From positions 6,138,001 through 6,202,000 of the forward strand of contig NZ_PJMX01000001.1 in assembly GCF_002846415.1 (NCBI RefSeq): a stretch of 64,000 nt of DNA. The letters are read 5' to 3'. This DNA comes from Streptomyces sp. TLI_146. Its GTDB lineage: Bacteria > Actinomycetota > Actinomycetes > Streptomycetales > Streptomycetaceae. A model generated the notes under the pieces. That model made no database searches and was not told the DNA's origin. It was given only the letters and a program-made list of their open reading frames with translations. Shown here piece by piece: positions 1 through 64,000 of the stretch (position 1 is the stretch's first letter; every line of letters begins with the position of its first letter). A program made the translations under genes and the position numbers.

Positions 1-232
1 CGGTCTGCGGGCCCGGGCGGCCCAACTGCTCGCCGCCGAGCGTGGACATGGACGCCGGGGGCTGCTTGGGGGCCCCGGCGCGCGGTACCCCGGGGCTCGG
101 CTTCCCGGGCGACGGCGTGCCCGGCTTCACCGGGTGCGCCGCCGCCGGGGCGACACCGGAGACCGCCGCCGCCACGGTGAGGGCGACGGCCGCCAGCGGG
201 CGGTTGAACTGCACAGTTATCGGGGCACGCAT
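1..232 (-). CDS. secreted protein, N-terminal part only (possible D-Ala-D-Ala carboxypeptidase)
   Basis: Only the first 77 codons are present; the gene runs off the left edge. The ATG at 232 opens a protein with a polar start (MRAPITVQ), a hydrophobic Ala/Val core and a likely signal-peptidase site after APAAA near residue 32. A proline, glycine and lysine-rich linker follows, then MSTLGGEQLG. The composition says exported, with a flexible linker behind the signal. From memory, a similar MSTxGGE linker occurs in Streptomyces D-alanyl-D-alanine carboxypeptidases, but no catalytic motif (SxxK) is inside the window, so the family is a guess. It is co-directional with pyk but separated from it by a strong hairpin, so it is probably transcribed separately. 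Confidence 0.6.
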   Translation of the reverse strand, partial: MRAPITVQFNRPLAAVALTVAAAVSGVAPAAAHPVKPGTPSPGKPSPGVPRAGAPKQPPASMSTLGGEQLGRPGPQT

Positions 233-310
233 GAACGCGAACGTACCCCACGGAATATGTAGATCCTGTTGCGGGCACTCCGCGACTGGGCAACGGAGAC
301 GGTAAAAGGT

Positions 311-348
311 TTCCCTGTACGGGGGAGGGCCGTGCCCCGTACAGGGAA
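311..348 (-). terminator. perfect 14-bp stem, terminator of pyk
   Basis: TTCCCTGTACGGGG (311-324) and CCCCGTACAGGGAA (335-348) are perfect inverted copies around a 10-nt loop. It lies 130 nt past the pyk stop and upstream of the next minus-strand gene. A factor-independent terminator or mRNA-stabilising hairpin is the simplest reading. Confidence 0.75.
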
Positions 349-349
349 A

Positions 350-439
350 GTGCCGCCGCCCCGGCGCCCGGGGGCGGCCCCGGGACTCCTCCCGTGCCGC
401 CGCCCCGACGCCCGAGGGCGGCCCCCCGGGACTCCTCCC
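350..439. repeat. two tandem copies of a 44-46 bp GC-rich unit
   Basis: The unit beginning GTGCCGCCGCCCC and ending GGGACTCCTCCC occurs at 350-393 and again at 394-439, with two substitutions and a 2-bp length difference. A third copy only starts (440 onward). It lies between the pyk stop and the hairpin at 311-348. It looks like replication slippage in non-coding DNA. Confidence 0.7.
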
Positions 440-480
440 GTGGTGCCGCCCTCGAACCCGTACGTACTACTGAGGGGCCG

Positions 481-1911
481 TCAGCCCTGCTGGCCGCCGC
501 CCAGGTGGTGCACCCGGACCATGTTCGTGGTGCCGGGGACGCCGGGGGGCGAGCCCGCCGTGATGACCATCGTGTCGCCCTCGTTGTAGCGCTTGAGCTT
601 CAGCAGCTCCGCGTCGACGAGGTCGACCATCGCGTCCGTGTTGTCCACGTGCGGGACGACGAAGGACTCGACGCCCCAGCTCAGCGCCAGCTGGTTGCGG
701 GTGCCGGCGTCCGTGGTGAAGGCCAGGATCGGCTGGGCCGCGCGGTAGCGCGAGAGGCGGCGGGCCGTGTCGCCCGACTTGGTGAACGCGACCAGCGCCT
801 TGCCGTCCAGGAAGTCCGCGATCTCGCAGGCCGCGCGGGCCACCGAACCGCCCTGGGTGCGCGGCTTCTTGCCGGGCACCAGCGGCTGGAGGCCCTTGGA
901 GAGGAGCTCCTCCTCGGCGGCCTCGACGATGCGGGACATCGTCTTGACCGTCTCGATCGGGTAGGCGCCGACCGAGGACTCGGCGGAGAGCATGACCGCG
1001 TCCGCGCCGTCCAGGATGGCGTTGGCCACGTCGGAGGCCTCGGCGCGGGTCGGGCGCGAGTTGGTGATCATCGACTCCATCATCTGGGTCGCCACGATCA
1101 CCGGCTTGGCGTTGCGGCGGCACAGCTCGATGAGGCGCTTCTGCACCATCGGGACCCGCTCCAGCGGATACTCGACGGCGAGGTCGCCACGGGCCACCAT
1201 CACACCGTCGAACGCCATGACGACGCCCTCCATGTGCTCGACGGCCTGCGGCTTCTCGACCTTGGCGATGACCGGCACCCGGCGGCCGACCTCGTCCATG
1301 ACCTTGTGGACGTCCTTGACGTCGTCGGCGTCGCGGACGAAGGAGAGCGCGACCAGGTCGCAGCCCATCTTCAGGGCGAACCGCAGGTCCTCGACGTCCT
1401 TCTCGGACAGGGCCGGGACGTTCACCGCCGCGCCGGGCAGGTTGATGCCCTTGTGGTCGGAGATGACACCGCCCTCGATGACGATGGTCTTGACCCGGGG
1501 GCCCTCGACCTCGGTCACCTTGAGCTCGACGTTGCCGTCGTTGATCAGGATCGGGTCGCCCTTGGAGACGTCGCCCGGCAGCCCCTTGTAGGTGGTGCCG
1601 CAGATCGACTTGTCGCCCGGGACGTCCTCGGTGGTGATGACGAACTCGTCACCGCGCACCAGCTCGACGGGGCCCTCGGCGAACTTCTCCAGGCGGATCT
1701 TGGGCCCCTGGAGGTCGGCGAGCACGCCGACCGCCTTGCCGGTGTCGGCGGCGGCCTTGCGGACACGGTCGTACCGTTCCTGGTGCTCTGCCTGGGACCC
1801 GTGGCTGAAGTTGAAGCGGGCCACGTTCATACCGGCCTCGATCAGAGCAGTCAGCTGCTCGTAGGAGTCGACGGCGGGGCCCAGTGTGCAGACGATTTTG
1901 GAACGGCGCAT
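481..1911 (-). CDS. pyk: pyruvate kinase
   Basis: This 476-residue protein has the usual bacterial length and converts phosphoenolpyruvate plus ADP to pyruvate plus ATP in the cytoplasm. It starts MRRSKIVCTLGPA. Visible landmarks are the phosphate-binding NVARFNFSHG near residue 30, LINDGNVEL in the B-domain region, VARGDLAVE, and the catalytic stretch ATQMMESM followed by PTRAEASDVANA. The carboxy-terminal third holds the allosteric domain (TKSGDTARRLSRYR). The ATG at 1911 fits the conserved N-terminus. No clear Shine-Dalgarno precedes it; instead a TAGGAT hexamer ends 6 nt upstream, so the mRNA may be leaderless. It is 101 nt downstream of ackA on the same strand, within a glycolysis and acetate gene group. 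Confidence 0.98.
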   Translation of the reverse strand: MRRSKIVCTLGPAVDSYEQLTALIEAGMNVARFNFSHGSQAEHQERYDRVRKAAADTGKAVGVLADLQGPKIRLEKFAEGPVELVRGDEFVITTEDVPGDKSICGTTYKGLPGDVSKGDPILINDGNVELKVTEVEGPRVKTIVIEGGVISDHKGINLPGAAVNVPALSEKDVEDLRFALKMGCDLVALSFVRDADDVKDVHKVMDEVGRRVPVIAKVEKPQAVEHMEGVVMAFDGVMVARGDLAVEYPLERVPMVQKRLIELCRRNAKPVIVATQMMESMITNSRPTRAEASDVANAILDGADAVMLSAESSVGAYPIETVKTMSRIVEAAEEELLSKGLQPLVPGKKPRTQGGSVARAACEIADFLDGKALVAFTKSGDTARRLSRYRAAQPILAFTTDAGTRNQLALSWGVESFVVPHVDNTDAMVDLVDAELLKLKRYNEGDTMVITAGSPPGVPGTTNMVRVHHLGGGQQG

Positions 1912-1917
1912 GAGGCG

Positions 1918-1950
1918 ATCCTATCGGTTTGTTTCGCTCCGGAATATTCC
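1918..1950 (-). promoter_or_regulatory. candidate pyk promoter with palindrome GGAATATTCC
   Basis: On the minus strand TAGGAT (1923-1918) resembles a streptomycete -10 hexamer and lies 6 nt from the pyk ATG, which would place transcription start at or next to the start codon. The -35 position at 17-bp spacing reads TATTCC, a poor match, but it falls inside the perfect 10-bp palindrome GGAATATTCC (1941-1950), a possible binding site. Confidence 0.35.
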
Positions 1951-2012
1951 GTCTGGTGGAATGTACAAATGGGCGGAGGCGCGCTCAGTCGTGGCCTCCG
2001 GCCCGGTCCCGC

Positions 2013-3236
2013 TCAGGCTCCGGACCGGACCAGTGCGTACGTCTGCGTCGCGATCTCCAGCTCCTCGTCCGTGGGTACCACTGCCACGGCCACCCGCGCG
2101 TATTCCGGCGAGATCAGCCGCGGCGCGTCGGACCGTACGGCGTTGAGCTCGCCGTCGACCGCCAGCCCCAGCTCCTCCAGACCCAGCACGGCGGCCTCGC
2201 GCACCGGCGCCGCGTTCTCGCCCACCCCGGCGGTGAAGGCGACCGCGTCGACCTTGCCCAGGACCGCGTAGTAGGCGCCGATGTACTTCTTCAGCCGGTG
2301 GATGTAGATGTCGAAGGCGAGCGCCGCGCGCCGGTCGCCCTCGTCGATACGGCGGCGGATCTCGCGCATGTCGTTGTCGCCGCAGAGCCCGACCAGACCG
2401 CTCTTCTTGTTGAGCAGGGTGTCGATCTCGTCCGTCGACATCCCGGCCACCCGCTCCAGGTGGAAGATGACGGCCGGGTCGACGTCGCCCGAGCGGGTGC
2501 CCATGACCAGGCCCTCCAGCGGGGTGAGACCCATCGAGGTGTCCACGCAGACCCCGCCTTGGACCGCCGACGCCGAGGCGCCGTTGCCCAGGTGCAGCAC
2601 GATCACGTTGACCTCGGAGGGGTCCTTGCCGAGCAGCTTCGCGGTCTCGCGCGAGACATACGCGTGCGAGGTGCCGTGGAAGCCGTAGCGGCGGATGCGG
2701 TGCGCGTCGGCGGTCTCCACGTCGATCGCGTACCGGGCCGCGTGCTCCGGCATCGTGGTGTGGAAGGCGGTGTCGAAGACGGCCACCTGCGGCAGGTCCG
2801 GGCGCAGCGACCGCGCGGTGCGGATGCCGGTGATGTTCGCCGGGTTGTGCAGCGGGGCGACCGGGACGAGCCGCTCGATCTCCGCCATGACCTCCTCGGT
2901 GATGACGGTCGGCGCGCTGAACTTCAGCCCGCCGTGCACCACCCGGTGGCCGATCGCGGCGAGCTCGGGCGAGTCCAGGCCGAGCCCGTCCTTGGCGAGC
3001 TCCTCGGAGACCGCCTTCAGGGCGGCCGCGTGGTCCGCGATCGGGCCGGTCAGCTCGCGCTTGTCGCCCCCGGTCAGCGGGGTGTGCACCAGGCGGGAGG
3101 TCTCCTCGCCGATCCGCTCGACCAGGCCCACCGCGAGCCGCGCGGAGTCCGCCATGTCGAGCAGCTGGTACTTCACCGACGACGAGCCGGAGTTGAGTAC
3201 GAGGACGCGCGACGGAGTCGGGTCGGTGCTGGTCAT
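2013..3236 (-). CDS. ackA: acetate kinase
   Basis: This 407-residue protein interconverts acetyl phosphate plus ADP and acetate plus ATP. Motifs of the acetate/sugar kinase fold are plain: VLVLNSGSSSVKYQL at the N-terminus (phosphate 1), YGFHGTSH mid-protein, the segment around NGASASAV, and the C-terminal TAGVGENAAPVRE (adenosine region). The ATG at 3236 was chosen because it overlaps the pta stop as ATGA (3236-3233), typical of translational coupling; the open frame upstream of it has no homologous character. With Pta it forms the Pta-AckA pathway linking acetyl-CoA to acetate and ATP. Its expression probably depends entirely on the pta promoter. Confidence 0.98.
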   Translation of the reverse strand: MTSTDPTPSRVLVLNSGSSSVKYQLLDMADSARLAVGLVERIGEETSRLVHTPLTGGDKRELTGPIADHAAALKAVSEELAKDGLGLDSPELAAIGHRVVHGGLKFSAPTVITEEVMAEIERLVPVAPLHNPANITGIRTARSLRPDLPQVAVFDTAFHTTMPEHAARYAIDVETADAHRIRRYGFHGTSHAYVSRETAKLLGKDPSEVNVIVLHLGNGASASAVQGGVCVDTSMGLTPLEGLVMGTRSGDVDPAVIFHLERVAGMSTDEIDTLLNKKSGLVGLCGDNDMREIRRRIDEGDRRAALAFDIYIHRLKKYIGAYYAVLGKVDAVAFTAGVGENAAPVREAAVLGLEELGLAVDGELNAVRSDAPRLISPEYARVAVAVVPTDEELEIATQTYALVRSGA

Positions 3237-5359
3237 GCGGAGGTCTCCTGCCCCTTTGCCTGCGCCTGGGCCTGGATGGCCGTGATGGCGACGGTGTTGA
3301 CGATGTCCTGGACGAGGGCGCCGCGCGAGAGGTCGTTGACCGGCTTGCGCAGACCCTGGAGCACCGGGCCCACGGCCACGGCGCCGGCCGAGCGCTGCAC
3401 GGCCTTGTAGGTGTTGTTGCCGGTGTTGAGGTCCGGGAAGATCAGGACGGTGGCCTGCCCGGCCACCTCCGAGCCCGGCAGCTTGGTCGCGGCCACCGAC
3501 GGCTCCACGGCCGCGTCGTACTGGATCGGGCCCTCGATCCGCAGGTCCGGGCGCGCCTCGCGGACCAGCTTGGTGGCCTCGCGGACCTTGTCGACGTCGG
3601 CGCCGGAGCCGGAGGTGCCGGTCGAGTACGAGAGCATCGCGATCCGGGGGTCCACGCCGAACTGGGCGGCGGTGGCGGCCGCCTGGACCGCGATGTCGGC
3701 GAGCTGCTCGGCGTTCGGGTCCGGGTTGACCGCGCAGTCGCCGTACACCAGCACCTTGTCGGCGAGGCACATGAAGAAGACGGACGACACGATCGAGGCT
3801 CCCCCAGAGCCTGAAAGGGCCTGGGAGGTGCCCCCAGGCTTCGTCTTGATGATCTCGAAGGCCGGGCGGATGGTGGCGGCGGTGGAGTGCACCGAGCCGG
3901 AGACCATGCCGTCGGCCAGGCCCTCCTGGACCATCAGGGTGCCGAAGTAGTTGACGTCCGCGACCACGTCGTACGCGAGCTCCACCGTCACGCCCTTGTG
4001 CGCGCGCAGCTGGGCATACCGCTCGGCGAAGCGCTGGCGCAGCTCGGAGGTGTGCGGGTCGGCGATCTGGCACCTGGTGACGTCGATGCCGAGGTCGGCG
4101 GCCTTCTTGCGGATGGCCTCGACGTCGCCGAGCAGGGTGAGGTCGCAGACGTCGCGGCGCAGCAGCACGTCGGCGGCGCGCAGCACGCGCTCCTCGGCGC
4201 CCTCGGGGAGCACCACCCGGCGGCGGTGCGCCCGGGCCTGCTCCAGCAGCTCGTGCTCGAACATCATCGGGGTGACGCGGCCGCTGCGGGCCACCGACAT
4301 CCGGGCCAGCAGGTCGGCGGTGTCGGTGTGCCGCTCGAAGAGGCCGAGCGCGGTCTCCGCCTTGCGCGGGGTCGCGGCGTTCAACTTGCCTTCGAGGGCG
4401 AAGAGTTCCTGCGCGGTGGGGAAGGAGCCGCCGCTGACCGCGACCACCGGGGTGCCGGGCGCGAGCCGGTCGGCGAGCTTGAGGATGGCCTCGCCGGGCC
4501 GCTCGTCCAGGGTGAGCAGGACGCCCGCTATCGGGGGCGTCCCGGCGCTGTGCGCGGCCAGCGAGCCCACCACCAGGTCGGCGCGGTCGCCCGGGGTCAC
4601 CACCAGGCAGCCCGGGGTCAGGGCGTTGAGGAAGTTCGGCAGCATGGCGCCGCCGAAGACGAAGTCGAGCGCGTCCCGGGCGAGCCCGGCGTCATCGCCG
4701 AGCAGAACCGTTCCGCCGAGGGCCGAGGTGATCTGGGCGACGGTCGGCGCGGCCAGCGCGGGCTCGTCGGGCAGCACATAGCAGGGCACCGGGAGGCGGG
4801 CCTTGAGGCGCTCCGCGATGGCCTCGCGGTCCTGCGGGTTCACCCGGTTGACGACCATCGCGAGCACATCGCAGCCCAGTGCCTCGTAGGCGCGGTGGGC
4901 GTTGCGCGCCTCGGCCCGCACCGACTCGGCCGGCTGGCCCTTGCCGCCGACCACCGCGATCACGGACGCGCCGAACTCGTTGGCCAGGCGCGCGTTGAGC
5001 GAGAGCTCGTCCGGGAGCTGGGTGGCGGCGAAGTCGGTGCCGAGGACCAGGACCACCTCGTAGTCGCGGGCGACCTTGTGGAAGCGCTCGACGAGCTGGG
5101 AGACCAGTTCGTCGGTGCCGCGCTCGGCCTGGAGCGCGGAGGCCTCGTGGTAGTCCATCCCGTACACCGTCGCGGCGTCCTGGGACAGCCGGTAGCGGGC
5201 CCGGAGCAGATCGAAGAGGCGGTCGGGGCCGTCGTGCACGAGGGGGCGGAAGACACCCACCCGGTCCACTTGGCGGGTCAGGAGCTCCATGACTCCCAGC
5301 TCGATGACCTGGCGGCCGTCTCCCCGGTCGATCCCGGTCACGTACACGCTGCGCGTCAC
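3233..5359 (-). CDS. pta: phosphate acetyltransferase, long form
   Basis: This 708-residue long-form enzyme converts acetyl-CoA plus phosphate to acetyl phosphate plus CoA. An N-terminal P-loop/dethiobiotin-synthetase-like region (MTRSVYVTGIDRGDG) leads into a DRTGG-like middle domain. The catalytic PTA domain runs from about residue 365 (MMFEHELLEQAR) and includes LPEGAEERVLRA, VYGDCAVNPDPNAEQLA and SYSTGTSGSG. The GTG at 5359 follows a GGGAGAG ribosome site. It overlaps ackA by 4 nt. Odd: around 3799-3837 the expected run KPGTSIVSS is interrupted by about 13 extra codons that coincide exactly with a small palindromic repeat, so the enzyme carries an in-frame insertion, probably in a surface loop. 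Confidence 0.97.
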   Translation of the reverse strand: MTRSVYVTGIDRGDGRQVIELGVMELLTRQVDRVGVFRPLVHDGPDRLFDLLRARYRLSQDAATVYGMDYHEASALQAERGTDELVSQLVERFHKVARDYEVVLVLGTDFAATQLPDELSLNARLANEFGASVIAVVGGKGQPAESVRAEARNAHRAYEALGCDVLAMVVNRVNPQDREAIAERLKARLPVPCYVLPDEPALAAPTVAQITSALGGTVLLGDDAGLARDALDFVFGGAMLPNFLNALTPGCLVVTPGDRADLVVGSLAAHSAGTPPIAGVLLTLDERPGEAILKLADRLAPGTPVVAVSGGSFPTAQELFALEGKLNAATPRKAETALGLFERHTDTADLLARMSVARSGRVTPMMFEHELLEQARAHRRRVVLPEGAEERVLRAADVLLRRDVCDLTLLGDVEAIRKKAADLGIDVTRCQIADPHTSELRQRFAERYAQLRAHKGVTVELAYDVVADVNYFGTLMVQEGLADGMVSGSVHSTAATIRPAFEIIKTKPGGTSQALSGSGGASIVSSVFFMCLADKVLVYGDCAVNPDPNAEQLADIAVQAAATAAQFGVDPRIAMLSYSTGTSGSGADVDKVREATKLVREARPDLRIEGPIQYDAAVEPSVAATKLPGSEVAGQATVLIFPDLNTGNNTYKAVQRSAGAVAVGPVLQGLRKPVNDLSRGALVQDIVNTVAITAIQAQAQAKGQETSA
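3799..3837. repeat. 39-bp palindromic element inserted in frame inside pta
   Basis: Read on the minus strand the element is CTGGGGGCACCTCCCAG, then a short middle, then a CTGGGGGAG end; CTCCCAG pairs with CTGGGGGAG and GCC with GGC. From memory, this CTGGGGGCACCTCCC...GGGGGAG type of palindrome is common between Streptomyces genes. At 39 bp (13 codons) it keeps the pta frame open and adds a TSQALSGSGGA-like stretch. Confidence 0.7.
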
Positions 5360-5479
5360 GCGTGCTCTCCCGTTCTGTCTGCGTCGTTACTGGTGGGCGG
5401 CTCGGGCGGGGGTCCCGGGCGGTGGTCCTGGAGACGGCTCCCGCGCAGGAAAAAAACGCGACGGGGCAGCCTCGTCCTC

Positions 5480-5508
5480 TTGACAATACCTCTGCGGGTG
5501 GCTAAAGC
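5480..5508 (+). promoter_or_regulatory. candidate pfkA promoter
   Basis: A consensus-perfect TTGACA (5480-5485) is followed at 17 bp by TAAAGC (5503-5508), a weak -10. It would give a leader of about 195 nt before pfkA. The hexamers are the only vegetative-type pair I found in the 350-bp pta/pfkA divergent region, which otherwise holds the repeats at 5532-5569 and no gene. Confidence 0.35.
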
Positions 5509-5531
5509 GCCCGCCGGACGGAGGTGGGGGC

Positions 5532-5569
5532 GAAGGTCCCGGACCCCGGGGGCGGAAGGTCCCGGACCC
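5532..5569. promoter_or_regulatory. two identical 15-bp boxes in the pta/pfkA divergent region
   Basis: GAAGGTCCCGGACCC occurs at 5532-5546 and 5555-5569, start to start 23 bp, each containing the dyad GGTCC-C-GGACC. On the minus strand each reads GGGTCCGGGACCTTC followed by a C-rich half (CGCCCC). The GGGAC-n-GCCCC layout is reminiscent of DosR/DevR-type boxes of actinobacteria. Their position suits control of pta-ackA, pfkA or both. Which protein binds is inference. Confidence 0.45.
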
Positions 5570-5709
5570 AAGGGGCGAAAGGCCTCCGGCCGGAGCAGCG
5601 CGGCGGCGCTGGGAGCGCGGGGCCCGTGGGGTGCGTGTGACAATCGGGTCGTCGGCCCGGTTCCTCGCGCCGGCGGGCACGGCACCACAGAGCAGGAGAC
5701 TGAGTCACG

Positions 5710-6735
5710 ATGCGCATCGGAGTCCTCACCGCGGGCGGCGACTGCCCGGGCCTGAACGCAGTGATCCGGTCGGTCGTGCACCGCGCCCTGACCGGCCACG
5801 GCGACGAGGTCATCGGCTTCGAGGACGGGTTCAAGGGCCTGCTCGACGGCCACTTCCGCCCGCTCGACCTGGACTCGGTCAGCGGCATCCTGGCGCGCGG
5901 CGGCACCATCCTCGGCTCGGCCCGCCTGGAGCGCGCCCGGCTGCGCGAGGCCGCCGAGAACTGCGCCGAGCTGGCCCGCCGTTACGGCATCGACGCGCTC
6001 ATCCCGATCGGCGGCGAGGGCACGCTGACGGCGGCCCGGATGCTCTCCGACGCCGGGATGCCGGTGGTCGGCGTGCCGAAGACCATCGACAACGACATCT
6101 CCGCCACCGACCGCACCTTCGGCTTCGACACGGCCGTCATGGTCGCGACCGAGGCCATCGACCGGCTGAAGACCACCGCCGAGTCGCACCAGCGCGTCAT
6201 GGTCGTCGAGGTGATGGGCCGTCACGCGGGCTGGATCGCGCTGGAGTCCGGCATGGCCGGCGGCGCCCACGGCATCTGTCTGCCCGAGCGGCCCTTCGAG
6301 GTCGACGACCTGGTCAAGATGGTCGAGGAGCGCTTCGCGCGCGGCAAGAAGTTCGCGGTGATCTGCGTCGCCGAGGGCGCGCACCCCGCCGAGGGCGCCA
6401 TGCCGTACGAGAAGGGCGCGATCGACCAGTACGGTCACGAGCGGTTCGCCGGCATCGGCAACCGGCTGGCCATCGAGCTGGAGCGGCGCCTGGGCAAGGA
6501 GGCCCGCCCGGTCATCCTCGGCCACGTCCAGCGCGGCGGCGTGCCCACCGCGTACGACCGCGTCCTCGCCACCCGGTTCGGCTGGCACGCGGTGGAGGCG
6601 GTGCACCGGGGCGACTTCGGCAACATGACGGCGCTGCGGGGCACGGACGTGGTGATGGCGCCGCTGGCGTCGGCGGTCACCGAGCTGAAGACGGTCCCGG
6701 CGGACCGGATGTTCGAGGCGGAGTCGGTGTTCTGA
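5710..6735 (+). CDS. pfkA: ATP-dependent 6-phosphofructokinase
   Basis: This 341-residue enzyme phosphorylates fructose 6-phosphate to fructose 1,6-bisphosphate, the committed step of glycolysis. Motifs in order: LTAGGDCPGLNAVIR at the N-terminus, PIGGEGTL near residue 100, PKTIDNDIS with the catalytic Asp region, EVMGRHAGWIA, and LGHVQRGGVPTAYDR. GGEGT has Gly where pyrophosphate-dependent relatives have Asp (GGDDT), which favours ATP as phosphoryl donor. The ATG at 5710 follows an AGCAGGAGACTGAG ribosome site. It is divergent from pta, so glycolytic entry and acetate overflow share one regulatory region. Confidence 0.97.
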   Translation: MRIGVLTAGGDCPGLNAVIRSVVHRALTGHGDEVIGFEDGFKGLLDGHFRPLDLDSVSGILARGGTILGSARLERARLREAAENCAELARRYGIDALIPIGGEGTLTAARMLSDAGMPVVGVPKTIDNDISATDRTFGFDTAVMVATEAIDRLKTTAESHQRVMVVEVMGRHAGWIALESGMAGGAHGICLPERPFEVDDLVKMVEERFARGKKFAVICVAEGAHPAEGAMPYEKGAIDQYGHERFAGIGNRLAIELERRLGKEARPVILGHVQRGGVPTAYDRVLATRFGWHAVEAVHRGDFGNMTALRGTDVVMAPLASAVTELKTVPADRMFEAESVF

Positions 6736-6762
6736 GGGGAGCCCCCTCTTGCTCCGTGTTCA

Positions 6763-6903
6763 CCTGCGGGCCGTCGCCAACTGGTCGCGCCCACGCGGCG
6801 GAGCCGCACATGTCACAGCCCCGCGCCCCTGAATGCGCCCCTGCGGGGCGCCCCGCAGGGGCGCGGGGAACTGCGCGAGCAACCCGCCACTCGCCCGCAG
6901 ACA
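6763..6903. repeat. palindromic intergenic repeat, copy 1
   Basis: The 183-bp gap between pfkA and the convergent regulator is filled by a long imperfect dyad. Its inner core is a perfect 30-bp palindrome (6835-6864, arm GCGCCCCTGCGGGGC). The outer arm AGGGGCGCGGGGAACTGCGC also occurs near 19556 and 52727, always as part of an inverted repeat. It probably serves as a bidirectional terminator here. Confidence 0.7.
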
Positions 6904-6914
6904 AAGGCCGGGCA

Positions 6915-7646
6915 CTACACCTGCGCCAGCGCCCAGAAGTGGTCGACTATCCGCTCCAGGAACTCCCGGCCCGCGTCGCCCGCCGTCGGCTCGGCGGTGG
7001 AGCCGCTCGACCCCCAGCTCATCGTCGACACCATCCGGCCCTGGTAGTCGGTGTGCAGCTGCTCCAGGACGTCCTGGAGGTGGTGGCGCGGGAGCGGCAG
7101 CAGTTTGGAGGCCGGGCGGACGTACGCCTGCCAGCGCGTGGTGACCGCGCTGCGCAGCAGCTCCGCCAGGTCCTCGTGCTGGCCGGTCGCGGTGACGTAC
7201 TCGCGCAGCGACAGGTTCAGCGCCTGGGCCAGCGCCTCCGACTGGCGCTCGTTGCCGCGCCAGCGGCCCGCCTCCTCCATCCGGAGGTACGCCCCCGCGT
7301 CGAGTCCCACCCGCCGGGCCAGGTCCTCCGGGCTGAGCCCGCGCGCCATCCGGTGCTCGCGCAGGGTGGCGGCCGCGGCCATCAGATCGCCCGGCGAGCA
7401 CCACAGCACCCCCGCGAGCGCGGTCAGCTCACGGGAGTCGGGCGTGCCGAAGCCCTGTTCCCAGGAGGAGACGGTCTCGGGGGAGACCCGCAGCCCGTAC
7501 TGGGCGTACAGGCCGTAGGCGACATGGCCGGGCGCCATGCCCAGCGCCTCGCGCAGACGGCGCATGGCGGGGGCGTTGAACGGCGGGGTGGGGTGCACGC
7601 GCACACCGTAGGTGCACAGGGTGACGGATGACCACGGTGTGTTCAC
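6915..7646 (-). CDS. helix-turn-helix regulator, XRE-like
   Basis: This 243-residue cytoplasmic protein appears to have two helix-turn-helix units. The first is around MRRLREALGMAPGHVAYGL...VSPETVSSWEQG; the second around LREHRMARGLSPEDLARRVGLDAGAYLRMEE. The C-terminal half (SAVTTRWQAYVRPASKLLPL onward) is a family-specific domain I cannot name. The open frame begins with GTG at 7646; a second GTG at 7604 gives a start MRVHPTPPF that could be the conserved N-terminus, and neither has a good ribosome site. It lies downstream of, and co-directional with, the sugar transporter operon's opposite end (62 nt away) and is convergent with pfkA. The target genes are unknown. Confidence 0.85.
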   Translation of the reverse strand: MNTPWSSVTLCTYGVRVHPTPPFNAPAMRRLREALGMAPGHVAYGLYAQYGLRVSPETVSSWEQGFGTPDSRELTALAGVLWCSPGDLMAAAATLREHRMARGLSPEDLARRVGLDAGAYLRMEEAGRWRGNERQSEALAQALNLSLREYVTATGQHEDLAELLRSAVTTRWQAYVRPASKLLPLPRHHLQDVLEQLHTDYQGRMVSTMSWGSSGSTAEPTAGDAGREFLERIVDHFWALAQV

Positions 7647-7708
7647 CCAAATCTGTCAGTCCGTAGGAAGGTACGGCTCCATTTATCGGGTGCGTCACAA
7701 CCCGTCCC

Positions 7709-8551
7709 TCACCCCTTGACCGCCCCGCCCAGGGCGAATCCGCCGCCGAGCCGCTGGGCGATGACCACGTAGAGCAGCAGCACCGGCGTGGAGTAGAGGA
7801 TGGAGAACGCCGCCAGCTCGCCGTAGACCACCGAGCCGTAGTTGCCGAAGAAGGTGAAGATCGAGACCGAGGCGGGCAGCCGGTCCGGCGAGAGCAGCAG
7901 CATGAAGGGGACGAAGAAGTTCCCCCACAGCATGATGAAGGTGTAGATCGTCACCACTGTCACACCGGGACCCATCAGCGGCAGCACCACCCGCCACAGC
8001 GTCTGCGGCATCGACGCCCCGTCCGTCCACGCCGCCTCCTCCAGGACCCGGGGCACGCCGTCCATGAAGTTCTTCATCAGCCAGATGGCGAACGGGAGTT
8101 GCGCGGTGGCCAGGAACAGGGCCGTGCCGTACACCGTGTCGATCAGGTCGACCTGCACGAAGAGCCCGTACACCGGGACCATCACCGCGGTGATCGGCAG
8201 ACACGTGGTGAACAGGACCGTCAGGAGGTACGGGCGGGTCAGCCGGGAGCGGTAGCGGGAGAGCGGATAGGCGGCCAGCACCGCGCACACCACCGTCAGG
8301 GCGGTCGCGCCGCCGCACAGCACCAGGCTGTTGAGCATCGGCGTGAAGGTGATCTCGTCGGTCCACACGGCGGAGAAGTTGTCCAGGGTGGGGTTGCCCG
8401 GCACGCGGACCCGCAGGTCCGCGTCCGTGTCGAGCGAGGAGAGCAGCAGCCACAGCAGCGGCAGCGCGAACGCGGCGGCGACCGCGAGCAGCGCGGCGTC
8501 GGCGGCCAGCCGCTCCCGGGTCCGGCGGCGCACGCGTCCCAGCACCCTCAC
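7709..8551 (-). CDS. sugar ABC transporter permease, MalG-like
   Basis: This 280-residue inner-membrane subunit of a CUT1-type importer has about six membrane segments. It starts VRVLGRVRRRT followed by AALLAVAAAFALPLLWLLL, and carries the cytoplasmic EAA loop EEAAWTDGASMPQTLWRVVLP that docks on the ATPase. The GTG at 8551 overlaps the preceding permease stop (GTGA, 8551-8548). It is the last gene of a three-gene operon that lacks its own ATPase, as is usual in Streptomyces, where a shared MsiK-type ATPase serves many CUT1 importers. The substrate cannot be told from the sequence. Confidence 0.93.
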   Translation of the reverse strand: MRVLGRVRRRTRERLAADAALLAVAAAFALPLLWLLLSSLDTDADLRVRVPGNPTLDNFSAVWTDEITFTPMLNSLVLCGGATALTVVCAVLAAYPLSRYRSRLTRPYLLTVLFTTCLPITAVMVPVYGLFVQVDLIDTVYGTALFLATAQLPFAIWLMKNFMDGVPRVLEEAAWTDGASMPQTLWRVVLPLMGPGVTVVTIYTFIMLWGNFFVPFMLLLSPDRLPASVSIFTFFGNYGSVVYGELAAFSILYSTPVLLLYVVIAQRLGGGFALGGAVKG

Positions 8552-9480
8552 ACCTCCACCTTCATCAACCGCAGATAGACGACCGAGAACAGCGCCCCCA
8601 CCAGGAGCAGCAGCAGCGCCACCGCCGTCCCGTACCCGATCAGGCTCTTCAGGAACGCCTGGTCGTACATGAACACCGGGAGCGTCTGGCTGCGCCGCCC
8701 CGGGCCGCCCCGGGTCATCGCCCAGATCAGCCCGAACACGGAGAGCGTCTGGAGGGTGTTGAGCATCAGGTTGGTGCCGATGGAGCGGCGGATCATCGGC
8801 AGCGTGATGTGCCACAGGCGGCGCGGCCCGCTCGCACCGTCCACCTCGGCCGCCTCGGTGATCTCCTGCGGGATCTCGGCGAGCGCGGCCGAGTAGATCA
8901 GCATGGAGAAGGCGGTGCCGCGCCAGACGTTGGCGAACGAGACCGCCAGGATCGGGAGGCCGAACAGCCAGTTCTGGGTGGGCAGATGGAGCCAGTCGAG
9001 AACGGCGTTGAGGGTGCCCTCGCGGCGGAAGAAGGCGTACAGCAGGAACGCGGCGACGATCTCCGGCAGCACCCAGGCCGCGATCACCAGCGTCCCGGTG
9101 AGCGTGCGCACCGGCCGCGAGGCGCGCCGCATCAGGGCGGCGAGCGCGAGGCCCAGGGTGTTCTGCCCGAGGATCGAGGAGACCACCGTGAACACCACCG
9201 TCAGCCATACGGCGTTGCGGAAGCCGGGGTCGGCGAACGCCCGCCGGAAGTTGTCGAACCCGACGAAGCCGGTCCCGGACGAGCCGGTGAGCTGCATGTC
9301 GGTGAAGGCGATGTAGACGCAGTAGCCGATGGGCCCGGCGAGGAAGACCAGCAGGAGGAGGGTGGCGGGGGCGAGGGGCAGCCAGCGCAGCACAGCCCCT
9401 CCGGCCTTCGAGACGCGGGGCGCCGCGGGCAGAGCCCCCGGCGCACGGTCCGCGCGATCGCCACGACGCCCGCCGCTCAC
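8548..9480 (-). CDS. sugar ABC transporter permease, MalF-like
   Basis: This 310-residue membrane protein has a long polar N-terminus, then LPLAPATLLLLVFLAGPIG as first membrane segment and about five more. The EAA loop reads ITEAAEVDGASGPRRLWHITLP. It pairs with the downstream MalG-like protein to form the channel. The GTG at 9480 overlaps the stop of the binding-protein gene (GTGA, 9480-9477), so all three subunits are translationally coupled. Confidence 0.93.
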   Translation of the reverse strand: MSGGRRGDRADRAPGALPAAPRVSKAGGAVLRWLPLAPATLLLLVFLAGPIGYCVYIAFTDMQLTGSSGTGFVGFDNFRRAFADPGFRNAVWLTVVFTVVSSILGQNTLGLALAALMRRASRPVRTLTGTLVIAAWVLPEIVAAFLLYAFFRREGTLNAVLDWLHLPTQNWLFGLPILAVSFANVWRGTAFSMLIYSAALAEIPQEITEAAEVDGASGPRRLWHITLPMIRRSIGTNLMLNTLQTLSVFGLIWAMTRGGPGRRSQTLPVFMYDQAFLKSLIGYGTAVALLLLLVGALFSVVYLRLMKVEV

Positions 9481-10832
9481 CGCGACGTCACCGCACCCCC
9501 GGCGATCGTCCGCACCTGGCCGTCATAGGCCTTCGCCGCCTCGGCCGCTGTCGCATCCCCCGTGGTCACCGCCTCCATCGCCTCCCCGATCGCCGAGGAG
9601 ACCTGCGGATACACCGGCAGTGCCGGGCGGTAGTGGGTGTACTTCACCAGGCCGGTGAAGAAGTCGATGCCCGGCATGGACTTCAGATACGCCGGGTCCT
9701 TCGCCACGTCGTCCCGCACCGCGATCTGCGCGTCCACCACCGCCCACCTGGCCGCGTTGGCCGGGGTCTGCATCGCCTGGAGGAACTCCCAGGCCGGCTC
9801 CGGGTTCCCGGCCTTCTGCGGGATCGCCCACGTCCAGCCGCCGGACAGCGAGACCCGGCCGGGCGCCTGCCCGTCCTTCGTCGGCATCGCGGCCTGCCCG
9901 AGCACGCTCGGCCACCGCGGCCACTCCTTGGCGCCCTTGGGCCCCCAGAACTGGCCCAGCCACGAGCCGTCCAGCGCGATCGCGAGCTTGCCCTCGGGCA
10001 GCCACTCGGTGGCGACGCGGGTGTTCACATTGGGGTCGAGCGCGTCGGAGACGTCCGGGCCCAGCTTCTCGCCGTACACCGTCCGGACGAAGTCCAGCGC
10101 GTCCTTGAAGCCCTGCGAGCCGGTGACCCACTTCTTGGCGGCCGGGTCGTACAGCGGGTTCTCGCCGGTCCCGTACAGCAGCATCTCGAAGCCCTGCATC
10201 ACCGCCGCCTCGCCGACCGCCTTGCCGGTGAGGACGTTGAGCGGGATGACGCCGGGGACCTTCTTCTTGACGGTACGGGCCGCGTCGAGGATGTCCGCCC
10301 AGGTGCGCGGCTGCCAGTCGACGGGCAGCCCCGCCTTGGCGAAGAGCTGCTTGTTGAACCACAGGCCCCGGGTGTCGGTGCCGTCCGGCACGCCGTACGT
10401 CTTGCCGTCCTCGGCCTTGGCGGCCGCCTTCGCCGTGGGGACGAAGCGGTTCCAGGCGTCCCACTTGGCCAGCCGGTCGTCCAGCGGTCTCAAGTACCCG
10501 GCCTTGATGTCGGAGTTGATACGGAAGGTGTCCTCGTAGACCAGGTCCGGCGCGGTCTTCGCCGAGCGCATCATCTGCTGGGCCTTGGTGGCGTAGTCGT
10601 TGTCCGGGGCCTGGATGGGGACGAGCTTGACCTTCTTGCCGGGGTGGTCCTTCTCGAACTGCTCCTTCACCGACCGGAGGAAGTCGTCCTTGAAGCGCAC
10701 CTTGTTGTCGGTGGAGCGGTTGTAGGCGATCTTCACGGTGGCGGAGTCGCCGCCGGAGTCGCCGCAGGCGGCGAGCGAACCGGCGGCGAGCGCGGTGGCG
10801 AGGACCAGCGGGGCTACGGCGGTGGGGCGCAC
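9477..10832 (-). CDS. sugar-binding lipoprotein of the ABC importer
   Basis: This 451-residue extracellular solute-binding protein (family 1 type) is anchored as a lipoprotein. The N-terminus VRPTAVAPLVLATALAAGS ends in a lipobox LAAC, followed by a Gly/Ser/Asp spacer. The body has the expected signatures: VKIAYN, TKAQQMMRSAKTAPDLVYED and WFNKQLFAKAGLP. The GTG at 10832 has a GAGGAGG ribosome site 6-7 nt upstream and is preceded by a good promoter, so I prefer it over the longer frame starting at 10898, which lies upstream of that promoter's expected start. It delivers an unidentified sugar or oligosaccharide to the two downstream permeases. Confidence 0.93.
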   Translation of the reverse strand: MRPTAVAPLVLATALAAGSLAACGDSGGDSATVKIAYNRSTDNKVRFKDDFLRSVKEQFEKDHPGKKVKLVPIQAPDNDYATKAQQMMRSAKTAPDLVYEDTFRINSDIKAGYLRPLDDRLAKWDAWNRFVPTAKAAAKAEDGKTYGVPDGTDTRGLWFNKQLFAKAGLPVDWQPRTWADILDAARTVKKKVPGVIPLNVLTGKAVGEAAVMQGFEMLLYGTGENPLYDPAAKKWVTGSQGFKDALDFVRTVYGEKLGPDVSDALDPNVNTRVATEWLPEGKLAIALDGSWLGQFWGPKGAKEWPRWPSVLGQAAMPTKDGQAPGRVSLSGGWTWAIPQKAGNPEPAWEFLQAMQTPANAARWAVVDAQIAVRDDVAKDPAYLKSMPGIDFFTGLVKYTHYRPALPVYPQVSSAIGEAMEAVTTGDATAAEAAKAYDGQVRTIAGGAVTSR

Positions 10833-10869
10833 GGCACGACCTCCTCGGGCCACGAATGGCTGCCCGGTG

Positions 10870-10898
10870 AACGTAAAGCTGCCCCGGGGCATGGTCAA
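10870..10898 (-). promoter_or_regulatory. promoter of the sugar ABC operon with palindromic spacer
   Basis: On the minus strand TTGACC (10898-10893) is followed after exactly 17 bp by TACGTT (10875-10870), about 37 nt before the GTG. The spacer contains the perfect palindrome GCCCCGGGGC (10881-10890), well placed for a repressor that blocks polymerase in the absence of the sugar. Confidence 0.65.
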
Positions 10899-10959
10899 TG
10901 GGGCCCGTCGGCCGCCGCGACCGACCGGCAGCTTGTCTGATGGATCGTCAAGTCGCTTG

Positions 10960-11652
10960 TCAGCGGCGGGAGTCGACCCAGCGGTACTGGAGCTCCGGGC
11001 GGCCGATCTGCCCGTACTGCGGGGTCCGCTCGGCGCGGCCCGTGGTGACCAGGTGCTCCAGATAGCGGCGTGCGGTGATGCGCGAGATGCCGACCGCCTC
11101 GGCCGCCGCCGACGCGGTGACGCCCGTCGGCGAGGACCGCAGGGTGCGGGTCACCGCCTGGAGCGTGGGCGCGCTCAGCCCCTTCGGCAGGGCCGTGGGC
11201 TGCGGGGCGCGCAGGGTGGACAGCGCCCGGTCGACCTCCTCCTGCCCGCTGGCCTCCCCGGCGGTCGCGCGGAACTCGGCGTACCGCACCAGCCGGTCGC
11301 GCAGGGTGGCGAAGGTGAAGGGCTTCAGGACGTACTGGACGACGCCCAGCGAGACGCCCTCGCGCACCATCGTCAGATCGCGGGCCGAGGTCACCGCGAT
11401 GACGTCGGCGCCGTGCCCGGCGGCCCGCAGCGAGCGCACCAGCTGGAGGCCGTGCCCGTCCGGCAGATACAGATCGAGCAGCAGCAGGTCGACCTCGACG
11501 CGCTCAAGCGCCCGCAGCGCCTCGGCCCGCGAGTGCGCGGTCCCGGCCACCGTGAAGCCGGGCACCCGGCCGACGTACAGCCGATGCGCGTCGGCGGCGA
11601 CCGGGTCGTCCTCGACGACCAGCACTCTGATGGGCGCCGCGTCGGCCGTCAT
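10960..11652 (-). CDS. response regulator, CitB/DcuR type
   Basis: This 230-residue protein has a receiver domain, with acidic residues E14-D15-D16, phospho-acceptor D60 in LLLLDLYLPDGHG, and the Lys in YVLKPF. The C-terminal DNA-binding domain contains ASAAAEAVGISRITARRYLEH, a winged-helix style recognition helix typical of CitB-like regulators. Its ATG overlaps the stop of the kinase gene (ATGA, 11652-11649), so the pair is co-translated. The divergent dicarboxylate symporter is the obvious target. Family members respond to citrate, malate, fumarate or succinate. Confidence 0.93.
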   Translation of the reverse strand: MTADAAPIRVLVVEDDPVAADAHRLYVGRVPGFTVAGTAHSRAEALRALERVEVDLLLLDLYLPDGHGLQLVRSLRAAGHGADVIAVTSARDLTMVREGVSLGVVQYVLKPFTFATLRDRLVRYAEFRATAGEASGQEEVDRALSTLRAPQPTALPKGLSAPTLQAVTRTLRSSPTGVTASAAAEAVGISRITARRYLEHLVTTGRAERTPQYGQIGRPELQYRWVDSRR

Positions 11653-13241
11653 ACCGGCACCACCCCACCGCGCAGCGGCAGCCGTACGGTGAACTCGGCG
11701 CCCCCGTACGGCCCTTGCGCCAGCTCCACGCTTCCGCCGTGCCGCGCGACCGTCATCCGCACCAGCGCGAGCCCGATGCCGCGCCCCGGGCTCTTGGTGG
11801 ACCAGCCGCGCTCGAAGACCGCCTCCACGGCGGCCGGGTCGACCCCATTCCCGCTGTCCGCGACCCGCACCACCAGCTCCTCGTCCTCGGTGGTGAGGGT
11901 GACCGCGACCCGGGCGCCCGCACTGCCCTGGGCCGCGTCGACCGCGTTGTCCACCAGGTTGCCCAGAACCGTGACCAGGTCGCGGGGCGCCACGGTGGGC
12001 GGCAGCAGCCCGTCCTCGATGGCGCTGCCCTCGGTCAGCGTCAGCTCGACGCCGTGCTCGTTGGCCTGGGCGGCCTTGCCGAGCAGCAGCGCGGCGAGCA
12101 CCGGCTCGCCGACGGCCGTGACGACCTGGTCGGTGAGAGCCTGGGCGAGCTCCAGCTCGGCGGTCGCGAACTCCACGGCCTCCTCGGTCCGGCCCAGCTC
12201 GATCAGCGAGACCACCGCGTGCAGCCGGTTCGCCGCCTCGTGCGCCTGCGCCCGCAGCGCCTGGGTGAACCCGCGCTCGGAGTCCAGCTCACCCGAGAGC
12301 GCCTGGAGTTCGGTGTGGTCGCGCAGGGTCACCACGGTGCCCCGACGGCCGCCGCTGGAGACCGGGCGGGTGTTGACCACCACGATCCGGTCGGCCGTCA
12401 TATGGACCTCGTCCGCCCTCGGCTCGCTCGCCAGCAGCGCCCCCGCGAGCGGCGCGGGCAGCCCGAGCTCCGCCACCGACCGGCCCACCGCGTCCTCGCC
12501 GAGCCCGAGCAGCTCCCGGCCGCCGTCGTTGATCAGCGCGATCCGGCGCTGCCCGTCCAGCATCAGCAGCCCCTCGCGCACCGCGTGCAGCGCGGCCTCG
12601 TGATAGTCGTGCATTTGACTCAGCTCGGCCGCGTTCATCCCGTGGGTGTGCCGCCGCAGCCGCGCGTTGATCACGTACGTGCCCAGGCCGCCGAACGCCA
12701 GCACCCCCGAGGCGACCGCGAGCAGCGCCGCCACCTGCTTGCGCACCTGCTCGCTGATCTTGTCGATGGTGATGCCCGCGCTGACCAGGGCGGTGATCCG
12801 GCCGTGGTCGCGCACCGGCGAGACGACCCGCACGGACGGCCCGAGCACCCCCATGTGCGTCTCGCTGAACGTCTCGCCGCGCAGCGCGGGCCGGATGTCG
12901 CCGAGGTACTTGCGGCCGATCTCGCCGGGCACCGGATGCGTCCAGCGGGTCCCGTCCGGCGCCAGGATCACCACGAAGTCGACGCCCGAGGTGTGCCGCA
13001 GGGTCTCCGCGTACGGCTGGAGGACCGCCGTCGGATCCGGGGAGCGGACCGCCTCCACGACCGCGGGCGAGGTGGCGACGGCGGTCGCGATGGCGGTGGT
13101 CTGCCGTCGGGCGGTCTCCTCGGCCTGGGCGCGGTCCTGGACGTACGAGTAGAGCGCGCAGCCCGCCACGATCGCCGCGACCAGCACCACCTGCATGGCG
13201 AAGAGCTGGCCCGCGAGGCTGCGGGGACGGGGTATGCGCAT
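11649..13241 (-). CDS. sensor histidine kinase, CitA/DcuS type
   Basis: This 530-residue membrane kinase has TM1 at LAGQLFAMQVVLVAAIVAGCAL, an extracytoplasmic PAS-like (sCache) sensor of about 140 residues (YAETLRHTSGVDFVVIL...RKYLGDIRPAL), and TM2 near VAALLAVASGVLAFGGLG. A cytoplasmic PAS (HEAALHAVREGLLMLD) follows, then the phospho-His region QAHEAANRLHAVVSLIELG. The ATPase domain shows LGNLVDNAVDAA, ADSGNGVDP and GRGIGLALV. The ATG at 13241 (MRIPRPRS) sits just before TM1; upstream codons in the same frame look non-coding. It is translationally coupled to the response regulator and divergent from the symporter. Confidence 0.94.
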   Translation of the reverse strand: MRIPRPRSLAGQLFAMQVVLVAAIVAGCALYSYVQDRAQAEETARRQTTAIATAVATSPAVVEAVRSPDPTAVLQPYAETLRHTSGVDFVVILAPDGTRWTHPVPGEIGRKYLGDIRPALRGETFSETHMGVLGPSVRVVSPVRDHGRITALVSAGITIDKISEQVRKQVAALLAVASGVLAFGGLGTYVINARLRRHTHGMNAAELSQMHDYHEAALHAVREGLLMLDGQRRIALINDGGRELLGLGEDAVGRSVAELGLPAPLAGALLASEPRADEVHMTADRIVVVNTRPVSSGGRRGTVVTLRDHTELQALSGELDSERGFTQALRAQAHEAANRLHAVVSLIELGRTEEAVEFATAELELAQALTDQVVTAVGEPVLAALLLGKAAQANEHGVELTLTEGSAIEDGLLPPTVAPRDLVTVLGNLVDNAVDAAQGSAGARVAVTLTTEDEELVVRVADSGNGVDPAAVEAVFERGWSTKSPGRGIGLALVRMTVARHGGSVELAQGPYGGAEFTVRLPLRGGVVPV

Positions 13242-13307
13242 GCCGGACAGTGTGCACCCGCGCACGTCACCGTCAGGACAAGCCGCGTGAACGAAATGCA
13301 CGCAAGG

Positions 13308-13336
13308 GTGACCGGGGTCACAGGCTGGGCGATAGT
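13308..13336 (+). promoter_or_regulatory. symporter promoter with operator overlapping the -35
   Basis: The inverted repeat GTGACC-GG-GGTCAC spans 13308-13321. Its first half, GTGACC, is also a fair -35 hexamer exactly 17 bp upstream of GATAGT (13331-13336). An operator placed on the -35 element in the shared kinase/symporter region is a plausible binding site for the CitB-type regulator encoded next door. Confidence 0.45.
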
Positions 13337-13411
13337 CGCGGGGATCCATCGAGCCCTCGGGACACAGACGCACGTACGCGGGACGCGTACGGAATCAGTA
13401 GGAGGCACCCC

Positions 13412-14809
13412 GTGACCGCAGCAGCCGCCAGGCGGGACCGTACGCACTATCTGTATCTGGCCGTCATCGGTGCCGTGCTCATCGGCATCGCCGTCGGCTT
13501 CGCCGCCCCCGGGGTGGCCGTCGAGCTCAAGCCCATCGGCACCGGCTTCGTGAACCTGATCAAGATGATGATCTCGCCGATCATCTTCTGCACGATCGTG
13601 CTCGGCGTCGGCTCGGTCCGCAAGGCCGCCAAGGTCGGCGCGGTCGGCGGACTCGCGCTCGGCTACTTCATGGTGATGTCGACCGTGGCGCTCGCCATCG
13701 GCCTGGTCGTCGGCAACATCCTGGAGCCCGGCTCCGGTCTGCACCTCACCGAGGCGACGCGGCACGCGGGCGCCAAGCAGGCCGCGGGGGCCAGCGAGTC
13801 CACCGCGGACTTCCTGCTCGGGATCATCCCCAAGACGATGGTCTCCGCCTTCACCGAGGGCCAGGTCCTCCAGACCCTGCTGATCGCGCTGCTCGTCGGC
13901 TTCGCGCTCCAGGCGATGGGCTCGGCGGGCGAGCCGGTGCTGCGCGGCATCGGGCACATCCAGAAGCTGGTCTTCCGGATCCTGTCGATGGTGATGTGGG
14001 CGGCGCCGGTGGGCGCGTTCGGCGCCATCGCGGCGGTGGTCGGCGAGACCGGCACGGACGCGCTCAAGTCGCTGGCCGTCATCATGGTCGGCTTCTACAT
14101 CACCTGCGCGCTCTTCGTCTTCGTGGTCCTCGGTACGCTGCTGCGCCTGCTCGCCGGGGTGAACATCTTCCGGCTGCTGAAGTACCTGGGCCGCGAGTTC
14201 CTGCTGATCCTGTCCACCTCCTCCTCCGAGACGGCGCTGCCGCGGCTGATCGCCAAGATGGAGCACCTGGGGGTGAGCCGGTCGGTCGCGGGCATCACCG
14301 TCCCCACGGGCTATTCGTTCAACCTGGACGGCACCGCGATCTACCTCACGATGTCCTCGCTCTTCATCGCCAACGCGATGGGCGACCCGCTCAGTGCGGG
14401 CCAGCAGATCTCGCTGCTCCTGTTCATGATCGTCGCCTCCAAGGGCGCGGCCGGAGTGACCGGCGCGGGCCTGGCGACCCTGGCCGGCGGCCTCCAGTCG
14501 CACCGCCCCGAACTCGTCGACGGCGTCGGCCTGATCGTCGGCATCGACCGCTTCATGAGCGAGGCGCGGGCGCTGACCAACTTCGCGGGCAACGCGGTCG
14601 CCACGGTCCTGGTGGGCACCTGGACCAAGGAGATCGACACGGCGCGGGTCGAGGAGGTCCTGGCGGGCCGGATCCCGTTCGACGAGGTGACCTTCGCGGC
14701 GAGCGACCCGCACGGGCCGGCGCCGGCGCCGGAGAAGCAGCAGGTCACGCTCGCCAAGGACCCCGTCGCCGCGGATGTCCCCGAGGCGAGGGAACCCGCC
14801 ACCCCCTGA
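13412..14809 (+). CDS. dicarboxylate/amino acid:cation symporter, DctA-like
   Basis: This 465-residue inner-membrane protein of the DAACS family imports C4-dicarboxylates or acidic amino acids with protons or sodium. Hallmarks are the serine-rich hairpin STSSSETALPRLIAKME, the cation-site motif GYSFNLDGTAIYLT, and the second hairpin ASKGAAGVTGAG. Eight or so hydrophobic segments begin with YLYLAVIGAVLIGIAVG. The GTG at 13412 follows a strong AGGAGG site 7 nt away; the longer frame from 13250 crosses the promoter and is rejected. The divergent two-component system of the CitA/CitB type most likely induces it. Confidence 0.95.
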   Translation: MTAAAARRDRTHYLYLAVIGAVLIGIAVGFAAPGVAVELKPIGTGFVNLIKMMISPIIFCTIVLGVGSVRKAAKVGAVGGLALGYFMVMSTVALAIGLVVGNILEPGSGLHLTEATRHAGAKQAAGASESTADFLLGIIPKTMVSAFTEGQVLQTLLIALLVGFALQAMGSAGEPVLRGIGHIQKLVFRILSMVMWAAPVGAFGAIAAVVGETGTDALKSLAVIMVGFYITCALFVFVVLGTLLRLLAGVNIFRLLKYLGREFLLILSTSSSETALPRLIAKMEHLGVSRSVAGITVPTGYSFNLDGTAIYLTMSSLFIANAMGDPLSAGQQISLLLFMIVASKGAAGVTGAGLATLAGGLQSHRPELVDGVGLIVGIDRFMSEARALTNFAGNAVATVLVGTWTKEIDTARVEEVLAGRIPFDEVTFAASDPHGPAPAPEKQQVTLAKDPVAADVPEAREPATP

Positions 14810-14881
14810 ACGCGTCCGGACGGGTGTCCACTACCGTGCGGGGCGTCCGTCCGGAAGAGGGTGACGGGGAGAGCGAGCACA

Positions 14882-15655
14882 ATGAAGATCGACTGGGACC
14901 GGCGCACCTGCGCACGCCGGGGGCACGTCACGTACGAGCCGAGCGAGGCGGAGCTGCGCGAGCGGCTGCGCGCCCACACCGGACTCGGCGAGGCCTGGCG
15001 CTGTCTGCGCTGCGGCGACTTCGCCCTGGGCACCCCGCACGGCTCGGGGCCCGCCGAGGACGCACCCCTGGTGCCGCGCGGCAAGGTGCTGCGGGACCTG
15101 TTCATCCTGCGGTTCCTGGCCGTGGAGCGGCTGGTGCGCGGGGTGTTCATCGTCCTGGTGGCGGCCGCGGTGTGGAAGTTCAGCAACAGCCAGGACTCGG
15201 TGCGCCGGCTCTTCGACGAGAACCTGGACGTCTTCCGCCCGGTGTTCCAGCACTTCCACTACGACCTCGACCACTCGCCCGTCGTGGGCACCATCCAGAA
15301 GTCCTTCGGCTACAAGCACTCCACGCTGGTGGCGGTGGCGGCGGCGCTGCTCGTCTACGCGCTGATCGAGATCGTGGAGGCCGTCGGGCTGTGGCGGGCC
15401 GACCGCTGGGCGGAGTATCTGACCGTGGTCGCCACGGCGATGTTCCTGCCGCTGGAGGTCTACGAGCTCACCGAGAAGATCAGCTACCTCAAGATCGTCA
15501 CGCTGGGGCTCAACATCCTCGCCGTGCTCTACATCCTGCTCTCCAAGCGCCTGTTCGGCCTGCGCGGCGGGCGGGCAGCCTTTGAGGCGGAGAGGCACAG
15601 CGCGTCGCTGATGGAGGTCGAGGCGACGGCCGGCCTCGCGGTGGGGACGACGTGA
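14882..15655 (+). CDS. DUF2127-type membrane protein
   Basis: This 257-residue protein has a soluble N-terminal part with a possible CxxC (WRCLRCGDF) and several paired Cys/His residues (CARRGH). Four hydrophobic segments follow: FIVLVAAAVWKF, LVAVAAALLVYALIE, YLTVVATAMFLPLEVYEL and VTLGLNILAVLYILL. The arrangement matches the DUF2127 family, of unknown function. The ATG at 14882 follows GGGGAGAG. Its stop overlaps an alternative GTG start of the next gene, suggesting an operon with the small Lys-rich membrane protein. Confidence 0.8.
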   Translation: MKIDWDRRTCARRGHVTYEPSEAELRERLRAHTGLGEAWRCLRCGDFALGTPHGSGPAEDAPLVPRGKVLRDLFILRFLAVERLVRGVFIVLVAAAVWKFSNSQDSVRRLFDENLDVFRPVFQHFHYDLDHSPVVGTIQKSFGYKHSTLVAVAAALLVYALIEIVEAVGLWRADRWAEYLTVVATAMFLPLEVYELTEKISYLKIVTLGLNILAVLYILLSKRLFGLRGGRAAFEAERHSASLMEVEATAGLAVGTT

Positions 15656-15669
15656 AGGGAACCGGCACG

Positions 15670-16020
15670 ATGAGCGACACGAGCAAGAAGTTCGCAGTGG
15701 TACTCGCCCTGCTCCTGGGCACGGCCCTGGTGGCCCCGGCGGCGGCCGAGGCGGCGCCGGGCGCGGTGGTGCGGACGGTGTCGGTGACGGCACCGGTGGC
15801 GGCGCCCGACGCGCTCGCGGGCACGGCCGCCGCGCACCGGACCCACGGCAAGTCGTCCCATGTGACGCTCGCCAAGCCCAAGAAGAAGAAAAAGAAGAAG
15901 AGCTTCCTCAAGAAGCTGGGCATCTTCCTGCTGGTGATCTTCCTGCTCTTCGTGGCGGCCGTGATCCTGGTGATCTGGCTGATCGTGCGGCGCATCCGCA
16001 GGCGCCGCACGAGCCACTGA
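15670..16020 (+). CDS. small secreted or membrane protein with poly-Lys run
   Basis: This 116-residue protein is unassigned. It has an N-terminal signal-like segment (KFAVVLALLLGTALVAPAAAEA), an Ala/Val/Thr-rich middle, then a run of seven lysines (KPKKKKKKKSFLKK). A single strong membrane helix (LGIFLLVIFLLFVAAVILVIWLIV) and an Arg-rich tail (RRIRRRRTSH) follow. The topology suggests an exported N-part anchored by the C-terminal helix, or a double-spanning protein with a very basic cytoplasmic end. I chose the ATG at 15670 for its AAGGGA site; a GTG at 15652 overlaps the preceding stop as GTGA and is the alternative. Confidence 0.75.
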   Translation: MSDTSKKFAVVLALLLGTALVAPAAAEAAPGAVVRTVSVTAPVAAPDALAGTAAAHRTHGKSSHVTLAKPKKKKKKKSFLKKLGIFLLVIFLLFVAAVILVIWLIVRRIRRRRTSH

Positions 16021-16046
16021 CGTACACCCGTACACTCGTACACCGG

Positions 16047-16922
16047 TCAGGGCAGCAGCGCCCGCTCCCCGTCGGTGAGGACCAGATCGGCGGCCGCCGC
16101 CGAGTCCCGTACGGACTCGGGGCGGCTGCCGCCCGGAATGGGGATCACGTTCGGCGAGCGGTCGAGCAACCAGGCCAGGGCGATCTGCTGCGGGCTGACG
16201 CCCCGGGCGCGGGCCACGGAGTGGAACCCGTCGTACGAGGAGTCGGCGGCGATCGCCGAAGCCCCGTCCAGCGAGCTCCGCGAGATCCCGCCGAGCGGAC
16301 TCCACGGCAGGAACGCGATCCCCAGCTCGGCGGTGAGCCGCAGCTCGGGCTCGGCGTCGCGGACGGCGGGGGAGTACCGGTTCTGCACGGACACCAGCCG
16401 GTCCCCGAGGACGTCGTGGGCCTGCCGGATCTGGTCGGCGTCGACGTTGGAGATCCCGGCGAGCCGGACCGTACCGTCGTCGATCAGCTCGCGCAGGGCG
16501 CCGAGCGAGTCGGCGTACGGGACGGCCGGGTCGGGCTTGTGCAGCTGGTAGAGGCCGAGGGCTTCGGTGCCGAGCCGCCGCAGCGACCGCTTCGCGGCCC
16601 GCTTGAGGTGCTCCGGCCGCCCGTCGACGCTCCAGTCCCCGTCGTCGGTCCGCCCCCGCCCGCCCTTCGTGGCGACGAGGACGCCGTCCGTGTCGCCGCC
16701 GTACGAGGCGAGGGCGCGGGCGAGGAGCAGCTCGTTGTGGCCGGGCTCGCCGCCGGGGGCGTAGTACGAGTCGGCGGTGTCGAGCAGGGTCATGCCCGCG
16801 TCGAGCGCGGCGTGGACGGTGGCGAGGGCGCGGGCCTCGTCGGGCCGCCCTTCGATGGACAGGGGCATGGCGCCGTACCCGATGGCGCCGACCTTCAGAT
16901 CCCCGAGTGTGCGGTAGCGCAT
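16047..16922 (-). CDS. aldo/keto reductase
   Basis: This 291-residue cytoplasmic NADPH-dependent oxidoreductase has the (beta/alpha)8 fold. Catalytic residues are visible as D and Y in DTADSYYAPGG, K in VATKGGRGR and H in YQLHKPDP. The C-terminal IPIPGGSRPESV forms the cofactor phosphate grip. The substrate cannot be assigned. It begins 1 nt after the stop of the upstream epimerase-like gene, so the two form an operon. It converges on the small membrane protein gene across only 26 nt. Confidence 0.93.
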   Translation of the reverse strand: MRYRTLGDLKVGAIGYGAMPLSIEGRPDEARALATVHAALDAGMTLLDTADSYYAPGGEPGHNELLLARALASYGGDTDGVLVATKGGRGRTDDGDWSVDGRPEHLKRAAKRSLRRLGTEALGLYQLHKPDPAVPYADSLGALRELIDDGTVRLAGISNVDADQIRQAHDVLGDRLVSVQNRYSPAVRDAEPELRLTAELGIAFLPWSPLGGISRSSLDGASAIAADSSYDGFHSVARARGVSPQQIALAWLLDRSPNVIPIPGGSRPESVRDSAAAADLVLTDGERALLP

Positions 16923-16923
16923 G

Positions 16924-17847
16924 TCAGTTGTCTCCCTTGGCGGCCGAGAGCGTCTGCGCCACGGCGTCGTCGAGCCAGTCCTTGGTGTGCGAGAAGGCGA
17001 AGCCGAGCCGCTCGGCGCGGGTGTTGGCCATGCCGTACGAGCGCCGGAAGGAGAACGGCGAGACCTCGCCGACCTCCACCGCCCGGTACCGAGCGGGCCC
17101 GCTCCCGATCGCGGCCACGATGTCCTCGGTGGTGAGCGGCCCGTGCGAGGCGGCGTTGACCGGCCCGGTGAAGCCCTGCCCGGCCGCCCAGAAGAGAAAG
17201 CCGGCGATCTCGTCGACGTTGATGTAGGTGGCGGGGTGGCTGACCGGCGCGACGGCGATGGGCTCGCCGTCGCGCAGCCGCTCCGCGTAGTGGGTGACGC
17301 GCCCGGTGAAGTCGTCGGCGCCGCCGAGGACGTGGGCGACGCGGACCGAGACGTATGGGAAGTCGGGCGCGGCGGCGAAGACGGCCTCGGCCTGGCGCTT
17401 GCCCTCGCCGTAGTGCGCTTCGAGGAACTCCGGGTCGCCCCAGGGGAGTTCGAGGTCGACCGCGACCGTGCGCGGATCGACGGCGCTCTCCGGGACCGGC
17501 TCGGCCGAGTCCTCGTACTCGTACACCTCGACGGTCGACGTCATCACGTACCGGCGGGTGCGGTGGGCGAAGACGCGGCGGGCGGCGGCGGCCTGGCGCG
17601 GGGTGTAGCAGACCTGGTCGAGGACGACGTCGAACGTCCGGTCACCGAGGACGGCTTCGAGGGCGGCCTCGTCGTCGCGGTCGGCGACGAGGTGCTCGAC
17701 GCCGGGAGGGGGTGGGGAGGACCCCCGGTTCAGTACGGTGACACGGTCACCGGCGGTGACGAGGCGGGCGATGAGCCGCTTGCCGAAGTACCGGTTTCCG
17801 CCGATGACCAGCACGTTTCGGGTGGGGACGGGCATGTCGAATGTCAT
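16924..17847 (-). CDS. NAD-dependent epimerase/reductase
   Basis: This protein of about 307 residues belongs to the extended short-chain dehydrogenase family. The Rossmann motif NVLVIGGNRYFGKRL is at the N-terminus. MTSTVEVYEYED and a later SFRRSYGMANTRAERLGF fit isoflavone-reductase or NAD-epimerase-like members; the canonical YxxxK is replaced by HYGEGKRQAE, which still offers Y and K. I chose the ATG at 17847 (MTFDMPVP); another ATG at 17835 is possible, and the frame upstream lies in the divergent promoter. It is the first gene of an operon with the aldo/keto reductase and is divergent from an Lrp-type regulator. Confidence 0.88.
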   Translation of the reverse strand: MTFDMPVPTRNVLVIGGNRYFGKRLIARLVTAGDRVTVLNRGSSPPPPGVEHLVADRDDEAALEAVLGDRTFDVVLDQVCYTPRQAAAARRVFAHRTRRYVMTSTVEVYEYEDSAEPVPESAVDPRTVAVDLELPWGDPEFLEAHYGEGKRQAEAVFAAAPDFPYVSVRVAHVLGGADDFTGRVTHYAERLRDGEPIAVAPVSHPATYINVDEIAGFLFWAAGQGFTGPVNAASHGPLTTEDIVAAIGSGPARYRAVEVGEVSPFSFRRSYGMANTRAERLGFAFSHTKDWLDDAVAQTLSAAKGDN

Positions 17848-17891
17848 GCACACAGTGTTACGTTGACGGGCGGCATCCTGAAGGGGGAAAC

Positions 17892-18407
17892 ATGGGAGAA
17901 CTGTCGGCTGTACCGAAGGAACCACGGAATTCAAGGGCGTTGACCCACGATTCCTCAACGGCCTTCGATCAGGTGGATCGGCAGCTCCTCGAACTGGTCC
18001 AGTCGGAGGGCCGGATCAAGCTGAGCGAGCTGGGGCGGCGGGTGCGGCTGAGCCCTGCCGCCGTGACGGAACGGCTGCGGCGGCTGGAGGCGGGCGGGGC
18101 GATCACGGGGTACGGGGCGCGGGTCGACGCGGCCCGGCTGGGCTACGGCATCCAGGCGTTCATCCGGGTCAACCCGCACGGCGGCTACACCCTGAAGCAC
18201 CCCAGGACGCTGGAGCTGATGGAGCGCGAGGAGATCCGGGAGGTGCACCACGTGGTGGGCGAGGACTGCTGGATCATCAAGGTCGCGGTGACGGACACGG
18301 GGCACTTGGAGGAGGTGCTGGCGGAGGTGTCGGCGCTGGGGCGGACGACGACGTCGATCGTGCTGTCGTCGCCGGTGAGCGGGAAGCCGCTGCTGCCGCC
18401 GGGCTGA
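17892..18407 (+). CDS. Lrp/AsnC-family regulator
   Basis: This 171-residue DNA-binding protein has a winged helix in FDQVDRQLLELVQSEGRIKLSELGRRVRLSPAAVTERLRRLE, in the usual register for AsnC/Lrp. The ligand-binding RAM domain follows (YGIQAFIRVNPHG...EVHHVVGEDCWIIKVAV). Residues 1-27 before the HTH are an extra tail. The ATG at 17892 has a GGGGGAAAC site. The 44-bp divergent spacer to the epimerase gene suggests autoregulation and control of the reductase operon. The effector is probably an amino acid. Confidence 0.93.
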   Translation: MGELSAVPKEPRNSRALTHDSSTAFDQVDRQLLELVQSEGRIKLSELGRRVRLSPAAVTERLRRLEAGGAITGYGARVDAARLGYGIQAFIRVNPHGGYTLKHPRTLELMEREEIREVHHVVGEDCWIIKVAVTDTGHLEEVLAEVSALGRTTTSIVLSSPVSGKPLLPPG

Positions 18408-18488
18408 GCTGGATGCTTACCTGGGGGTGGGTAGCTGACAATTAAGTCGGTACTTGTGGGGGGTTGGGGCGGAACGAAGGATCGCCCC

Positions 18489-19409
18489 ATGACGATTTCC
18501 GAGACACCTTCCAAGGCATCTTCCCAGGAAGCCCCTTCAGCCGTTCCCGTAACTGTTCTCGGCCTGGGCAACATGGGCCGCGCGCTCGCCGGGGCGTTCC
18601 TGTCGGCCGGGTATGCGACCACCCTCTGGAACCGCACCCCCGGGCGCGGCGACGACCTCGTGGCCCGGGGCGCGGTGCACGCGCCGAGCGCGGCCGACGC
18701 GGTACGGGCGAGCGCGCTGACCGTGGTGTCGCTGGTCGACTACGACGCGGCCGAGGCGGTGCTGGCGCCGCTCGCGGAGGCCGGGGCGTTCGAGGGCGGC
18801 CGGGTGCTGGTGAACCTCACCTCGGACACGCCCGAGCGGTCCCGTTCGGCGGCCGAGTGGGCGGCCGAACACGGCATCGCGTACCTCGACGGCTCGGTGA
18901 TGGTCCCGACGACCGTCGTCGGCGGCCCCGAGGCGCTGATCTTCTACAGCGGGGACCGCGAGGCGTTCGAGCGGTACGAGGGCACGCTGCGGGCGCTGGG
19001 CGCCAGGGCGACGTTCCTGGACGAGGACCCGGGTCTGGCGGCCGTGTACGACCTGGCGATGCTCGACTTCTTCTACACGGCGATGTCGGGCCTGATCCAC
19101 GCGTTCGCCCTGGCGGGCGCGGACGGGGTGAAGGCGGCGGCACTCGCCCCCCACCTGGACACGATCTCCGCGATCCTGCCGCCGCTGGCGGGGGCGATGG
19201 CGGCTCATGTCGACGCGGGCGAGTACCCCGGCGACCTGGGCAACCTGGCGATGGAGACGGCGGGCATCGACCACATCCTGCACATGTCCCGGTCCCGGGG
19301 CCTGGACGTGACGGTCCTGGAGGCGGTGCGGGCGATCGCGGGCCGCGCGCTGGAGAAGGGACACGGGGGCGACGACTGGTCCCGCACGGTGGAGGAGATC
19401 CGACCTTGA
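18489..19409 (+). CDS. NADPH-dependent oxidoreductase, imine-reductase-like
   Basis: This 306-residue protein has the beta-hydroxyacid-dehydrogenase/6-phosphogluconate architecture. An N-terminal Rossmann motif VTVLGLGNMGRALAGAF ends in WNRTPGRG, where Arg-Thr fits NADP preference. The C-terminal half-domain begins at AVYDLAMLDFFYTAMSGLIHAFALAGADG, which is characteristic of imine reductases and their relatives; YDLAML supplies the polar active-site Asp position. It lies 81 nt after the Lrp-type gene on the same strand. The intervening sequence contains GCTGACAATTAAG, possibly a promoter element. Substrate unknown; candidates are cyclic imines or a secondary-metabolism intermediate. Confidence 0.88.
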   Translation: MTISETPSKASSQEAPSAVPVTVLGLGNMGRALAGAFLSAGYATTLWNRTPGRGDDLVARGAVHAPSAADAVRASALTVVSLVDYDAAEAVLAPLAEAGAFEGGRVLVNLTSDTPERSRSAAEWAAEHGIAYLDGSVMVPTTVVGGPEALIFYSGDREAFERYEGTLRALGARATFLDEDPGLAAVYDLAMLDFFYTAMSGLIHAFALAGADGVKAAALAPHLDTISAILPPLAGAMAAHVDAGEYPGDLGNLAMETAGIDHILHMSRSRGLDVTVLEAVRAIAGRALEKGHGGDDWSRTVEEIRP

Positions 19410-19471
19410 GGCCCCCCACCCCGCCCCTTCCCTGAACCCCTCCGGCGGGGGGCCGGGGGCGTTGCGTTCGT

Positions 19472-19662
19472 CTGCGGGTCGTGGTGGGGTGCTCGCGCAG
19501 TTCCCCGCGCCCCTCAGGGGGTACCGGCGAGGGCGATGGCGAAGCCGAGCCCTTCAGGGGCGCGGGGAACTGCGCGACTAGCCCCCACCGGCCCGCAGGT
19601 CAACACGAAAGCGGGGTGCAGGGGCGCAGCCCCGCCTGGGGCCCGGGGGCGTAGCCCCCGGG
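19472..19662. repeat. palindromic intergenic repeat, copy 2, plus two hairpins
   Basis: The 359-bp gap after the imine-reductase-like gene holds a long dyad: the left arm ends CGCGCAGTTCCCCGCGCCCCT (19494-19513 region) and the right arm is AGGGGCGCGGGGAACTGCGC (19556 onward), with flanking pairing out to CTGCGGG/CCCGCAG. Two tight hairpins follow: GGGGC-GCA-GCCCC (19621-19633) and CCCGGGGGC-GTA-GCCCCCGGG (19642-19662). The same hairpin tail is found in the copy inside the ABC exporter gene. No coding sequence is evident. Confidence 0.75.
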
Positions 19663-19733
19663 AAGTCCACCTCAACCCCCCACTCACCCCCGGAGGGTCT
19701 AGGTGAAGGGGCGGGGTGGGGCTTCCTCCCTTG

Positions 19734-19753
19734 CCTTGACGTCTGCGTCAAGG
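19734..19753 (+). promoter_or_regulatory. MerR-type operator
   Basis: CCTTGAC and GTCAAGG form a perfect 7-bp inverted repeat around GTCTGC, ending 15 nt before the MerR ATG. TTGACG inside it resembles a -35. Placement between promoter elements is typical of autoregulated MerR-family genes. Confidence 0.65.
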
Positions 19754-19768
19754 ATTACCGTCGACCTC

Positions 19769-20200
19769 ATGCGAATCGGCGAGCTGGCCGCAAGGGCAGG
19801 AACCACCACCCGCGCGCTGCGCTACTACGAGTCGCGCGGGCTGTTGACCGCGCGGCGGGCGGAGAACGGGTACCGCGCGTACGACGAGGACGACCTGCGG
19901 CTGCTGCGGCAGATCCGGACCCTGCGGGACTTCGGGTTCGAGCTGGAGGAGACCCGGCCGTTCGTGGAGTGCCTGCGGGCCGGTCACGAGGCCGGGGACA
20001 CCTGTCCCGCCTCGCTCGCCGTGTACCGGCGCAAGCTGGCCGAGCTCGACGGGCTCATCGGGCAGCTCCAGTCCGTACGCGACCAGGTCGGTGAGCAGTT
20101 GGCCCGGGCGGAGTCGGCGCGGGCCGAGCTGGAGGCCGGTTCGCTGGTGCCCGGGGTCCCCGGGTGCGAAATGACGGGTATGGAGGAGGGGTTGGGATGA
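19769..20200 (+). CDS. MerR-family regulator
   Basis: This 143-residue protein has an N-terminal winged helix MRIGELAARAGTTTRALRYYESRGLL with the wing NGYRAYDEDDL, followed by a dimerisation coiled coil (ELDGLIGQLQSVRDQVGEQLARAESARAEL). Cysteines are at about residues 68, 79 and 133, so thiol or metal sensing is possible. The ATG at 19769 immediately follows the operator. Its stop overlaps the thioredoxin start as ATGA (20197-20200), so regulator and thioredoxin are co-translated, pointing to redox control. Confidence 0.94.
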   Translation: MRIGELAARAGTTTRALRYYESRGLLTARRAENGYRAYDEDDLRLLRQIRTLRDFGFELEETRPFVECLRAGHEAGDTCPASLAVYRRKLAELDGLIGQLQSVRDQVGEQLARAESARAELEAGSLVPGVPGCEMTGMEEGLG

Positions 20201-20532
20201 GCGTGCAGGCCGTGGGTGTGGACGTCGTGACGGACGCGACCTTCGAGGCGGAGGTGCTGGCGGCGGATCTGCCGGTGCTCGTGGAGTTCACCGCCGAGTG
20301 GTGCGGACCGTGCCGGCAGCTCGCGCCGGTGCTGAGCCAGATCGCCTTCGAGGAGGGCGACCGGCTCAAGGTGGTCCAGCTGGACGTGGACAAGGACCCG
20401 GAGACGACGCTGAGGTACGGCGTGCTGTCGATGCCGACGCTGATGGTGTTCCGCGCGGGCGAGCCCGTGAAGTCCATGGTGGGCGCGCGCCCCAAGCGCC
20501 GCCTGATGCAGGAGCTGGAGGACGTCCTGTAG
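20197..20532 (+). CDS. trxA: thioredoxin
   Basis: This 111-residue cytoplasmic disulfide reductase has the active site EWCGPCRQLAP and the cis-proline motif SMPTLMVF at the expected spacing. The ATG at 20197 is the only good start, overlapping the MerR gene stop. A U-rich hairpin at 20571-20606 ends the two-gene operon. Reduction would come from thioredoxin reductase encoded elsewhere. Confidence 0.96.
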   Translation: MSVQAVGVDVVTDATFEAEVLAADLPVLVEFTAEWCGPCRQLAPVLSQIAFEEGDRLKVVQLDVDKDPETTLRYGVLSMPTLMVFRAGEPVKSMVGARPKRRLMQELEDVL

Positions 20533-20570
20533 TACTTGCCTGCTGGTAGGCGATAAGTTCAGAGAAACCA

Positions 20571-20606
20571 AAAAGCCCCGGTCCGATTATTGCGGCCGGG
20601 GTTTTT
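20571..20606 (+). terminator. terminator of the MerR-thioredoxin operon
   Basis: The stem AAAAGCCCCGG (20571-20581) pairs with CCGGGGTTTTT (20596-20606) with one G-U, followed by a T-rich stretch. Symmetry of A and T tracts would let it act in both directions. A TATAGT hexamer for the next gene starts only 8 nt after it. Confidence 0.85.
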
Positions 20607-20696
20607 CTCTGCGTATAGTGAGTTCTTCGTGTGCGTTCTGTCGGAATGCGCGCGAAAAGCCCTTACAGAAAGCACTGTATCGCGTCAGGAGCGGAA

Positions 20697-22928
20697 TTGT
20701 CAACCGAGGAAATTCGGAAAGAACAGCAATTCATCGATGGGCTCTACGCGCGCCTCGAAGACCTGCGCGAGCAGGCCGAGGTGTCGGTGCGGCGCGCCCT
20801 GGCGCAGGTCGGGACCGGTCTCCAGGCGCGGCTCGAACGCGATGTGCTGGTGGCCGAGCAGTCCGGGCTGCTCAGCGCGCTCGACGGCGGCGAGAACGGA
20901 CTCTGCTTCGGCCGCCTCGACTTTTCCGACGGGCGCGCCCACCACATCGGCCGCATCGGAATCCGCCGTGACGACAAGGAACGCACGCCGCTGGTGATCG
21001 ACTGGCGGGCCGATGTGGCGCGCCCGTTCTATCTCGCCACCGGGTACACCCCGATGGGGCTGCGCCGCAGGCGGCACCTCACCACCCAGGGGCGCACGGT
21101 CACCGCGCTGCACGACGAGATCCTCGACCTCACCGACGCGGCCCGCACCGGGCACGAGGGCGCGGACGCCGACGCCGTACTGCTCGCGGCGCTCGACGCG
21201 GCCCGTACCGGCCGGATGCACGACATCGTGCAGACCATCCAGGCCGAGCAGGACAAGGTCATCCGGGCCCCGCAGCGCGGCGTCCTCGTCGTCGAGGGCG
21301 GGCCCGGCACCGGCAAGACGGCGGTCGCGCTGCACCGGGCGGCGTATCTGCTCTACGCGTACCGCGAGCAGCTGGCCCGGCGCGCCGTGCTGATCGTCGG
21401 CCCCAACCCGGCGTTCCTCGGCTACATCGGCGAGGTGCTGCCCGCGCTCGGCGAGACCGGTGTGCTGCTCGCCACCATGGGCGAGCTCTTCCCCGGTGTG
21501 CACGCCACCGGCACCGACACCCCGGCCGCCGCCGAGGTCAAGGGGCGCGAGGAGATGGCCGGCGTACTCGCGAAGGCCGTCCGCGACCGGCAGACCGTGC
21601 CGCACACCGCCGCCGAGATCGACCACGAGGGGTACGGGACGCTCAGCCTCGACCGGGCCATGGCCGAGGACGCCCGCTGGCGCGCCCGCGAGACCGGGCT
21701 GCCGCACAACTTGGCCCGCCCGCACTTCGCCTTCCACATCATCGACGCGCTCACCGCGCAGCTCGCCGAGCGGATCGGCGCCGACCCCTTCGGCGGCGAG
21801 AACCTGCTCGGCCCCGACGACCTCGCCCAGCTCGGCAAGGAGATCGCCACCAGCCGCGAGGTGCACGCGGCGATCGAGGAGTTCTGGCCCGCGCTCACGC
21901 CGGAGCGGTTCGTCGCCGACTTCCTGGCCGACCCGTCCCATCTGGCGGACATCGACGCGGAGTTGATCCGCCGCGAGGGCGGCGAGTGGACTCCCGCCGA
22001 CGTGCCGCTGCTGGACGAGGCCGCCGAGATCCTCGGCGAGGACGACTCGGCGGCCCGCGCCGCCGCCGAGGCCGAGCGCCAGGACCGGATCGCGTACGCG
22101 CAGGGCGTCCTCGACCTCTCCGCGGGCTCGGAGAGCTTCGAGTTCGAGGACGAGGAGTCCGAGCTGCTCGCCGCGCACGACATCATCGACGCCGAGCGGT
22201 TCGCGGACCGCCACGAGGAGGCCGACCACCGCAGCGCCGCCGAGCGCGCCGCCGCCGACCGCACCTGGGCGTTCGGCCACATCATCGTGGACGAGGCGCA
22301 GGAGCTCTCCGCGATGGCCTGGCGGCTGCTGATGCGCCGCTGTCCGACCCGCTCGCTCACCCTGGTCGGCGACCCCGCCCAGACCGCCGACGCGGCGGGC
22401 GTCGGCTCCTGGCGGCGGATCCTTGAGCCGTATGTGGAGGACCGCTGGGAGCATGTGCGCCTGGGGGTCAACTACCGTACGCCCGCCGAGATCATGGAGG
22501 TGGCGGCGCAGGTCTGCCGCGCGGTGGACCCGTCGTTCGAGCCGCCGAGCTCGGTACGGGCCACGGGCGTGCGGCCCTGGGCGCGCGAGGCGGCGCCGCA
22601 CGCGCTCGCCGAAGCCGTCGCCGAGGCGGTGAAGGCGGAGACCCCCGAGGCCGGGCGCCTCGCGGTCGTCGCGCCCCGCACCCTCCACCCCGCGCTGCAC
22701 GCGGCGCTGCCGGACGTCCCGCCGGGCGAGCCCGATCTGACCCGCCCGGTGGTCCTGCTGGATCCGCGTCAGGCCAAGGGCCTGGAGTTCGACACGGTCC
22801 TGGTGGTGGAGCCCGCCGAGTACGGGGTGAGCGATCTGTACGTGGCGCTGACCCGGGCCACCCAGCGCCTCGGCGTGCTGCACTCGGCGCCCCTGCCGAA
22901 GGCGCTGGCCCAGGCGCTGGAGGGCTGA
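20697..22928 (+). CDS. helD: HelD-like helicase, RNA polymerase recycling factor
   Basis: This 743-residue superfamily-1 ATPase has Walker A at EGGPGTGKTAVALHRA, motif II IIVDEAQELSAMAW, motif III LTLVGDPAQTAD, and motifs V/VI in DPRQAKGLEFDTVLVVEP and YVALTRATQRL. The N-terminal coiled coil (IRKEQQFIDGLYARLEDLREQAEVSVRRAL) and a large acidic insert (near ESFEFEDEESELLAAHD) match HelD, which pries stalled RNA polymerase off DNA and nucleic acid. I chose the TTG at 20697 because AGGAG sits 5 nt upstream and the protein then begins LSTEEIRKEQ. Upstream GTG (20631) and ATG (20646) lack ribosome sites. It converges with glgB across 18 nt. Confidence 0.92.
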   Translation: MSTEEIRKEQQFIDGLYARLEDLREQAEVSVRRALAQVGTGLQARLERDVLVAEQSGLLSALDGGENGLCFGRLDFSDGRAHHIGRIGIRRDDKERTPLVIDWRADVARPFYLATGYTPMGLRRRRHLTTQGRTVTALHDEILDLTDAARTGHEGADADAVLLAALDAARTGRMHDIVQTIQAEQDKVIRAPQRGVLVVEGGPGTGKTAVALHRAAYLLYAYREQLARRAVLIVGPNPAFLGYIGEVLPALGETGVLLATMGELFPGVHATGTDTPAAAEVKGREEMAGVLAKAVRDRQTVPHTAAEIDHEGYGTLSLDRAMAEDARWRARETGLPHNLARPHFAFHIIDALTAQLAERIGADPFGGENLLGPDDLAQLGKEIATSREVHAAIEEFWPALTPERFVADFLADPSHLADIDAELIRREGGEWTPADVPLLDEAAEILGEDDSAARAAAEAERQDRIAYAQGVLDLSAGSESFEFEDEESELLAAHDIIDAERFADRHEEADHRSAAERAAADRTWAFGHIIVDEAQELSAMAWRLLMRRCPTRSLTLVGDPAQTADAAGVGSWRRILEPYVEDRWEHVRLGVNYRTPAEIMEVAAQVCRAVDPSFEPPSSVRATGVRPWAREAAPHALAEAVAEAVKAETPEAGRLAVVAPRTLHPALHAALPDVPPGEPDLTRPVVLLDPRQAKGLEFDTVLVVEPAEYGVSDLYVALTRATQRLGVLHSAPLPKALAQALEG

Positions 22929-22946
22929 CTCACACCGGCCGCCGAC

Positions 22947-25241
22947 TCACACCGGCCGCAGCCACACCGTGGCCAGCGGCGGCAGGGTCAGCTGGATGCT
23001 GACCGGCTGCCCGTGGCTCGGTGTGGAGTCCGGCTTGAGGGGGTCCTCGTTGCGGATGTCGCCGCCGCCGTAGCGCGCGGCGTCCGTGTTGAGGACCTCC
23101 GTCCAGGCGGGGACGGTGTCGGGGACGCCGAGCCGGTAGTCGTGGCGGACCACCGGGGAGAAGTGGGAGACGGCGAGCAGCGGGGCGCCGGAGGCGTCGT
23201 GGCGCAGGAAGGCGAAGACGTTGTCCTCCGCCGCGTCGCCCGCCACCCAGGCGAAGCCGCCCGGATCGGTGTCGCGCTGCCACAGCGGCGGGGCGTCGCG
23301 GTAGACCGTGTTCAGGTCGCGCACCAGGTCGCGTACGCCCCGGTGGTCGGGTTCGGCCGAGTACGACGGGTCGAGCAGCCACCAGTCCGGCCCGGTGGTC
23401 TCGGACCACTCCGCTCCCTGGGCGAACTCCTGCCCCATGAAGAGGAGTTGCTTGCCGGGGTGCGCCCACATGAAGCCCAGATAGGCGCGGTGGGTGGCCC
23501 GCTGCTGCCACCAGTCGCCGGGCATCTTGGAGACCAGCGAGCGCTTGCCGTGGACGACCTCGTCGTGGGAGATCGGCAGGACGTAGTTCTCGCTGTACGC
23601 GTACACCATCGAGAACGTCATCTCATGGTGGTGGTACTTGCGGTGGACCGGCTCGTGGGCCGCGTAGCCCAGCGAGTCGTGCATCCAGCCCATGTTCCAC
23701 TTCAGGCCGAAGCCGAGCCCGCCGAAGCCGCCGGGGCCCACGTGGTGGGTCGCGCGCGTCACGCCGTCCCACGCCGTGGACTCCTCGGCGATGGTGATCA
23801 CGCCCGGGCAGCGGCGGTAGACCGTGGCGTTCATCTCCTGGAGGAAGGCCACCGCGTCCAGGTTCTCCCGGCCGCCGTGCTCGTTGGGCGACCACTCGCC
23901 CTCCTCGCGCGAGTAGTCCAGGTAGAGCATCGAGGCGACCGCGTCCACCCGCAGCCCGTCGACGTGGAACTCCTCGCACCAGTACGTGGCGTTGGCCACC
24001 AGGAAGTTGCGGACCTCCTTGCGGCCGTAGTCGAATTCGAGGGTGCCCCAGTCGGGGTGCTCAGAGCGCGCCGGGTCCTCGTGCTCGTACAGCGGCCGCC
24101 CGTCGAAGTGCGCCAGCGCCCAGTCGTCCTTCGGGAAGTGCGCGGGCACCCAGTCGACGAGCACCCCGATCCCGGCCCGGTGCAGCGCGTCCACCAGGAA
24201 GCGGAAGTCGTCCGGGGTGCCCATCCGGGCGGTGGGGGCGTAGAAGCCGGTCACCTGGTAGCCCCAGGAGCCCCCGAAGGGGTGCTCGGCCACCGGCAGG
24301 AACTCGACGTGGGTGAAGCCCAGGTCGCGTACGTACGCCGGGAGCTGCTCGGCCAGTTGACGGTACGTCAGGCGAGGCCGCCAGGACGGCAGGTGCACCT
24401 CGTACACCGAGAACGGGGACTCGTGGACCGGCCGGTCGCCGCGCGCCGCCATCCACAGGTCGTCCTGCCACACGTGGTGCGACGCGGTCACGATCGACGC
24501 GGTCGCGGGCGGCACCTCGGTGCGCCGGGCCATCGGGTCGGCCCGCAGGGTGTGCGAGCCGTCGGGGCGGGCGATGTCGAACTTGTAGAGCGCGCCCTCG
24601 CCGACGCCCGGCAGGAACAGCTCCCACACGCCGGTGGAGCCGAGCGAGCGCATCGGGTACGCAGTGCCGTCCCAGTAGCAGAAGTCGCCGGTGACGCGGA
24701 CGCCCAGCGCGTTGGGGGCCCAGACGGTGAACCGGGTGCCGGGCACGCCCTGGTGGGTCATCGGGTGCGCGCCCAGCGCCGTCCACAGCTCCTCGTGGCG
24801 GCCCTCGCCGATCAGATGCAGATCGAGCTCGCCGAGCGCGGGCAGGAAGCGGTACGGGTCCTCGGCCTCGATCTCGTTGTCGTCGTAGGTGACGAGCAGG
24901 GAGTACTGCGGGACCGCGCGCAGCGGCAGCACCCCGCTGAACAGGCCGTCGCCCTCGTCGTGCAGCTCGGCGCGGAGGCCCTTGGCCAGGACGGTCACGG
25001 CCTGCGCGTACGGGCGCAGCACCCGGAAGGCGACACCGCCGCTCACCGAGTGCGCGCCCAGGAGCGCGTGCGGGTCGTGGTGCGCCCCGGCCAGCAGCCG
25101 GGCGCGGTCCTCGGCGGCGAGCGGCCGTGCGGCCCGGACGCCGTGGCTCCCCGCGCGCTTCGGCTTCGGCGGCGCGTCCGTCTTAGACGACTTGGGGCGG
25201 CCGGGCCGGGCGGGGTCGGGGTTCTGCGGGCGGGCGGTCAC
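22947..25241 (-). CDS. glgB: 1,4-alpha-glucan branching enzyme
   Basis: This 764-residue GH13 enzyme makes alpha-1,6 branches in glycogen-like glucan. The Lys/Pro-rich N-terminal tail and an early beta-domain ([13 protein letters not shown]) precede the CBM48 ([20 protein letters not shown]). The catalytic barrel carries [20 protein letters not shown], the nucleophile Asp in [17 protein letters not shown], the acid Glu in [10 protein letters not shown], and the third Asp in [12 protein letters not shown]. The GTG at 25241 follows GAGGAGG. It is preceded by pep2 with 37 nt between. In the GlgE pathway it branches the linear maltosyl chains made by GlgE. Confidence 0.97.
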
Positions 25242-25278
25242 GGGTACGGCCTCCTCGGGGGTGGTGCGGGGGTCGGGG

Positions 25279-26616
25279 TCAGTCCTGGGCCAGTCGGCGG
25301 ACCGCCGCCATCGGGACGGCGAGCCAGTCGGGGCGGTGCCGGGCCTCGTACAGCACCTCGTACACCGCCTTGTCGGTCTCGTACGCCCGCAGCAGCTCGG
25401 GCTCGTCGCGGGGGTCGGTGCCGGCGCCCGCCGCGTAGCCCGCGCAGTACGCGTCCCGGCAGGACTCGGCCCACTCCGGGCGCCAGGGGAGCTGGGTGCG
25501 GGCCGCGTAGTCGAAGGAGCGCAGCATCCCGGCGACGTCGCGGACCGGCGGCTGCGGGCGGCGGCGCTCGCTCAGCGGGCGGGCGGGCTCGCCCTCGAAG
25601 TCGATGACCGCCCAGTCGCCGGTGCCGGTCCGCAGGGTCTGGCCCAGGTGCAGATCGCCGTGGACGCGCTGGGCGGGCCGGGGCCCGGTCACCTTCGTCA
25701 CCGCGTCGAACGCGGCGCGCAGGCCGGGCACGTAGGGCAGCAGCGTCGGCACCGCCTGCGCGGCCGCCTCCAGGCGCTCGTGCATCGCGGCCGCCAGCAG
25801 CTCGGTCTGGGCCCGGCCGAGGCTGACCACCGGCAGCGCGGCGGCGAGCGCGGTGTGCACCTCGGCGGTGGCCCGGCCGAGCGCGTGCGCCTCCCGGGTG
25901 AAGTCGCGCCGGTCCGCGAGCGCGCGCAGCGCCAGCTGCCAGCCGTCCTGGGAGCCGCGCAGATACGGCTGGAGCACGGCGAGCGTGGCGTCCTCGGGCC
26001 GCTCGGTCTGGATCCAGGCCGCGGGCGCGGGCACCCGGGGGCACCCGTGCCGGGCCAGGACCAGCGGAAGCTCCAGGTCGGGGTTGACCCCGAAGTGGAT
26101 CCGGCGGAATACCTTGAGGATGAACGTATCTCCGTACACCAGTGAGGAGTTGGACTGCTCGGCGGCGAGCAGGCGCGGCGCGAGTCCGGCGGGGACGGGG
26201 ACGCCCCCGTCGCAGCCGAAGCGCAGCGGTCCCAGCCGCCCCGGGGTGCGCAGCCGTTCCAGGAGGAGGGCGGCGATCTGGGGGTCCTGGAGCGCGTCGT
26301 AGACGGTGAGCCCGGTCAGCGGTCCGGCGGTGGCGTGGCCGACGAGCGCGGGGGCGAGCGGCGGCGGCAGCACCTTCCGTACGCCTAGGAGCAGCTGGTA
26401 GACGTCGCCGGCCTCGGGGGCGGCGCCGGGCTGCTCGGCCCGGACGAGCAGGTGCAGACAGCCCGGCAGCAGCTCGGTGACCGAAGCCAGCGAGAAGCCG
26501 GTGACCGGGCGGCCCTTGCCCGCGAACCAGCGCTGTCTGGGGAGCCATTCGTGCAGCAGGGGCGCCAGCGACGGCAGCAGCGCGACGGGAGTCAGGGTGG
26601 GTGCGGCCTTGGGCAT
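25279..26616 (-). CDS. pep2: maltokinase
   Basis: This 445-residue enzyme uses ATP to turn maltose into maltose 1-phosphate, the GlgE substrate. The N-terminal cap begins [25 protein letters not shown]. The kinase fold shows [14 protein letters not shown] (catalytic loop) and [18 protein letters not shown] (metal-binding Asp), then SFDYAART. The ATG at 26616 ([10 protein letters not shown]) follows GGAAAGGACG; a GTG at 26643 is the upstream alternative. It is separated from treS by two strong hairpins, so it may have its own promoter in the 198-bp gap or be set at lower expression than treS-glgE. Confidence 0.95.
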
Positions 26617-26750
26617 GGCAGCGCGTCCTTTCCCCGGGCTCACAAGGATGTGCGGAGAGTGTCCCGGATTGCGGCATTGGCTGTCCGGCGGCGCGCGGAG
26701 CGTCCGGTGTGCCTCTGGGAGCGGTCCGGAGCGTCGCTGAGGAGAGTGCC

Positions 26751-26807
26751 CCGGGCGGGCCGGAGGAAACCGGCCCGCCCGGGGCCGCCCTGAGGCGCCC
26801 TCAGGGC
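26751..26807 (-). terminator. two consecutive perfect hairpins between treS and pep2
   Basis: CCGGGCGGGCCGG (26751-26763) pairs perfectly with CCGGCCCGCCCGG (26770-26782) across AGGAAA. GCCCTGAGG (26787-26795) pairs with CCTCAGGGC (26799-26807) across CGC. They lie 7 nt past the treS stop, and either terminate the glgE-treS transcript or lower readthrough into pep2-glgB. Confidence 0.75.
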
Positions 26808-26814
26808 GGGAGAA

Positions 26815-28524
26815 CTAGCCGATCACGATGCAGTCCTTGCGCAGCCGGAACCAGTAGAAGCCGTGACCCGCCAGGGTCAGCAAGTACGGCCACTGGCCGA
26901 TGGCCGGGAAGCGCACCCCGCCGATCAGCTCCACCGGATGGGCGCCGGCGAAGGCCCGCAGATCCAGCTCGGTGGGCTGGGCGAACCGCGAGAAGTTGTT
27001 CACGCAGAGCACGAGGTCGTCGTTGTGCTCCCGCAGGAACGCCAGGACCGCCGGGTTGGAGGACGGAAGCTCGGTGTACGAGCCGAGACCGAAAGCGGGG
27101 TTCTGCTTGCGGATCTCGATCATCCGGCGGGTCCAGTGCAGCAGCGACGACGGCGAGGCCATGGCGGCCTCCACGTTGGTCACCTGGTAGCCGTAGACCG
27201 GGTCCATGATCGTGGGCAGGAACAGCCGTCCCGGATCGCAGGACGAGAAGCCCGCGTTGCGGTCGGGCGTCCACTGCATGGGAGTGCGCACCGCGTCCCG
27301 GTCGCCCAGCCAGATGTTGTCGCCCATCCCGATCTCGTCCCCGTAGTAGAGGATCGGCGAGCCGGGCAGGGACAGCAGCAGGGCGGTGAACAGCTCGATC
27401 TGGTTGCGGTCGTTGTCCAGCAGGGAGGCCAGCCGGCGCCGGATGCCGATGTTGGCGCGCATCCGGGGGTCCTTGGCGTACTCCGCGTACATGTAGTCGC
27501 GCTCTTCGTCCGTGACCATTTCGAGGGTCAGCTCGTCGTGGTTGCGCAGGAAGATGCCCCACTGGCAGGTCTTGGGGATGGCCGGGGTCTTGGCGAGCAC
27601 CTCGGAGACCGGGTAGCGGCTCTCGCGGCGCACGGCCATGAAGATGCGCGGCATCACGGGGAAGTGGAACGCCATATGGCACTCGTCGCCCCCGGCCGCG
27701 TAGTCGCCGAAGTAGTCGACGACGTCCTCCGGCCACTGGTTGGCCTCGGCGAGCAGCACCGTGTCCGGGTAGCTCGCGTCGATCTCGGCCCTCACCCGCT
27801 TGAGGAACTCATGGGTCGCGGGCAGGTTCTCGCAGTTGGTGCCCTCCTCCTGGTAGAGGTACGGGACGGCGTCGAGGCGGAAGCCGTCGATGCCCAGGTC
27901 CAGCCAGAACCGCAGCGCGGCCAGGATCTCGTCCTGGACGGCCGGGTTCTCGTAGTTGAGGTCGGGCTGGTGGGAGAAGAAGCGGTGCCAGTAGTACTGC
28001 TTGCGGACGGGGTCGAAGGTCCAGTTGGAGGTCTCGGTGTCGACGAAGATGATCCGGGCGTCCTGGAACTGCTTGTCGTTGTCGGCCCAGACGTAGTAGT
28101 CGCCGTACGGGCCCGCGGGGTCCTTCCTCGACTCCTGGAACCACGGGTGCTGGTCGCTGGTGTGGTTCATCACGAAGTCGATGATCACGCGCATGCCGCG
28201 CTGGTGGGCGGCGTCCACGAACTCCACGAAGTCGGCGAGGTCGCCGAACTCCGGGAGCACCGCGGTGTAGTCCGAGACGTCGTAACCGCCGTCCCGCAGT
28301 GGGGACTTGAAGAAGGGCGGCAGCCAGAGGCAGTCGACCCCCAGCCACTGCAGGTAGTCGAGTTTGGCGGTGATGCCCTTCAGATCCCCTACGCCGTCGC
28401 CGTTGCTGTCCTGGAAGGACCGCACGAGCACCTCGTAGAAGACGGCCCGCTTGAACCATTCGGGATCGCGGTCCTTGGCGGGAGTGTCCTCGAAGGTGTC
28501 GTGGACGGGCTCGTTGACGATCAT
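26815..28524 (-). CDS. treS: trehalose synthase (maltose forming)
   Basis: This 569-residue GH13 enzyme interconverts trehalose and maltose intramolecularly. It starts near [26 protein letters not shown]. Catalytic motifs are [37 protein letters not shown] (nucleophile Asp), [20 protein letters not shown] (acid Glu) and [14 protein letters not shown]. Length and the DYFGD stretch fit TreS rather than an oligo-glucosidase. No maltokinase domain is fused, as Pep2 is separate here. The ATG at 28524 overlaps the glgE stop as ATGA. It links trehalose to the GlgE glucan route. Confidence 0.97.
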
Positions 28525-30605
28525 GGTGTGGGTGACCCTCCGATCGGCGGGGACGGTCGCAGGACCAGGACGTGCGCGGGCGCGCGGCCCGGCTCTAGGC
28601 GCACGTAGTTGGTCCTGCCCCAGTGGTAGGTCTCACCGGTGAGCTCGTCGCGCACCGGGACGGACTCGTGCCACGAAAGGCCGAGTTCCGGCATGTCCAA
28701 CGAGACCGTGGCCTCCTGGGTGTGGTGGGGGTCGAGGTTGGCGACCACCAGAACGGTGTTCGACCCCGAGCGCTTGCTGTACGCGAGCACCGCGTCGTTG
28801 TCGGTGTGGTGGAAGCGCAGCGAGCGCAGCTGCCGCAGCGCGGGATGGCGCCGCCGGATCCGGTTGAGCGAGGTCAGCAGCGGGGCCAGCGAGCGGCCCT
28901 CGCGCTCGGCCGCCTCCCAGTCCCGGGGCCGCAGCTCGTACTTCTCCGAGTTCAGGTACTCCTCGCTGCCGTCGTGCAGCGCCGTGTTCTCGCACAGCTC
29001 GTACCCCGCGTACACACCCCAGCTCGGCGAGAGCGTCGCCGCGAGCACCGCGCGCACCTCGAAGGCGGGGCGGCCGCCGTGCTGGAGGTAGGCGTGCAGG
29101 ATGTCGGGGGTGTTCACGAAGAAGTTGGGCCGCATGTACGCGGCCGCCTCGCCGGTCAGCTCGGTGAGGTACTCGGTCAGCTCCTGCTTGGTGTTGCGCC
29201 AGGTGAAGTACGTGTACGACTGCTGGAAGCCGATCCGGGCCAGCGTGTGCATCATCGCGGGCCGGGTGAACGCCTCGGCCAGGAACACCACGTCCGGGTC
29301 GGTCCCGTTGACCTCGGCGAGCACCTGCTCCCAGAACACCACCGGCTTGGTGTGCGGGTTGTCGACGCGGAAGATCCGCACCCCGTGGTCCATCCAGAAC
29401 CGCAGGATCCGCACGGTCTCGGCGACCAGCCCCGGCATGTCGCGGTCGAAGGCGAGCGGATAGATGTCCTGGTACTTCTTCGGCGGGTTCTCGGCGTACG
29501 CGATGGTGCCGTCCGCCCGGTGGTGGAACCAGTCGGGGTGCTTGTCCACCCAGGGGTGGTCCGGCGAGCACTGGAGCGCGAAGTCGAGGGCCACCTCCAT
29601 GCGCAGATCGCCGGCCGTGCGCACGAAGTGGTCGAAGTCGTCGAGGGTGCCGAGGTCCGGGTGGACGGCGTCGTGCCCGCCGTCGGGCGAGCCGATGGCC
29701 CAGGGCACGCCGACGTCGCCGGGCGCGGCCGACAGGCTGTTGTTGGGGCCCTTGCGGAAGGTGGTGCCGATGGGGTGGACGGGCGGCAGATAGACCACGT
29801 CGAAGCCCATCGCGGCGACCGCGGGCAGCCGCTCGGCGGCGGTCCGGAAGGTGCCGCTCACCGGCGGCCTGCCGGGCTGGACCACCGCGCCCTCGGAGCG
29901 CGGGAACAGCTCGTACCAGGACCCGAAGAGCGCCCGCTCGCGCTCGACCAGCAGGGGCAACGGCTCGCTGGCGCTGACCAGTTCGCGCAGCGGGTAGCGG
30001 GTCAGGGCCGCGTCGGCCTCGGGGGTCAGGGCCGCGGCGAGCCGGGCGGCGGCCGGGCGGGCGCCGTCGCGCAGGGCGTCCACCGCGGCGAGCACCGCCT
30101 CGCGCCCCTTGGTCTTCGGCACCCCGCGCGCGGCCCGCTCGTACAGCGCGGCGCCCTCCGTGAGGACCAGCTCGGTGTCCAGACCCGCCGGGATCTTGAT
30201 CCCCGCGTGCCGGCGCCAGGTGGCCACCGGGTCGCTCCACGCCTCGACCGTATACGACCAGTGCCCTTCGGCCGCCGGGGTGACCTCGGCGCCCCAGCGG
30301 TCGGTGCCGGGCGCCAGCTCGCGCATCGGCGTCCACGGGCCGGGCCGCCCACGCGGGTCGCGCAGGACCACGTTGGCGGCGACCGCGTCATGGCCTTCTC
30401 GGAAGACGGTGGCGGTGACCAGGAAGGCCTCGCCCACCACCGCCTTCGCCGGCCTTCTGCCGCAGTCGACGGCGGGGCGGACGTCCAGGACGGGGATACG
30501 GCCGATGGGCATATTCACGGGCTCACCTGGTGGCTGGTGGGTACGGGGCGTGGCGGGGTCTGATCTTTGTAACTGCTCCGTTGACGTTTGACGGGCTGCG
30601 GGCAT
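28521..30605 (-). CDS. glgE: maltosyltransferase (maltose 1-phosphate:alpha-glucan)
   Basis: This 694-residue GH13_3 enzyme extends alpha-glucan by maltose units from maltose 1-phosphate. The N-terminal domain contains [22 protein letters not shown]. Catalytic features are the phosphate-side motif [28 protein letters not shown] (nucleophile Asp), [14 protein letters not shown] (acid Glu) and [14 protein letters not shown]. The ATG at 30605 has a GGACAGGAG ribosome site and gives a variable 30-residue tail, as other Streptomyces GlgE proteins have; an ATG at 30512 (MPIGRIP) is the shorter alternative. It is the first gene of the glgE-treS unit and is a validated drug target in mycobacteria. 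Confidence 0.97.
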
Positions 30606-30745
30606 GGCCGCTCCTGTCCGCGTTCACTCGGGTGGCGGTCAGCGGTTGCACAGACGGCGTCCTACCGGAGGAGCCTTCCACAGGCTACGAGTGGGCATTC
30701 CGGTGGTTTGTTAACTACCTGGGCGTAACGGATCGGACAAGGAAA

Positions 30746-30769
30746 CGGCCCCGTCTTTCGGCGGGGCCG
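30746..30769 (-). terminator. terminator of the subtilisin gene
   Basis: CGGCCCCG (30746-30753) and CGGGGCCG (30762-30769) form a perfect 8-bp stem with loop TCTTTCGG, 25 nt past the protease stop and upstream of glgE on the same strand. The rest of the 30606-30745 interval is the glgE leader, in which I found no convincing promoter. Confidence 0.8.
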
Positions 30770-30794
30770 CACCAGAATTTGCCTACCCACAAGT

Positions 30795-31988
30795 TCAGTT
30801 GGCATCCGGGCCACCGTCCACGCGCAGCAGGCGGTCGGGCGAGCCGGGACCGGCGCGGGTGATCCGGCCGGTGGCCGCCCGCGCGGTCAGGGCCGCTCCC
30901 ACCTCGGCGGGATCCGCCGCCGGGTACCCGCCGAGGTACAGCGCGGCCGCGCCCGCGACGTGCGGCGCCGCCATCGACGTGCCCGACAGCGTCCGGTACG
31001 CCGTGTCGCCCGTGTTCCACGCCGAGACGACACCCGTACCCGGGGCGAACAGATCAAGTGCGGAGCCCCAGTTGGAGAAGGAGGCCCGGGCGTCGTCGCG
31101 GTCGCTCGCGCCGACCGTGATCGCCTCCGCGACCCGGGCCGGGGAGTGGCGTGCGGCCGGTTCCCCCTCGTTCCCGGCCGCGACCGTGAAGGTCACCCCG
31201 GCGGCGACCGCGCCCCGCACCGCCCGGTCGAGCTCCGGGCTGGGGGCGCCGCCCAGGCTCAGATTGGCGACGGCGGGGCGGTGGGCGTGGCGGGTCACCC
31301 AGTCGATCCCGGCTATCACCCGGGCGGTGGTGCCGGTGCCCCGGTCGTCCAGGACGCGCACGGCCACCACCGCCGCGCTCCCCGCCACGCCGGTCGTCGC
31401 GCCCGCCAGGGTCGCCGCCACATGGGTGCCGTGGCCGTTGCCGTCCTGGGCGTCGGCGTCGTCGTCCACGAAGTCCCAGCCGCTGCTCGCCCGGCCGCCG
31501 AACTCCCGGTGGGTGGTGCGCACCCCGGTGTCGATCACATACGCAGTGACGCCCGCACCGCCGCCCCGCGGCCAGGTCACCTGCGGCGCCGGGGCGGGCG
31601 GGGCCCCGCCCGGCCGGTCGTCCTGGCGGTGCTCCAGGGCGACGGCGCTGTCCTGCGCCACCGACACCACGCCCGGGTCGGCGGCCAGGCGCCGGGCCCG
31701 GCCGGCGTCGGCGCGGACCGCGTAGCCGTTGAGGGCGGTGCCGTACGTACGGCTGATCCGGGCCCCATACCGGGCGGCGAGCTCGCGGCCCGCCGCGGAA
31801 GAGGCGCTGGTGGAGTCCTTGAGCGTGACGATGTAGCTGCCGCCGACCGCGCCCGGCGCGTCCGCGCCGAGCACGCGCCCCTCGGGCGGCGCGGCCCGGG
31901 CGGGCAGCGCGAGGACCAGCGCCGCCACCGTGCCCAGCGCCGTCAGCGCCCCGGCCGTGCGCAGCCGTGTACCGCGTGTCGCTCCCAT
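30795..31988 (-). CDS. secreted subtilisin-like serine protease (S8)
   Basis: This 397-residue exported protease has a signal peptide in residues 1-33 (GALTALGTVAALVLALPARAA). An inhibitor I9-type propeptide covers roughly residues 45-125 (GSYIVTLKDS...VVSVAQDSAV). The catalytic domain has the triad D153 in AYVIDTG, H186 in NGHGTHVAAT and S338 in SGTSMAAPHVAG, with oxyanion N273 in AAGNEG. The ATG at 31988 follows GAGGGGG. It sits alone between glgE and glgP, with its own terminator, and shows no functional link to glucan metabolism beyond a divergent promoter shared with glgP. Confidence 0.96.
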   Translation of the reverse strand: MGATRGTRLRTAGALTALGTVAALVLALPARAAPPEGRVLGADAPGAVGGSYIVTLKDSTSASSAAGRELAARYGARISRTYGTALNGYAVRADAGRARRLAADPGVVSVAQDSAVALEHRQDDRPGGAPPAPAPQVTWPRGGGAGVTAYVIDTGVRTTHREFGGRASSGWDFVDDDADAQDGNGHGTHVAATLAGATTGVAGSAAVVAVRVLDDRGTGTTARVIAGIDWVTRHAHRPAVANLSLGGAPSPELDRAVRGAVAAGVTFTVAAGNEGEPAARHSPARVAEAITVGASDRDDARASFSNWGSALDLFAPGTGVVSAWNTGDTAYRTLSGTSMAAPHVAGAAALYLGGYPAADPAEVGAALTARAATGRITRAGPGSPDRLLRVDGGPDAN

Positions 31989-32087
31989 GCCGTGGTCCCC
32001 CTCGGGCTCGGCCGACCTTCGCAGCCTCCCGCCCCCGGGGGACGCCCACAAGGGCGCACGCCGGGGGCGGTCGCTTCCGTGCGCCGT

Positions 32088-32167
32088 GGTAGTGCGAGGC
32101 GCCCGCCCACTACCTTCGAGGGTGAAGGGCAGTCGAACAGAGCTGTACGTCCCCCTTGTTGCGTACA
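32088..32167. promoter_or_regulatory. two dyads in the protease/glgP divergent region
   Basis: GGTAGTG (32088-32094) and CACTACC (32108-32114) are perfect inverted half-sites 13 bp apart. TGTACG (32144-32149) and CGTACA (32162-32167) form a second dyad ending 21 nt before the glgP GTG. Both are suitable operators for divergent control. No regulator gene is adjacent. Confidence 0.4.
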
Positions 32168-32188
32168 TCCCCTGCGAAGGTGGAACAC

Positions 32189-34816
32189 GTGAAGGCAATC
32201 CGTCGATTCACCGTCCGCCCCGTCCTCCCCGAGCCCCTGCGGCCGCTGAGTGAGCTGGCCCGCAATCTGCGCTGGTCCTGGCATCCGGAGACCCGCGAAC
32301 TGTTCCGGTCCGTCGACCCCGAGGGATGGCGGGCGGCCGGAGAGGACCCCGTGCGCCTGCTGGGGTCGGTCTCCGCCGCCCGGCTCGCCGCCCTCGCCGA
32401 GGACCGCCGCTTCGTGCGGTCCCTGACCGCCTGCGCCGACGACCTCGCCGACTATCTGGGCGGGCGGCGGTGGTACCAGGAGCAGCCCGAGGGGCTGCCC
32501 CGGGCCATCGCCTACTTCTCGCCGGAGTTCGGGATCACCGCCGCCCTGCCGCAGTACTCGGGCGGGCTCGGCATCCTCGCCGGCGACCACCTCAAATCCG
32601 CGAGCGACCTCGGCGTGCCGCTGATCGGGGTCGGACTCCTCTACCGGCACGGCTACTTCCGCCAGTCCCTCTCGCGCGACGGCTGGCAGCAGGAGCACTA
32701 TCCCGTCCTCGACCCCAACGAACTGCCGCTGTCACTGCTGCGCGAGGCCGACGGCGAGCCCGCCCGGATCCGTCTGCACCTGCCCGGCGGCCGCGCCCTG
32801 CACGCGGTGGTCTGGATCGCCCGGGTCGGCCGGGTCCCGCTCCTGATGCTCGACTCGGACGTGGAGGAGAACGGCCCGGGCGAACGCGAGGTCACCGACC
32901 GGCTGTACGGGGGCGGCAGCGAGCACCGGCTGCTCCAGGAGATGCTGCTGGGCATCGGCGGGGTGCGGGCGGTGCGCGCGTACTGCCGGATCACCGGGCA
33001 CCCCGCGCCCGAGGTCTTCCACACCAACGAGGGCCACGCGGGCTTCCTCGGCCTGGAGCGGATCCGGGAACTCGCCGGTGAGGGGCTGGAGTTCGAGGCG
33101 GCCCTGGAGTCGGTGCGGGCCGGGACCGTCTTCACCACCCACACCCCGGTCCCGGCCGGCATCGACCGCTTCGACCGCGAACTGGTCGCCCACCACCTCG
33201 GCGACGACGGCGAACTGCCGGGCGTCGACGTCTCGAAGATCCTCCAGCTCGGCATGGAGACCTACCCGGGCGGCGAGCCCAACCTCTTCAACATGGCCGT
33301 GATGGGGCTGCGCCTGGCCCAGCGCGCCAACGGCGTCTCCACCCTGCACGGCGAGGTCAGCCGGGAGATGTTCGCGGGCCTGTGGCCCGGGTTCGACCCC
33401 TCGGAGGTGCCGATCACCTCCATCACCAACGGGGTGCACGCGCCGACCTGGGTCGCGCCCGAGGTGTTCCGGCTCGGCGCCCGGCAGATCGGCGCCGGGC
33501 GCGCCGAGGACGCGCTGACCGTGGGCGGCTCGCCGCGCTGGGACGCGGTCGCCGACATCCCCGACAGCGAGATCTGGGAGCTGAGGCGCGAGCTGCGCGA
33601 GCAGCTGGTCCTCGAAGTGCGCGAGCGGCTGTACGCGTCGTGGCGCACCCGCGGGGCCGGTACGGCGGAGCTGGGCTGGGTGGACGGGGTGCTCGACCCC
33701 GACATCCTGACCATCGGCTTCGCCCGCCGCGTCCCCTCGTACAAGCGGCTGACCCTGATGCTCCGCGACCGGGACCGGCTGATGGAGCTGCTGCTCCATC
33801 CGACCCGGCCGGTGCAGATCGTGGTGGCGGGCAAGGCGCACCCCGCCGACGACAGCGGCAAGCGGCTCGTCCAGGAGCTGGTGCGGTTCGCCGACGACCC
33901 CCGGGTGCGTCACCGCATCGTCTTCCTGCCCGACTACGGGATGGCGATGGCCAAGAAGCTCTACCCGGGCTGTGACGTGTGGCTCAACAATCCGCTGCGG
34001 CCCCTTGAGGCGTGCGGGACCAGTGGGATGAAGGCCGCGCTCAACGGGTGCCTCAACCTGTCGGTCCTGGACGGCTGGTGGGACGAATGGTACGAGCCGG
34101 ACTTCGGCTGGGCGATCCCGACCGCCGACGGCTCCGCCACCGACGAGGACCGCAGGGACCAGCTGGAGTCGACGGCCCTCTACGACCTGATCGAGGACCG
34201 GGTGGCGCCGCGCTTCTACGACCGGGGCGAGAGCGGGCTGCCCGGCCGCTGGATCGAGATGGTCCGCGAGACCCTGGCCTCTCTCGGCCCCAAGGTGCTG
34301 GCGGGGCGGATGGTGCGGGAGTACGTGGAGCGGCTGTACGCGCCCGCCGCCCGGGCCCACCGCGACCTGGGCCCGGACACGGCCCGGGAGCTGGCGGCCT
34401 GGAAGGCCCGGGTGCGGGCGGCCTGGCCGCAGGTGGCGGTCGACCATGTGGAGGCGGTGGCCGCGACCGCGCCGAACGGGCACGCGGAGCTCGGCTCCAC
34501 GCTCGCCCTGCGGGTGCGGGCCGGCCTCGGCGGGCTCCAGCCGGACGACGTGGAGGTGCAGGCGGTCGCCGGGCGGGTGGACGCCGCCGACACCCTCGCC
34601 GAGGCCCGTACCGTCGCCCTGAAGCCCGCGGGCGGCCCGGACCTGGAGGGGCGCTGGGTGTACGAGGGCCCGCTCGCCCTGGACCGGACCGGCCCCTACG
34701 GCTACACGGTCCGCGTCCTGCCCGCCCACCGGCTCCTCGCCGACGGCGCCGATCTCGGCCTGGTCGCCCTGCCGACCGAGGCGACGGGGGAGGGGGCGGG
34801 GGTGCTGATGCGCTGA
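32189..34816 (+). CDS. glgP: alpha-glucan phosphorylase
   Basis: This 875-residue PLP enzyme releases glucose 1-phosphate from alpha-1,4-glucan. The N-terminus VKAIRRFTVRPVLPEPL and LARNLRWSWHPETREL match the DUF3417 domain of the short phosphorylase group. Catalytic markers are SPEFGITAALPQYSGGLG, EVFHTNEGHAGFLG, TNGVHAPTW and the PLP region ACGTSGMKAALNGCLNLS. The C-terminal 120 residues form an extra beta-rich domain. The GTG at 32189 follows GAAGG; a GTG 9 nt upstream is possible. It is the catabolic counterpart of the GlgE-GlgB pathway on the opposite strand. Confidence 0.96.
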   Translation: MKAIRRFTVRPVLPEPLRPLSELARNLRWSWHPETRELFRSVDPEGWRAAGEDPVRLLGSVSAARLAALAEDRRFVRSLTACADDLADYLGGRRWYQEQPEGLPRAIAYFSPEFGITAALPQYSGGLGILAGDHLKSASDLGVPLIGVGLLYRHGYFRQSLSRDGWQQEHYPVLDPNELPLSLLREADGEPARIRLHLPGGRALHAVVWIARVGRVPLLMLDSDVEENGPGEREVTDRLYGGGSEHRLLQEMLLGIGGVRAVRAYCRITGHPAPEVFHTNEGHAGFLGLERIRELAGEGLEFEAALESVRAGTVFTTHTPVPAGIDRFDRELVAHHLGDDGELPGVDVSKILQLGMETYPGGEPNLFNMAVMGLRLAQRANGVSTLHGEVSREMFAGLWPGFDPSEVPITSITNGVHAPTWVAPEVFRLGARQIGAGRAEDALTVGGSPRWDAVADIPDSEIWELRRELREQLVLEVRERLYASWRTRGAGTAELGWVDGVLDPDILTIGFARRVPSYKRLTLMLRDRDRLMELLLHPTRPVQIVVAGKAHPADDSGKRLVQELVRFADDPRVRHRIVFLPDYGMAMAKKLYPGCDVWLNNPLRPLEACGTSGMKAALNGCLNLSVLDGWWDEWYEPDFGWAIPTADGSATDEDRRDQLESTALYDLIEDRVAPRFYDRGESGLPGRWIEMVRETLASLGPKVLAGRMVREYVERLYAPAARAHRDLGPDTARELAAWKARVRAAWPQVAVDHVEAVAATAPNGHAELGSTLALRVRAGLGGLQPDDVEVQAVAGRVDAADTLAEARTVALKPAGGPDLEGRWVYEGPLALDRTGPYGYTVRVLPAHRLLADGADLGLVALPTEATGEGAGVLMR

Positions 34817-34883
34817 GCGGAAATGGGTTGTACCGTACGTCGGCCGCTGCCATGCGCCCCGTACGGAACTGCGAGGTCCGATT

Positions 34884-35333
34884 GTGAACCCTGTCGAGAA
34901 TGTCACCGCTCGTCCCATACATCCGTATGGGGCCTGGGTGGCACGCACGGGCCTCGCGCTGCTGCCCTTCGCCTCTCTGGGCCTGCTGTGCCCGGTGCCG
35001 TCGCTGGTGATCGCCCTGCGGCGGCACCGGAGCGCGGACTGGGTCGCCTTCGCGGTCTTCTGCGCGGTGTGGGTGTCCTGGGTGCTCCAGCTGGCGACCA
35101 CCCCGGACACCACGCACGGCATGCGGTTCGCGGCCGATGTGCTGCTCATCGGGCTGTCCACGGCCGGGGCGTCCGCGCACGCCTGGAAGGCGTGGCCGGC
35201 GGCCCGGCAGTCCCCGAACGAGAACGGCAAGAGCACGTACGGCAATCTCCCGGGGGGCGACCCCCGGACCCTCAGCAGTACGGACGGGGCAGAGGGGTAC
35301 AACGGACCGCAAGCGCAAGGTGAACAGCAGTGA
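34884..35333 (+). CDS. small membrane protein of unknown function
   Basis: This 149-residue protein has three likely membrane segments: TGLALLPFASLGLLCPVPSLV, WVAFAVFCAVWVSWVLQL and FAADVLLIGLSTAGASAHA. A polar C-tail rich in Gly/Asn/Gln (about 40 residues) follows. I do not recognise a family. The GTG at 34884 follows GAGGT. Its stop overlaps the next start (GTGA), so it is co-translated with the anchored binding-protein-like gene. Confidence 0.75.
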   Translation: MNPVENVTARPIHPYGAWVARTGLALLPFASLGLLCPVPSLVIALRRHRSADWVAFAVFCAVWVSWVLQLATTPDTTHGMRFAADVLLIGLSTAGASAHAWKAWPAARQSPNENGKSTYGNLPGGDPRTLSSTDGAEGYNGPQAQGEQQ

Positions 35334-35962
35334 AGCAGGTCAAGCAGGTGCGTCAGGCGCAGGCGGCGAAGGCCGCCCGCGAGGAGCAGGACAAGCAGGG
35401 CCGATACGCGCGCTACCGGCTGCGGTTCGCCCGGCTCACCGCGCTGGCGCGGGTGCACCGGCGCCGGGTGTGGATCGCCGCGGGCGCGGCGGCGGCCGTG
35501 GTCGTCGCCGCGGTGCTGGTCTCGGTGCTGGACAAGGACGACAAGCCGGGGCCGCCGGATCCGCGGGCCCGCCAGTACAAGAACGTCGACGCCTGTCTGC
35601 TGACCGGGGACAAGGGTGTGACCGAGGGCACCGAGGGCGCGCCGGTATGGGCGGGGATGCAGGACGCCTCGAAGGCCACCCACGCGCGCGTCAACTTCGT
35701 CCCGGTGACGGACGAGCAGACCGCCGCCAACGCCACCCCGTTCGTCAACAGCCTCATCCAGCGCTCCTGCGACGTGGTCGTGGCGGTCGGCAAGGCTCCG
35801 GTGGCGGCGGCCGAGGCGGCCGCGAAGGCCCACCCCAAGGTCCGCTTCGTGGTGGTCGGCGGCGAGGCCGCGGCGGCCAATGTGACGGCCGTGAAGCCGG
35901 GTGACGGAGTGAAGGCGGATGTCGCCCGGGCCGTCGAGCAGGGGGTCAATACACCCGGATAG
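35330..35962 (+). CDS. membrane-anchored protein resembling BMP-type binding proteins
   Basis: This 210-residue protein has a basic, Gln/Lys-rich N-terminus, one membrane helix (VWIAAGAAAAVVVAAVLVSVL) and an extracytoplasmic domain. YKNVDACLLTGDKGVTEG and VNSLIQRSCDVVVAVGKAPV recall the first lobe of BMP/PnrA-like nucleoside-binding proteins. At about 130 residues that domain holds only one lobe, so it may be a degenerate or sensor version. No lipobox is present; anchoring is by the helix. Function is not assigned. It lies 143 nt upstream of the RHS toxin gene on the same strand. Confidence 0.75.
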   Translation: MKQVKQVRQAQAAKAAREEQDKQGRYARYRLRFARLTALARVHRRRVWIAAGAAAAVVVAAVLVSVLDKDDKPGPPDPRARQYKNVDACLLTGDKGVTEGTEGAPVWAGMQDASKATHARVNFVPVTDEQTAANATPFVNSLIQRSCDVVVAVGKAPVAAAEAAAKAHPKVRFVVVGGEAAAANVTAVKPGDGVKADVARAVEQGVNTPG

Positions 35963-36105
35963 CCCGGAATTTGTTGTTCCGCACCGCATGAACATGGCAA
36001 AGAAATGTCAAAGGATCATGGGGTGGAAGCAACCTCCGTAAAACCGTGAGGCACGATCGCCTGGCTTTGTCTTCTGTAAGCCTCGCGTAAGTAAAGGCTG
36101 CCTCA

Positions 36106-39100
36106 ATGCGCGCTCGATGGGCTCGAACGTCCCGTCTCTTGTTTCCACCCGGGAGAACCGGACACCGCAGGGCCAGGAGGATCGCCCTCCTGGTCCTGCT
36201 GGCTTTCTCCTTCATGCTGACGACCGAGACGGCGGAGGCCACCGGGGCGACGCTGCCCCGGCTGTCGATGCCCAAGTGGTCCCTGTCGGGCCTGTGGGAG
36301 TGGGCCAACAAGTCCCCGCTCGACACCCCGGACCAGCAGGGCGGCACCGCGCGCGGCAAGAGCCACAGCGCCTCCGCCAAGCAGACCCGGGCCAAGGGCG
36401 GCAACGGCCACCGGCCCGGCAAGGGCAAGGGCGAGCTCGGTGCGTACGAGCGGCCGCAGGACAAGGCCGAGTTGACGAAGACCGGCAAGGCGGCCGGGAA
36501 CGCCAAGAGCTTCGACGCGCGCACCAGCAGGCGCGACGCCAAGAAGTCCACGGCGACCTCGGACTTCTACACCAACACCGACGGCTCCACGACGGTGCGC
36601 CACTACACCGGCCGCTCCAACTTCAAGGCCGCCGACGGCAGCTGGAAGCAGATCGACACCAAGCTGCGCGAGGAGAAGGGCGGCCGGCTGGTCGAGAACG
36701 CCAACTCGCTCGGCGTCGCCTTCGCGCCCGACGCGGTCGCCCCCGACCTCGCCTCGGTCGACTTCGGCTCCGGGCGCTCGCTCTCGTACGGGCTGCACGG
36801 CGCCGCCAAGAGCGAGCCGGTGGTCGACGGTGACTCCACCGCCACGTACGACAACGTTTTCAAGGACACCGACCTCAAGCTGTCGCCGCTCGCCGAGGGC
36901 TTCAAGGAGCGGATCGTCCTGCGCTCCAAGGCGGCGCCCAACACCTGGGTCTTCCCGCTGAAGACCAAGGGGCTCACCCCGAAGATCGCGGACAACGGCG
37001 ACGTGGTGTTCACCGACGCCGACGGCAAGGTGACCGCGACCGTCCCGCACGCCTTCATGGAGGACTCGAAGATCGACCCGCGCTCGGGCGACGCCGCCCA
37101 GTCCCGCGCGGTCCGCTACGAGCTCACCACCCTGGACGGCGCCCCCGCGCTGCGGATGACCGCCGACCGGGCCTGGCTGGACGACCCGAAGCGGGTCTTC
37201 CCGGTCACCGTCGACCCGACGGTGACGGCCAGCAACTCGACGTACACCCAGAACACCATCGGCGGGGACCACTCCACCGAGAACATGATCAAGGTGGGGT
37301 CGTACGACTCCGGCACCAACAAGGCGAACTCGTTCCTCCAGTTCTCCTCGCTGGGCACCACGCTGGCGGGCCAGAAGGTCACCGCCGCGACCCTGAACGT
37401 GTACGCGGTCTGGTCCTCGACCTGCACCGCCGAGCCGTTCAACGTCCACCCGGTCACCAAGGCCTGGACGCCCTCCACGGTCACCAGCTACCCCGGCCCG
37501 ACCTACGGCTCGGCGATCGGCTCGGCGACGGTGGCGCCCGGCGCGTCCTGCACCAACTCCTCCAGCTCCACGAGCGTCGGCGTGAAGATGCCCGTCCCGC
37601 TCAACACGAGCTGGTTCAACACGGTCGCGGGCGGCGGTGCCAACTACGGCCTCGCGATGACCGCGATCACCAGTGACATGCTGCACTGGAAGAAGTTCCA
37701 CTCGGACAACTCCACCACCGCGGGCTTCCGCCCGGCCCTGGACCTGACCTACACGGCCAACGCCGCCCCGCAGATCAACGCCCAGTACCCGCCGGAGAAC
37801 TACCAGGCCAACACGCTCCGCCCGGAGCTCACGGTCTACGCGACCGACGCCGACCACGGCCCGAGCGCCCTGTCGTACTCCTTCGACGTCTTCGACGCGG
37901 ACAGCGGCAGCCAGACCCCGGTCGTCAGCTCCGGCACCCTCACCCAGGGCGCCTGGGCGATCCCGGCCGGCAAGCTGAAGTGGTCCAAGAACTACCTCTG
38001 GTTCGCCACCGTCAGCGACGGCACCAACGCGGTGTCGTACGACAGCCGGTTCACCACCGCCGTGCCGCAGCCCCCGGTGACCTCGGGCCTCAGCCAGAAC
38101 ACCGACGGCCACGAGTTCGACCCCAGCGACGGCAACTACACCACCGACGACACCGACGCGGACGTCGAGGTCACCGGGCCCTCGCTCTCCATCGAGCGCT
38201 CCTACAACAGCCTCGACCCGCGCCAGGACAGCGCGTTCGGCGCGGGCTGGGCGACCATCGCGGACATGAAGGCCGCCGAGGTCAAGGACAGCTCCGGCGC
38301 GGTCACCAGCGTGGTCATCACCTACCCCGGCGGTGAGCAGGTCGCCTTCGGCCGCAACACCGACGGCACCTTCGTCCCGCCGCTCGGCCGGTACGCCCGC
38401 TTCCAGGCGGTCACCGGCGGCTACACGCTGGTCGACAAGGACTTCACCACCTACAGCTTCACCCAGACGACGGCCAAGGCCGGGGTCTACGCGATCAAGA
38501 CCATCACGGACTTCGCGAACCGCGGTGAGACGTTCAGCTACACCAACAACCAGCTGACCAAGATCACGAACACCACGTCCAACCGTTCGCTGACCCTCGC
38601 CTGGCAGACCCCCGCGGGCGCCACCGCCGCGCACGTCAACACGGTCGCCACCGACCCGTCGACCGCGGGCGACGCGTCCACCGCGCAGACCTGGCAGTAC
38701 AGCTACACCGGTGACCAGCTCACCAAGGTCTGCCCGCCCGCCGACTGGTCCAAGTGCATCACCTACGGGTACGCCACCGGCAACCACTACCGCACCACGG
38801 TCCTGGACGAGGACCCGTTCGCGTACTGGCGGCTCGGCGAGGCGGCCGGTGACGGTGTCGCCAAGGACGCGGTCGACCTCAACCAGGGCAAGTACAACGG
38901 CATCTACCACAACGTGACCACTGGGGGCACGGGCGTGCTCGCCGGGTCCACCCAGCCGGCCGCCACGTTCAACGGCACCAGCAGCTACGTGGAGATACCC
39001 AGCGCCCCGGGCGCGACCCCCTCGTACGCGAGCGTCTCGCTCTGGTTCAAGACCTCCCAGGCGGGCGGTGTCCTCTTCTACTACGGCGACAAGCCGCTGA

Positions 39101-42100
39101 GCGACCCCGACCCGGTGGGCACCACGACCCACAACACCCCGGCGGTCTACGTCGGCACCGACGGCAAGCTGCACGGCTGCTTCGCCTCGTCGCCCGGCTG
39201 CAACACCACGATCGTCTCCGCCGCCGCCGTCAACGACAACAAGTGGCACCAGGCCGTCCTCACCGGCGCCGCCACCACCATGTCGCTCTACCTCGACGGC
39301 GTCTCGCAGGGCTCCAAGTCCGGCACCATCAACGACTGGGCGCAGCCCTACCTGACCCTCGGCGCCGGTGTGAACACCGACGGCTGGCCGAACATGAACG
39401 CGGCCGACCCGCTCGGCCACTTCAGCGGCCAGCTCGCCGAGGCGGCGATCTACTCCGAGCCGCTGAGCCAGGACGTCATCACCGCGCAGTACCAGGCGGC
39501 GACCCGGCCGGCCGGGCTGCTCAACAAGATCACCACGCCGAACGGCAAGATCCAGAGCTCCGTCACCTACTCCACCGCCGACGACCTGGTCACCCAGGCG
39601 GTCGACGGCGACGGCGGCACCTGGAAGCTCAACCCGGCCACCGTGACCGGCTCCTCGCAGGTCTACCGCTCGGCCGTGATGGGCGCCGCCCCCTCCGGGT
39701 ACTGGCGCCTCGGTGACGTCCAGGGCGCGCCGCAGGCCGCCAACGAGGTGCACACCGGCTTCGGCACCTACAACACGGTGACCCAGGGCGCGGAGGGTCC
39801 GTTCGGCCCCGACGACGCGACGGCGGTCGACTTCGACGGCGCCGCCTCCTACGCCGAGCTGCCGTACGCCCCGCTGCACCGCTCCGGCAACCGCGCGATC
39901 GAGCTGTGGTTCCGCACCGCCAAGCCCGGTGTGATCGCGGCCGACCAGGCCCGGGTCCCGGGCGACCCGGCGGGCGCGGGCGCCGCCTACTCGCCGCTGA
40001 TGTACGTGGGCGCGGACGGCAAGCTGCGCGGCCACTGGTGGAGCGCCACCGGCAGCGGCACGACCGACTTCGGCTCCAAGGCGGCGGTCACCGACAACGC
40101 CTGGCACCACGCGGTCCTCTCCGCCTCCGGCACCACCCAGACGCTCTACCTGGACGGCGAGAAGCAGGCCGACTACACCGGCGCCGCCGGTGACCAGACG
40201 ACCACCCGCACCTTCATCGGCGCGGGCTTCACCAAGGGCTGGATCAGCTCGCCCTCCGACGTCAGCTACTTCGACGGCTCGATCGCCGAGGTCGCGTTCT
40301 ACGACGCGCCGCTGACCGCGGACGAGGTCGGCCGCCACTACTCGGCCGCCAAGGCGTCCGCCGGCACCGCGCCGGTGCGCACGGTCAAGCTGACCGACCC
40401 GACCGACAAGACGCTGACCTACGTGTACGACGCGGAGCTGGGCAACCGGCTGCTCGCCGCGACCGACACCGGGGGCAACCGGACGACGTACGGGTACGAC
40501 ACGTCCGGCTTCCTGCACACCGTCACGGACGCCAACGGCAACCGCTCGGTGACCGGCCACGACGTGCGCGGCAACACGGTCTCCACGACCACCTGCCAGA
40601 ACACCGCGGCCAACAGCTGCGCCACCGAGTACTACACGTACTACCCGGACGCGACCACCCTGTTCCCGACGATGGACCCGCGCAACGACCTGGTGCTCAC
40701 CGAGCGCGACGGCCGTTCCTCGGGCCCCACGGACAACACGTACCTCACCAGCTACACCTATGACACGAGCGGAAACGTCACTTCGGTGACCACCCCGCCG
40801 GTGCCGGGCTCGCCCGCGGGCCGTACGGCCTCCACGGTCTACACCACCGCGACCACGGTCGCGGCCGAGGGCGGCACCAACTACGCCCCGGCCGGACTCG
40901 TCGCCGAGGTGCGCACACCGGGTGGCCGCAGCACCAAGTACACCTACTTCAAGAACGGCGACCTGGCGCAGATCACCGACGCCAACGGCGCCTCGGTGAA
41001 GTACACGTACGACAACCTGGGCCGCCAGATCACCAAGACCGAGGTCTCCGACTCCTACCCGGCGGGTCTGACGACCACGCTGGCGTACGACAAGGACGAC
41101 CAGGTCATCTCGGAGATCAGCCCCAAGGTCACCAACCGGGTCACCGGCGCGGTGCACCAGGCGAAGTCGACGACCGTCTACGACCCGGACGGCAACGTCC
41201 AGTCCCAGACGGTCGCGGACGCCACCGGCGGCGACACCGCGCGGGTCACCTCGATGACGTACGACGCGTACAACCGGGTCGCGACCCGGACGGACCCGGG
41301 CGGCGACACCACCGCGTTCGAGTACGACGTCTACGGCAACAAGGTCAAGGAGACGGACCCGGCCGGGAACGTCAACGAGTACACCTTCGACGCCGACGGC
41401 AGGCCGCTCACCACCAGCCTGCTCAACTACACGGGCGACCCCAACAGCCCGTCCGCTCCCACCAAGCTGGTGCAGGAGTCGCGGGCGTACGACCCGGCGG
41501 GCCGGCTCGCGTCGATCACCGACGCGATGGGCTGGGTGACCGAGTACACCTACACCGACGACGGCCTCTCGGCCACGGTGGTGCGCAGGGACCCGCAGAA
41601 CAACAAGGCGTTCACCGAGCAGGCGAACACCTATGACGCGGCCGGGAACCTGACCAAGCAGGTCACCAACGACGGCACCACGACCACCTCGTTCACGGTG
41701 GACGCGGCCGACCGTACGACCTCGACCACGATGGACCCGGGCGGGCTCGCCCGGACCAACAAGGTCTCCTACGACCCGGACGACAACGTCGTGTCCGAGA
41801 CGGACTACGACCCGACCGGCGACACCAGCACCACCGACACGCGCTACGACGCGCTCGGCAACGTCACCGGCACCACCGTCCACGACGGCACCACCGCGCC
41901 GGTCGGCCGCTGGAAGTTCAACGAGACCAGCGGCACCAACGCGGCGGACTCCTCCGGCGGCAACAACAAGGTCACCTTCGGCTCCGGCGTCACCCGCTCC
42001 ACCGAGCAGGGCGGCAGCGCGGTCTTCGACGGCACGGCCAACGCGTACGGCCAGGGCACCGGCCCGGCCGTCAACACCAACGGCAGCTTCACCGTCTCGA

Positions 42101-45100
42101 CCTGGGTGAAGCTGGCCGACACCACCGCCAACCACACGTTCGTCTCGCAGGACGGCACGGCCGACCACGGCTTCCAGCTGTACTACTCGACGGCGTACGG
42201 CTGGTCGTTCAACCGGACCTCCGGCGACGTGGCGTCCCCGACGCTGGCCCGTGCCACCTCCGGCACGGCGGCGGTGACGGCCAACACCTGGACGCACCTG
42301 ACGGGTGTCTACGACGCGGCGGCCGGTGAGATCCGGCTGTTCGTCAACGGCGCGCTGAAGGCGACCACCCCGTACAGCGGCTCCTGGGAGGCCACCGGGC
42401 CGCTCCAGATCGGCCGCCGTATGTCGGGCGGCACGCAGGGCGAGTACCACAAGGGCTCCCTCGCGGACGTCCAGGTCTACGGCGAGGCGCTCACCGCGAC
42501 GCAGGTCTCCGGCGTCTACGGCAAGACCCTGCCCGCGGCGGGCAGCTCGGTGCGCACCACCAGCTGGAAGCTGGACCAGCGCGGCATGCCCCTGTCGATG
42601 ACCGACGCCAACGGCGCGACCACCGACTACGGCTACGACGAGTCGGGCCAGCAGACCAGCGTCACCGAGCCGGCGGTCAACGCCGAGCAGAACGGCGGCA
42701 CCCCGGTCTCCGTCCGCCCGGTCTCGATGACCGGTTACAACACGTTCGGCGAGGAGACCGAGTCCTCGGACCCGCTCGGCAACGTGACCGTGACGGCCTA
42801 CGACGGCGAGGGCCAGGAGGCGTCCACGACGCTTCCCGACTACACCCCGCCGGGCGCCACCACGCCGATCAAGGCGGTGAGCTGGAACGAGTACAACCAC
42901 CTCGGCCAGGTCTCCGCGGAGGTCGACCCGCTGGGCAACCGCACCGAGTACACCTACACCCAGCTGGGCGACCTGGCCTCGGTGAAGGAGCCGGGCGGCG
43001 ACACCACGCGCTACACCTACGACACCAACGGCGACCAGCTCTCGGCGACCCGCCCCAACGGCGCCCGCCAGGAGTCGACCTACGACTACCTGGGCCGCGA
43101 GCTCACCAGCACGGACATCGTCCGCCAGCCCACCCAGCGGGCGTACACGGCGATCAACTACTACGACGCGCCGGGGCAGCAGCTGTCCAAGGTGGTGAGC
43201 CCGGCGGGAGTGAGCGAGTCCTACGGGTACAACGCGCTGGGTGAGGTCACGTCCACCACGGACGGGGCCAACAACACGACGCGGTTCACGTACGACCAGG
43301 ACGGGCAGATACTGACGTCCACGGATCCGGACGGGACGAGCACCAAGAACACGTATGACGGGTTCGGTCAGCTGGTCTCGATGAGCGACCTGGACGCGAC
43401 CGGCAAGGTGCTGCGGACCACCAGCTCGACGTACGACCGGATGGGCCGGCAGGCCTCGGTGACCGACTTCCGCGGGCACACCACCAACTTCACGGTGGAC
43501 GCGACCGGAATGATCACCAAGGCCGTGCAGCCGGTCTCCGCGACCGAGTCGATCACGGCGACCTTCGGGTACGACGTGGCGGGCAACAGGACGCGGTTCA
43601 CCGACGGCCGCAACAACGCCTTCCTCACGACGTACAACTCGTGGGGCAGCCCGGAGTCGACGATCGAGCCGGCCACGCCCGCCTATCCCAACGCGGCCGA
43701 CCGCACCTTCACCACGACCTATGACGCCAACGGGCGGGTGAAGGAGGAGCGTTCGCCCGGTGGGGTGAAGGTCGTCGACGACTACGACGCGAAGGGACGA
43801 CTGACCAAGCAGACCGGCACCGGTGCCGAGGCGGCCACGGCCGACCACACCTACGGCTATGACGCCGACGACCGGATCACCTCGGTGACCGGCACCGACG
43901 CCGACACCGGCAAGGACACGTTCAGCTACGACGACCGGGGCCAGCTCCTGTCGACGAGCGGCGCCTCCGGCTCCTCCTCCTTCGCCTACAACGGCGACGG
44001 CAGGATGACCACGCGCACCGACGCGTCCGGTACCTCCACCTACGGCTATGACACCGCGGGACGGCTGTCCACGGTCAACGACGGCGCCACCGGCTCGACG
44101 CTGACCTACGGCTACGACGTCAACAGCAACGTCAAGTCGATCGACTACGGCACCGGCAAGGCCAAGCGCGCCTTCGGCTACGACGCCCTGGAGCAGCTCA
44201 CGTCGGACACCCTGACCTCCCCGACCGGCAAGACGCTGGCCTCGGTCAACTACGGGTACGACGAGAACGGCAACGAGACGTCGAAGACGACGACCGGGGT
44301 CGCGGGCGCCTCCGCCAACACGTACACCTACGACTGGGCGAACCGCCTGTCGTCCTGGAACAACGGGACGACGACGGAGAGCTACGGCTACGACGCCTCC
44401 GGCAACCGGACACGCGTGGGCGGCGACACCTACACCTACGACGCCCGCAACCAGCTCACCTCCGACGGGCACAACGCGTACGCGTACACCGCCCGCGGCA
44501 CCATGAGCTCGATGACGGACGACGGCAACAAGGTCAGCGTCATCAAGGCGGACGCGTTCAACCGGGTGATCAACGAGGGCGACCGTACGTACGCGTACGA
44601 CGGTCTGGACCGGGTGCTCACCGCCAGTGACCCCGGCACCGGCCCGCTGTTCACCTTCCAGTACAGCGGCCTGGGCAACGACGTGGCCTCCGACGGCTCG
44701 TCGACCTACAGCCGCAACGGCGACGGCGGGCTGCTCGGCATCAAGTCGGGCACCAGTTCCGTGCTGGCGATGACCGATGTCCACAGCGATGTCATCGCGC
44801 AGTTCACGGCGGGCGGCGAGGCGCTGTCGGGGTCGACCACCTACTCGCCGTTCGGCAAGGTCAACCAGACCGCCACCATGCTGGGACAGCTCGGCTACCA
44901 GTCGGGTTGGACCGACCCCGAGACGGCCAAGGTCAATATGGCCGCTCGCTGGTACTCGCCGCAGACCGGCCAGTTCAACAGCCGGGACACGGCGGACGTG
45001 GACGGCCTGCCGGCCTCGATCGGCGCCAACAAGTTCGCCTACGCCAACGCCAACCCGATGACCATGACCGACCCCACCGGTCACTGGAGCTTCGGCGGGG

Positions 45101-46842
45101 CCTGGAAGAAGTTCAAGAAGAAGGTCAAGCACGTCGCCAAGTCCGCTTGGCACAAGACGAAGAAGGCCGTCAAGCACGTCGCCAAGGCCGTCAAGAAGGC
45201 CGCGAAGAAGATCAAGCACGCGGTCAAGAAGGCGGTCAAGCGGGTCAAGCACGCGGTCCGCAAGGCCGTGCACTACGTGCACGATGCCGTCAAGAAGGTC
45301 AAGAGATACGTCAAGCGGACGTACAAGCGGGTCAAGAAGTACGTCCACAAGGTCGTCAGGACCGTCAAGCGCGCGGTGAAGCACGCGGCCAAGGTGATCA
45401 AGAGCGTCGCCCACAAGGTGGTCAAGGCGGCCAAGAAGGTCGGCAGAGCGGTCAAGAAGGCCGTGAAAGCCACCGCCAACTATGTGAAGCAGCACGCGGC
45501 AACCATCGTCCCCATCGTCGCGGGCATCGCGGCCGCCGTCGTCTGTACGGCGGCGACGGCAGGTGTCGGTGCGGTGGCCTGCGCGGTCGGCGCGGGTGCT
45601 CTGATCAACTCACTCGGCTACGCGATGAGCGACGGGCCGCACACCCTGAGCGGTTTCCTCGGTGCCGCCGCGGTCGGCGCGGCCACCGGACTGATCGGTA
45701 TGGGTGCGGGTGCGGTCGCCGGACGGGCCCTGAGCACGGCGGTCAGCGCCGTGACCCGGGGCGCGGTGACAGGCGCGGCCAGTGGTGCCGCGGAGAGCGC
45801 CGCCACCTACGGCGTCTCCTGCTCCAGCAGCCAGGAGGGCTGCAGCGTCAGTGGCGCTGCCAAGGCGACGGTGACGGGTGCCGCGCTCGGCGGTATCTTC
45901 GGCGCCGCGCTCAGCAAGTACGGCCGCAAGGGGTGCACCCCGCACAGCTTCACCCGCAACACCCCGGTGCTGGTGTCGACCACCGCCACCAAGGCCATCT
46001 CGCAGATCCGGGTCGGTGACTACGTACTGACCGCCGAGCCGGGCAAGGACAAGAAGGAGAGACACCGGGTCAAGGCGGTCATCGTCACCAAGACCGACCG
46101 CGACTACGTCGACGTCGTCGTGGGTTCGAAGTCCGGTCCCAAGACGATCCAGACCACCGCTCACCACCAGTTCTACGACGCCACGACGAACGCCTGGACC
46201 CAGGCGGCCGACCTGAAGAAGCAGCACGCCCTTCAGGGGGCGGACGGCGGACGGACGCCGATCCTCGACATCCGCTCCTACCGGTCCGCGCGGATCACCT
46301 ACGACCTGAGCGTCGACGGCCTGCACACGTACTTCGTGGCGGCGGGCGACTCCCAGGTCCTGGTCCACAACGCCGACGACGTCTGCCCGACCGGCGGACC
46401 GGCACCCGACGGGAACGGCCAGTGGCGGCACGGCGGACGGTTCGCGGCCAACCCGGACCGCATCCAGCCCGGTCAGGTGCACCCCGACGGCATGCTGCGG
46501 GGGACCAACGAGGCCGGGCACGTCACCAGCCGGCCCTCGTTCCGTACCCCCACGGTGCGGCAGATGTGGGACGACGCCGAGGTCGCACCGGGGCCGCACG
46601 GGTCGCAGGGTAGAGTCTGCTCCCGCGGTGGCCCGAGCTGCGAGGGTGTGGTCTACGACGATCCGTACGACCCGAACGGCGGACCCCGCATGTGGGACGG
46701 CGGGCACTTCCCGGAGTCGTGGAGCAACCGCAAGTTCCCTCCGAACGTCACGCGTGAAGAAGTCCTGGACAACTACAACACCGATGTCCAGCTCGAATGC
46801 AGGCCGTGCAATCGCGCGGCCGGAAACAGACAGGACGGATAG
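36106..46842 (+). CDS. secreted RHS/YD-repeat polymorphic toxin with HINT domain and nuclease tip
   Basis: This 3578-residue protein has a signal peptide or membrane start (RRARRIALLVLLAFSFMLT, residues 25-46), then a low-complexity basic linker. A DNRLRE-like domain covers about 366-548 and a fibronectin-like segment 550-690. The RHS entry is SLSIERSYNSLDPRQDSAFG at about 695. LamG-like modules lie near 902-1132, 1186-1418 and 1932-2142, set among YD repeats (TYTYDxxG, many copies) up to about 2930. The RHS core is AARWYSPQTGQFNSRD...ANANPMTMTDPTG, about 2945-2990. It is followed by a Lys/Ala/Val/His amphipathic stretch (3000-3120), a Gly/Ala-rich hydrophobic stretch, and a HINT domain from CTPHSFTRNTPVLV to VLVHNAD (about 3277-3425). 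The last 150 residues contain TVRQMWDDAE, MWDGGHFPESW and VQLECRPCNRAAGN, as in GH-E/HNH nuclease toxins. The product is likely a contact-dependent or shed antibacterial toxin. Confidence 0.93.
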   Translation: MRARWARTSRLLFPPGRTGHRRARRIALLVLLAFSFMLTTETAEATGATLPRLSMPKWSLSGLWEWANKSPLDTPDQQGGTARGKSHSASAKQTRAKGGNGHRPGKGKGELGAYERPQDKAELTKTGKAAGNAKSFDARTSRRDAKKSTATSDFYTNTDGSTTVRHYTGRSNFKAADGSWKQIDTKLREEKGGRLVENANSLGVAFAPDAVAPDLASVDFGSGRSLSYGLHGAAKSEPVVDGDSTATYDNVFKDTDLKLSPLAEGFKERIVLRSKAAPNTWVFPLKTKGLTPKIADNGDVVFTDADGKVTATVPHAFMEDSKIDPRSGDAAQSRAVRYELTTLDGAPALRMTADRAWLDDPKRVFPVTVDPTVTASNSTYTQNTIGGDHSTENMIKVGSYDSGTNKANSFLQFSSLGTTLAGQKVTAATLNVYAVWSSTCTAEPFNVHPVTKAWTPSTVTSYPGPTYGSAIGSATVAPGASCTNSSSSTSVGVKMPVPLNTSWFNTVAGGGANYGLAMTAITSDMLHWKKFHSDNSTTAGFRPALDLTYTANAAPQINAQYPPENYQANTLRPELTVYATDADHGPSALSYSFDVFDADSGSQTPVVSSGTLTQGAWAIPAGKLKWSKNYLWFATVSDGTNAVSYDSRFTTAVPQPPVTSGLSQNTDGHEFDPSDGNYTTDDTDADVEVTGPSLSIERSYNSLDPRQDSAFGAGWATIADMKAAEVKDSSGAVTSVVITYPGGEQVAFGRNTDGTFVPPLGRYARFQAVTGGYTLVDKDFTTYSFTQTTAKAGVYAIKTITDFANRGETFSYTNNQLTKITNTTSNRSLTLAWQTPAGATAAHVNTVATDPSTAGDASTAQTWQYSYTGDQLTKVCPPADWSKCITYGYATGNHYRTTVLDEDPFAYWRLGEAAGDGVAKDAVDLNQGKYNGIYHNVTTGGTGVLAGSTQPAATFNGTSSYVEIPSAPGATPSYASVSLWFKTSQAGGVLFYYGDKPLSDPDPVGTTTHNTPAVYVGTDGKLHGCFASSPGCNTTIVSAAAVNDNKWHQAVLTGAATTMSLYLDGVSQGSKSGTINDWAQPYLTLGAGVNTDGWPNMNAADPLGHFSGQLAEAAIYSEPLSQDVITAQYQAATRPAGLLNKITTPNGKIQSSVTYSTADDLVTQAVDGDGGTWKLNPATVTGSSQVYRSAVMGAAPSGYWRLGDVQGAPQAANEVHTGFGTYNTVTQGAEGPFGPDDATAVDFDGAASYAELPYAPLHRSGNRAIELWFRTAKPGVIAADQARVPGDPAGAGAAYSPLMYVGADGKLRGHWWSATGSGTTDFGSKAAVTDNAWHHAVLSASGTTQTLYLDGEKQADYTGAAGDQTTTRTFIGAGFTKGWISSPSDVSYFDGSIAEVAFYDAPLTADEVGRHYSAAKASAGTAPVRTVKLTDPTDKTLTYVYDAELGNRLLAATDTGGNRTTYGYDTSGFLHTVTDANGNRSVTGHDVRGNTVSTTTCQNTAANSCATEYYTYYPDATTLFPTMDPRNDLVLTERDGRSSGPTDNTYLTSYTYDTSGNVTSVTTPPVPGSPAGRTASTVYTTATTVAAEGGTNYAPAGLVAEVRTPGGRSTKYTYFKNGDLAQITDANGASVKYTYDNLGRQITKTEVSDSYPAGLTTTLAYDKDDQVISEISPKVTNRVTGAVHQAKSTTVYDPDGNVQSQTVADATGGDTARVTSMTYDAYNRVATRTDPGGDTTAFEYDVYGNKVKETDPAGNVNEYTFDADGRPLTTSLLNYTGDPNSPSAPTKLVQESRAYDPAGRLASITDAMGWVTEYTYTDDGLSATVVRRDPQNNKAFTEQANTYDAAGNLTKQVTNDGTTTTSFTVDAADRTTSTTMDPGGLARTNKVSYDPDDNVVSETDYDPTGDTSTTDTRYDALGNVTGTTVHDGTTAPVGRWKFNETSGTNAADSSGGNNKVTFGSGVTRSTEQGGSAVFDGTANAYGQGTGPAVNTNGSFTVSTWVKLADTTANHTFVSQDGTADHGFQLYYSTAYGWSFNRTSGDVASPTLARATSGTAAVTANTWTHLTGVYDAAAGEIRLFVNGALKATTPYSGSWEATGPLQIGRRMSGGTQGEYHKGSLADVQVYGEALTATQVSGVYGKTLPAAGSSVRTTSWKLDQRGMPLSMTDANGATTDYGYDESGQQTSVTEPAVNAEQNGGTPVSVRPVSMTGYNTFGEETESSDPLGNVTVTAYDGEGQEASTTLPDYTPPGATTPIKAVSWNEYNHLGQVSAEVDPLGNRTEYTYTQLGDLASVKEPGGDTTRYTYDTNGDQLSATRPNGARQESTYDYLGRELTSTDIVRQPTQRAYTAINYYDAPGQQLSKVVSPAGVSESYGYNALGEVTSTTDGANNTTRFTYDQDGQILTSTDPDGTSTKNTYDGFGQLVSMSDLDATGKVLRTTSSTYDRMGRQASVTDFRGHTTNFTVDATGMITKAVQPVSATESITATFGYDVAGNRTRFTDGRNNAFLTTYNSWGSPESTIEPATPAYPNAADRTFTTTYDANGRVKEERSPGGVKVVDDYDAKGRLTKQTGTGAEAATADHTYGYDADDRITSVTGTDADTGKDTFSYDDRGQLLSTSGASGSSSFAYNGDGRMTTRTDASGTSTYGYDTAGRLSTVNDGATGSTLTYGYDVNSNVKSIDYGTGKAKRAFGYDALEQLTSDTLTSPTGKTLASVNYGYDENGNETSKTTTGVAGASANTYTYDWANRLSSWNNGTTTESYGYDASGNRTRVGGDTYTYDARNQLTSDGHNAYAYTARGTMSSMTDDGNKVSVIKADAFNRVINEGDRTYAYDGLDRVLTASDPGTGPLFTFQYSGLGNDVASDGSSTYSRNGDGGLLGIKSGTSSVLAMTDVHSDVIAQFTAGGEALSGSTTYSPFGKVNQTATMLGQLGYQSGWTDPETAKVNMAARWYSPQTGQFNSRDTADVDGLPASIGANKFAYANANPMTMTDPTGHWSFGGAWKKFKKKVKHVAKSAWHKTKKAVKHVAKAVKKAAKKIKHAVKKAVKRVKHAVRKAVHYVHDAVKKVKRYVKRTYKRVKKYVHKVVRTVKRAVKHAAKVIKSVAHKVVKAAKKVGRAVKKAVKATANYVKQHAATIVPIVAGIAAAVVCTAATAGVGAVACAVGAGALINSLGYAMSDGPHTLSGFLGAAAVGAATGLIGMGAGAVAGRALSTAVSAVTRGAVTGAASGAAESAATYGVSCSSSQEGCSVSGAAKATVTGAALGGIFGAALSKYGRKGCTPHSFTRNTPVLVSTTATKAISQIRVGDYVLTAEPGKDKKERHRVKAVIVTKTDRDYVDVVVGSKSGPKTIQTTAHHQFYDATTNAWTQAADLKKQHALQGADGGRTPILDIRSYRSARITYDLSVDGLHTYFVAAGDSQVLVHNADDVCPTGGPAPDGNGQWRHGGRFAANPDRIQPGQVHPDGMLRGTNEAGHVTSRPSFRTPTVRQMWDDAEVAPGPHGSQGRVCSRGGPSCEGVVYDDPYDPNGGPRMWDGGHFPESWSNRKFPPNVTREEVLDNYNTDVQLECRPCNRAAGNRQDG

Positions 46843-46851
46843 CTGATCGCC

Positions 46852-47427
46852 ATGGCTGCTCTCGTCAACCACTTGGAAGCACGGCTCGGCCGGATGGTCG
46901 GGTCGTGGTCGGCGGCCGAGCAGTCCCCTCCGGGCACCCCCCAGGTCGGATACTTCACCGGGGGTGCCCTGGAGGGCGTCCAGTCCTTCGCCACCGTCGG
47001 GCTCTTCAGCACACCACTGGTCTCCCGCACCTCCGGCCGTCATCAGCACCTGGAACTGCTGGGGTGCAACCGGCCGCTCGCGGGTGACGAGTACGGCCCG
47101 TTCGCGGGAGTCCTGGAGTACGTGTCGGAGCGCCTGGTCACCAGCGGCGACGCGGTTCTGCGCGGGGACGTGATCTCCCTGCCGATGCCGCTGGCGCCGG
47201 GCAGTGTCCTGAGCTCCCTCTACGCGTCCTCTCCGGTGTACTTCGACGACGACTTCGCCGAGGTCGTCGTGGAGAACGGCACCACGGTCTCCGTGGTGTG
47301 GCTGGTGCCGATCGGCCCCTCGGAGGCGGCCTTCGTCAAGGAGAAGGGCTGGCCGGAGTTCGAGCAGGAGCTGGTCCGCCAGGACCCCGACCTGCTCGAT
47401 CTGCGCCGTCGGGAGATCACCCTGTGA
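46852..47427 (+). CDS. SUFU-family immunity protein of the RHS toxin
   Basis: This 191-residue cytoplasmic protein has no signal or membrane segment. VGYFTGGALEGVQSFATVGLFSTPL, HLELLGCNRPLAG, and the C-terminal VSVVWLVPIGPSEAAFVKEKGWPEFEQELV match the suppressor-of-fused (SUFU) domain. That domain is common as an immunity protein beside bacterial polymorphic toxins. The ATG is 9 nt after the toxin stop, the standard toxin-immunity arrangement. It presumably binds and blocks the nuclease tip. A strong bidirectional hairpin follows. Confidence 0.9.
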   Translation: MAALVNHLEARLGRMVGSWSAAEQSPPGTPQVGYFTGGALEGVQSFATVGLFSTPLVSRTSGRHQHLELLGCNRPLAGDEYGPFAGVLEYVSERLVTSGDAVLRGDVISLPMPLAPGSVLSSLYASSPVYFDDDFAEVVVENGTTVSVVWLVPIGPSEAAFVKEKGWPEFEQELVRQDPDLLDLRRREITL

Positions 47428-47458
47428 CGGCGGACTGAACGGCACGCGAGAAACGAGC

Positions 47459-47491
47459 GGTGCCCGGACCCCTTGTGGGGGTCCGGGCACC
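47459..47491. terminator. bidirectional terminator between immunity gene and M4 protease
   Basis: GGTGCCCGGACCCC (47459-47472) and GGGGTCCGGGCACC (47478-47491) are perfect 14-bp arms with a 5-nt loop, followed by TTTC. It lies between two convergent genes, 31 nt past the immunity stop. Confidence 0.9.
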
Positions 47492-47519
47492 TTTCACGTT
47501 CCGGTCAGCCGCCTGACCG

Positions 47520-49559
47520 TCAGAACGTGAGCTTGAAGTTGTCGATGTAGCCCGTGTCGTACCGCGCCTTGTCCTGGACCTTCAGCTTCCAGGTGCCGTT
47601 GGCGACCTCCGAGGAGGCGTTCACGGTGTACGTGGTGTCGAGGTTGGCCGTCGAGCCGCCGGTCCCCGTGGCCTTCAGGGGGTACACCGAGCCGTCGGGG
47701 GCCACCAGGTCGATCTGGAGGTCGCCGATGTAGGTGTGGACGATCTTCACGCCGACCTTGAGGGTGCTGGGCGCGTTGCCCGTGACACCGGAGACGGTGA
47801 CCGACGAGGTGACCGCCGCTCCCGGGGAGTCCGGGATGCTGACGTTGGTGCCGTTCTCGAAGACCTTGCCGCCCGGGTCGGTGCCGCCGTGGCGGGCGCC
47901 GACCGCGATGGCCGCCCACGCGTCGGTGATGTTGTTGACCTCGGCGCTGCCGGCCCCGTACAGCTCGGTGGCCGCGGCGATCGTGCCGTCGCGGGCGCCC
48001 TTGTAGTCGGTGGACGAGTTGAACTTGGTGGTGAGCGCCTTGTACCAGATCAGCTGGGCCTTGTCGCGGCCGATGCCGGTGACCGGCAGGCCGTCGGCGG
48101 TCGGCGAGTTGTAGGTCACGCCGTTGATGACCTTGGTGCCGCTGCCCTCGGAGGCCAGGTAGAACCAGTGGTTCGCGGGGCCCGAGGAGTAGTGGACGTC
48201 CAGGTTGCCGATGCCGGAGTACCAGCTGTCCTTGGAGCCGCCGTCCTTGCTCGGCTTGTCCATGTAGCGCAGCGGGGTGCCGTCGCCGTTGATGTTGATC
48301 TTCTCGCCGATGAGGTAGTCACCGGGGTCGGACGCGTTGTTGGAGTAGAACTCCACCGCGGTGCCGAAGATGTCCGAGGTCGCCTCGTTGAGGCCGCCGG
48401 ACTCGCCGCTGTACTCCAGGCCCGCCGTGTTGGAGGTGACGCCGTGCGTCATCTCGTGGCCGGCCACGTCCAGCGAGGTCAGCGGGTCGTTGTTGCCCGA
48501 GCCGTCGCCGTACGTCATGCAGAAGCAGCTGTCGTCCCAGAACGCGTTGACGTACGCGTTGCCGTAGTGGACGCGGGAGTACGCGCCGACGCCGTCGCCC
48601 TTGATGCCGCTGCGGCCGAAGACGTTCTTGTAGAAGTCCCAGGTCTGCCCGGCGCCGTAGGCGGCGTCGGCGCCCGCGGTGGCGGCGTTGGAGTTGGTGC
48701 CGTCGCCCCAGGTGTCGTTGGTCTGGGAGAACAGCGTGCCGGTGCCGGACGAGCCGTGGTTCAGGTTGTACGTCTTGTGGCCGCCGCGCCCGCCGTCGGT
48801 CAGCGTGTAGTTCGAGCCCGACTGCGTGGTGCCGAGGGTGACCTGGCCGCTGTAGTGGGTGTTGCCGACACCGGTCTCGATGCCCTGCCACTGGTACAGC
48901 TTCGCGCCGGTCGCCGCGTCGGTGATGACGTGCAGCTGGTTCGGGGTGCCGTCGTCCTGCAGACCGCCGACGACCGTCTCGTACGCGAGGGTCGGCGTGC
49001 CCTTGGCCATCCAGACGACCTTGCGCGGGGCGCGGTCGGCGGTGGCCTTCTTGGCGCCCTTGTCGGCGGCGGCCGCGAGCGCCTGCTTCTGCGCGCCGGC
49101 CGGGCCCTGCTTGGCGGTGGTGGCGATGTTCTTCAGCTCGGCGCGGTTCGCCTTGAGCACGTTCTGGGTCTGGCCGCTCGGGGCGGTGTCGACGACGAGG
49201 TCGCCGCCGAGGACCGGGAGCCCGGCGTAGGTGCGCTCGTACCGCGTGTGCGTGGTGCCGTTCTGGTCCTTGACCACATCGCGGACGGCGAGCTTCTCCT
49301 GCGCGCCGAGGCCGAGGCTCTTGGCGGTCTCCGCCGTCCTGGTGCCGGCCTGGCGTATGAGCTCGGCCCGCTGCGAGGGCGAGAGCTTGGCGGGCAGAGC
49401 GCCCGGGTTGCGTACGGCCTGCGCCTTGAGGGCGGCGGCCGACGCGGAGTCGTCGGGACGTGCGCTGGCGCTACCTGCCTGGACTCCGACGGTGAGCATG
49501 GCGGCTGCGGAGAGCAGAGCGGCGGTTGCGGTGGCACGACGACGGTGCGTGGATCTCAC
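47520..49559 (-). CDS. secreted M4 (thermolysin-like) metalloprotease with P-domain
   Basis: This 679-residue exported protease has a signal peptide in residues 1-34 (ATAALLSAAAMLTVGVQAGSASA). An FTP/PepSY propeptide follows (QNGTTHTRYERTYAGLPVLGGDLVV). The catalytic domain carries the zinc motif AGHEMTHGVTS (H368 and H372) and the third ligand in SGGLNEATSDIFG. NHWFYLASEG is also characteristic of M4. The last 90 residues (VTVSGVTGNAPSTLKVGVKI... to NFKLTF) form a proprotein-convertase P-domain, which aids folding or substrate contact. The GTG at 49559 follows GAAGGAG. It is convergent with the toxin-immunity pair. Confidence 0.97.
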   Translation of the reverse strand: MRSTHRRRATATAALLSAAAMLTVGVQAGSASARPDDSASAAALKAQAVRNPGALPAKLSPSQRAELIRQAGTRTAETAKSLGLGAQEKLAVRDVVKDQNGTTHTRYERTYAGLPVLGGDLVVDTAPSGQTQNVLKANRAELKNIATTAKQGPAGAQKQALAAAADKGAKKATADRAPRKVVWMAKGTPTLAYETVVGGLQDDGTPNQLHVITDAATGAKLYQWQGIETGVGNTHYSGQVTLGTTQSGSNYTLTDGGRGGHKTYNLNHGSSGTGTLFSQTNDTWGDGTNSNAATAGADAAYGAGQTWDFYKNVFGRSGIKGDGVGAYSRVHYGNAYVNAFWDDSCFCMTYGDGSGNNDPLTSLDVAGHEMTHGVTSNTAGLEYSGESGGLNEATSDIFGTAVEFYSNNASDPGDYLIGEKININGDGTPLRYMDKPSKDGGSKDSWYSGIGNLDVHYSSGPANHWFYLASEGSGTKVINGVTYNSPTADGLPVTGIGRDKAQLIWYKALTTKFNSSTDYKGARDGTIAAATELYGAGSAEVNNITDAWAAIAVGARHGGTDPGGKVFENGTNVSIPDSPGAAVTSSVTVSGVTGNAPSTLKVGVKIVHTYIGDLQIDLVAPDGSVYPLKATGTGGSTANLDTTYTVNASSEVANGTWKLKVQDKARYDTGYIDNFKLTF

Positions 49560-49702
49560 GCGAACTCCTTCTGCGAGGGGGGTACCGGCGGCTGGGTGGG
49601 CCGACCGGGCGGAGCATGCGGAGCGGTGGTTCTTGGATCGGGGAGAGAGTGCCAGGAGTGGCCATCCGCTGTCAGGAGCGCGTCAAGAAGTTGGCCGGAA
49701 AT

Positions 49703-49731
49703 CGTTCGTTGTACGAAGGACGCCGTTCGTT
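49703..49731 (-). promoter_or_regulatory. direct repeats upstream of the M4 protease
   Basis: CGTTCGTT occurs at 49703-49710 and 49724-49731, 21 bp apart (two helical turns); the first also forms the dyad TTCGT-TGT-ACGAA. On the minus strand a TTGACG hexamer (49685-49680) follows toward the gene. This could be an activator site for the protease promoter. The remainder of the 435-bp gap (49560-49940) shows no gene. Confidence 0.35.
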
Positions 49732-49940
49732 AAGCGGACGTTTCCTTTGTCAACACCATGTGTACAGGGGGCGGTTGGGTGCGTCGCGATCGACGGGAGT
49801 GTCCGGATACGCACCCTGCCCCACCAGCGCGAAAGGCGTCCGGAGGGGGTGCGGAAGCCGGTCGCGACAATGGCCGCAATGCGCCTCCGCACTTGTCGCC
49901 CCGAGGGCCCGCCGGGCGTCCGGCAGGCGGACAGTTGGAC

Positions 49941-49976
49941 GGGTGCGGCGGCGATCCGGTTCCCTCCGCCGCACCC
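49941..49976 (-). terminator. terminator of the ABC exporter operon
   Basis: GGGTGCGGCGG (49941-49951) and CCGCCGCACCC (49966-49976) form a perfect 11-bp stem with a 14-nt loop, 18 nt past the second exporter gene's stop. Confidence 0.8.
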
Positions 49977-49994
49977 TTTTCCGCTGGGCCTCCG

Positions 49995-51857
49995 CTAGGC
50001 CAGGCTCTCGCGCCACGCCCGGTGCAGATCGGCGAACCGCCCCGTGCCCGCGATGAGTTCGGCGGGCGGCCCGTCCTCGACGACGCGGCCGTGCTCCATC
50101 ACCAGCACCCGGTCCGCGATCTCCACGGTCGACAGCCGGTGGGCGATGACGACGGCGGTACGGCCGTGCAGCACGGTGTGCATCGCGCGCTGGACCGCCC
50201 GCTCGCCCGGGATGTCCAGGGACGAGGTCGCCTCGTCGAGGATCAGCACCGCCGGGTCCGCGAGCAGCGCGCGGGCGAAGGCGACCAGCTGGCGCTGGCC
50301 CGCCGAGATGCGCCCGCCCCGCTTGCGCACGTCCGTGTCGTAGCCGTCCGGCAGCCGGCTGATGAAGTCGTGCGCGCCGATCGCCTTCGCGGCCCGCTCG
50401 ATCTCCTCGCGGCTCGCCTCGGGGCGGCCGATGGCGATGTTGTCGGCGACCGTGCCGGAGAAGAGGAACGCCTCCTGGGTGACCATGACGACCCCGCGCC
50501 GCAGCTCGGGCACGGCCAGCTCGCGCAGATCGACGCCGTCGAGCAGGACCCGGCCGGTGGAGGGGTCGTAGAAGCGGGCGAGCAGTTTGGCGAGGGTGGA
50601 CTTGCCCGCGCCGGTCGAGCCGACCACGGCCACGGTCTGCCCGGCCGGGATGGTCAGGTCGAAGCGGGGGAGGACCTCGCCGCCCGTACGGTACGAGAAG
50701 CCGACGCCGTCGAACTCCACGCGCCGCCCCGGCAGTTCACCGGACCGCTCCGGCAGCGGCACCGGCCGCTCCGGCTCGGGCACGGTCGGGACCTGGGCCA
50801 GCAGCCCGGCGATCTTCCCGAGGGAGGAGACGGCCGCCTCGTACGAGTTGAGGAACATCCCGAGCCGGTCGATCGGGTCGTACAGCCGCCGCAGATACAG
50901 CACGGCGGCGGCCAGCACGCCCAGCGCGAGGGTGCCGTCGGCGACCCGGTAGGCACCCCACAGCACCATCGCGGCCACCGCGGTGTTGGCCACCAGTCGC
51001 GACCCCACCACATACTGGGCCATCTCCAGGATGGCGTCGCCGTTGGTGCGTTCGTGCCGGTGGTTGAGCTCGTGGAACTCCTCGTCGTTGGCGCGCTCGC
51101 GGCGGAACGCCTGGACCGGCCGGATGCCGTTGAGGGTCTCCGCGAACTTGACGATCACGGCCGCGATCGCCGTCGAGCGGGCGTCGAACGCGCGCGAGGC
51201 GCGGCGCCGGTAGCGGCGGATCAGCAGGTGCAGCGGTGCGTACGAGGCGACGGCGAGCGCGCCGATGCCCCAGTCGAGCCAGAGCAGCACGACGCAGATG
51301 TACACGCCGGAGAGCACGACGCCGATGAGCTCCTGGAGCCCCTCGTTGAAGAGTTCGCGCAGCGACTCCACGTCGGAGGTGGAGCGGGAGATGAGCCGGC
51401 CCGAGGTGTACCGCTCGTGGAAGTCCACGCTCAGCGCCTGCGCGTGCCGGAAGATCCGCCCGCGCAGATCGAGCAGCACGTCCTGGCCGACGCGGGTGGA
51501 GGCGCTGATGAACGCGTACTGGAGCAGCCCGGCCCCCAGGGCGCAGACGAGGTACCCGGCGCCGACGGCCACCAGCGGCCCGTAGTCGTCCTCGCGGAAC
51601 GCGGGCACGCCCCGGTCGATGGCGTACGCGACGAGCAGCGGCCCCGCCTGCACGGCCGCCTGCTGCAACAGGATGAGCAGCGCGGTGACCACGACGCGGC
51701 GCCGCATGGGGCGGAGCAGGTCCAGGAGGAGGGCGCGGGTGGCGCCGGCGGGGGAGGGGAGGGCGTCGCGGTCGAAGGGATCGCCGGGCGGCGGGGTTCT
51801 CGGCCCCTCCGGCTCCTCCGGATCGGCCTGCCGTTCCGTACCGATGGTGGTCGTCAT
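49995..51857 (-). CDS. ABC exporter half-transporter, subunit B
   Basis: This 620-residue protein is a membrane domain fused to an ATPase. Six membrane segments start at [26 protein letters not shown]. The ATPase has Walker [11 protein letters not shown]-loop VTQEAFLF, signature RISAGQRQL (variant of LSGGQ), Walker [14 protein letters not shown] with the catalytic Glu intact, and H-loop IAHRLST. The ATG at 51857 overlaps the upstream half-transporter stop (ATGA), so the two almost certainly form a heterodimer exporting a drug, lipid or peptide. The substrate cannot be inferred. Confidence 0.93.
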
Positions 51858-53821
51858 CGTTGTTCCCCCTCGTCCCCCGTGCCGGACATCAGCCAGGCGT
51901 ACTCGGCGTTGCTGCGCAGCAGTTCCTGATGGGTGCCGACGGCGGCGACGCGGCCGCCGGAGAGCAGCGCGACCCGGTCGGCGAGCATCACCGTCGACGG
52001 GCGGTGGGCGACGACCAGCGCGGTGGTCTCGCGCAGGACGTCGCGCAGGGCCGCCTCGACGCGGGCCTCGGTGTGGACGTCGAGCGCGGAGAGCGGGTCG
52101 TCGAGCACCAGGAACCTGGGCCGCCCGACGACGGCCCGCGCGAGGGCGAGCCGCTGCCGCTGCCCGCCGGAGAGGCTGAGCCCCTGCTCACCGACCTGGG
52201 TGTCGACGCCGTGCGGCAACTCCCGTACGAACCCGGCCTGCGCGACGTCGAGCGCCCGGTCGAGGTCCTCGGGCCCGCCGCCGCCCATCAGGACGTTCTC
52301 GCCCACGGAGGCGGAGAAGAGGGTGGGCTCCTCGAACGCCACGGCGACGAGCGCGCGCAGCTCCTCACGCGACATGGAGGCGATGTCGACCCCGTCGAGG
52401 GTGATGCGCCCTCCGGTGGCTTCGTACAGCCGCGGCACGAGGGCGGTGAGGGTGGTCTTCCCGGACCCGGTCCCCCCGACGATGGCCATGGTCTCGCCGC
52501 TGCGGATGTGGAGATCGATGTCGAGGAGGAGGGGCGGGCTGTCGCCGGGGGCGTCGGGGTAGCGGAAGGCGACTTGGTGGAACCGGATGCCGAGGTCCCC
52601 GTGGTGTGCCCGGTCCTTGTCCGCGGGTGTGTGGTGGGCTGGTCGCGCAGTTCCCCGCGCCCCTGGGGGGTGCGGGTCCTCCGGGACGCAACGAGCGGGA
52701 ACAGGGGCCGCAGGCCCCGTTCCTCCAGGGGCGCGGGGAACTGCGCGACCAGCCACCCGCCGGTCCGCAGACGAACGCGCAGCGGGGCCCGGGGGCGCAG
52801 CCCCCGGGAGGGCGGCCTTGCTCACCGGAGGGACTGGCTCGTCCAGGACCTCGAAGTACCGCTCCGTCGCCGTCCCCGCCTCCTGGCTCATCGCCAGCAG
52901 GAACCCGATCGAGTCCACCGGCCACCGAAGGGCCAGCGCCGTGGACAGGAACGCCACCAGCGTCCCGGCCGACAGATCCCCGTCGGCCACCCGCACGGTC
53001 CCCAGCACCAGCGCCGCCCCGATCGCCAGCTCCGGGATCGCCGTGATCACACCCCACAGCGCCGCCAGCAGCCGCGCCTTGTGCAGCTCCGTGCCCCGCA
53101 GCTCCCGCGCCAGCGCACCGAACGCCCGCGCCTGGCTGCGATGCCGCCCGAACCCCTTGATGATCCGGACGCCGAGCACGCTCTCCTCGACCAGCGTCGT
53201 CAGATCGCCCACCTGGTCCTGCGCCCGCCGCGCCGCCAGCGAGTACCGCGTCTCGAAGAGCGAGCACAGCGCCACCAGCGGCACCACGGGCACGATCAGC
53301 ACCAGCCCCAGCGTCCACTCCTGCGACAGCAGGATGACGAAACCCACCAGGATCGTCACCGCGTTGACCAGCAGGAACGTCAGCGGGAACGCCAGGAACA
53401 TCCGGACCAGGCTCAGATCCGTCGTCCCCCGCGACAGCAACTGGCCCGACGGCCACCGGTCGTGGAAGGACACCGGCAGCCGCTGCACATGCCGGTACAG
53501 ATCCGCCCGCATCGCCGCCTCCACCCCCGCCAGCGGCCGCGCCACCAGCCACCGCCGCAGGCCGAAGAGGAGCGCCTCGGCCACCCCGAGAAGCAGCAGG
53601 ACGAGCGCCCCCAGCCAGACCCCGCCGGGGTCGCTGTCGCTCACCGGGCCATCGACGATCCACTTCAGTACGAGCGGGATCAGCAGCCCGAGGCAGGACG
53701 CGAGGACGGCGACAAAGGCCGCGCTGAACAGCCGAGTTCGGACGGGGCGTACGTACGGCCAGAGCCGGAGCAGCGTACGGACCGTCGACTGGTTCTTGGG
53801 GGGTGCATGTGTGTCTGGCAT
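51854..53821 (-). CDS. ABC exporter half-transporter, subunit A, with in-frame repeat insertion
   Basis: This 655-residue protein pairs with subunit B. The membrane domain spans residues 25-320. The ATPase has Walker A GGTGSGKTT, signature LSLSGGQRQRLALARAV, and Walker B FLVLDDPLSALD, where the catalytic Glu is Asp, the mark of the degenerate site in heterodimeric exporters. Between membrane domain and ATPase the chain contains about 70 extra residues rich in Pro, Ala, Arg and Gly (from AALPGAAPPGPAAR to PADKDRAHHGD). These coincide with a palindromic repeat element (52637-52754 and flanks). The frame is kept, but the linker is unlike that of any relative I know. The ATG at 53821 is preferred over the TTG one codon upstream. 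Confidence 0.92.
   Translation of the reverse strand: MPDTHAPPKNQSTVRTLLRLWPYVRPVRTRLFSAAFVAVLASCLGLLIPLVLKWIVDGPVSDSDPGGVWLGALVLLLLGVAEALLFGLRRWLVARPLAGVEAAMRADLYRHVQRLPVSFHDRWPSGQLLSRGTTDLSLVRMFLAFPLTFLLVNAVTILVGFVILLSQEWTLGLVLIVPVVPLVALCSLFETRYSLAARRAQDQVGDLTTLVEESVLGVRIIKGFGRHRSQARAFGALARELRGTELHKARLLAALWGVITAIPELAIGAALVLGTVRVADGDLSAGTLVAFLSTALALRWPVDSIGFLLAMSQEAGTATERYFEVLDEPVPPVSKAALPGAAPPGPAARSSADRRVAGRAVPRAPGGTGPAAPVPARCVPEDPHPPGARGTARPAHHTPADKDRAHHGDLGIRFHQVAFRYPDAPGDSPPLLLDIDLHIRSGETMAIVGGTGSGKTTLTALVPRLYEATGGRITLDGVDIASMSREELRALVAVAFEEPTLFSASVGENVLMGGGGPEDLDRALDVAQAGFVRELPHGVDTQVGEQGLSLSGGQRQRLALARAVVGRPRFLVLDDPLSALDVHTEARVEAALRDVLRETTALVVAHRPSTVMLADRVALLSGGRVAAVGTHQELLRSNAEYAWLMSGTGDEGEQR
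52637..52815. repeat. palindromic repeat, copy 3, inside the ABC exporter gene
   Basis: Perfect 30-bp inverted arms lie at 52637-52666 (starts GGCTGGTCGCGCAGTTCC) and 52725-52754 (ends GAACTGCGCGACCAGCC), with an inner hairpin GGGGCC-GCA-GGCCCC. A tail hairpin CCCGGGGGC-GCA-GCCCCCGGG follows at about 52788-52808, exactly as after copy 2. The arms share the core AGGGGCGCGGGGAACTGCGCG with the two intergenic copies. Confidence 0.85.
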
Positions 53822-53909
53822 CAATCATCGAGCCTAAACTTCACCACCGACAACGCCCACCGGCTTTTCGACCGGGGACCAAGGTCGTAGGCGCCGTGCT
53901 CCCTCCGCG

Positions 53910-56174
53910 CTAGCCCGTCACGCGCAGCACCTGCACCGACCGCGCCCCCACCGCCACCTCCCCGCCACCCCGGTGCACCCGCCCGGCCACCCCCGCCTGG
54001 TCCTCCGACGCCGTGTCGACGACCACCTCGTACGCCTCGCCCCACGGCGCCCCCGGCACCACGAAACCCGTCGGCCGGCTGCCCGCGTGCAGCACGATCA
54101 GGAAGCTGTCGTCCACCACGGGCGCGCCGCGGGCATCGCGCCCGGGGATGTCGCGGCCCGACAGGTACAGGCCGAGCGTGGACGTCGGCGCGTACCAGTC
54201 CCGCTCCGTCATCTCCGACCCGCGCGCCGTGAACCACGCCAGATCCCGCAGCCCGTCCGCCCCCTGCGCCCGGCCGGAGAAGAAGGCGCGCCGCCGCAGC
54301 ACCGGATGGCGGTGGCGCAACGCGACCAGGCGGCGCGCCAGTTCGAGCAGCCCGCGCGGGCCCGGCTCGTCCAGGAGGGACCAGTCGACCCACCCCACCT
54401 CGCCGTCCTGGCAGTACGCGTTGTTGTTGCCCCCCTGCGTACGCCCCATCTCGTCCCCGGCCACCAGCATCGGCACCCCCGTGGACACGAGCAGCGTCGT
54501 CAGCAGGTTGCGCAGCTGGCGGCGGCGCAGCGCGTTGATCCGGGGGTCGTCCGTCTCGCCCTCCACCCCGCAGTTCCAGGACCGGTTGTCGTCCGTCCCG
54601 TCCCGGTTGCCCTCCCCGTTCGCCTCGTTGTGCTTGCGCTCGTACGAGACCAGGTCCCGCAGGGTGAAGCCGTCGTGGGCGGTGACGAAGTTGATCGAGG
54701 CGTACGGGCGGCGGCCGCCCCACGCGTACAGGTCGCTCGACCCCGACAGGCGGTAGCCCAGATCGCGCACATCCGGCAGCGCCCCCCGCCAGAAGTCCCG
54801 CACCGCGTCCCGGTAGCGGTCGTTCCACTCCGTCCACAGCGGCGGGAAGGCCCCGACCTGGTACCCGCCGCGCCCTACGTCCCACGGTTCGGCGATCAGC
54901 TTGACCCGGCGCAGCACCGGGTCCTGCGCGATGACGGCCAGGAACGGGGAGAGCATGTCGACGTCGTGCATCGAGCGGGCGAGGGCGGCCGCCAGATCGA
55001 AGCGGAAGCCGTCCACCCCCATCTCCGTCACCCAGTACCGCAGCGAGTCCGTGATCAGCCGCAGCACCTGGGGCTGCACCACGTGCAGCGTGTTGCCGCA
55101 GCCCGTGTAGTCGGCGTACCGGCGCGCGTCCGACTGGAGGCGGTAGTACCCCTTGTTGTCGATGCCCCGCAGCGACAGCGTCGGGCCGCGCTCGCCCGCC
55201 TCCGCCGTGTGGTTGTAGACCACGTCGAGGATGACCTCGATGCCCGCCGCGTGCAGCGCCCGCACCATCCGCTTGAACTCGCCGACCTGCTGGCCCGCCG
55301 TCCCGGACGCCGAGTACGCCGCGTGCGGCGCGAAGTAGCCGATCGAGTTGTAGCCCCAGTAGTTGCGCAGGCCCCGGCGCAGCAGATGGTCCTCGTGGGC
55401 GAACTGGTGCACCGGAAGCAGCTCGACCGCCGTCACCCCCAGACGTACGAGATGGTCGAGCGCCGCCGGATGCGCCAGCCCCGCGTACGTCCCGCGCAGC
55501 TCCTGCGGGATCCCCGGGTGCCGCTTGGTGAAGCCGCGCACATGCAGCTCGTAGATGACCGAGTCGGCCCACGGCGTCTTGGGGCGGCGGTCGTCCGACC
55601 AGTCGTCGTCATCGTGGACGACGACCCCCTTGGGGACGTACGGCGCCGAGTCCCGGTCGTCCCGTACGGTGTCGGCCACCTGCTGCTGCGGCCAGTCCCG
55701 TACGTGCCCGTACACCTGCGGCGGCAGCGCGAAGTCGCCGTCGACCGCGCGCGCGTACGGGTCGAGCAGCAGCTTCGACGGGTTCCAGCGGGCCCCCGTC
55801 CAGGGGTCCCAGCGGCCGTGCACCCGGTAGCCGTACGGCTGCCCCGGCCGCACGCCCGGCACGAAGCCGTGCCAGATCTCATGGGTGAGCTCGACCAGGG
55901 CGAGCCGGGTCTCGGTGCCCGCCGCGTCGAACAGACAGAGCTCCACCGACTCCGCCCCGCCCGCCCACAGCGCGAAGTTGGTGCCCGCCGCCCCGTCCGG
56001 CCCCACCCGGAACCGGGCCCCCAGCGGCGTCGGCGCGCCCGGCCAGACCGTCGGCCGCACCGCGCCGGGACCGGCCCGCCGACCGCGGTGGCCGTTGAGC
56101 TCCCGGTGTCCTTCCCCCTGCGGAACCGGGCGCCCCACCGCCCGCTCCGCCTCCTGCTCGGCTGCGCTCGACAC
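53910..56174 (-). CDS. glgX: glycogen debranching enzyme
   Basis: This 754-residue GH13 enzyme hydrolyses alpha-1,6 branches in phosphorylase-limited glucan. CBM48 (LGARFRVGPDGAAGTNFALWAGGA) precedes the barrel. Catalytic motifs are GIEVILDVVYNHTAEAG, GVDGFRFDLAAALAR (nucleophile Asp), VKLIAEPWDVGRGGYQVG (acid Glu) and FVTAHDGFTLRDLVSY. RNYWGYNSIGYFAPH and NNNAYCQDGEVGWVDW are GlgX signatures. I chose the GTG at 56174 (VSSAAEQEAE); its GAGGGG is very close, so a later GTG near VRPTVWPG remains possible. It complements GlgP in glucan breakdown and is divergent from the first L,D-transpeptidase. Confidence 0.95.
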   Translation of the reverse strand: MSSAAEQEAERAVGRPVPQGEGHRELNGHRGRRAGPGAVRPTVWPGAPTPLGARFRVGPDGAAGTNFALWAGGAESVELCLFDAAGTETRLALVELTHEIWHGFVPGVRPGQPYGYRVHGRWDPWTGARWNPSKLLLDPYARAVDGDFALPPQVYGHVRDWPQQQVADTVRDDRDSAPYVPKGVVVHDDDDWSDDRRPKTPWADSVIYELHVRGFTKRHPGIPQELRGTYAGLAHPAALDHLVRLGVTAVELLPVHQFAHEDHLLRRGLRNYWGYNSIGYFAPHAAYSASGTAGQQVGEFKRMVRALHAAGIEVILDVVYNHTAEAGERGPTLSLRGIDNKGYYRLQSDARRYADYTGCGNTLHVVQPQVLRLITDSLRYWVTEMGVDGFRFDLAAALARSMHDVDMLSPFLAVIAQDPVLRRVKLIAEPWDVGRGGYQVGAFPPLWTEWNDRYRDAVRDFWRGALPDVRDLGYRLSGSSDLYAWGGRRPYASINFVTAHDGFTLRDLVSYERKHNEANGEGNRDGTDDNRSWNCGVEGETDDPRINALRRRQLRNLLTTLLVSTGVPMLVAGDEMGRTQGGNNNAYCQDGEVGWVDWSLLDEPGPRGLLELARRLVALRHRHPVLRRRAFFSGRAQGADGLRDLAWFTARGSEMTERDWYAPTSTLGLYLSGRDIPGRDARGAPVVDDSFLIVLHAGSRPTGFVVPGAPWGEAYEVVVDTASEDQAGVAGRVHRGGGEVAVGARSVQVLRVTG

Positions 56175-56315
56175 CCCTCGGCCTCCCGCGGCTCGGCGCC
56201 TGGACGGAGCGCGGCGTCCCGGCCGCGGCTCTCCACGCGTGTCCTCGCAGGTTTTCTTCCCGTTACCCGGCTCGTACTCACGTTTCCCCCGGCGGGGCGC
56301 GGTCGTTGACCGGTC

Positions 56316-57569
56316 GTGAGATTCGTACTGAAGCGGGCAGGGGCGACCACCGCGGCCGCCCTGACATGGGTGGGACTGACGGCGGCGCTGGTGGCCGGGG
56401 TGGCCGGGTGCAGCGGGGACCTGGACATCGGCGGGGTCGACGGGGTCAAGGACGTCGTCGCGGGCAAGGCGCGATCGCCCAGGGAAGTGATCCTGGTGAC
56501 CCCCGAGGACGGGGCCAAGGGCGTCAAGGCGGACGGGAGAATCGAGGTGCGGGTGCCCGGCGGGCGCCTGGAGCGGGTCAGGGTGATGAAGTCCGAGGAC
56601 GCGCAGCCGGAGGAGGTGCCGGGCCGGATCACCGACGACGGCCTCTCCTGGGAGCCGACCCGGGGCGCGGCCGGGCGGCTCGAACTGGCCGCCAAGTACA
56701 CGGTGGACGCGGTGGCGCTCGACGGCCACGGCCACCGCCAGGCCCGGCACACCAGCTTCACCACCCTGGTCCCCGAGCACCGGTTCATCGGCTACTTCAA
56801 GCCGGAGAACCGCTCGACGGTCGGCGTCGGCATGATCGTCTCGTTCAACTTCAACCAGCCGATCGAGAACCGGGCGGCCGTGGAGCGCGCCATCAGGGTC
56901 ACCTCGAAGCCGCCGGTCGAGGTCGTGGGCCACTGGTTCGGCAAGGAGCGCCTCGACTTCCGGCCCAGGCAGTACTGGAAGCCCGGCACCAAGGTCACCG
57001 TGGACATGCGGATGCGCGACGTCCCTGGCGCCCCCGGGGTCTACGGCATCCAGGAGAAGCGGATCGGCTTCACCATCGGGCGCGACCAGGAGTCCCTGGT
57101 GGACGCCGACGCGCACACGATGGAGGTGCGCCGGGGCGGCGAGCTGGTCAGTACGGTCCCGATCTCGGCGGGGTCGCCGAAGAACACCACGTACAACGGC
57201 AAGATGGTCGTCACCGAGATGTTCGACGTGACCCGGATGAACAGCCGCACGGTCGGCTTCGGCGGGGAGTACGACATCCCGGACGTGCCGCACGCCATCC
57301 GGCTGACCGCCTCCGGGACCTTCCTGCACGGCAACTACTGGGCGTCCTCGGGCACCTTCGGCTCCAGCAACACCAGCCACGGCTGTGTGGGCCTGCGGGA
57401 TGTGAAGGGCGGCAGCCCGGACACCCCGGCGGGCTGGTTCTTCGACCGCACGCTCGTCGGTGACGTGGTGGAAGTCATCAACTCCCGTGACAAAACGGTC
57501 GCGCCCGACAACGGGCTCGGCGGCTGGAACCTCGACTGGGCGAAGTGGAGGGCGGGCTCGGCCCTCTGA
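56316..57569 (+). CDS. L,D-transpeptidase lipoprotein, first copy
   Basis: This 417-residue cell-wall enzyme forms 3-3 cross-links or attaches proteins to peptidoglycan. The signal ends in lipobox VAGC (Cys32). Two Ig-like domains (REVILVTPEDGAKGVKADGR, then FIGYFKPENRSTVGVGMIVSF) precede the YkuD domain. Its active site reads HGNYW followed by SNTSHGCVGLRD with catalytic Cys near 357. The GTG at 56316 starts MRFVLKRAG. A paralogue lies 227 nt downstream on the same strand. Confidence 0.95.
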   Translation: MRFVLKRAGATTAAALTWVGLTAALVAGVAGCSGDLDIGGVDGVKDVVAGKARSPREVILVTPEDGAKGVKADGRIEVRVPGGRLERVRVMKSEDAQPEEVPGRITDDGLSWEPTRGAAGRLELAAKYTVDAVALDGHGHRQARHTSFTTLVPEHRFIGYFKPENRSTVGVGMIVSFNFNQPIENRAAVERAIRVTSKPPVEVVGHWFGKERLDFRPRQYWKPGTKVTVDMRMRDVPGAPGVYGIQEKRIGFTIGRDQESLVDADAHTMEVRRGGELVSTVPISAGSPKNTTYNGKMVVTEMFDVTRMNSRTVGFGGEYDIPDVPHAIRLTASGTFLHGNYWASSGTFGSSNTSHGCVGLRDVKGGSPDTPAGWFFDRTLVGDVVEVINSRDKTVAPDNGLGGWNLDWAKWRAGSAL

Positions 57570-57796
57570 CCTTCCCCCGGCCGGCCGGTCCGGCCCGTAC
57601 ACACCCCCGGTGACGTCGTGATGTAGCCACAGCGAACGCATAGGACCATTGGGACTGAACAGTGACATTCGCGTGGCGGTGAGTGTGCGTCCGGTGTGAT
57701 TACCTAGGCAATCGTGTGCGCGCGAGGACGCGCGCGGGGGTGTTTTTCAGTGCGGGCCGTGGCGTGATCCAGGCCGTGCGAGGGGAGAGAACTGTC

Positions 57797-59047
57797 GTGA
57801 ACGGGCAGCACATATCGGGGGCTCCGACGAGAGCGGCGGGGCGGCGCGGTACGCCGGGTCTGCTGGCTCTTCTGCTGGGGGCGCTGCTCCTGCTGGTCAC
57901 CGCGTGCGGTGGCGACGACTCCGCCGGCGGCGGTGACGGCAAGGGAAAGGGCGGCGCCGGCAAGGCGGGCGAGGACACCAAGGCCTCGGCCGCGGTCGTC
58001 ACCATCGCGCCCAAGGACGGCGCCAGTGACGTGCAGACGAGCGGCGCGCTGAAGGTCTCCGCCTCGCAGGGCAAGCTGACCGCCGTAGCGGTCGCGGACA
58101 CCAAGGGCAACGCGGTGGCCGGAAAGATCTCCCCCGACGGCACCGGTTGGACCCCGGACCAGCACCTCGCCTCCGCCACCAAGTACAAGGTGCACGCGGT
58201 CGCCAAGGACGACGACGGCCGCGAGTCCGCCAAGGACACCACGTTCACCACGCTCGTCCCCAAGAACACCTTCATCGGCACCTACGCCCCCGAGGACGGC
58301 GACACCGTCGGCGTCGGCATGCCGGTCTCGATCAACTTCAGCCGCGGCATCACCAACCCGCAGGCCGTCGAGAAGGCCATCAAGGTGACGGCCGAGCCGT
58401 CGGTGCCCGTCGAGGGCCACTGGTTCGGCAACGACCGCCTGGACTTCCGCCCGGAGAAGTACTGGGCCGCGGGCACCAAGGTGACCGTCAAGTTCAACCT
58501 GGACGGCGTCGAGGGCCGCCCCGGCGTCTACGGCAAGCAGACCCGTACGGTGAAGTTCACCGTCGGCCGCTCGCAGGTCTCCACGGTCGACGCCGCCGCC
58601 CACACCATGACCGTCGTGCGCGACGGCAAGACGCTCAGGACCATCCCGATCAGCGCCGGCTCCCCGCAGAACACCACGTACAACGGCCAGATGGTGATCA
58701 GCGAGAAGTACCAGGTGACCCGGATGAACGGCGCCACCGTGGGCTTCGGCGGCGAGTACGACATCAAGGACGTGCCGCACGCGATGCGCCTGTCCAGCTC
58801 GGGCACCTTCATCCACGGCAACTACTGGGGCGACCCGTCGGTCTTCGGCAACACCAACACCAGCCACGGCTGCGTCGGTCTGCGGGACGCGCGCGGCGCG
58901 GGCGACTCCTCGACCCCGGCGGCCTGGTTCTACGACCGCTCGCTCATCGGTGACGTGGTCGTCGTGAAGAACTCCAAGGACAAGCAGATCCAGCCGGACA
59001 ACGGCCTCAACGGCTGGAACCTGTCCTGGGCGGAGTGGACCAAGTAG
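57797..59047 (+). CDS. L,D-transpeptidase lipoprotein, second copy
   Basis: This 416-residue protein has the same order of lipobox (LLVTAC, Cys37), two Ig-like domains (TFIGTYAPEDGDTVGVGMPVS) and a YkuD domain. The active-site Cys is near 359 in NTSHGCVGLRD and the His is in HGNYWG. The GTG at 57797 follows GGGGAGAG; the in-frame extension upstream lies in the promoter region. Near-identical domain plan and adjacency to the first copy point to tandem duplication. A 3' hairpin separates it from the crotonase gene. Confidence 0.95.
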   Translation: MNGQHISGAPTRAAGRRGTPGLLALLLGALLLLVTACGGDDSAGGGDGKGKGGAGKAGEDTKASAAVVTIAPKDGASDVQTSGALKVSASQGKLTAVAVADTKGNAVAGKISPDGTGWTPDQHLASATKYKVHAVAKDDDGRESAKDTTFTTLVPKNTFIGTYAPEDGDTVGVGMPVSINFSRGITNPQAVEKAIKVTAEPSVPVEGHWFGNDRLDFRPEKYWAAGTKVTVKFNLDGVEGRPGVYGKQTRTVKFTVGRSQVSTVDAAAHTMTVVRDGKTLRTIPISAGSPQNTTYNGQMVISEKYQVTRMNGATVGFGGEYDIKDVPHAMRLSSSGTFIHGNYWGDPSVFGNTNTSHGCVGLRDARGAGDSSTPAAWFYDRSLIGDVVVVKNSKDKQIQPDNGLNGWNLSWAEWTK

Positions 59048-59063
59048 GACGCCTCCGACAGGA

Positions 59064-59101
59064 ACGGACCCGGTCGCTGTGACGCACAGCACCGGGTCCG
59101 T
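59064..59101 (+). terminator. terminator of the second L,D-transpeptidase
   Basis: ACGGACCCGGT pairs with ACCGGGTCCGT; GCTGTG and CACAGC extend the stem inward with one bulged C and an ACG loop. It sits 17 nt past the stop and 28 nt before the next ATG. Confidence 0.85.
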
Positions 59102-59129
59102 CGTCGTCGGCGGCAACTAACCTGCTGCC

Positions 59130-59897
59130 ATGACTGTGACCCTCGAAGTCTCCGAAGGCGTCGGCACCCTCCGCCTGGACCGCCCCCCGATGAACGCCCT
59201 GGACATCGCGATCCAGGACCGGCTGCGCGAGCTGGCCGAGGAGGCGACGCGCCGCGACGACGTACGCGCCGTGGTGATCTACGGCGGCGAGAAGGTGTTC
59301 GCGGCGGGCGCGGACATCAAGGAGATGCAGGCGATGGACCACACCGCGATGGTGGTGCGGTCCCGGGCGCTCCAGGAGTCGTTCACCGCCGTCGCGCGCA
59401 TCCCCAAGCCGGTCGTCGCCGCCGTCACCGGGTACGCGCTCGGCGGCGGCTGCGAGCTCGCGCTCTGCGCCGACATCCGGATCGCCGCCGACAACGCCAA
59501 GCTGGGCCAGCCCGAGATCCTGCTCGGCCTGATCCCGGGCGCGGGCGGCACCCAGCGCCTGTCCCGGCTGATCGGCCCGTCCCGGGCCAAGGACCTCATC
59601 TTCACCGGCCGGATGGTCCGGGCCGACGAGGCCCTGTCGATCGGCCTGGTGGACCGGGTGGTCGCGGCGGAGAAGGTGTACGAGGAGGCGCACGCCTGGG
59701 CGGCGAAGCTCGCCCAGGGACCGGCGCTCGCGCTGCGCGCCGCCAAGGAGTCCATCGACGCGGGTCTGGAGACGGACATCGAGACCGGGCTCGCCATCGA
59801 ACGGAACTGGTTCGCGGGCCTGTTCGCGACCGAGGACCGCGAGCGCGGGATGCGCAGCTTCGTCGAGGAGGGCCCCGGCAAGGCCAAGTTCCTCTGA
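59130..59897 (+). CDS. enoyl-CoA hydratase/isomerase (crotonase family)
   Basis: This 255-residue cytoplasmic enzyme has the oxyanion-hole segments AAGADIKEM and TGYALGGGCELALCADIRIA. Both catalytic glutamates are present (GGGCE and GQPEILLGLIPGAGGTQRL), which supports hydration of 2-enoyl-CoA in fatty-acid beta-oxidation. The ATG at 59130 is the conserved start (MTVTLEVSEGVGTLRLDRPP). It stands alone after a terminator. Confidence 0.93.
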   Translation: MTVTLEVSEGVGTLRLDRPPMNALDIAIQDRLRELAEEATRRDDVRAVVIYGGEKVFAAGADIKEMQAMDHTAMVVRSRALQESFTAVARIPKPVVAAVTGYALGGGCELALCADIRIAADNAKLGQPEILLGLIPGAGGTQRLSRLIGPSRAKDLIFTGRMVRADEALSIGLVDRVVAAEKVYEEAHAWAAKLAQGPALALRAAKESIDAGLETDIETGLAIERNWFAGLFATEDRERGMRSFVEEGPGKAKFL

Positions 59898-60073
59898 GCC
59901 GAGCGCGGTTGGATACCGGTCGTACACCCTGCGGGTGGATTAGCCTGGCCTTAACGCAGCCTTAAGTACGACCGGCTCCGAACGCATGGTGATCAGCCGA
60001 TCGCTGCTCGTCATCGCAGCTCGTGGGCGGTATGGGCGTGATCCACTGCCGTCGGCATATGCTGAACGAGCTC

Positions 60074-60120
60074 CCCGGAACCTCTGGTTCCGGGGGCCGT
60101 TTTCCCCGGGAACGGCCCCG
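60074..60120 (+). other. two adjacent hairpins in the leader of the HATPase gene
   Basis: CCCCGGAACC-TCT-GGTTCCGGGG (60074-60096) is a perfect 10-bp hairpin. GGGGCCGTT (60094-60102) and AACGGCCCC (60112-60120) form a second one that shares three G residues with the first, so the two compete. Their place just before the 60151 start suggests control of translation. A short frame from ATG 60029 (MGVIHCRRHMLNELPG) runs through both. Confidence 0.45.
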
Positions 60121-60150
60121 GAGGCGGCTCCGGGCGGCCATGATGGGTCC

Positions 60151-60654
60151 ATGGCGGGGCTGGAGGGTGTGGAACAACCGCGGCAGCGCGCTGGCGCGAC
60201 CGCGGCTCGGTGGTCGCCGGCCGTCGAGGACGAACGGGCGCTCAAGGCGCTGGAGTTGTTCGGCAACCCGACGGACGAAGAGGTACGGCTGCCGTCCCGG
60301 CCCGAGTCCGCGGCGACCGCGCGCCGGCTCACCCAGTGCGTGATACTGCGCCAGTGGGCGCTATCCCCGGCCCTCGCCGAGCAGGCGATCCTGCTCGTCT
60401 CCGAACTGGTCGGCAACGCGGTCCGGCATACCGGTGCCCGCGCCTTCGGGCTGCGGATGATGAGACGGCGGGGCTGGATCCGGATCGAGGTGCGCGACCC
60501 TTCGCGCGGGCTGCCCTGTCTGATGCCGGTCCACGAGATGGACACCAGCGGGCGCGGGCTCTTCCTCGTCGACAAGCTCTCCGACCGCTGGGGCGTGGAC
60601 CTGCTGCCGCGCGGCAAGACGACCTGGTTCGAGATGCGGGTCGCCGACCGCTGA
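60151..60654 (+). CDS. stand-alone HATPase, anti-sigma-factor-kinase-like
   Basis: This 167-residue GHKL ATPase has the N-box AILLVSELVGNAVRHTGA, the G1 region IRIEVRDPSRGLP and the G2 region TSGRGLFLVDKLSDRWGVD. It fits the RsbW/SpoIIAB-like class abundant in Streptomyces, which lack fused sensor domains and often control sigma factors or partner proteins. The ATG at 60151 (MAGLEGVEQ) gives the expected length, though its ribosome site is weak; GTG 60170 is in another frame. No sigma factor or anti-anti-sigma gene is adjacent, so its partner is unknown. Confidence 0.85.
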   Translation: MAGLEGVEQPRQRAGATAARWSPAVEDERALKALELFGNPTDEEVRLPSRPESAATARRLTQCVILRQWALSPALAEQAILLVSELVGNAVRHTGARAFGLRMMRRRGWIRIEVRDPSRGLPCLMPVHEMDTSGRGLFLVDKLSDRWGVDLLPRGKTTWFEMRVADR

Positions 60655-60691
60655 GCCGGGCCCCTGGTCCATGGACGCTCTCGGACGCACC

Positions 60692-60735
60692 GAAGCCCCC
60701 GTGCCTGCCGGGTGCGGCCTGCCTGCGGGGGCTTC
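60692..60735 (+). terminator. terminator of the HATPase gene
   Basis: GAAGCCCCCG (60692-60701) and CGGGGGCTTC (60726-60735) are perfect 10-bp arms around a 24-nt loop, 38 nt past the stop. Confidence 0.8.
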
Positions 60736-61070
60736 TGAGGAGCGCCGCCGCGGACCGGAGGGGGTGTGATCCACGGCGACTGAAGACGACCGAGCTCGGG
60801 TCAATGAGCGGTCGTGTCTCCGACTATGGCAGACGGGGGGCCTTCACGCCAAAAGTCCTTACTCGGACAAACTTCCCCATACCGTGACAGTTTAGCTGTG
60901 AATCGTAGGTGAACTAGAGCACGTACCTTGTTAATGCTGAATAAGTATGGGTGTCGCTGAGTGAATCATCGAAGCTGCCTGTCCGGTGAATGGCGTGTCC
61001 CGGCGACCCGCAAAGGTCCTGAAATGGGTCAATCATTACCTTCCGCCTGTGGGCGCACTTAAATGTCCAT
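60736..61070. other. non-coding spacer, visibly less GC-rich
   Basis: No gene is seen in these 335 bp. From about 60860 the sequence is noticeably richer in A and T than its surroundings (for example CTTGTTAATGCTGAATAAG). It contains the small dyad ACAG-TTTAG-CTGT near 60890 and TTAAAT about 7 nt before the deacetylase GTG, so promoters for the downstream operon probably lie here. The composition shift may mark the edge of an acquired segment. Confidence 0.55.
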
Positions 61071-61880
61071 GTGCTGAATCCATCTCCCCGTGGGGTCGAC
61101 CGCCGCAGCGCACTGCGTGCCGGGGCGGGGGCGGCCGTCGTGGGGGCCTTCGCGGCCGGCTGCACGGACGACGAGGGCGGCGCCGGGCCGCCGCCCGCCA
61201 CCGCGACGCCCACCGCGCCCGCCGCCTCCGCCCGTCCCGGCACCACCCGCGCCGCACCGGCCCCCCGCGCCTTCCCGGCGCAGCCCGACCAGATCGCGCA
61301 CGGGCCCCGCGACCGGCCGAAGGTCGCGCTCACCTTCCACGGCCAGGGCGACCCCAAGGACGCCACCGCCGTCCTCGCCGAGGCCGAGCGGGCCGGCGCC
61401 AGGGTCACCGTGCTGGCCGTCGGGAGCTGGCTCGACGAGCACCCGCGGATGGCCGGCCGCATCCTCGACGGCGGCCACGACCTCGGCAACCACACCCAGC
61501 GCCACATCGACATCTCGGCGCTCGCGGAGCCGGACGCGTACGCCGAGATCACCGGCTGCGCGGACCGGCTGCGCCGGATCACCGGCTCCATCGGGACCTG
61601 GTTCCGGCCCTCCCGTACCCAGTACGCGACGCCGCTCGTTCAGAGACTGGCCCGGCGGGCCGGGTACCCGCATGTGCTCTCGTACGACGTCGACTCGCTC
61701 GACTTCACCTCGCCCGGCGCCCCGGCCGTGACGCGCAACGTCACCGGGCGGATCCGCAACGGATCCGTGGTGAGTCTGCACTTCGGCTACGCGGACACGA
61801 TCGCCGCGCTGCCGGCCCTCCTCGCCGACCTCGACCGCCGCGGACTGCGCGCGGTGACCACCACGGAGTTGCTGACCTGA
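61071..61880 (+). CDS. polysaccharide-deacetylase-like lipoprotein with altered catalytic motif
   Basis: This 269-residue NodB-fold protein has a twin-arginine-like, lipoprotein N-terminus (VDRRSALRAGAGAAVVGAF then lipobox AAGC). KVALTFHGQGD occupies motif 1, where active enzymes have TFDDGP: the catalytic base Asp and metal Asp are missing. The metal-binding His pair is kept in LGNHTQRH (motif 2), and FRPSRTQYATPL (motif 3) and SYDVDSLDF are present. It may be a non-hydrolytic binding protein or use altered chemistry. The GTG at 61071 has no ribosome site and lies just past TTAAAT, so a leaderless mRNA is possible. Its TGA overlaps the next ATG (TGATG). Confidence 0.88.
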   Translation: MLNPSPRGVDRRSALRAGAGAAVVGAFAAGCTDDEGGAGPPPATATPTAPAASARPGTTRAAPAPRAFPAQPDQIAHGPRDRPKVALTFHGQGDPKDATAVLAEAERAGARVTVLAVGSWLDEHPRMAGRILDGGHDLGNHTQRHIDISALAEPDAYAEITGCADRLRRITGSIGTWFRPSRTQYATPLVQRLARRAGYPHVLSYDVDSLDFTSPGAPAVTRNVTGRIRNGSVVSLHFGYADTIAALPALLADLDRRGLRAVTTTELLT

Positions 61881-63061
61881 TGCCGACCCCCACCAAGAGG
61901 ACCGCCGCGCTGCTGTGCGGCCTCCTGCTCGCCGCGCTCGCCGGCTGTAGCTCGTCCGCGGACAAGGGAGGGAACGAGGCCCTGGGCACCAAGGGCGCCG
62001 CGCAGCCCGTGCCGAAGCAGGCCGTGCCCCAGGGCCTGCCCGGGATGCCGCCGGTCCTGGACCCCAAGGACGCCTACGCCGCGGACCGCCCGGGCGCCCT
62101 CCAGCCGGCCGTGAAGAACTTCCTCGAACGCGTCTACGTGCCCAACACCAACTCCAACACGGTGTCGGTGATCGACCCCAAGACGTACAAGGTGATCGAG
62201 ACCATCCCGGTCGGGCACCAGCCCCAGCACGTCGTGCCCTCCTGGGACATGAAGACCCTGTGGGTCAACAACGACCTGGGGGACAGCCTCACCGCCATCG
62301 ACCCGGCGACCGGCAAGACGGGCCGCACGGTCCAGGTCTCCGATCCGTACAACCTCTACTTCACGCCGGACGGCAAGTACGCGGTCGTGATGGCGTCCAT
62401 GGACCGCGAGCTGGTGTTCCGCGAGCCCGTCAACATGAACCGGGTCAAGACCGTCCCGGTCCACTGCGCGGGCGTCAACCACGCCGACTTCTCCATGGAC
62501 GGCCGGTACTTCATCGTCTCCTGCGAGTTCTCCGGTGAGCTGCTCAAGGTCGACACGGCGAAGATGCAGGTCATCGCCCACCAGAAGCTGCCGTTCGAGG
62601 GGGCGATGCCGCAGGACGTGAAGATGTCCCCGGACGGCAAGACCTTCTACATCGCCGACATGATGGCCCACGGCATGTGGGTCATGGACGGCGACCGGTT
62701 CAGCACCCCGACGCTGCTGCCCACCGGCAAGGGCTGCCACGGCCTGTACGTCAGCCGCGACTCCAAGGAGATGTACATCTCCAACCGCGGCGAGGGAACC
62801 ATCTCCATCTTCGACTTCGCCCAGAACAAGCTGACCAAGAAGTGGCACCTGCCGGACGGCGGCAGCCCCGACATGGGCGGGGTCTCGGCCGACGGCAAGG
62901 TCCTGTGGCTGTCCGGCCGTTACGACGCCGAGGTGTACGCGATCGACACCGCCACCGGCAAGGAGCTCGCCCGTATCCCGGTCGGCTCGGGCCCGCACGG
63001 CCTCGCGGTCTATCCGCAGCCGGGCCGCTACTCGCTGGGCCACACCGGCATCTTCCGCTGA
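61880..63061 (+). CDS. YVTN-type beta-propeller lipoprotein (YncE-like)
   Basis: This 393-residue extracytoplasmic lipoprotein starts MPTPTKRTAALLCGLLLAALAGC with the lipobox at ALAGC. The body is a beta-propeller of about seven blades, with repeats such as RVYVPNTNSNTVSVIDPKTYKVI, LWVNNDLGDSLTAIDPATGK and MYISNRGEGTISIFDF. Conserved Cys/His residues (PVHCAGVNHADF, GKGCHGLYV) could bind metal. Relatives are usually described as YncE-family or surface-layer propellers of unclear role. The ATG at 61880 shares its A with the deacetylase-like stop, so the two are co-translated and probably work together at the membrane surface. Confidence 0.93.
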   Translation: MPTPTKRTAALLCGLLLAALAGCSSSADKGGNEALGTKGAAQPVPKQAVPQGLPGMPPVLDPKDAYAADRPGALQPAVKNFLERVYVPNTNSNTVSVIDPKTYKVIETIPVGHQPQHVVPSWDMKTLWVNNDLGDSLTAIDPATGKTGRTVQVSDPYNLYFTPDGKYAVVMASMDRELVFREPVNMNRVKTVPVHCAGVNHADFSMDGRYFIVSCEFSGELLKVDTAKMQVIAHQKLPFEGAMPQDVKMSPDGKTFYIADMMAHGMWVMDGDRFSTPTLLPTGKGCHGLYVSRDSKEMYISNRGEGTISIFDFAQNKLTKKWHLPDGGSPDMGGVSADGKVLWLSGRYDAEVYAIDTATGKELARIPVGSGPHGLAVYPQPGRYSLGHTGIFR

Positions 63062-63080
63062 GTCCATATGGATGCACGCA

Positions 63081-63114
63081 CGGCCGTCCCCGGGATGTCT
63101 CCCGGGGGCGGCCG
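63081..63114. terminator. bidirectional terminator between propeller gene and P450
   Basis: CGGCCGTCCCCGGGA (63081-63095) pairs with TCCCGGGGGCGGCCG (63100-63114) with one T-G pair and a 4-nt loop, between two convergent genes. Confidence 0.8.
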
Positions 63115-63146
63115 CGTCTCACAGGCCGTGTCTCACCGTCCGGGTC

Positions 63147-64000
63147 TCACCACAGCACCGGCAGCCGTTCCGGCAGGCGCTTGATGAAGCCGGTGCGCCA
63201 CACCAGCTGCTGCGGCGGGACCGCGAGGCGCAGCCCCGGCAGCCGCTCCACCAGTACGCCGAGCGCGACCTCCGCGTGCGCCCGGCCAAGGCCCGTGGCC
63301 GGGCAGAAGTGGCGGCCCGCGCCGAAGGAGAGGTGCGGGTTGACCTCGCGGTCCAGGTCGAGCCGTTCGGGGTCGGTGAAGACCTCCGGGTCGAAGTTGG
63401 CGCCCTCGACCAGCACGAGCACCAACTCGCCCTTCTTCACCAGCACTTCGCCGACCCGGACGTCCTCGGTGGCCAGCCTCGGCAGGCCGTCCCCGATGGA
63501 GAGGTTCCACCGCAGCAGCTCGTCCACGGCCCGGCCCATCCGGTCCGGGTGAGCCCGCAGGTACCCGATCAGCTCCGGGTGCTGGAGCAGCGCGAGCACC
63601 GCGAGCACCAGGAACGCGGACGTCGAGACGGCGCCCGCGCCGAACAGCGAGACCGCGACCGTCGCCAGCATCTCGTCGGTGAGGTGCGCGGACTCCTCCT
63701 CCGTACGCAGTTCAGCGAGGCGGCCGAGCAGGCCCGCGCGCTGGTCCTCCGGCGCGTTGAGCCGGTCGACCATGTACCCGAGGTCCTTGTACCAGTTGAG
63801 GCGGGAGCCCTCGAAGGCGTGCGGGCTGGTCATGAACGCGATGTCAAGACCGCTCATCAGCCGCCGCCAGTCCGCGAACGGCACCCCGACCACCTTGCAG
63901 TGCAGGGCCGCCGAGAAGGGGTCGGCGAACCCCGCCCGGAAGTCCGCCGGCGGTCCCTCGGTGAGCAGTCCGTCGACGAACTCGTCGGCCCGCTCCCGCA
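63147..64000 (-). CDS. cytochrome P450, CYP121-like, 5' end beyond the window
   Basis: The C-terminal 284 residues are present; the start is off the right edge. The heme-Cys motif is SFGAGRHFCPATGLGRAH, and the ExxR-type helix K reads VDELLRWN (E and R present). The I-helix AVSLFGAGAVSTSAF lacks the usual acid-Thr pair. Residues DGLPRLATEDV, KGELVLVLVEGANFDPE and the end LPERLPVLW agree with my memory of mycobacterial CYP121, which couples the two Tyr rings of cyclo(Tyr-Tyr). Related P450s also crosslink aromatic residues in tiny ribosomal peptides. An oxidative aryl-coupling role is therefore inferred. Its electron-transfer partners and substrate synthase are not in the window. Confidence 0.85.
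   Translation of the reverse strand, partial: RERADEFVDGLLTEGPPADFRAGFADPFSAALHCKVVGVPFADWRRLMSGLDIAFMTSPHAFEGSRLNWYKDLGYMVDRLNAPEDQRAGLLGRLAELRTEEESAHLTDEMLATVAVSLFGAGAVSTSAFLVLAVLALLQHPELIGYLRAHPDRMGRAVDELLRWNLSIGDGLPRLATEDVRVGEVLVKKGELVLVLVEGANFDPEVFTDPERLDLDREVNPHLSFGAGRHFCPATGLGRAHAEVALGVLVERLPGLRLAVPPQQLVWRTGFIKRLPERLPVLW

Follow-up and report, generated by a model that had tools for sequence, protein, structure and literature searches.

A probable secreted RHS polymorphic toxin of Streptomyces sp. TLI_146 with an exchangeable GH-E/SUFU cassette and a linked upstream pair of membrane-protein genes

Several described systems bear on the RHS locus considered here. Tox-GH-E/Imm-SuFu pairs and RHS-HINT toxins, actinobacteria included, are entered in the catalogue of Zhang et al. 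(2012; PMC3482391). WapA of Bacillus subtilis and Streptococcus suis combines a Sec-type signal, an RHS shell and a polymorphic tip with its immunity gene, and is accompanied by displaced downstream orphans; in S. suis its export is supported by a sortase and by a dedicated SecF-like membrane protein encoded upstream (PMC12704120). UmbC of Streptomyces coelicolor has ALF repeats, a TAT signal and separate lectin subunits, together with a HINT domain that precedes an exchangeable C-terminal toxin and a downstream immunity gene; HINT and toxin are placed at the tip of the UmbC stalk in the umbrella-toxin paper, which cites structure 8w20 (PMC11062931). Bacterial teneurin-like proteins join a YD-repeat superfold to a variable C-terminal toxin and an immunity gene (PMC13018210).

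The window analysed here is a stretch of 64,000 nucleotides of Streptomyces sp. TLI_146 (contig NZ_PJMX01000001.1, positions 6,138,001 to 6,202,000), and features lie on its plus strand unless stated otherwise. Its RHS locus very probably encodes a secreted polymorphic toxin for antagonism between bacteria, with a GH-E tip and SUFU immunity. The toxin and immunity part is of a kind catalogued in 2012, with the families of tip and immunity protein, the RHS repeats and the processing by HINT all in common; as far as consulted, that catalogue analyses no locus of this RHS family, for which an upstream gene pair and an allelic replacement are now added (PMC3482391). A sequence-only reading had described the assembly as poorly characterised. 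It was right that the toxin and immunity types are each known, but the assembly is less uncharacterised than it implied, since GH-E/SuFu pairs and actinobacterial RHS-HINT toxins were already in the catalogue.

The RHS gene (36106-46842) encodes 3578 aa, and third-position GC supports coding both here (0.96) and in the SUFU gene behind it (0.90). An antisense ORF of 3130 aa (36103-45495, minus strand) overlaps the gene and is most likely an artefact that the high GC and the repeats produce; the sense ORF won in codon-position gene calling. As read from the sequence, the protein runs from a signal-like N-terminus through a long region, DUF6531 and RHS repeats with LamG domains to the core, a cationic and a hydrophobic segment, HINT and the tip. 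The giant gene with YD repeats, RHS core, HINT and three LamG modules that had been proposed at the outset was thus recovered with Pfam and NCBIfam. The putative Sec signal peptide (aa 1-45, ...LLVLLAFSFMLTTETAEA; 36106-36240) was assigned by eye; it looks typical, and the pattern recurs in most of the relatives with a visible start. Between it and DUF6531 Pfam recognised no domain, and no cell-wall-binding domain in particular. The RHS repeats match in 27 stretches (Pfam, E 4e-84), the three LamG domains match Pfam Laminin_G_3 at aa 956-1125 (38971-39480; E 2.6e-15), aa 1244-1408 (39835-40329; E 9e-21, with a match to PDB 4qvs) and aa 1980-2135 (42043-42510; E 2.4e-28), and the RHS-associated core lies at aa 2913-2993 (44842-45084; NCBIfam Rhs_assc_core, TIGR03696, E 2.3e-15). 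RHS/YD repeats and an RHS-associated core in one protein are a mark of RHS polymorphic toxins.

The protein resembles WapA in its putative Sec-type signal, RHS shell, polymorphic tip with immunity gene and displaced downstream orphans, but has HINT in place of the DPxG-x18-DPxG border, carries three LamG domains, and yielded no LysM or other wall-binding domain in the searches (PMC12704120). A single DPTG stands at the end of the RHS core, followed by the cationic segment and HINT; of the border and the wall-binding domain that mark WapA, neither was recognised. The bacterial teneurin-like structures 9pt5 and 9ifo match the protein by sequence, in the YD/RHS part only, and its arrangement of HINT and LamG differs from theirs (PMC13018210). 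A type VI secretion Rhs effector was considered and rejected, there being no PAAR or VgrG-linked N-terminus and a putative signal sequence instead, as was a Tc toxin of the TcB/TcC kind, for which Pfam gave no SpvB/TcdB domain match.

Behind the core lies the cationic segment noticed earlier (aa 2992-3127; 45079-45486), which spans 136 aa with a net charge of +48. Its charge ranges from +28 to +62 in near-relative Streptomyces loci and is weak in distant genera. AlphaFold2 models it as one long helix at low confidence, HINT alone being reliable in the model of the shell C-terminus, and its matches to ZorA, Phasin and ApoLp were put down to composition. The hydrophobic Gly/Ala-rich segment that follows (aa 3128-3274; 45487-45927), a candidate membrane-insertion region, is kept throughout the relatives, including those in which the cationic segment before it is not conserved, and both segments may serve in membrane passage. 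The HINT domain extends from C3277 to N3422 (45934-46371; PT-HINT in Pfam at aa 3294-3423). C3277, T3351, H3354, H3421 and N3422 are invariant in 47/47 sequences, and the AlphaFold2 model (pLDDT about 90) has an intein/BIL fold with a TM score of 0.90 to 2lwy. Catalytic Cys, TxxH, C-terminal His-Asn and a predicted intein-like fold, the features of a pretoxin-HINT, are thus all present, and cleavage is predicted to follow N3422. By sequence, the domain matches the PDB entries 8w20/8w22 best; these were recognised as UmbC of the Streptomyces umbrella particles. The two proteins share a homologous HINT before an exchangeable C-terminal toxin, the genus and a downstream immunity gene, whereas the ALF repeats, TAT signal and separate lectin subunits of UmbC contrast with an RHS shell that has LamG built in (PMC11062931). 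An umbrella toxin was accordingly rejected as a classification: no ALF repeat appeared among the Pfam matches, and HINT alone is held in common.

The tip of 155 aa (46372-46842) matches, when searched alone, the GH-E (HNH/EndoVII) family (PF14410) at E 1.8e-8 and 35.3 bits, above the curated cut-off of 25 bits. The GH, E, N and E motif residues given for Tox-GH-E in the 2012 catalogue (PMC3482391) are found in it as GGH, TREE, YN and LE. Among the tip homologues W-D-x-x-H, Y-N, L-E and C-N-R are invariant, as are the H, the N and the E of LE, the G of GH being variable. An AlphaFold2 model built from 3 sequences reached a pLDDT of 35, and the fold assignment rests on the profile match; the tip is most likely a nuclease that cuts DNA or RNA. 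The gene for the small protein of 191 aa (46852-47427) begins 9 nt after the RHS gene, as had been noted, and its product matches SUFU (PF05076; Pfam) at E 2.4e-16 and 60.5 bits, again with a cut-off of 25 bits. The profile searches that had been proposed as a check on tip and small protein were therefore borne out in both cases. A second SUFU gene elsewhere in the genome, at 5.82 Mb (G000:C1:5823694-5824173; L003 12578-13195), is only distantly similar (28% over 79 aa).

This tip is rare, being found in 2/393 Streptomyces genomes. The second of these (L097) has a tip and a SUFU protein that are each 64% identical to those of the window, with dN/dS of 0.21 for the tip and 0.39 for SUFU, indicative of purifying selection, and with a displaced RHS fragment just past the two genes. 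Two other actinobacteria, L103 and L104, have SUFU beside the tip, which in L103 is a short free-standing ORF; in L104 the tip frame looks degraded with SUFU behind it, possibly an immunity gene that has outlasted its toxin. On plasmid pBPHY02 of Paraburkholderia phymatum the GH-E tip ends a hemagglutinin-repeat protein (40% identity over 101 aa), SUFU adjoins it and a ShlB-type transporter gene lies nearby. This CdiA-type protein has the same tip and immunity families on a Gram-negative, two-partner-secretion-like carrier with no RHS. SUFU thus stands behind the tip of this subfamily in 5/5 cases, on at least two unrelated carriers and in two phyla, and no match to the tip was found in phages. 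The target of the toxin is a separate matter. YD-repeat cocoons occur in toxins against animals too, and Streptomyces encounters soil eukaryotes, so that fungi, protists, nematodes or insects could be thought of as the victims instead of bacteria. We regard this as very unlikely, since Pfam recognised no other Tc-type domain, a matching immunity gene is to be expected chiefly with a toxin able to poison cells like its producer, and the same pair of tip and immunity gene rides on the CDI-like carrier of Paraburkholderia.

A toxin directed at bacteria is also what the behaviour of the locus across relatives suggests. A single scan of a GTDB collection with the stretch from core to HINT gave 76 loci. 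For 43 Streptomyces shell proteins, that of the window included, all 903/903 shell pairs are homologous (median identity 71%), against only 51/903 pairs of their tips. Clustering of the 56 tips examined gave 33 groups, the largest of them inflated by a short common linker, and the Pfam types among the tips include NucA/NucB, EndoU, AHH, Endonuclease NS, GIY-YIG, deaminases and ADP-ribosyltransferases. Genes 3' of the tip follow suit: like tips have like genes, and unlike tips have mostly unlike ones. A conserved shell with a hypervariable C-terminal tip is a further hallmark of RHS polymorphic toxins. SUFU-like genes also stand behind two tips unlike the GH-E tip of the window (L013 and L036), in which CxxC/H/CxxC/Q can be made out by eye, the pattern given in the catalogue for the SuFu-associated NGO1392-like HNH family (PMC3482391). 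The genome has seven more RHS-core genes (L090-L096), at 5.08, 6.44, 5.26, 0.084 and 4.09 Mb of C1 and at 0.169 and 0.189 Mb of C2; where examined they have other tips and mostly a different small gene behind. Across its entire shell the 4.09-Mb gene has 45% identity, and by eye its tip looks deaminase-like. In L056, L072, L039, L126, L127 and L097 the intact RHS gene has orphan fragments of HINT or RHS on its 3' side, as is typical of tip displacement.

The exchange itself can be followed at the orthologous locus of Streptomyces melanogenes JCM 4398 (L012). Identity to the window is 96.8% over 35330-41606 and 86.7% over 41667-46371, and the right flank is 94.9% identical over 9.2 kb from 47452, the flanks of the cassette thus reaching up to 97%. 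Homology stops at 46371, the HINT-closing Asn codon, and resumes at 47452, at a terminator 24 nt past the SUFU stop, and because of these two breakpoints 46372-47451 is taken as one exchangeable cassette of tip and immunity gene. Between them the window has GH-E and SUFU, whose places are taken in S. melanogenes by a different tip and an unrelated gene of 120 aa. A terminator-like hairpin at the right edge, common to S. melanogenes, was located by folding at 47459-47491 (minimum free energy of 47445-47510, -39.6 kcal/mol; z -3.9). The RHS reading frame of L012 is disrupted at about 6.78-6.93 kb, whether in reality or by assembly error, and this allele may be partly inactive. In L017 the left flank is in common with the window and the sequence differs from the tip onward, and tips of several clusters occur among the 13 related loci that occupy one other chromosomal setting. 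To judge from these alignments, tip and immunity gene are swapped as one unit while the carrier is retained.

These observations bear directly on the proposal that the protein is a housekeeping or developmental cell-surface RHS protein, serving in adhesion, in the envelope or in a teneurin-like role, whose C-terminus would be incidental and whose neighbouring SUFU gene would have nothing to do with it. A surface protein could equally well carry LamG domains and a signal sequence, and the shell is under purifying selection (dN/dS 0.35, window versus L017), but a hypervariable tip on a conserved shell contradicts such a role, as do the exchange of tip and neighbour gene as a unit, their joint presence in a second phylum on a carrier unrelated to this one and the patchy occurrence of the closely related shell among Streptomyces; taken together these points leave it a most improbable explanation. 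The sequence-only reading had itself named a tip conserved in all strains, or a small gene outside any immunity family, as signs of a housekeeping role. Neither was found, and the comparison across strains that it had proposed gave the outcome it anticipated, with only the tip and the immunity gene swapped.

How such a protein would leave the cell is suggested by two genes directly upstream, found by codon-position gene calling. The first, g149 (34884-35333), encodes a hydrophobic membrane protein of 149 aa, multi-TM by eye and with no Pfam family; about 90 bp near its end (35238-35330) are missing from two close relatives. The second, g210 (35330-35962), encodes 210 aa with a basic cytoplasmic N-tail, one TM anchor and an extracellular N-lobe of BMP/PnrA type. 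The g149 stop overlaps the g210 start (GTGA, 4 nt), and g210 ends 143 nt before the RHS gene. A g210 profile from 44 homologues matches PDB 7x0r (E 1.7e-8) and TmpC/PnrA 2fqw (E 1.1e-7), which makes the protein half of a BMP/PnrA-type binding protein, with two conserved Cys. The sequence-only reading had seen no obvious delivery apparatus nearby. It was correct in that no known toxin-injection apparatus was seen among the neighbour genes scanned (the others being glycogen/trehalose genes, an S8 and an M4 protease, two ABC exporters and an L,D-transpeptidase), but it had missed this conserved pair. The SecF-like protein and sortase upstream of S. suis WapA are a precedent for accessory genes, from which the pair of the window differs (PMC12704120).

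The pair might instead stand outside the RHS system and owe its position to chance and to inheritance along with the locus. In four genomes (L126, L127, L129, L133) g149-g210 lies near eno and an FtsB-like gene and not directly 5' of an RHS gene; RHS genes or orphan HINT-tip fragments are close to the eno-site pair in L126 and L127, and the stretch read around one of the four contained no RHS. The two paralogous RHS loci of the TLI_146 genome that were checked are without the pair, as are three in Kutzneria. Against this, g210 precedes the RHS gene in the same orientation in 43/50 loci with enough upstream sequence (of the other 7/50, two in Actinomadura have it divergent, the three Kutzneria loci did not show it and two have an ORF fragment). 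The g210/RHS loci cover 22 unlike downstream settings, and the pair is present whatever the tip. In 29 loci a g149 homologue was found 5' of RHS, the sequence of most loci being cut near there. Among 150 Streptomyces genomes, all 11/11 with g210 at E <1e-20 hold the shell, which at E <1e-50 is found in 12/150 (Fisher p about 8e-16, with genomes counted without phylogenetic correction), and g210 has a dN/dS of about 0.2. A chance association is a possibility to which we give less weight, and consider rather doubtful. The linkage of the pair to the shell, as seen in these genomes, is strong, not absolute, and the two proteins are probably export or display accessories of the RHS protein. A fuller version, in which g149 and g210, the latter an anchored half of a PnrA/BMP protein put to new use, are dedicated partners that secrete, hold or fold the shell with any tip, so that the RHS family is a self-contained export-and-display system, has in our judgement an even chance of being right. 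No paper joining BMP proteins with RHS genes in Streptomyces was found, within an incomplete coverage of the literature; the association of the membrane pair with an RHS shell appears new, and together with the Streptomyces-specific architecture it appears to set the locus apart.

A plausible course of events for the secreted toxin is that the protein would be exported by Sec and displayed outside the cell, probably aided by the two upstream membrane proteins. The YD-repeat shell would enclose the C-terminus, and the three LamG domains may bind a ligand on the target surface. Self-cleavage of HINT after Asn3422 would then free the tip, which the cationic helix and the hydrophobic Gly/Ala-rich segment may help across the target membrane, and the GH-E nuclease would cut nucleic acid within the target. 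SUFU, in the cytoplasm of the producer, would bind the tip and thereby protect self and kin.

Within Streptomyces the locus belongs to a candidate for a second large platform, one in which cassette exchange is directly visible at one chromosomal site. Its candidate accessory genes make the exit of an RHS toxin from Gram-positive cells testable by gene deletion.
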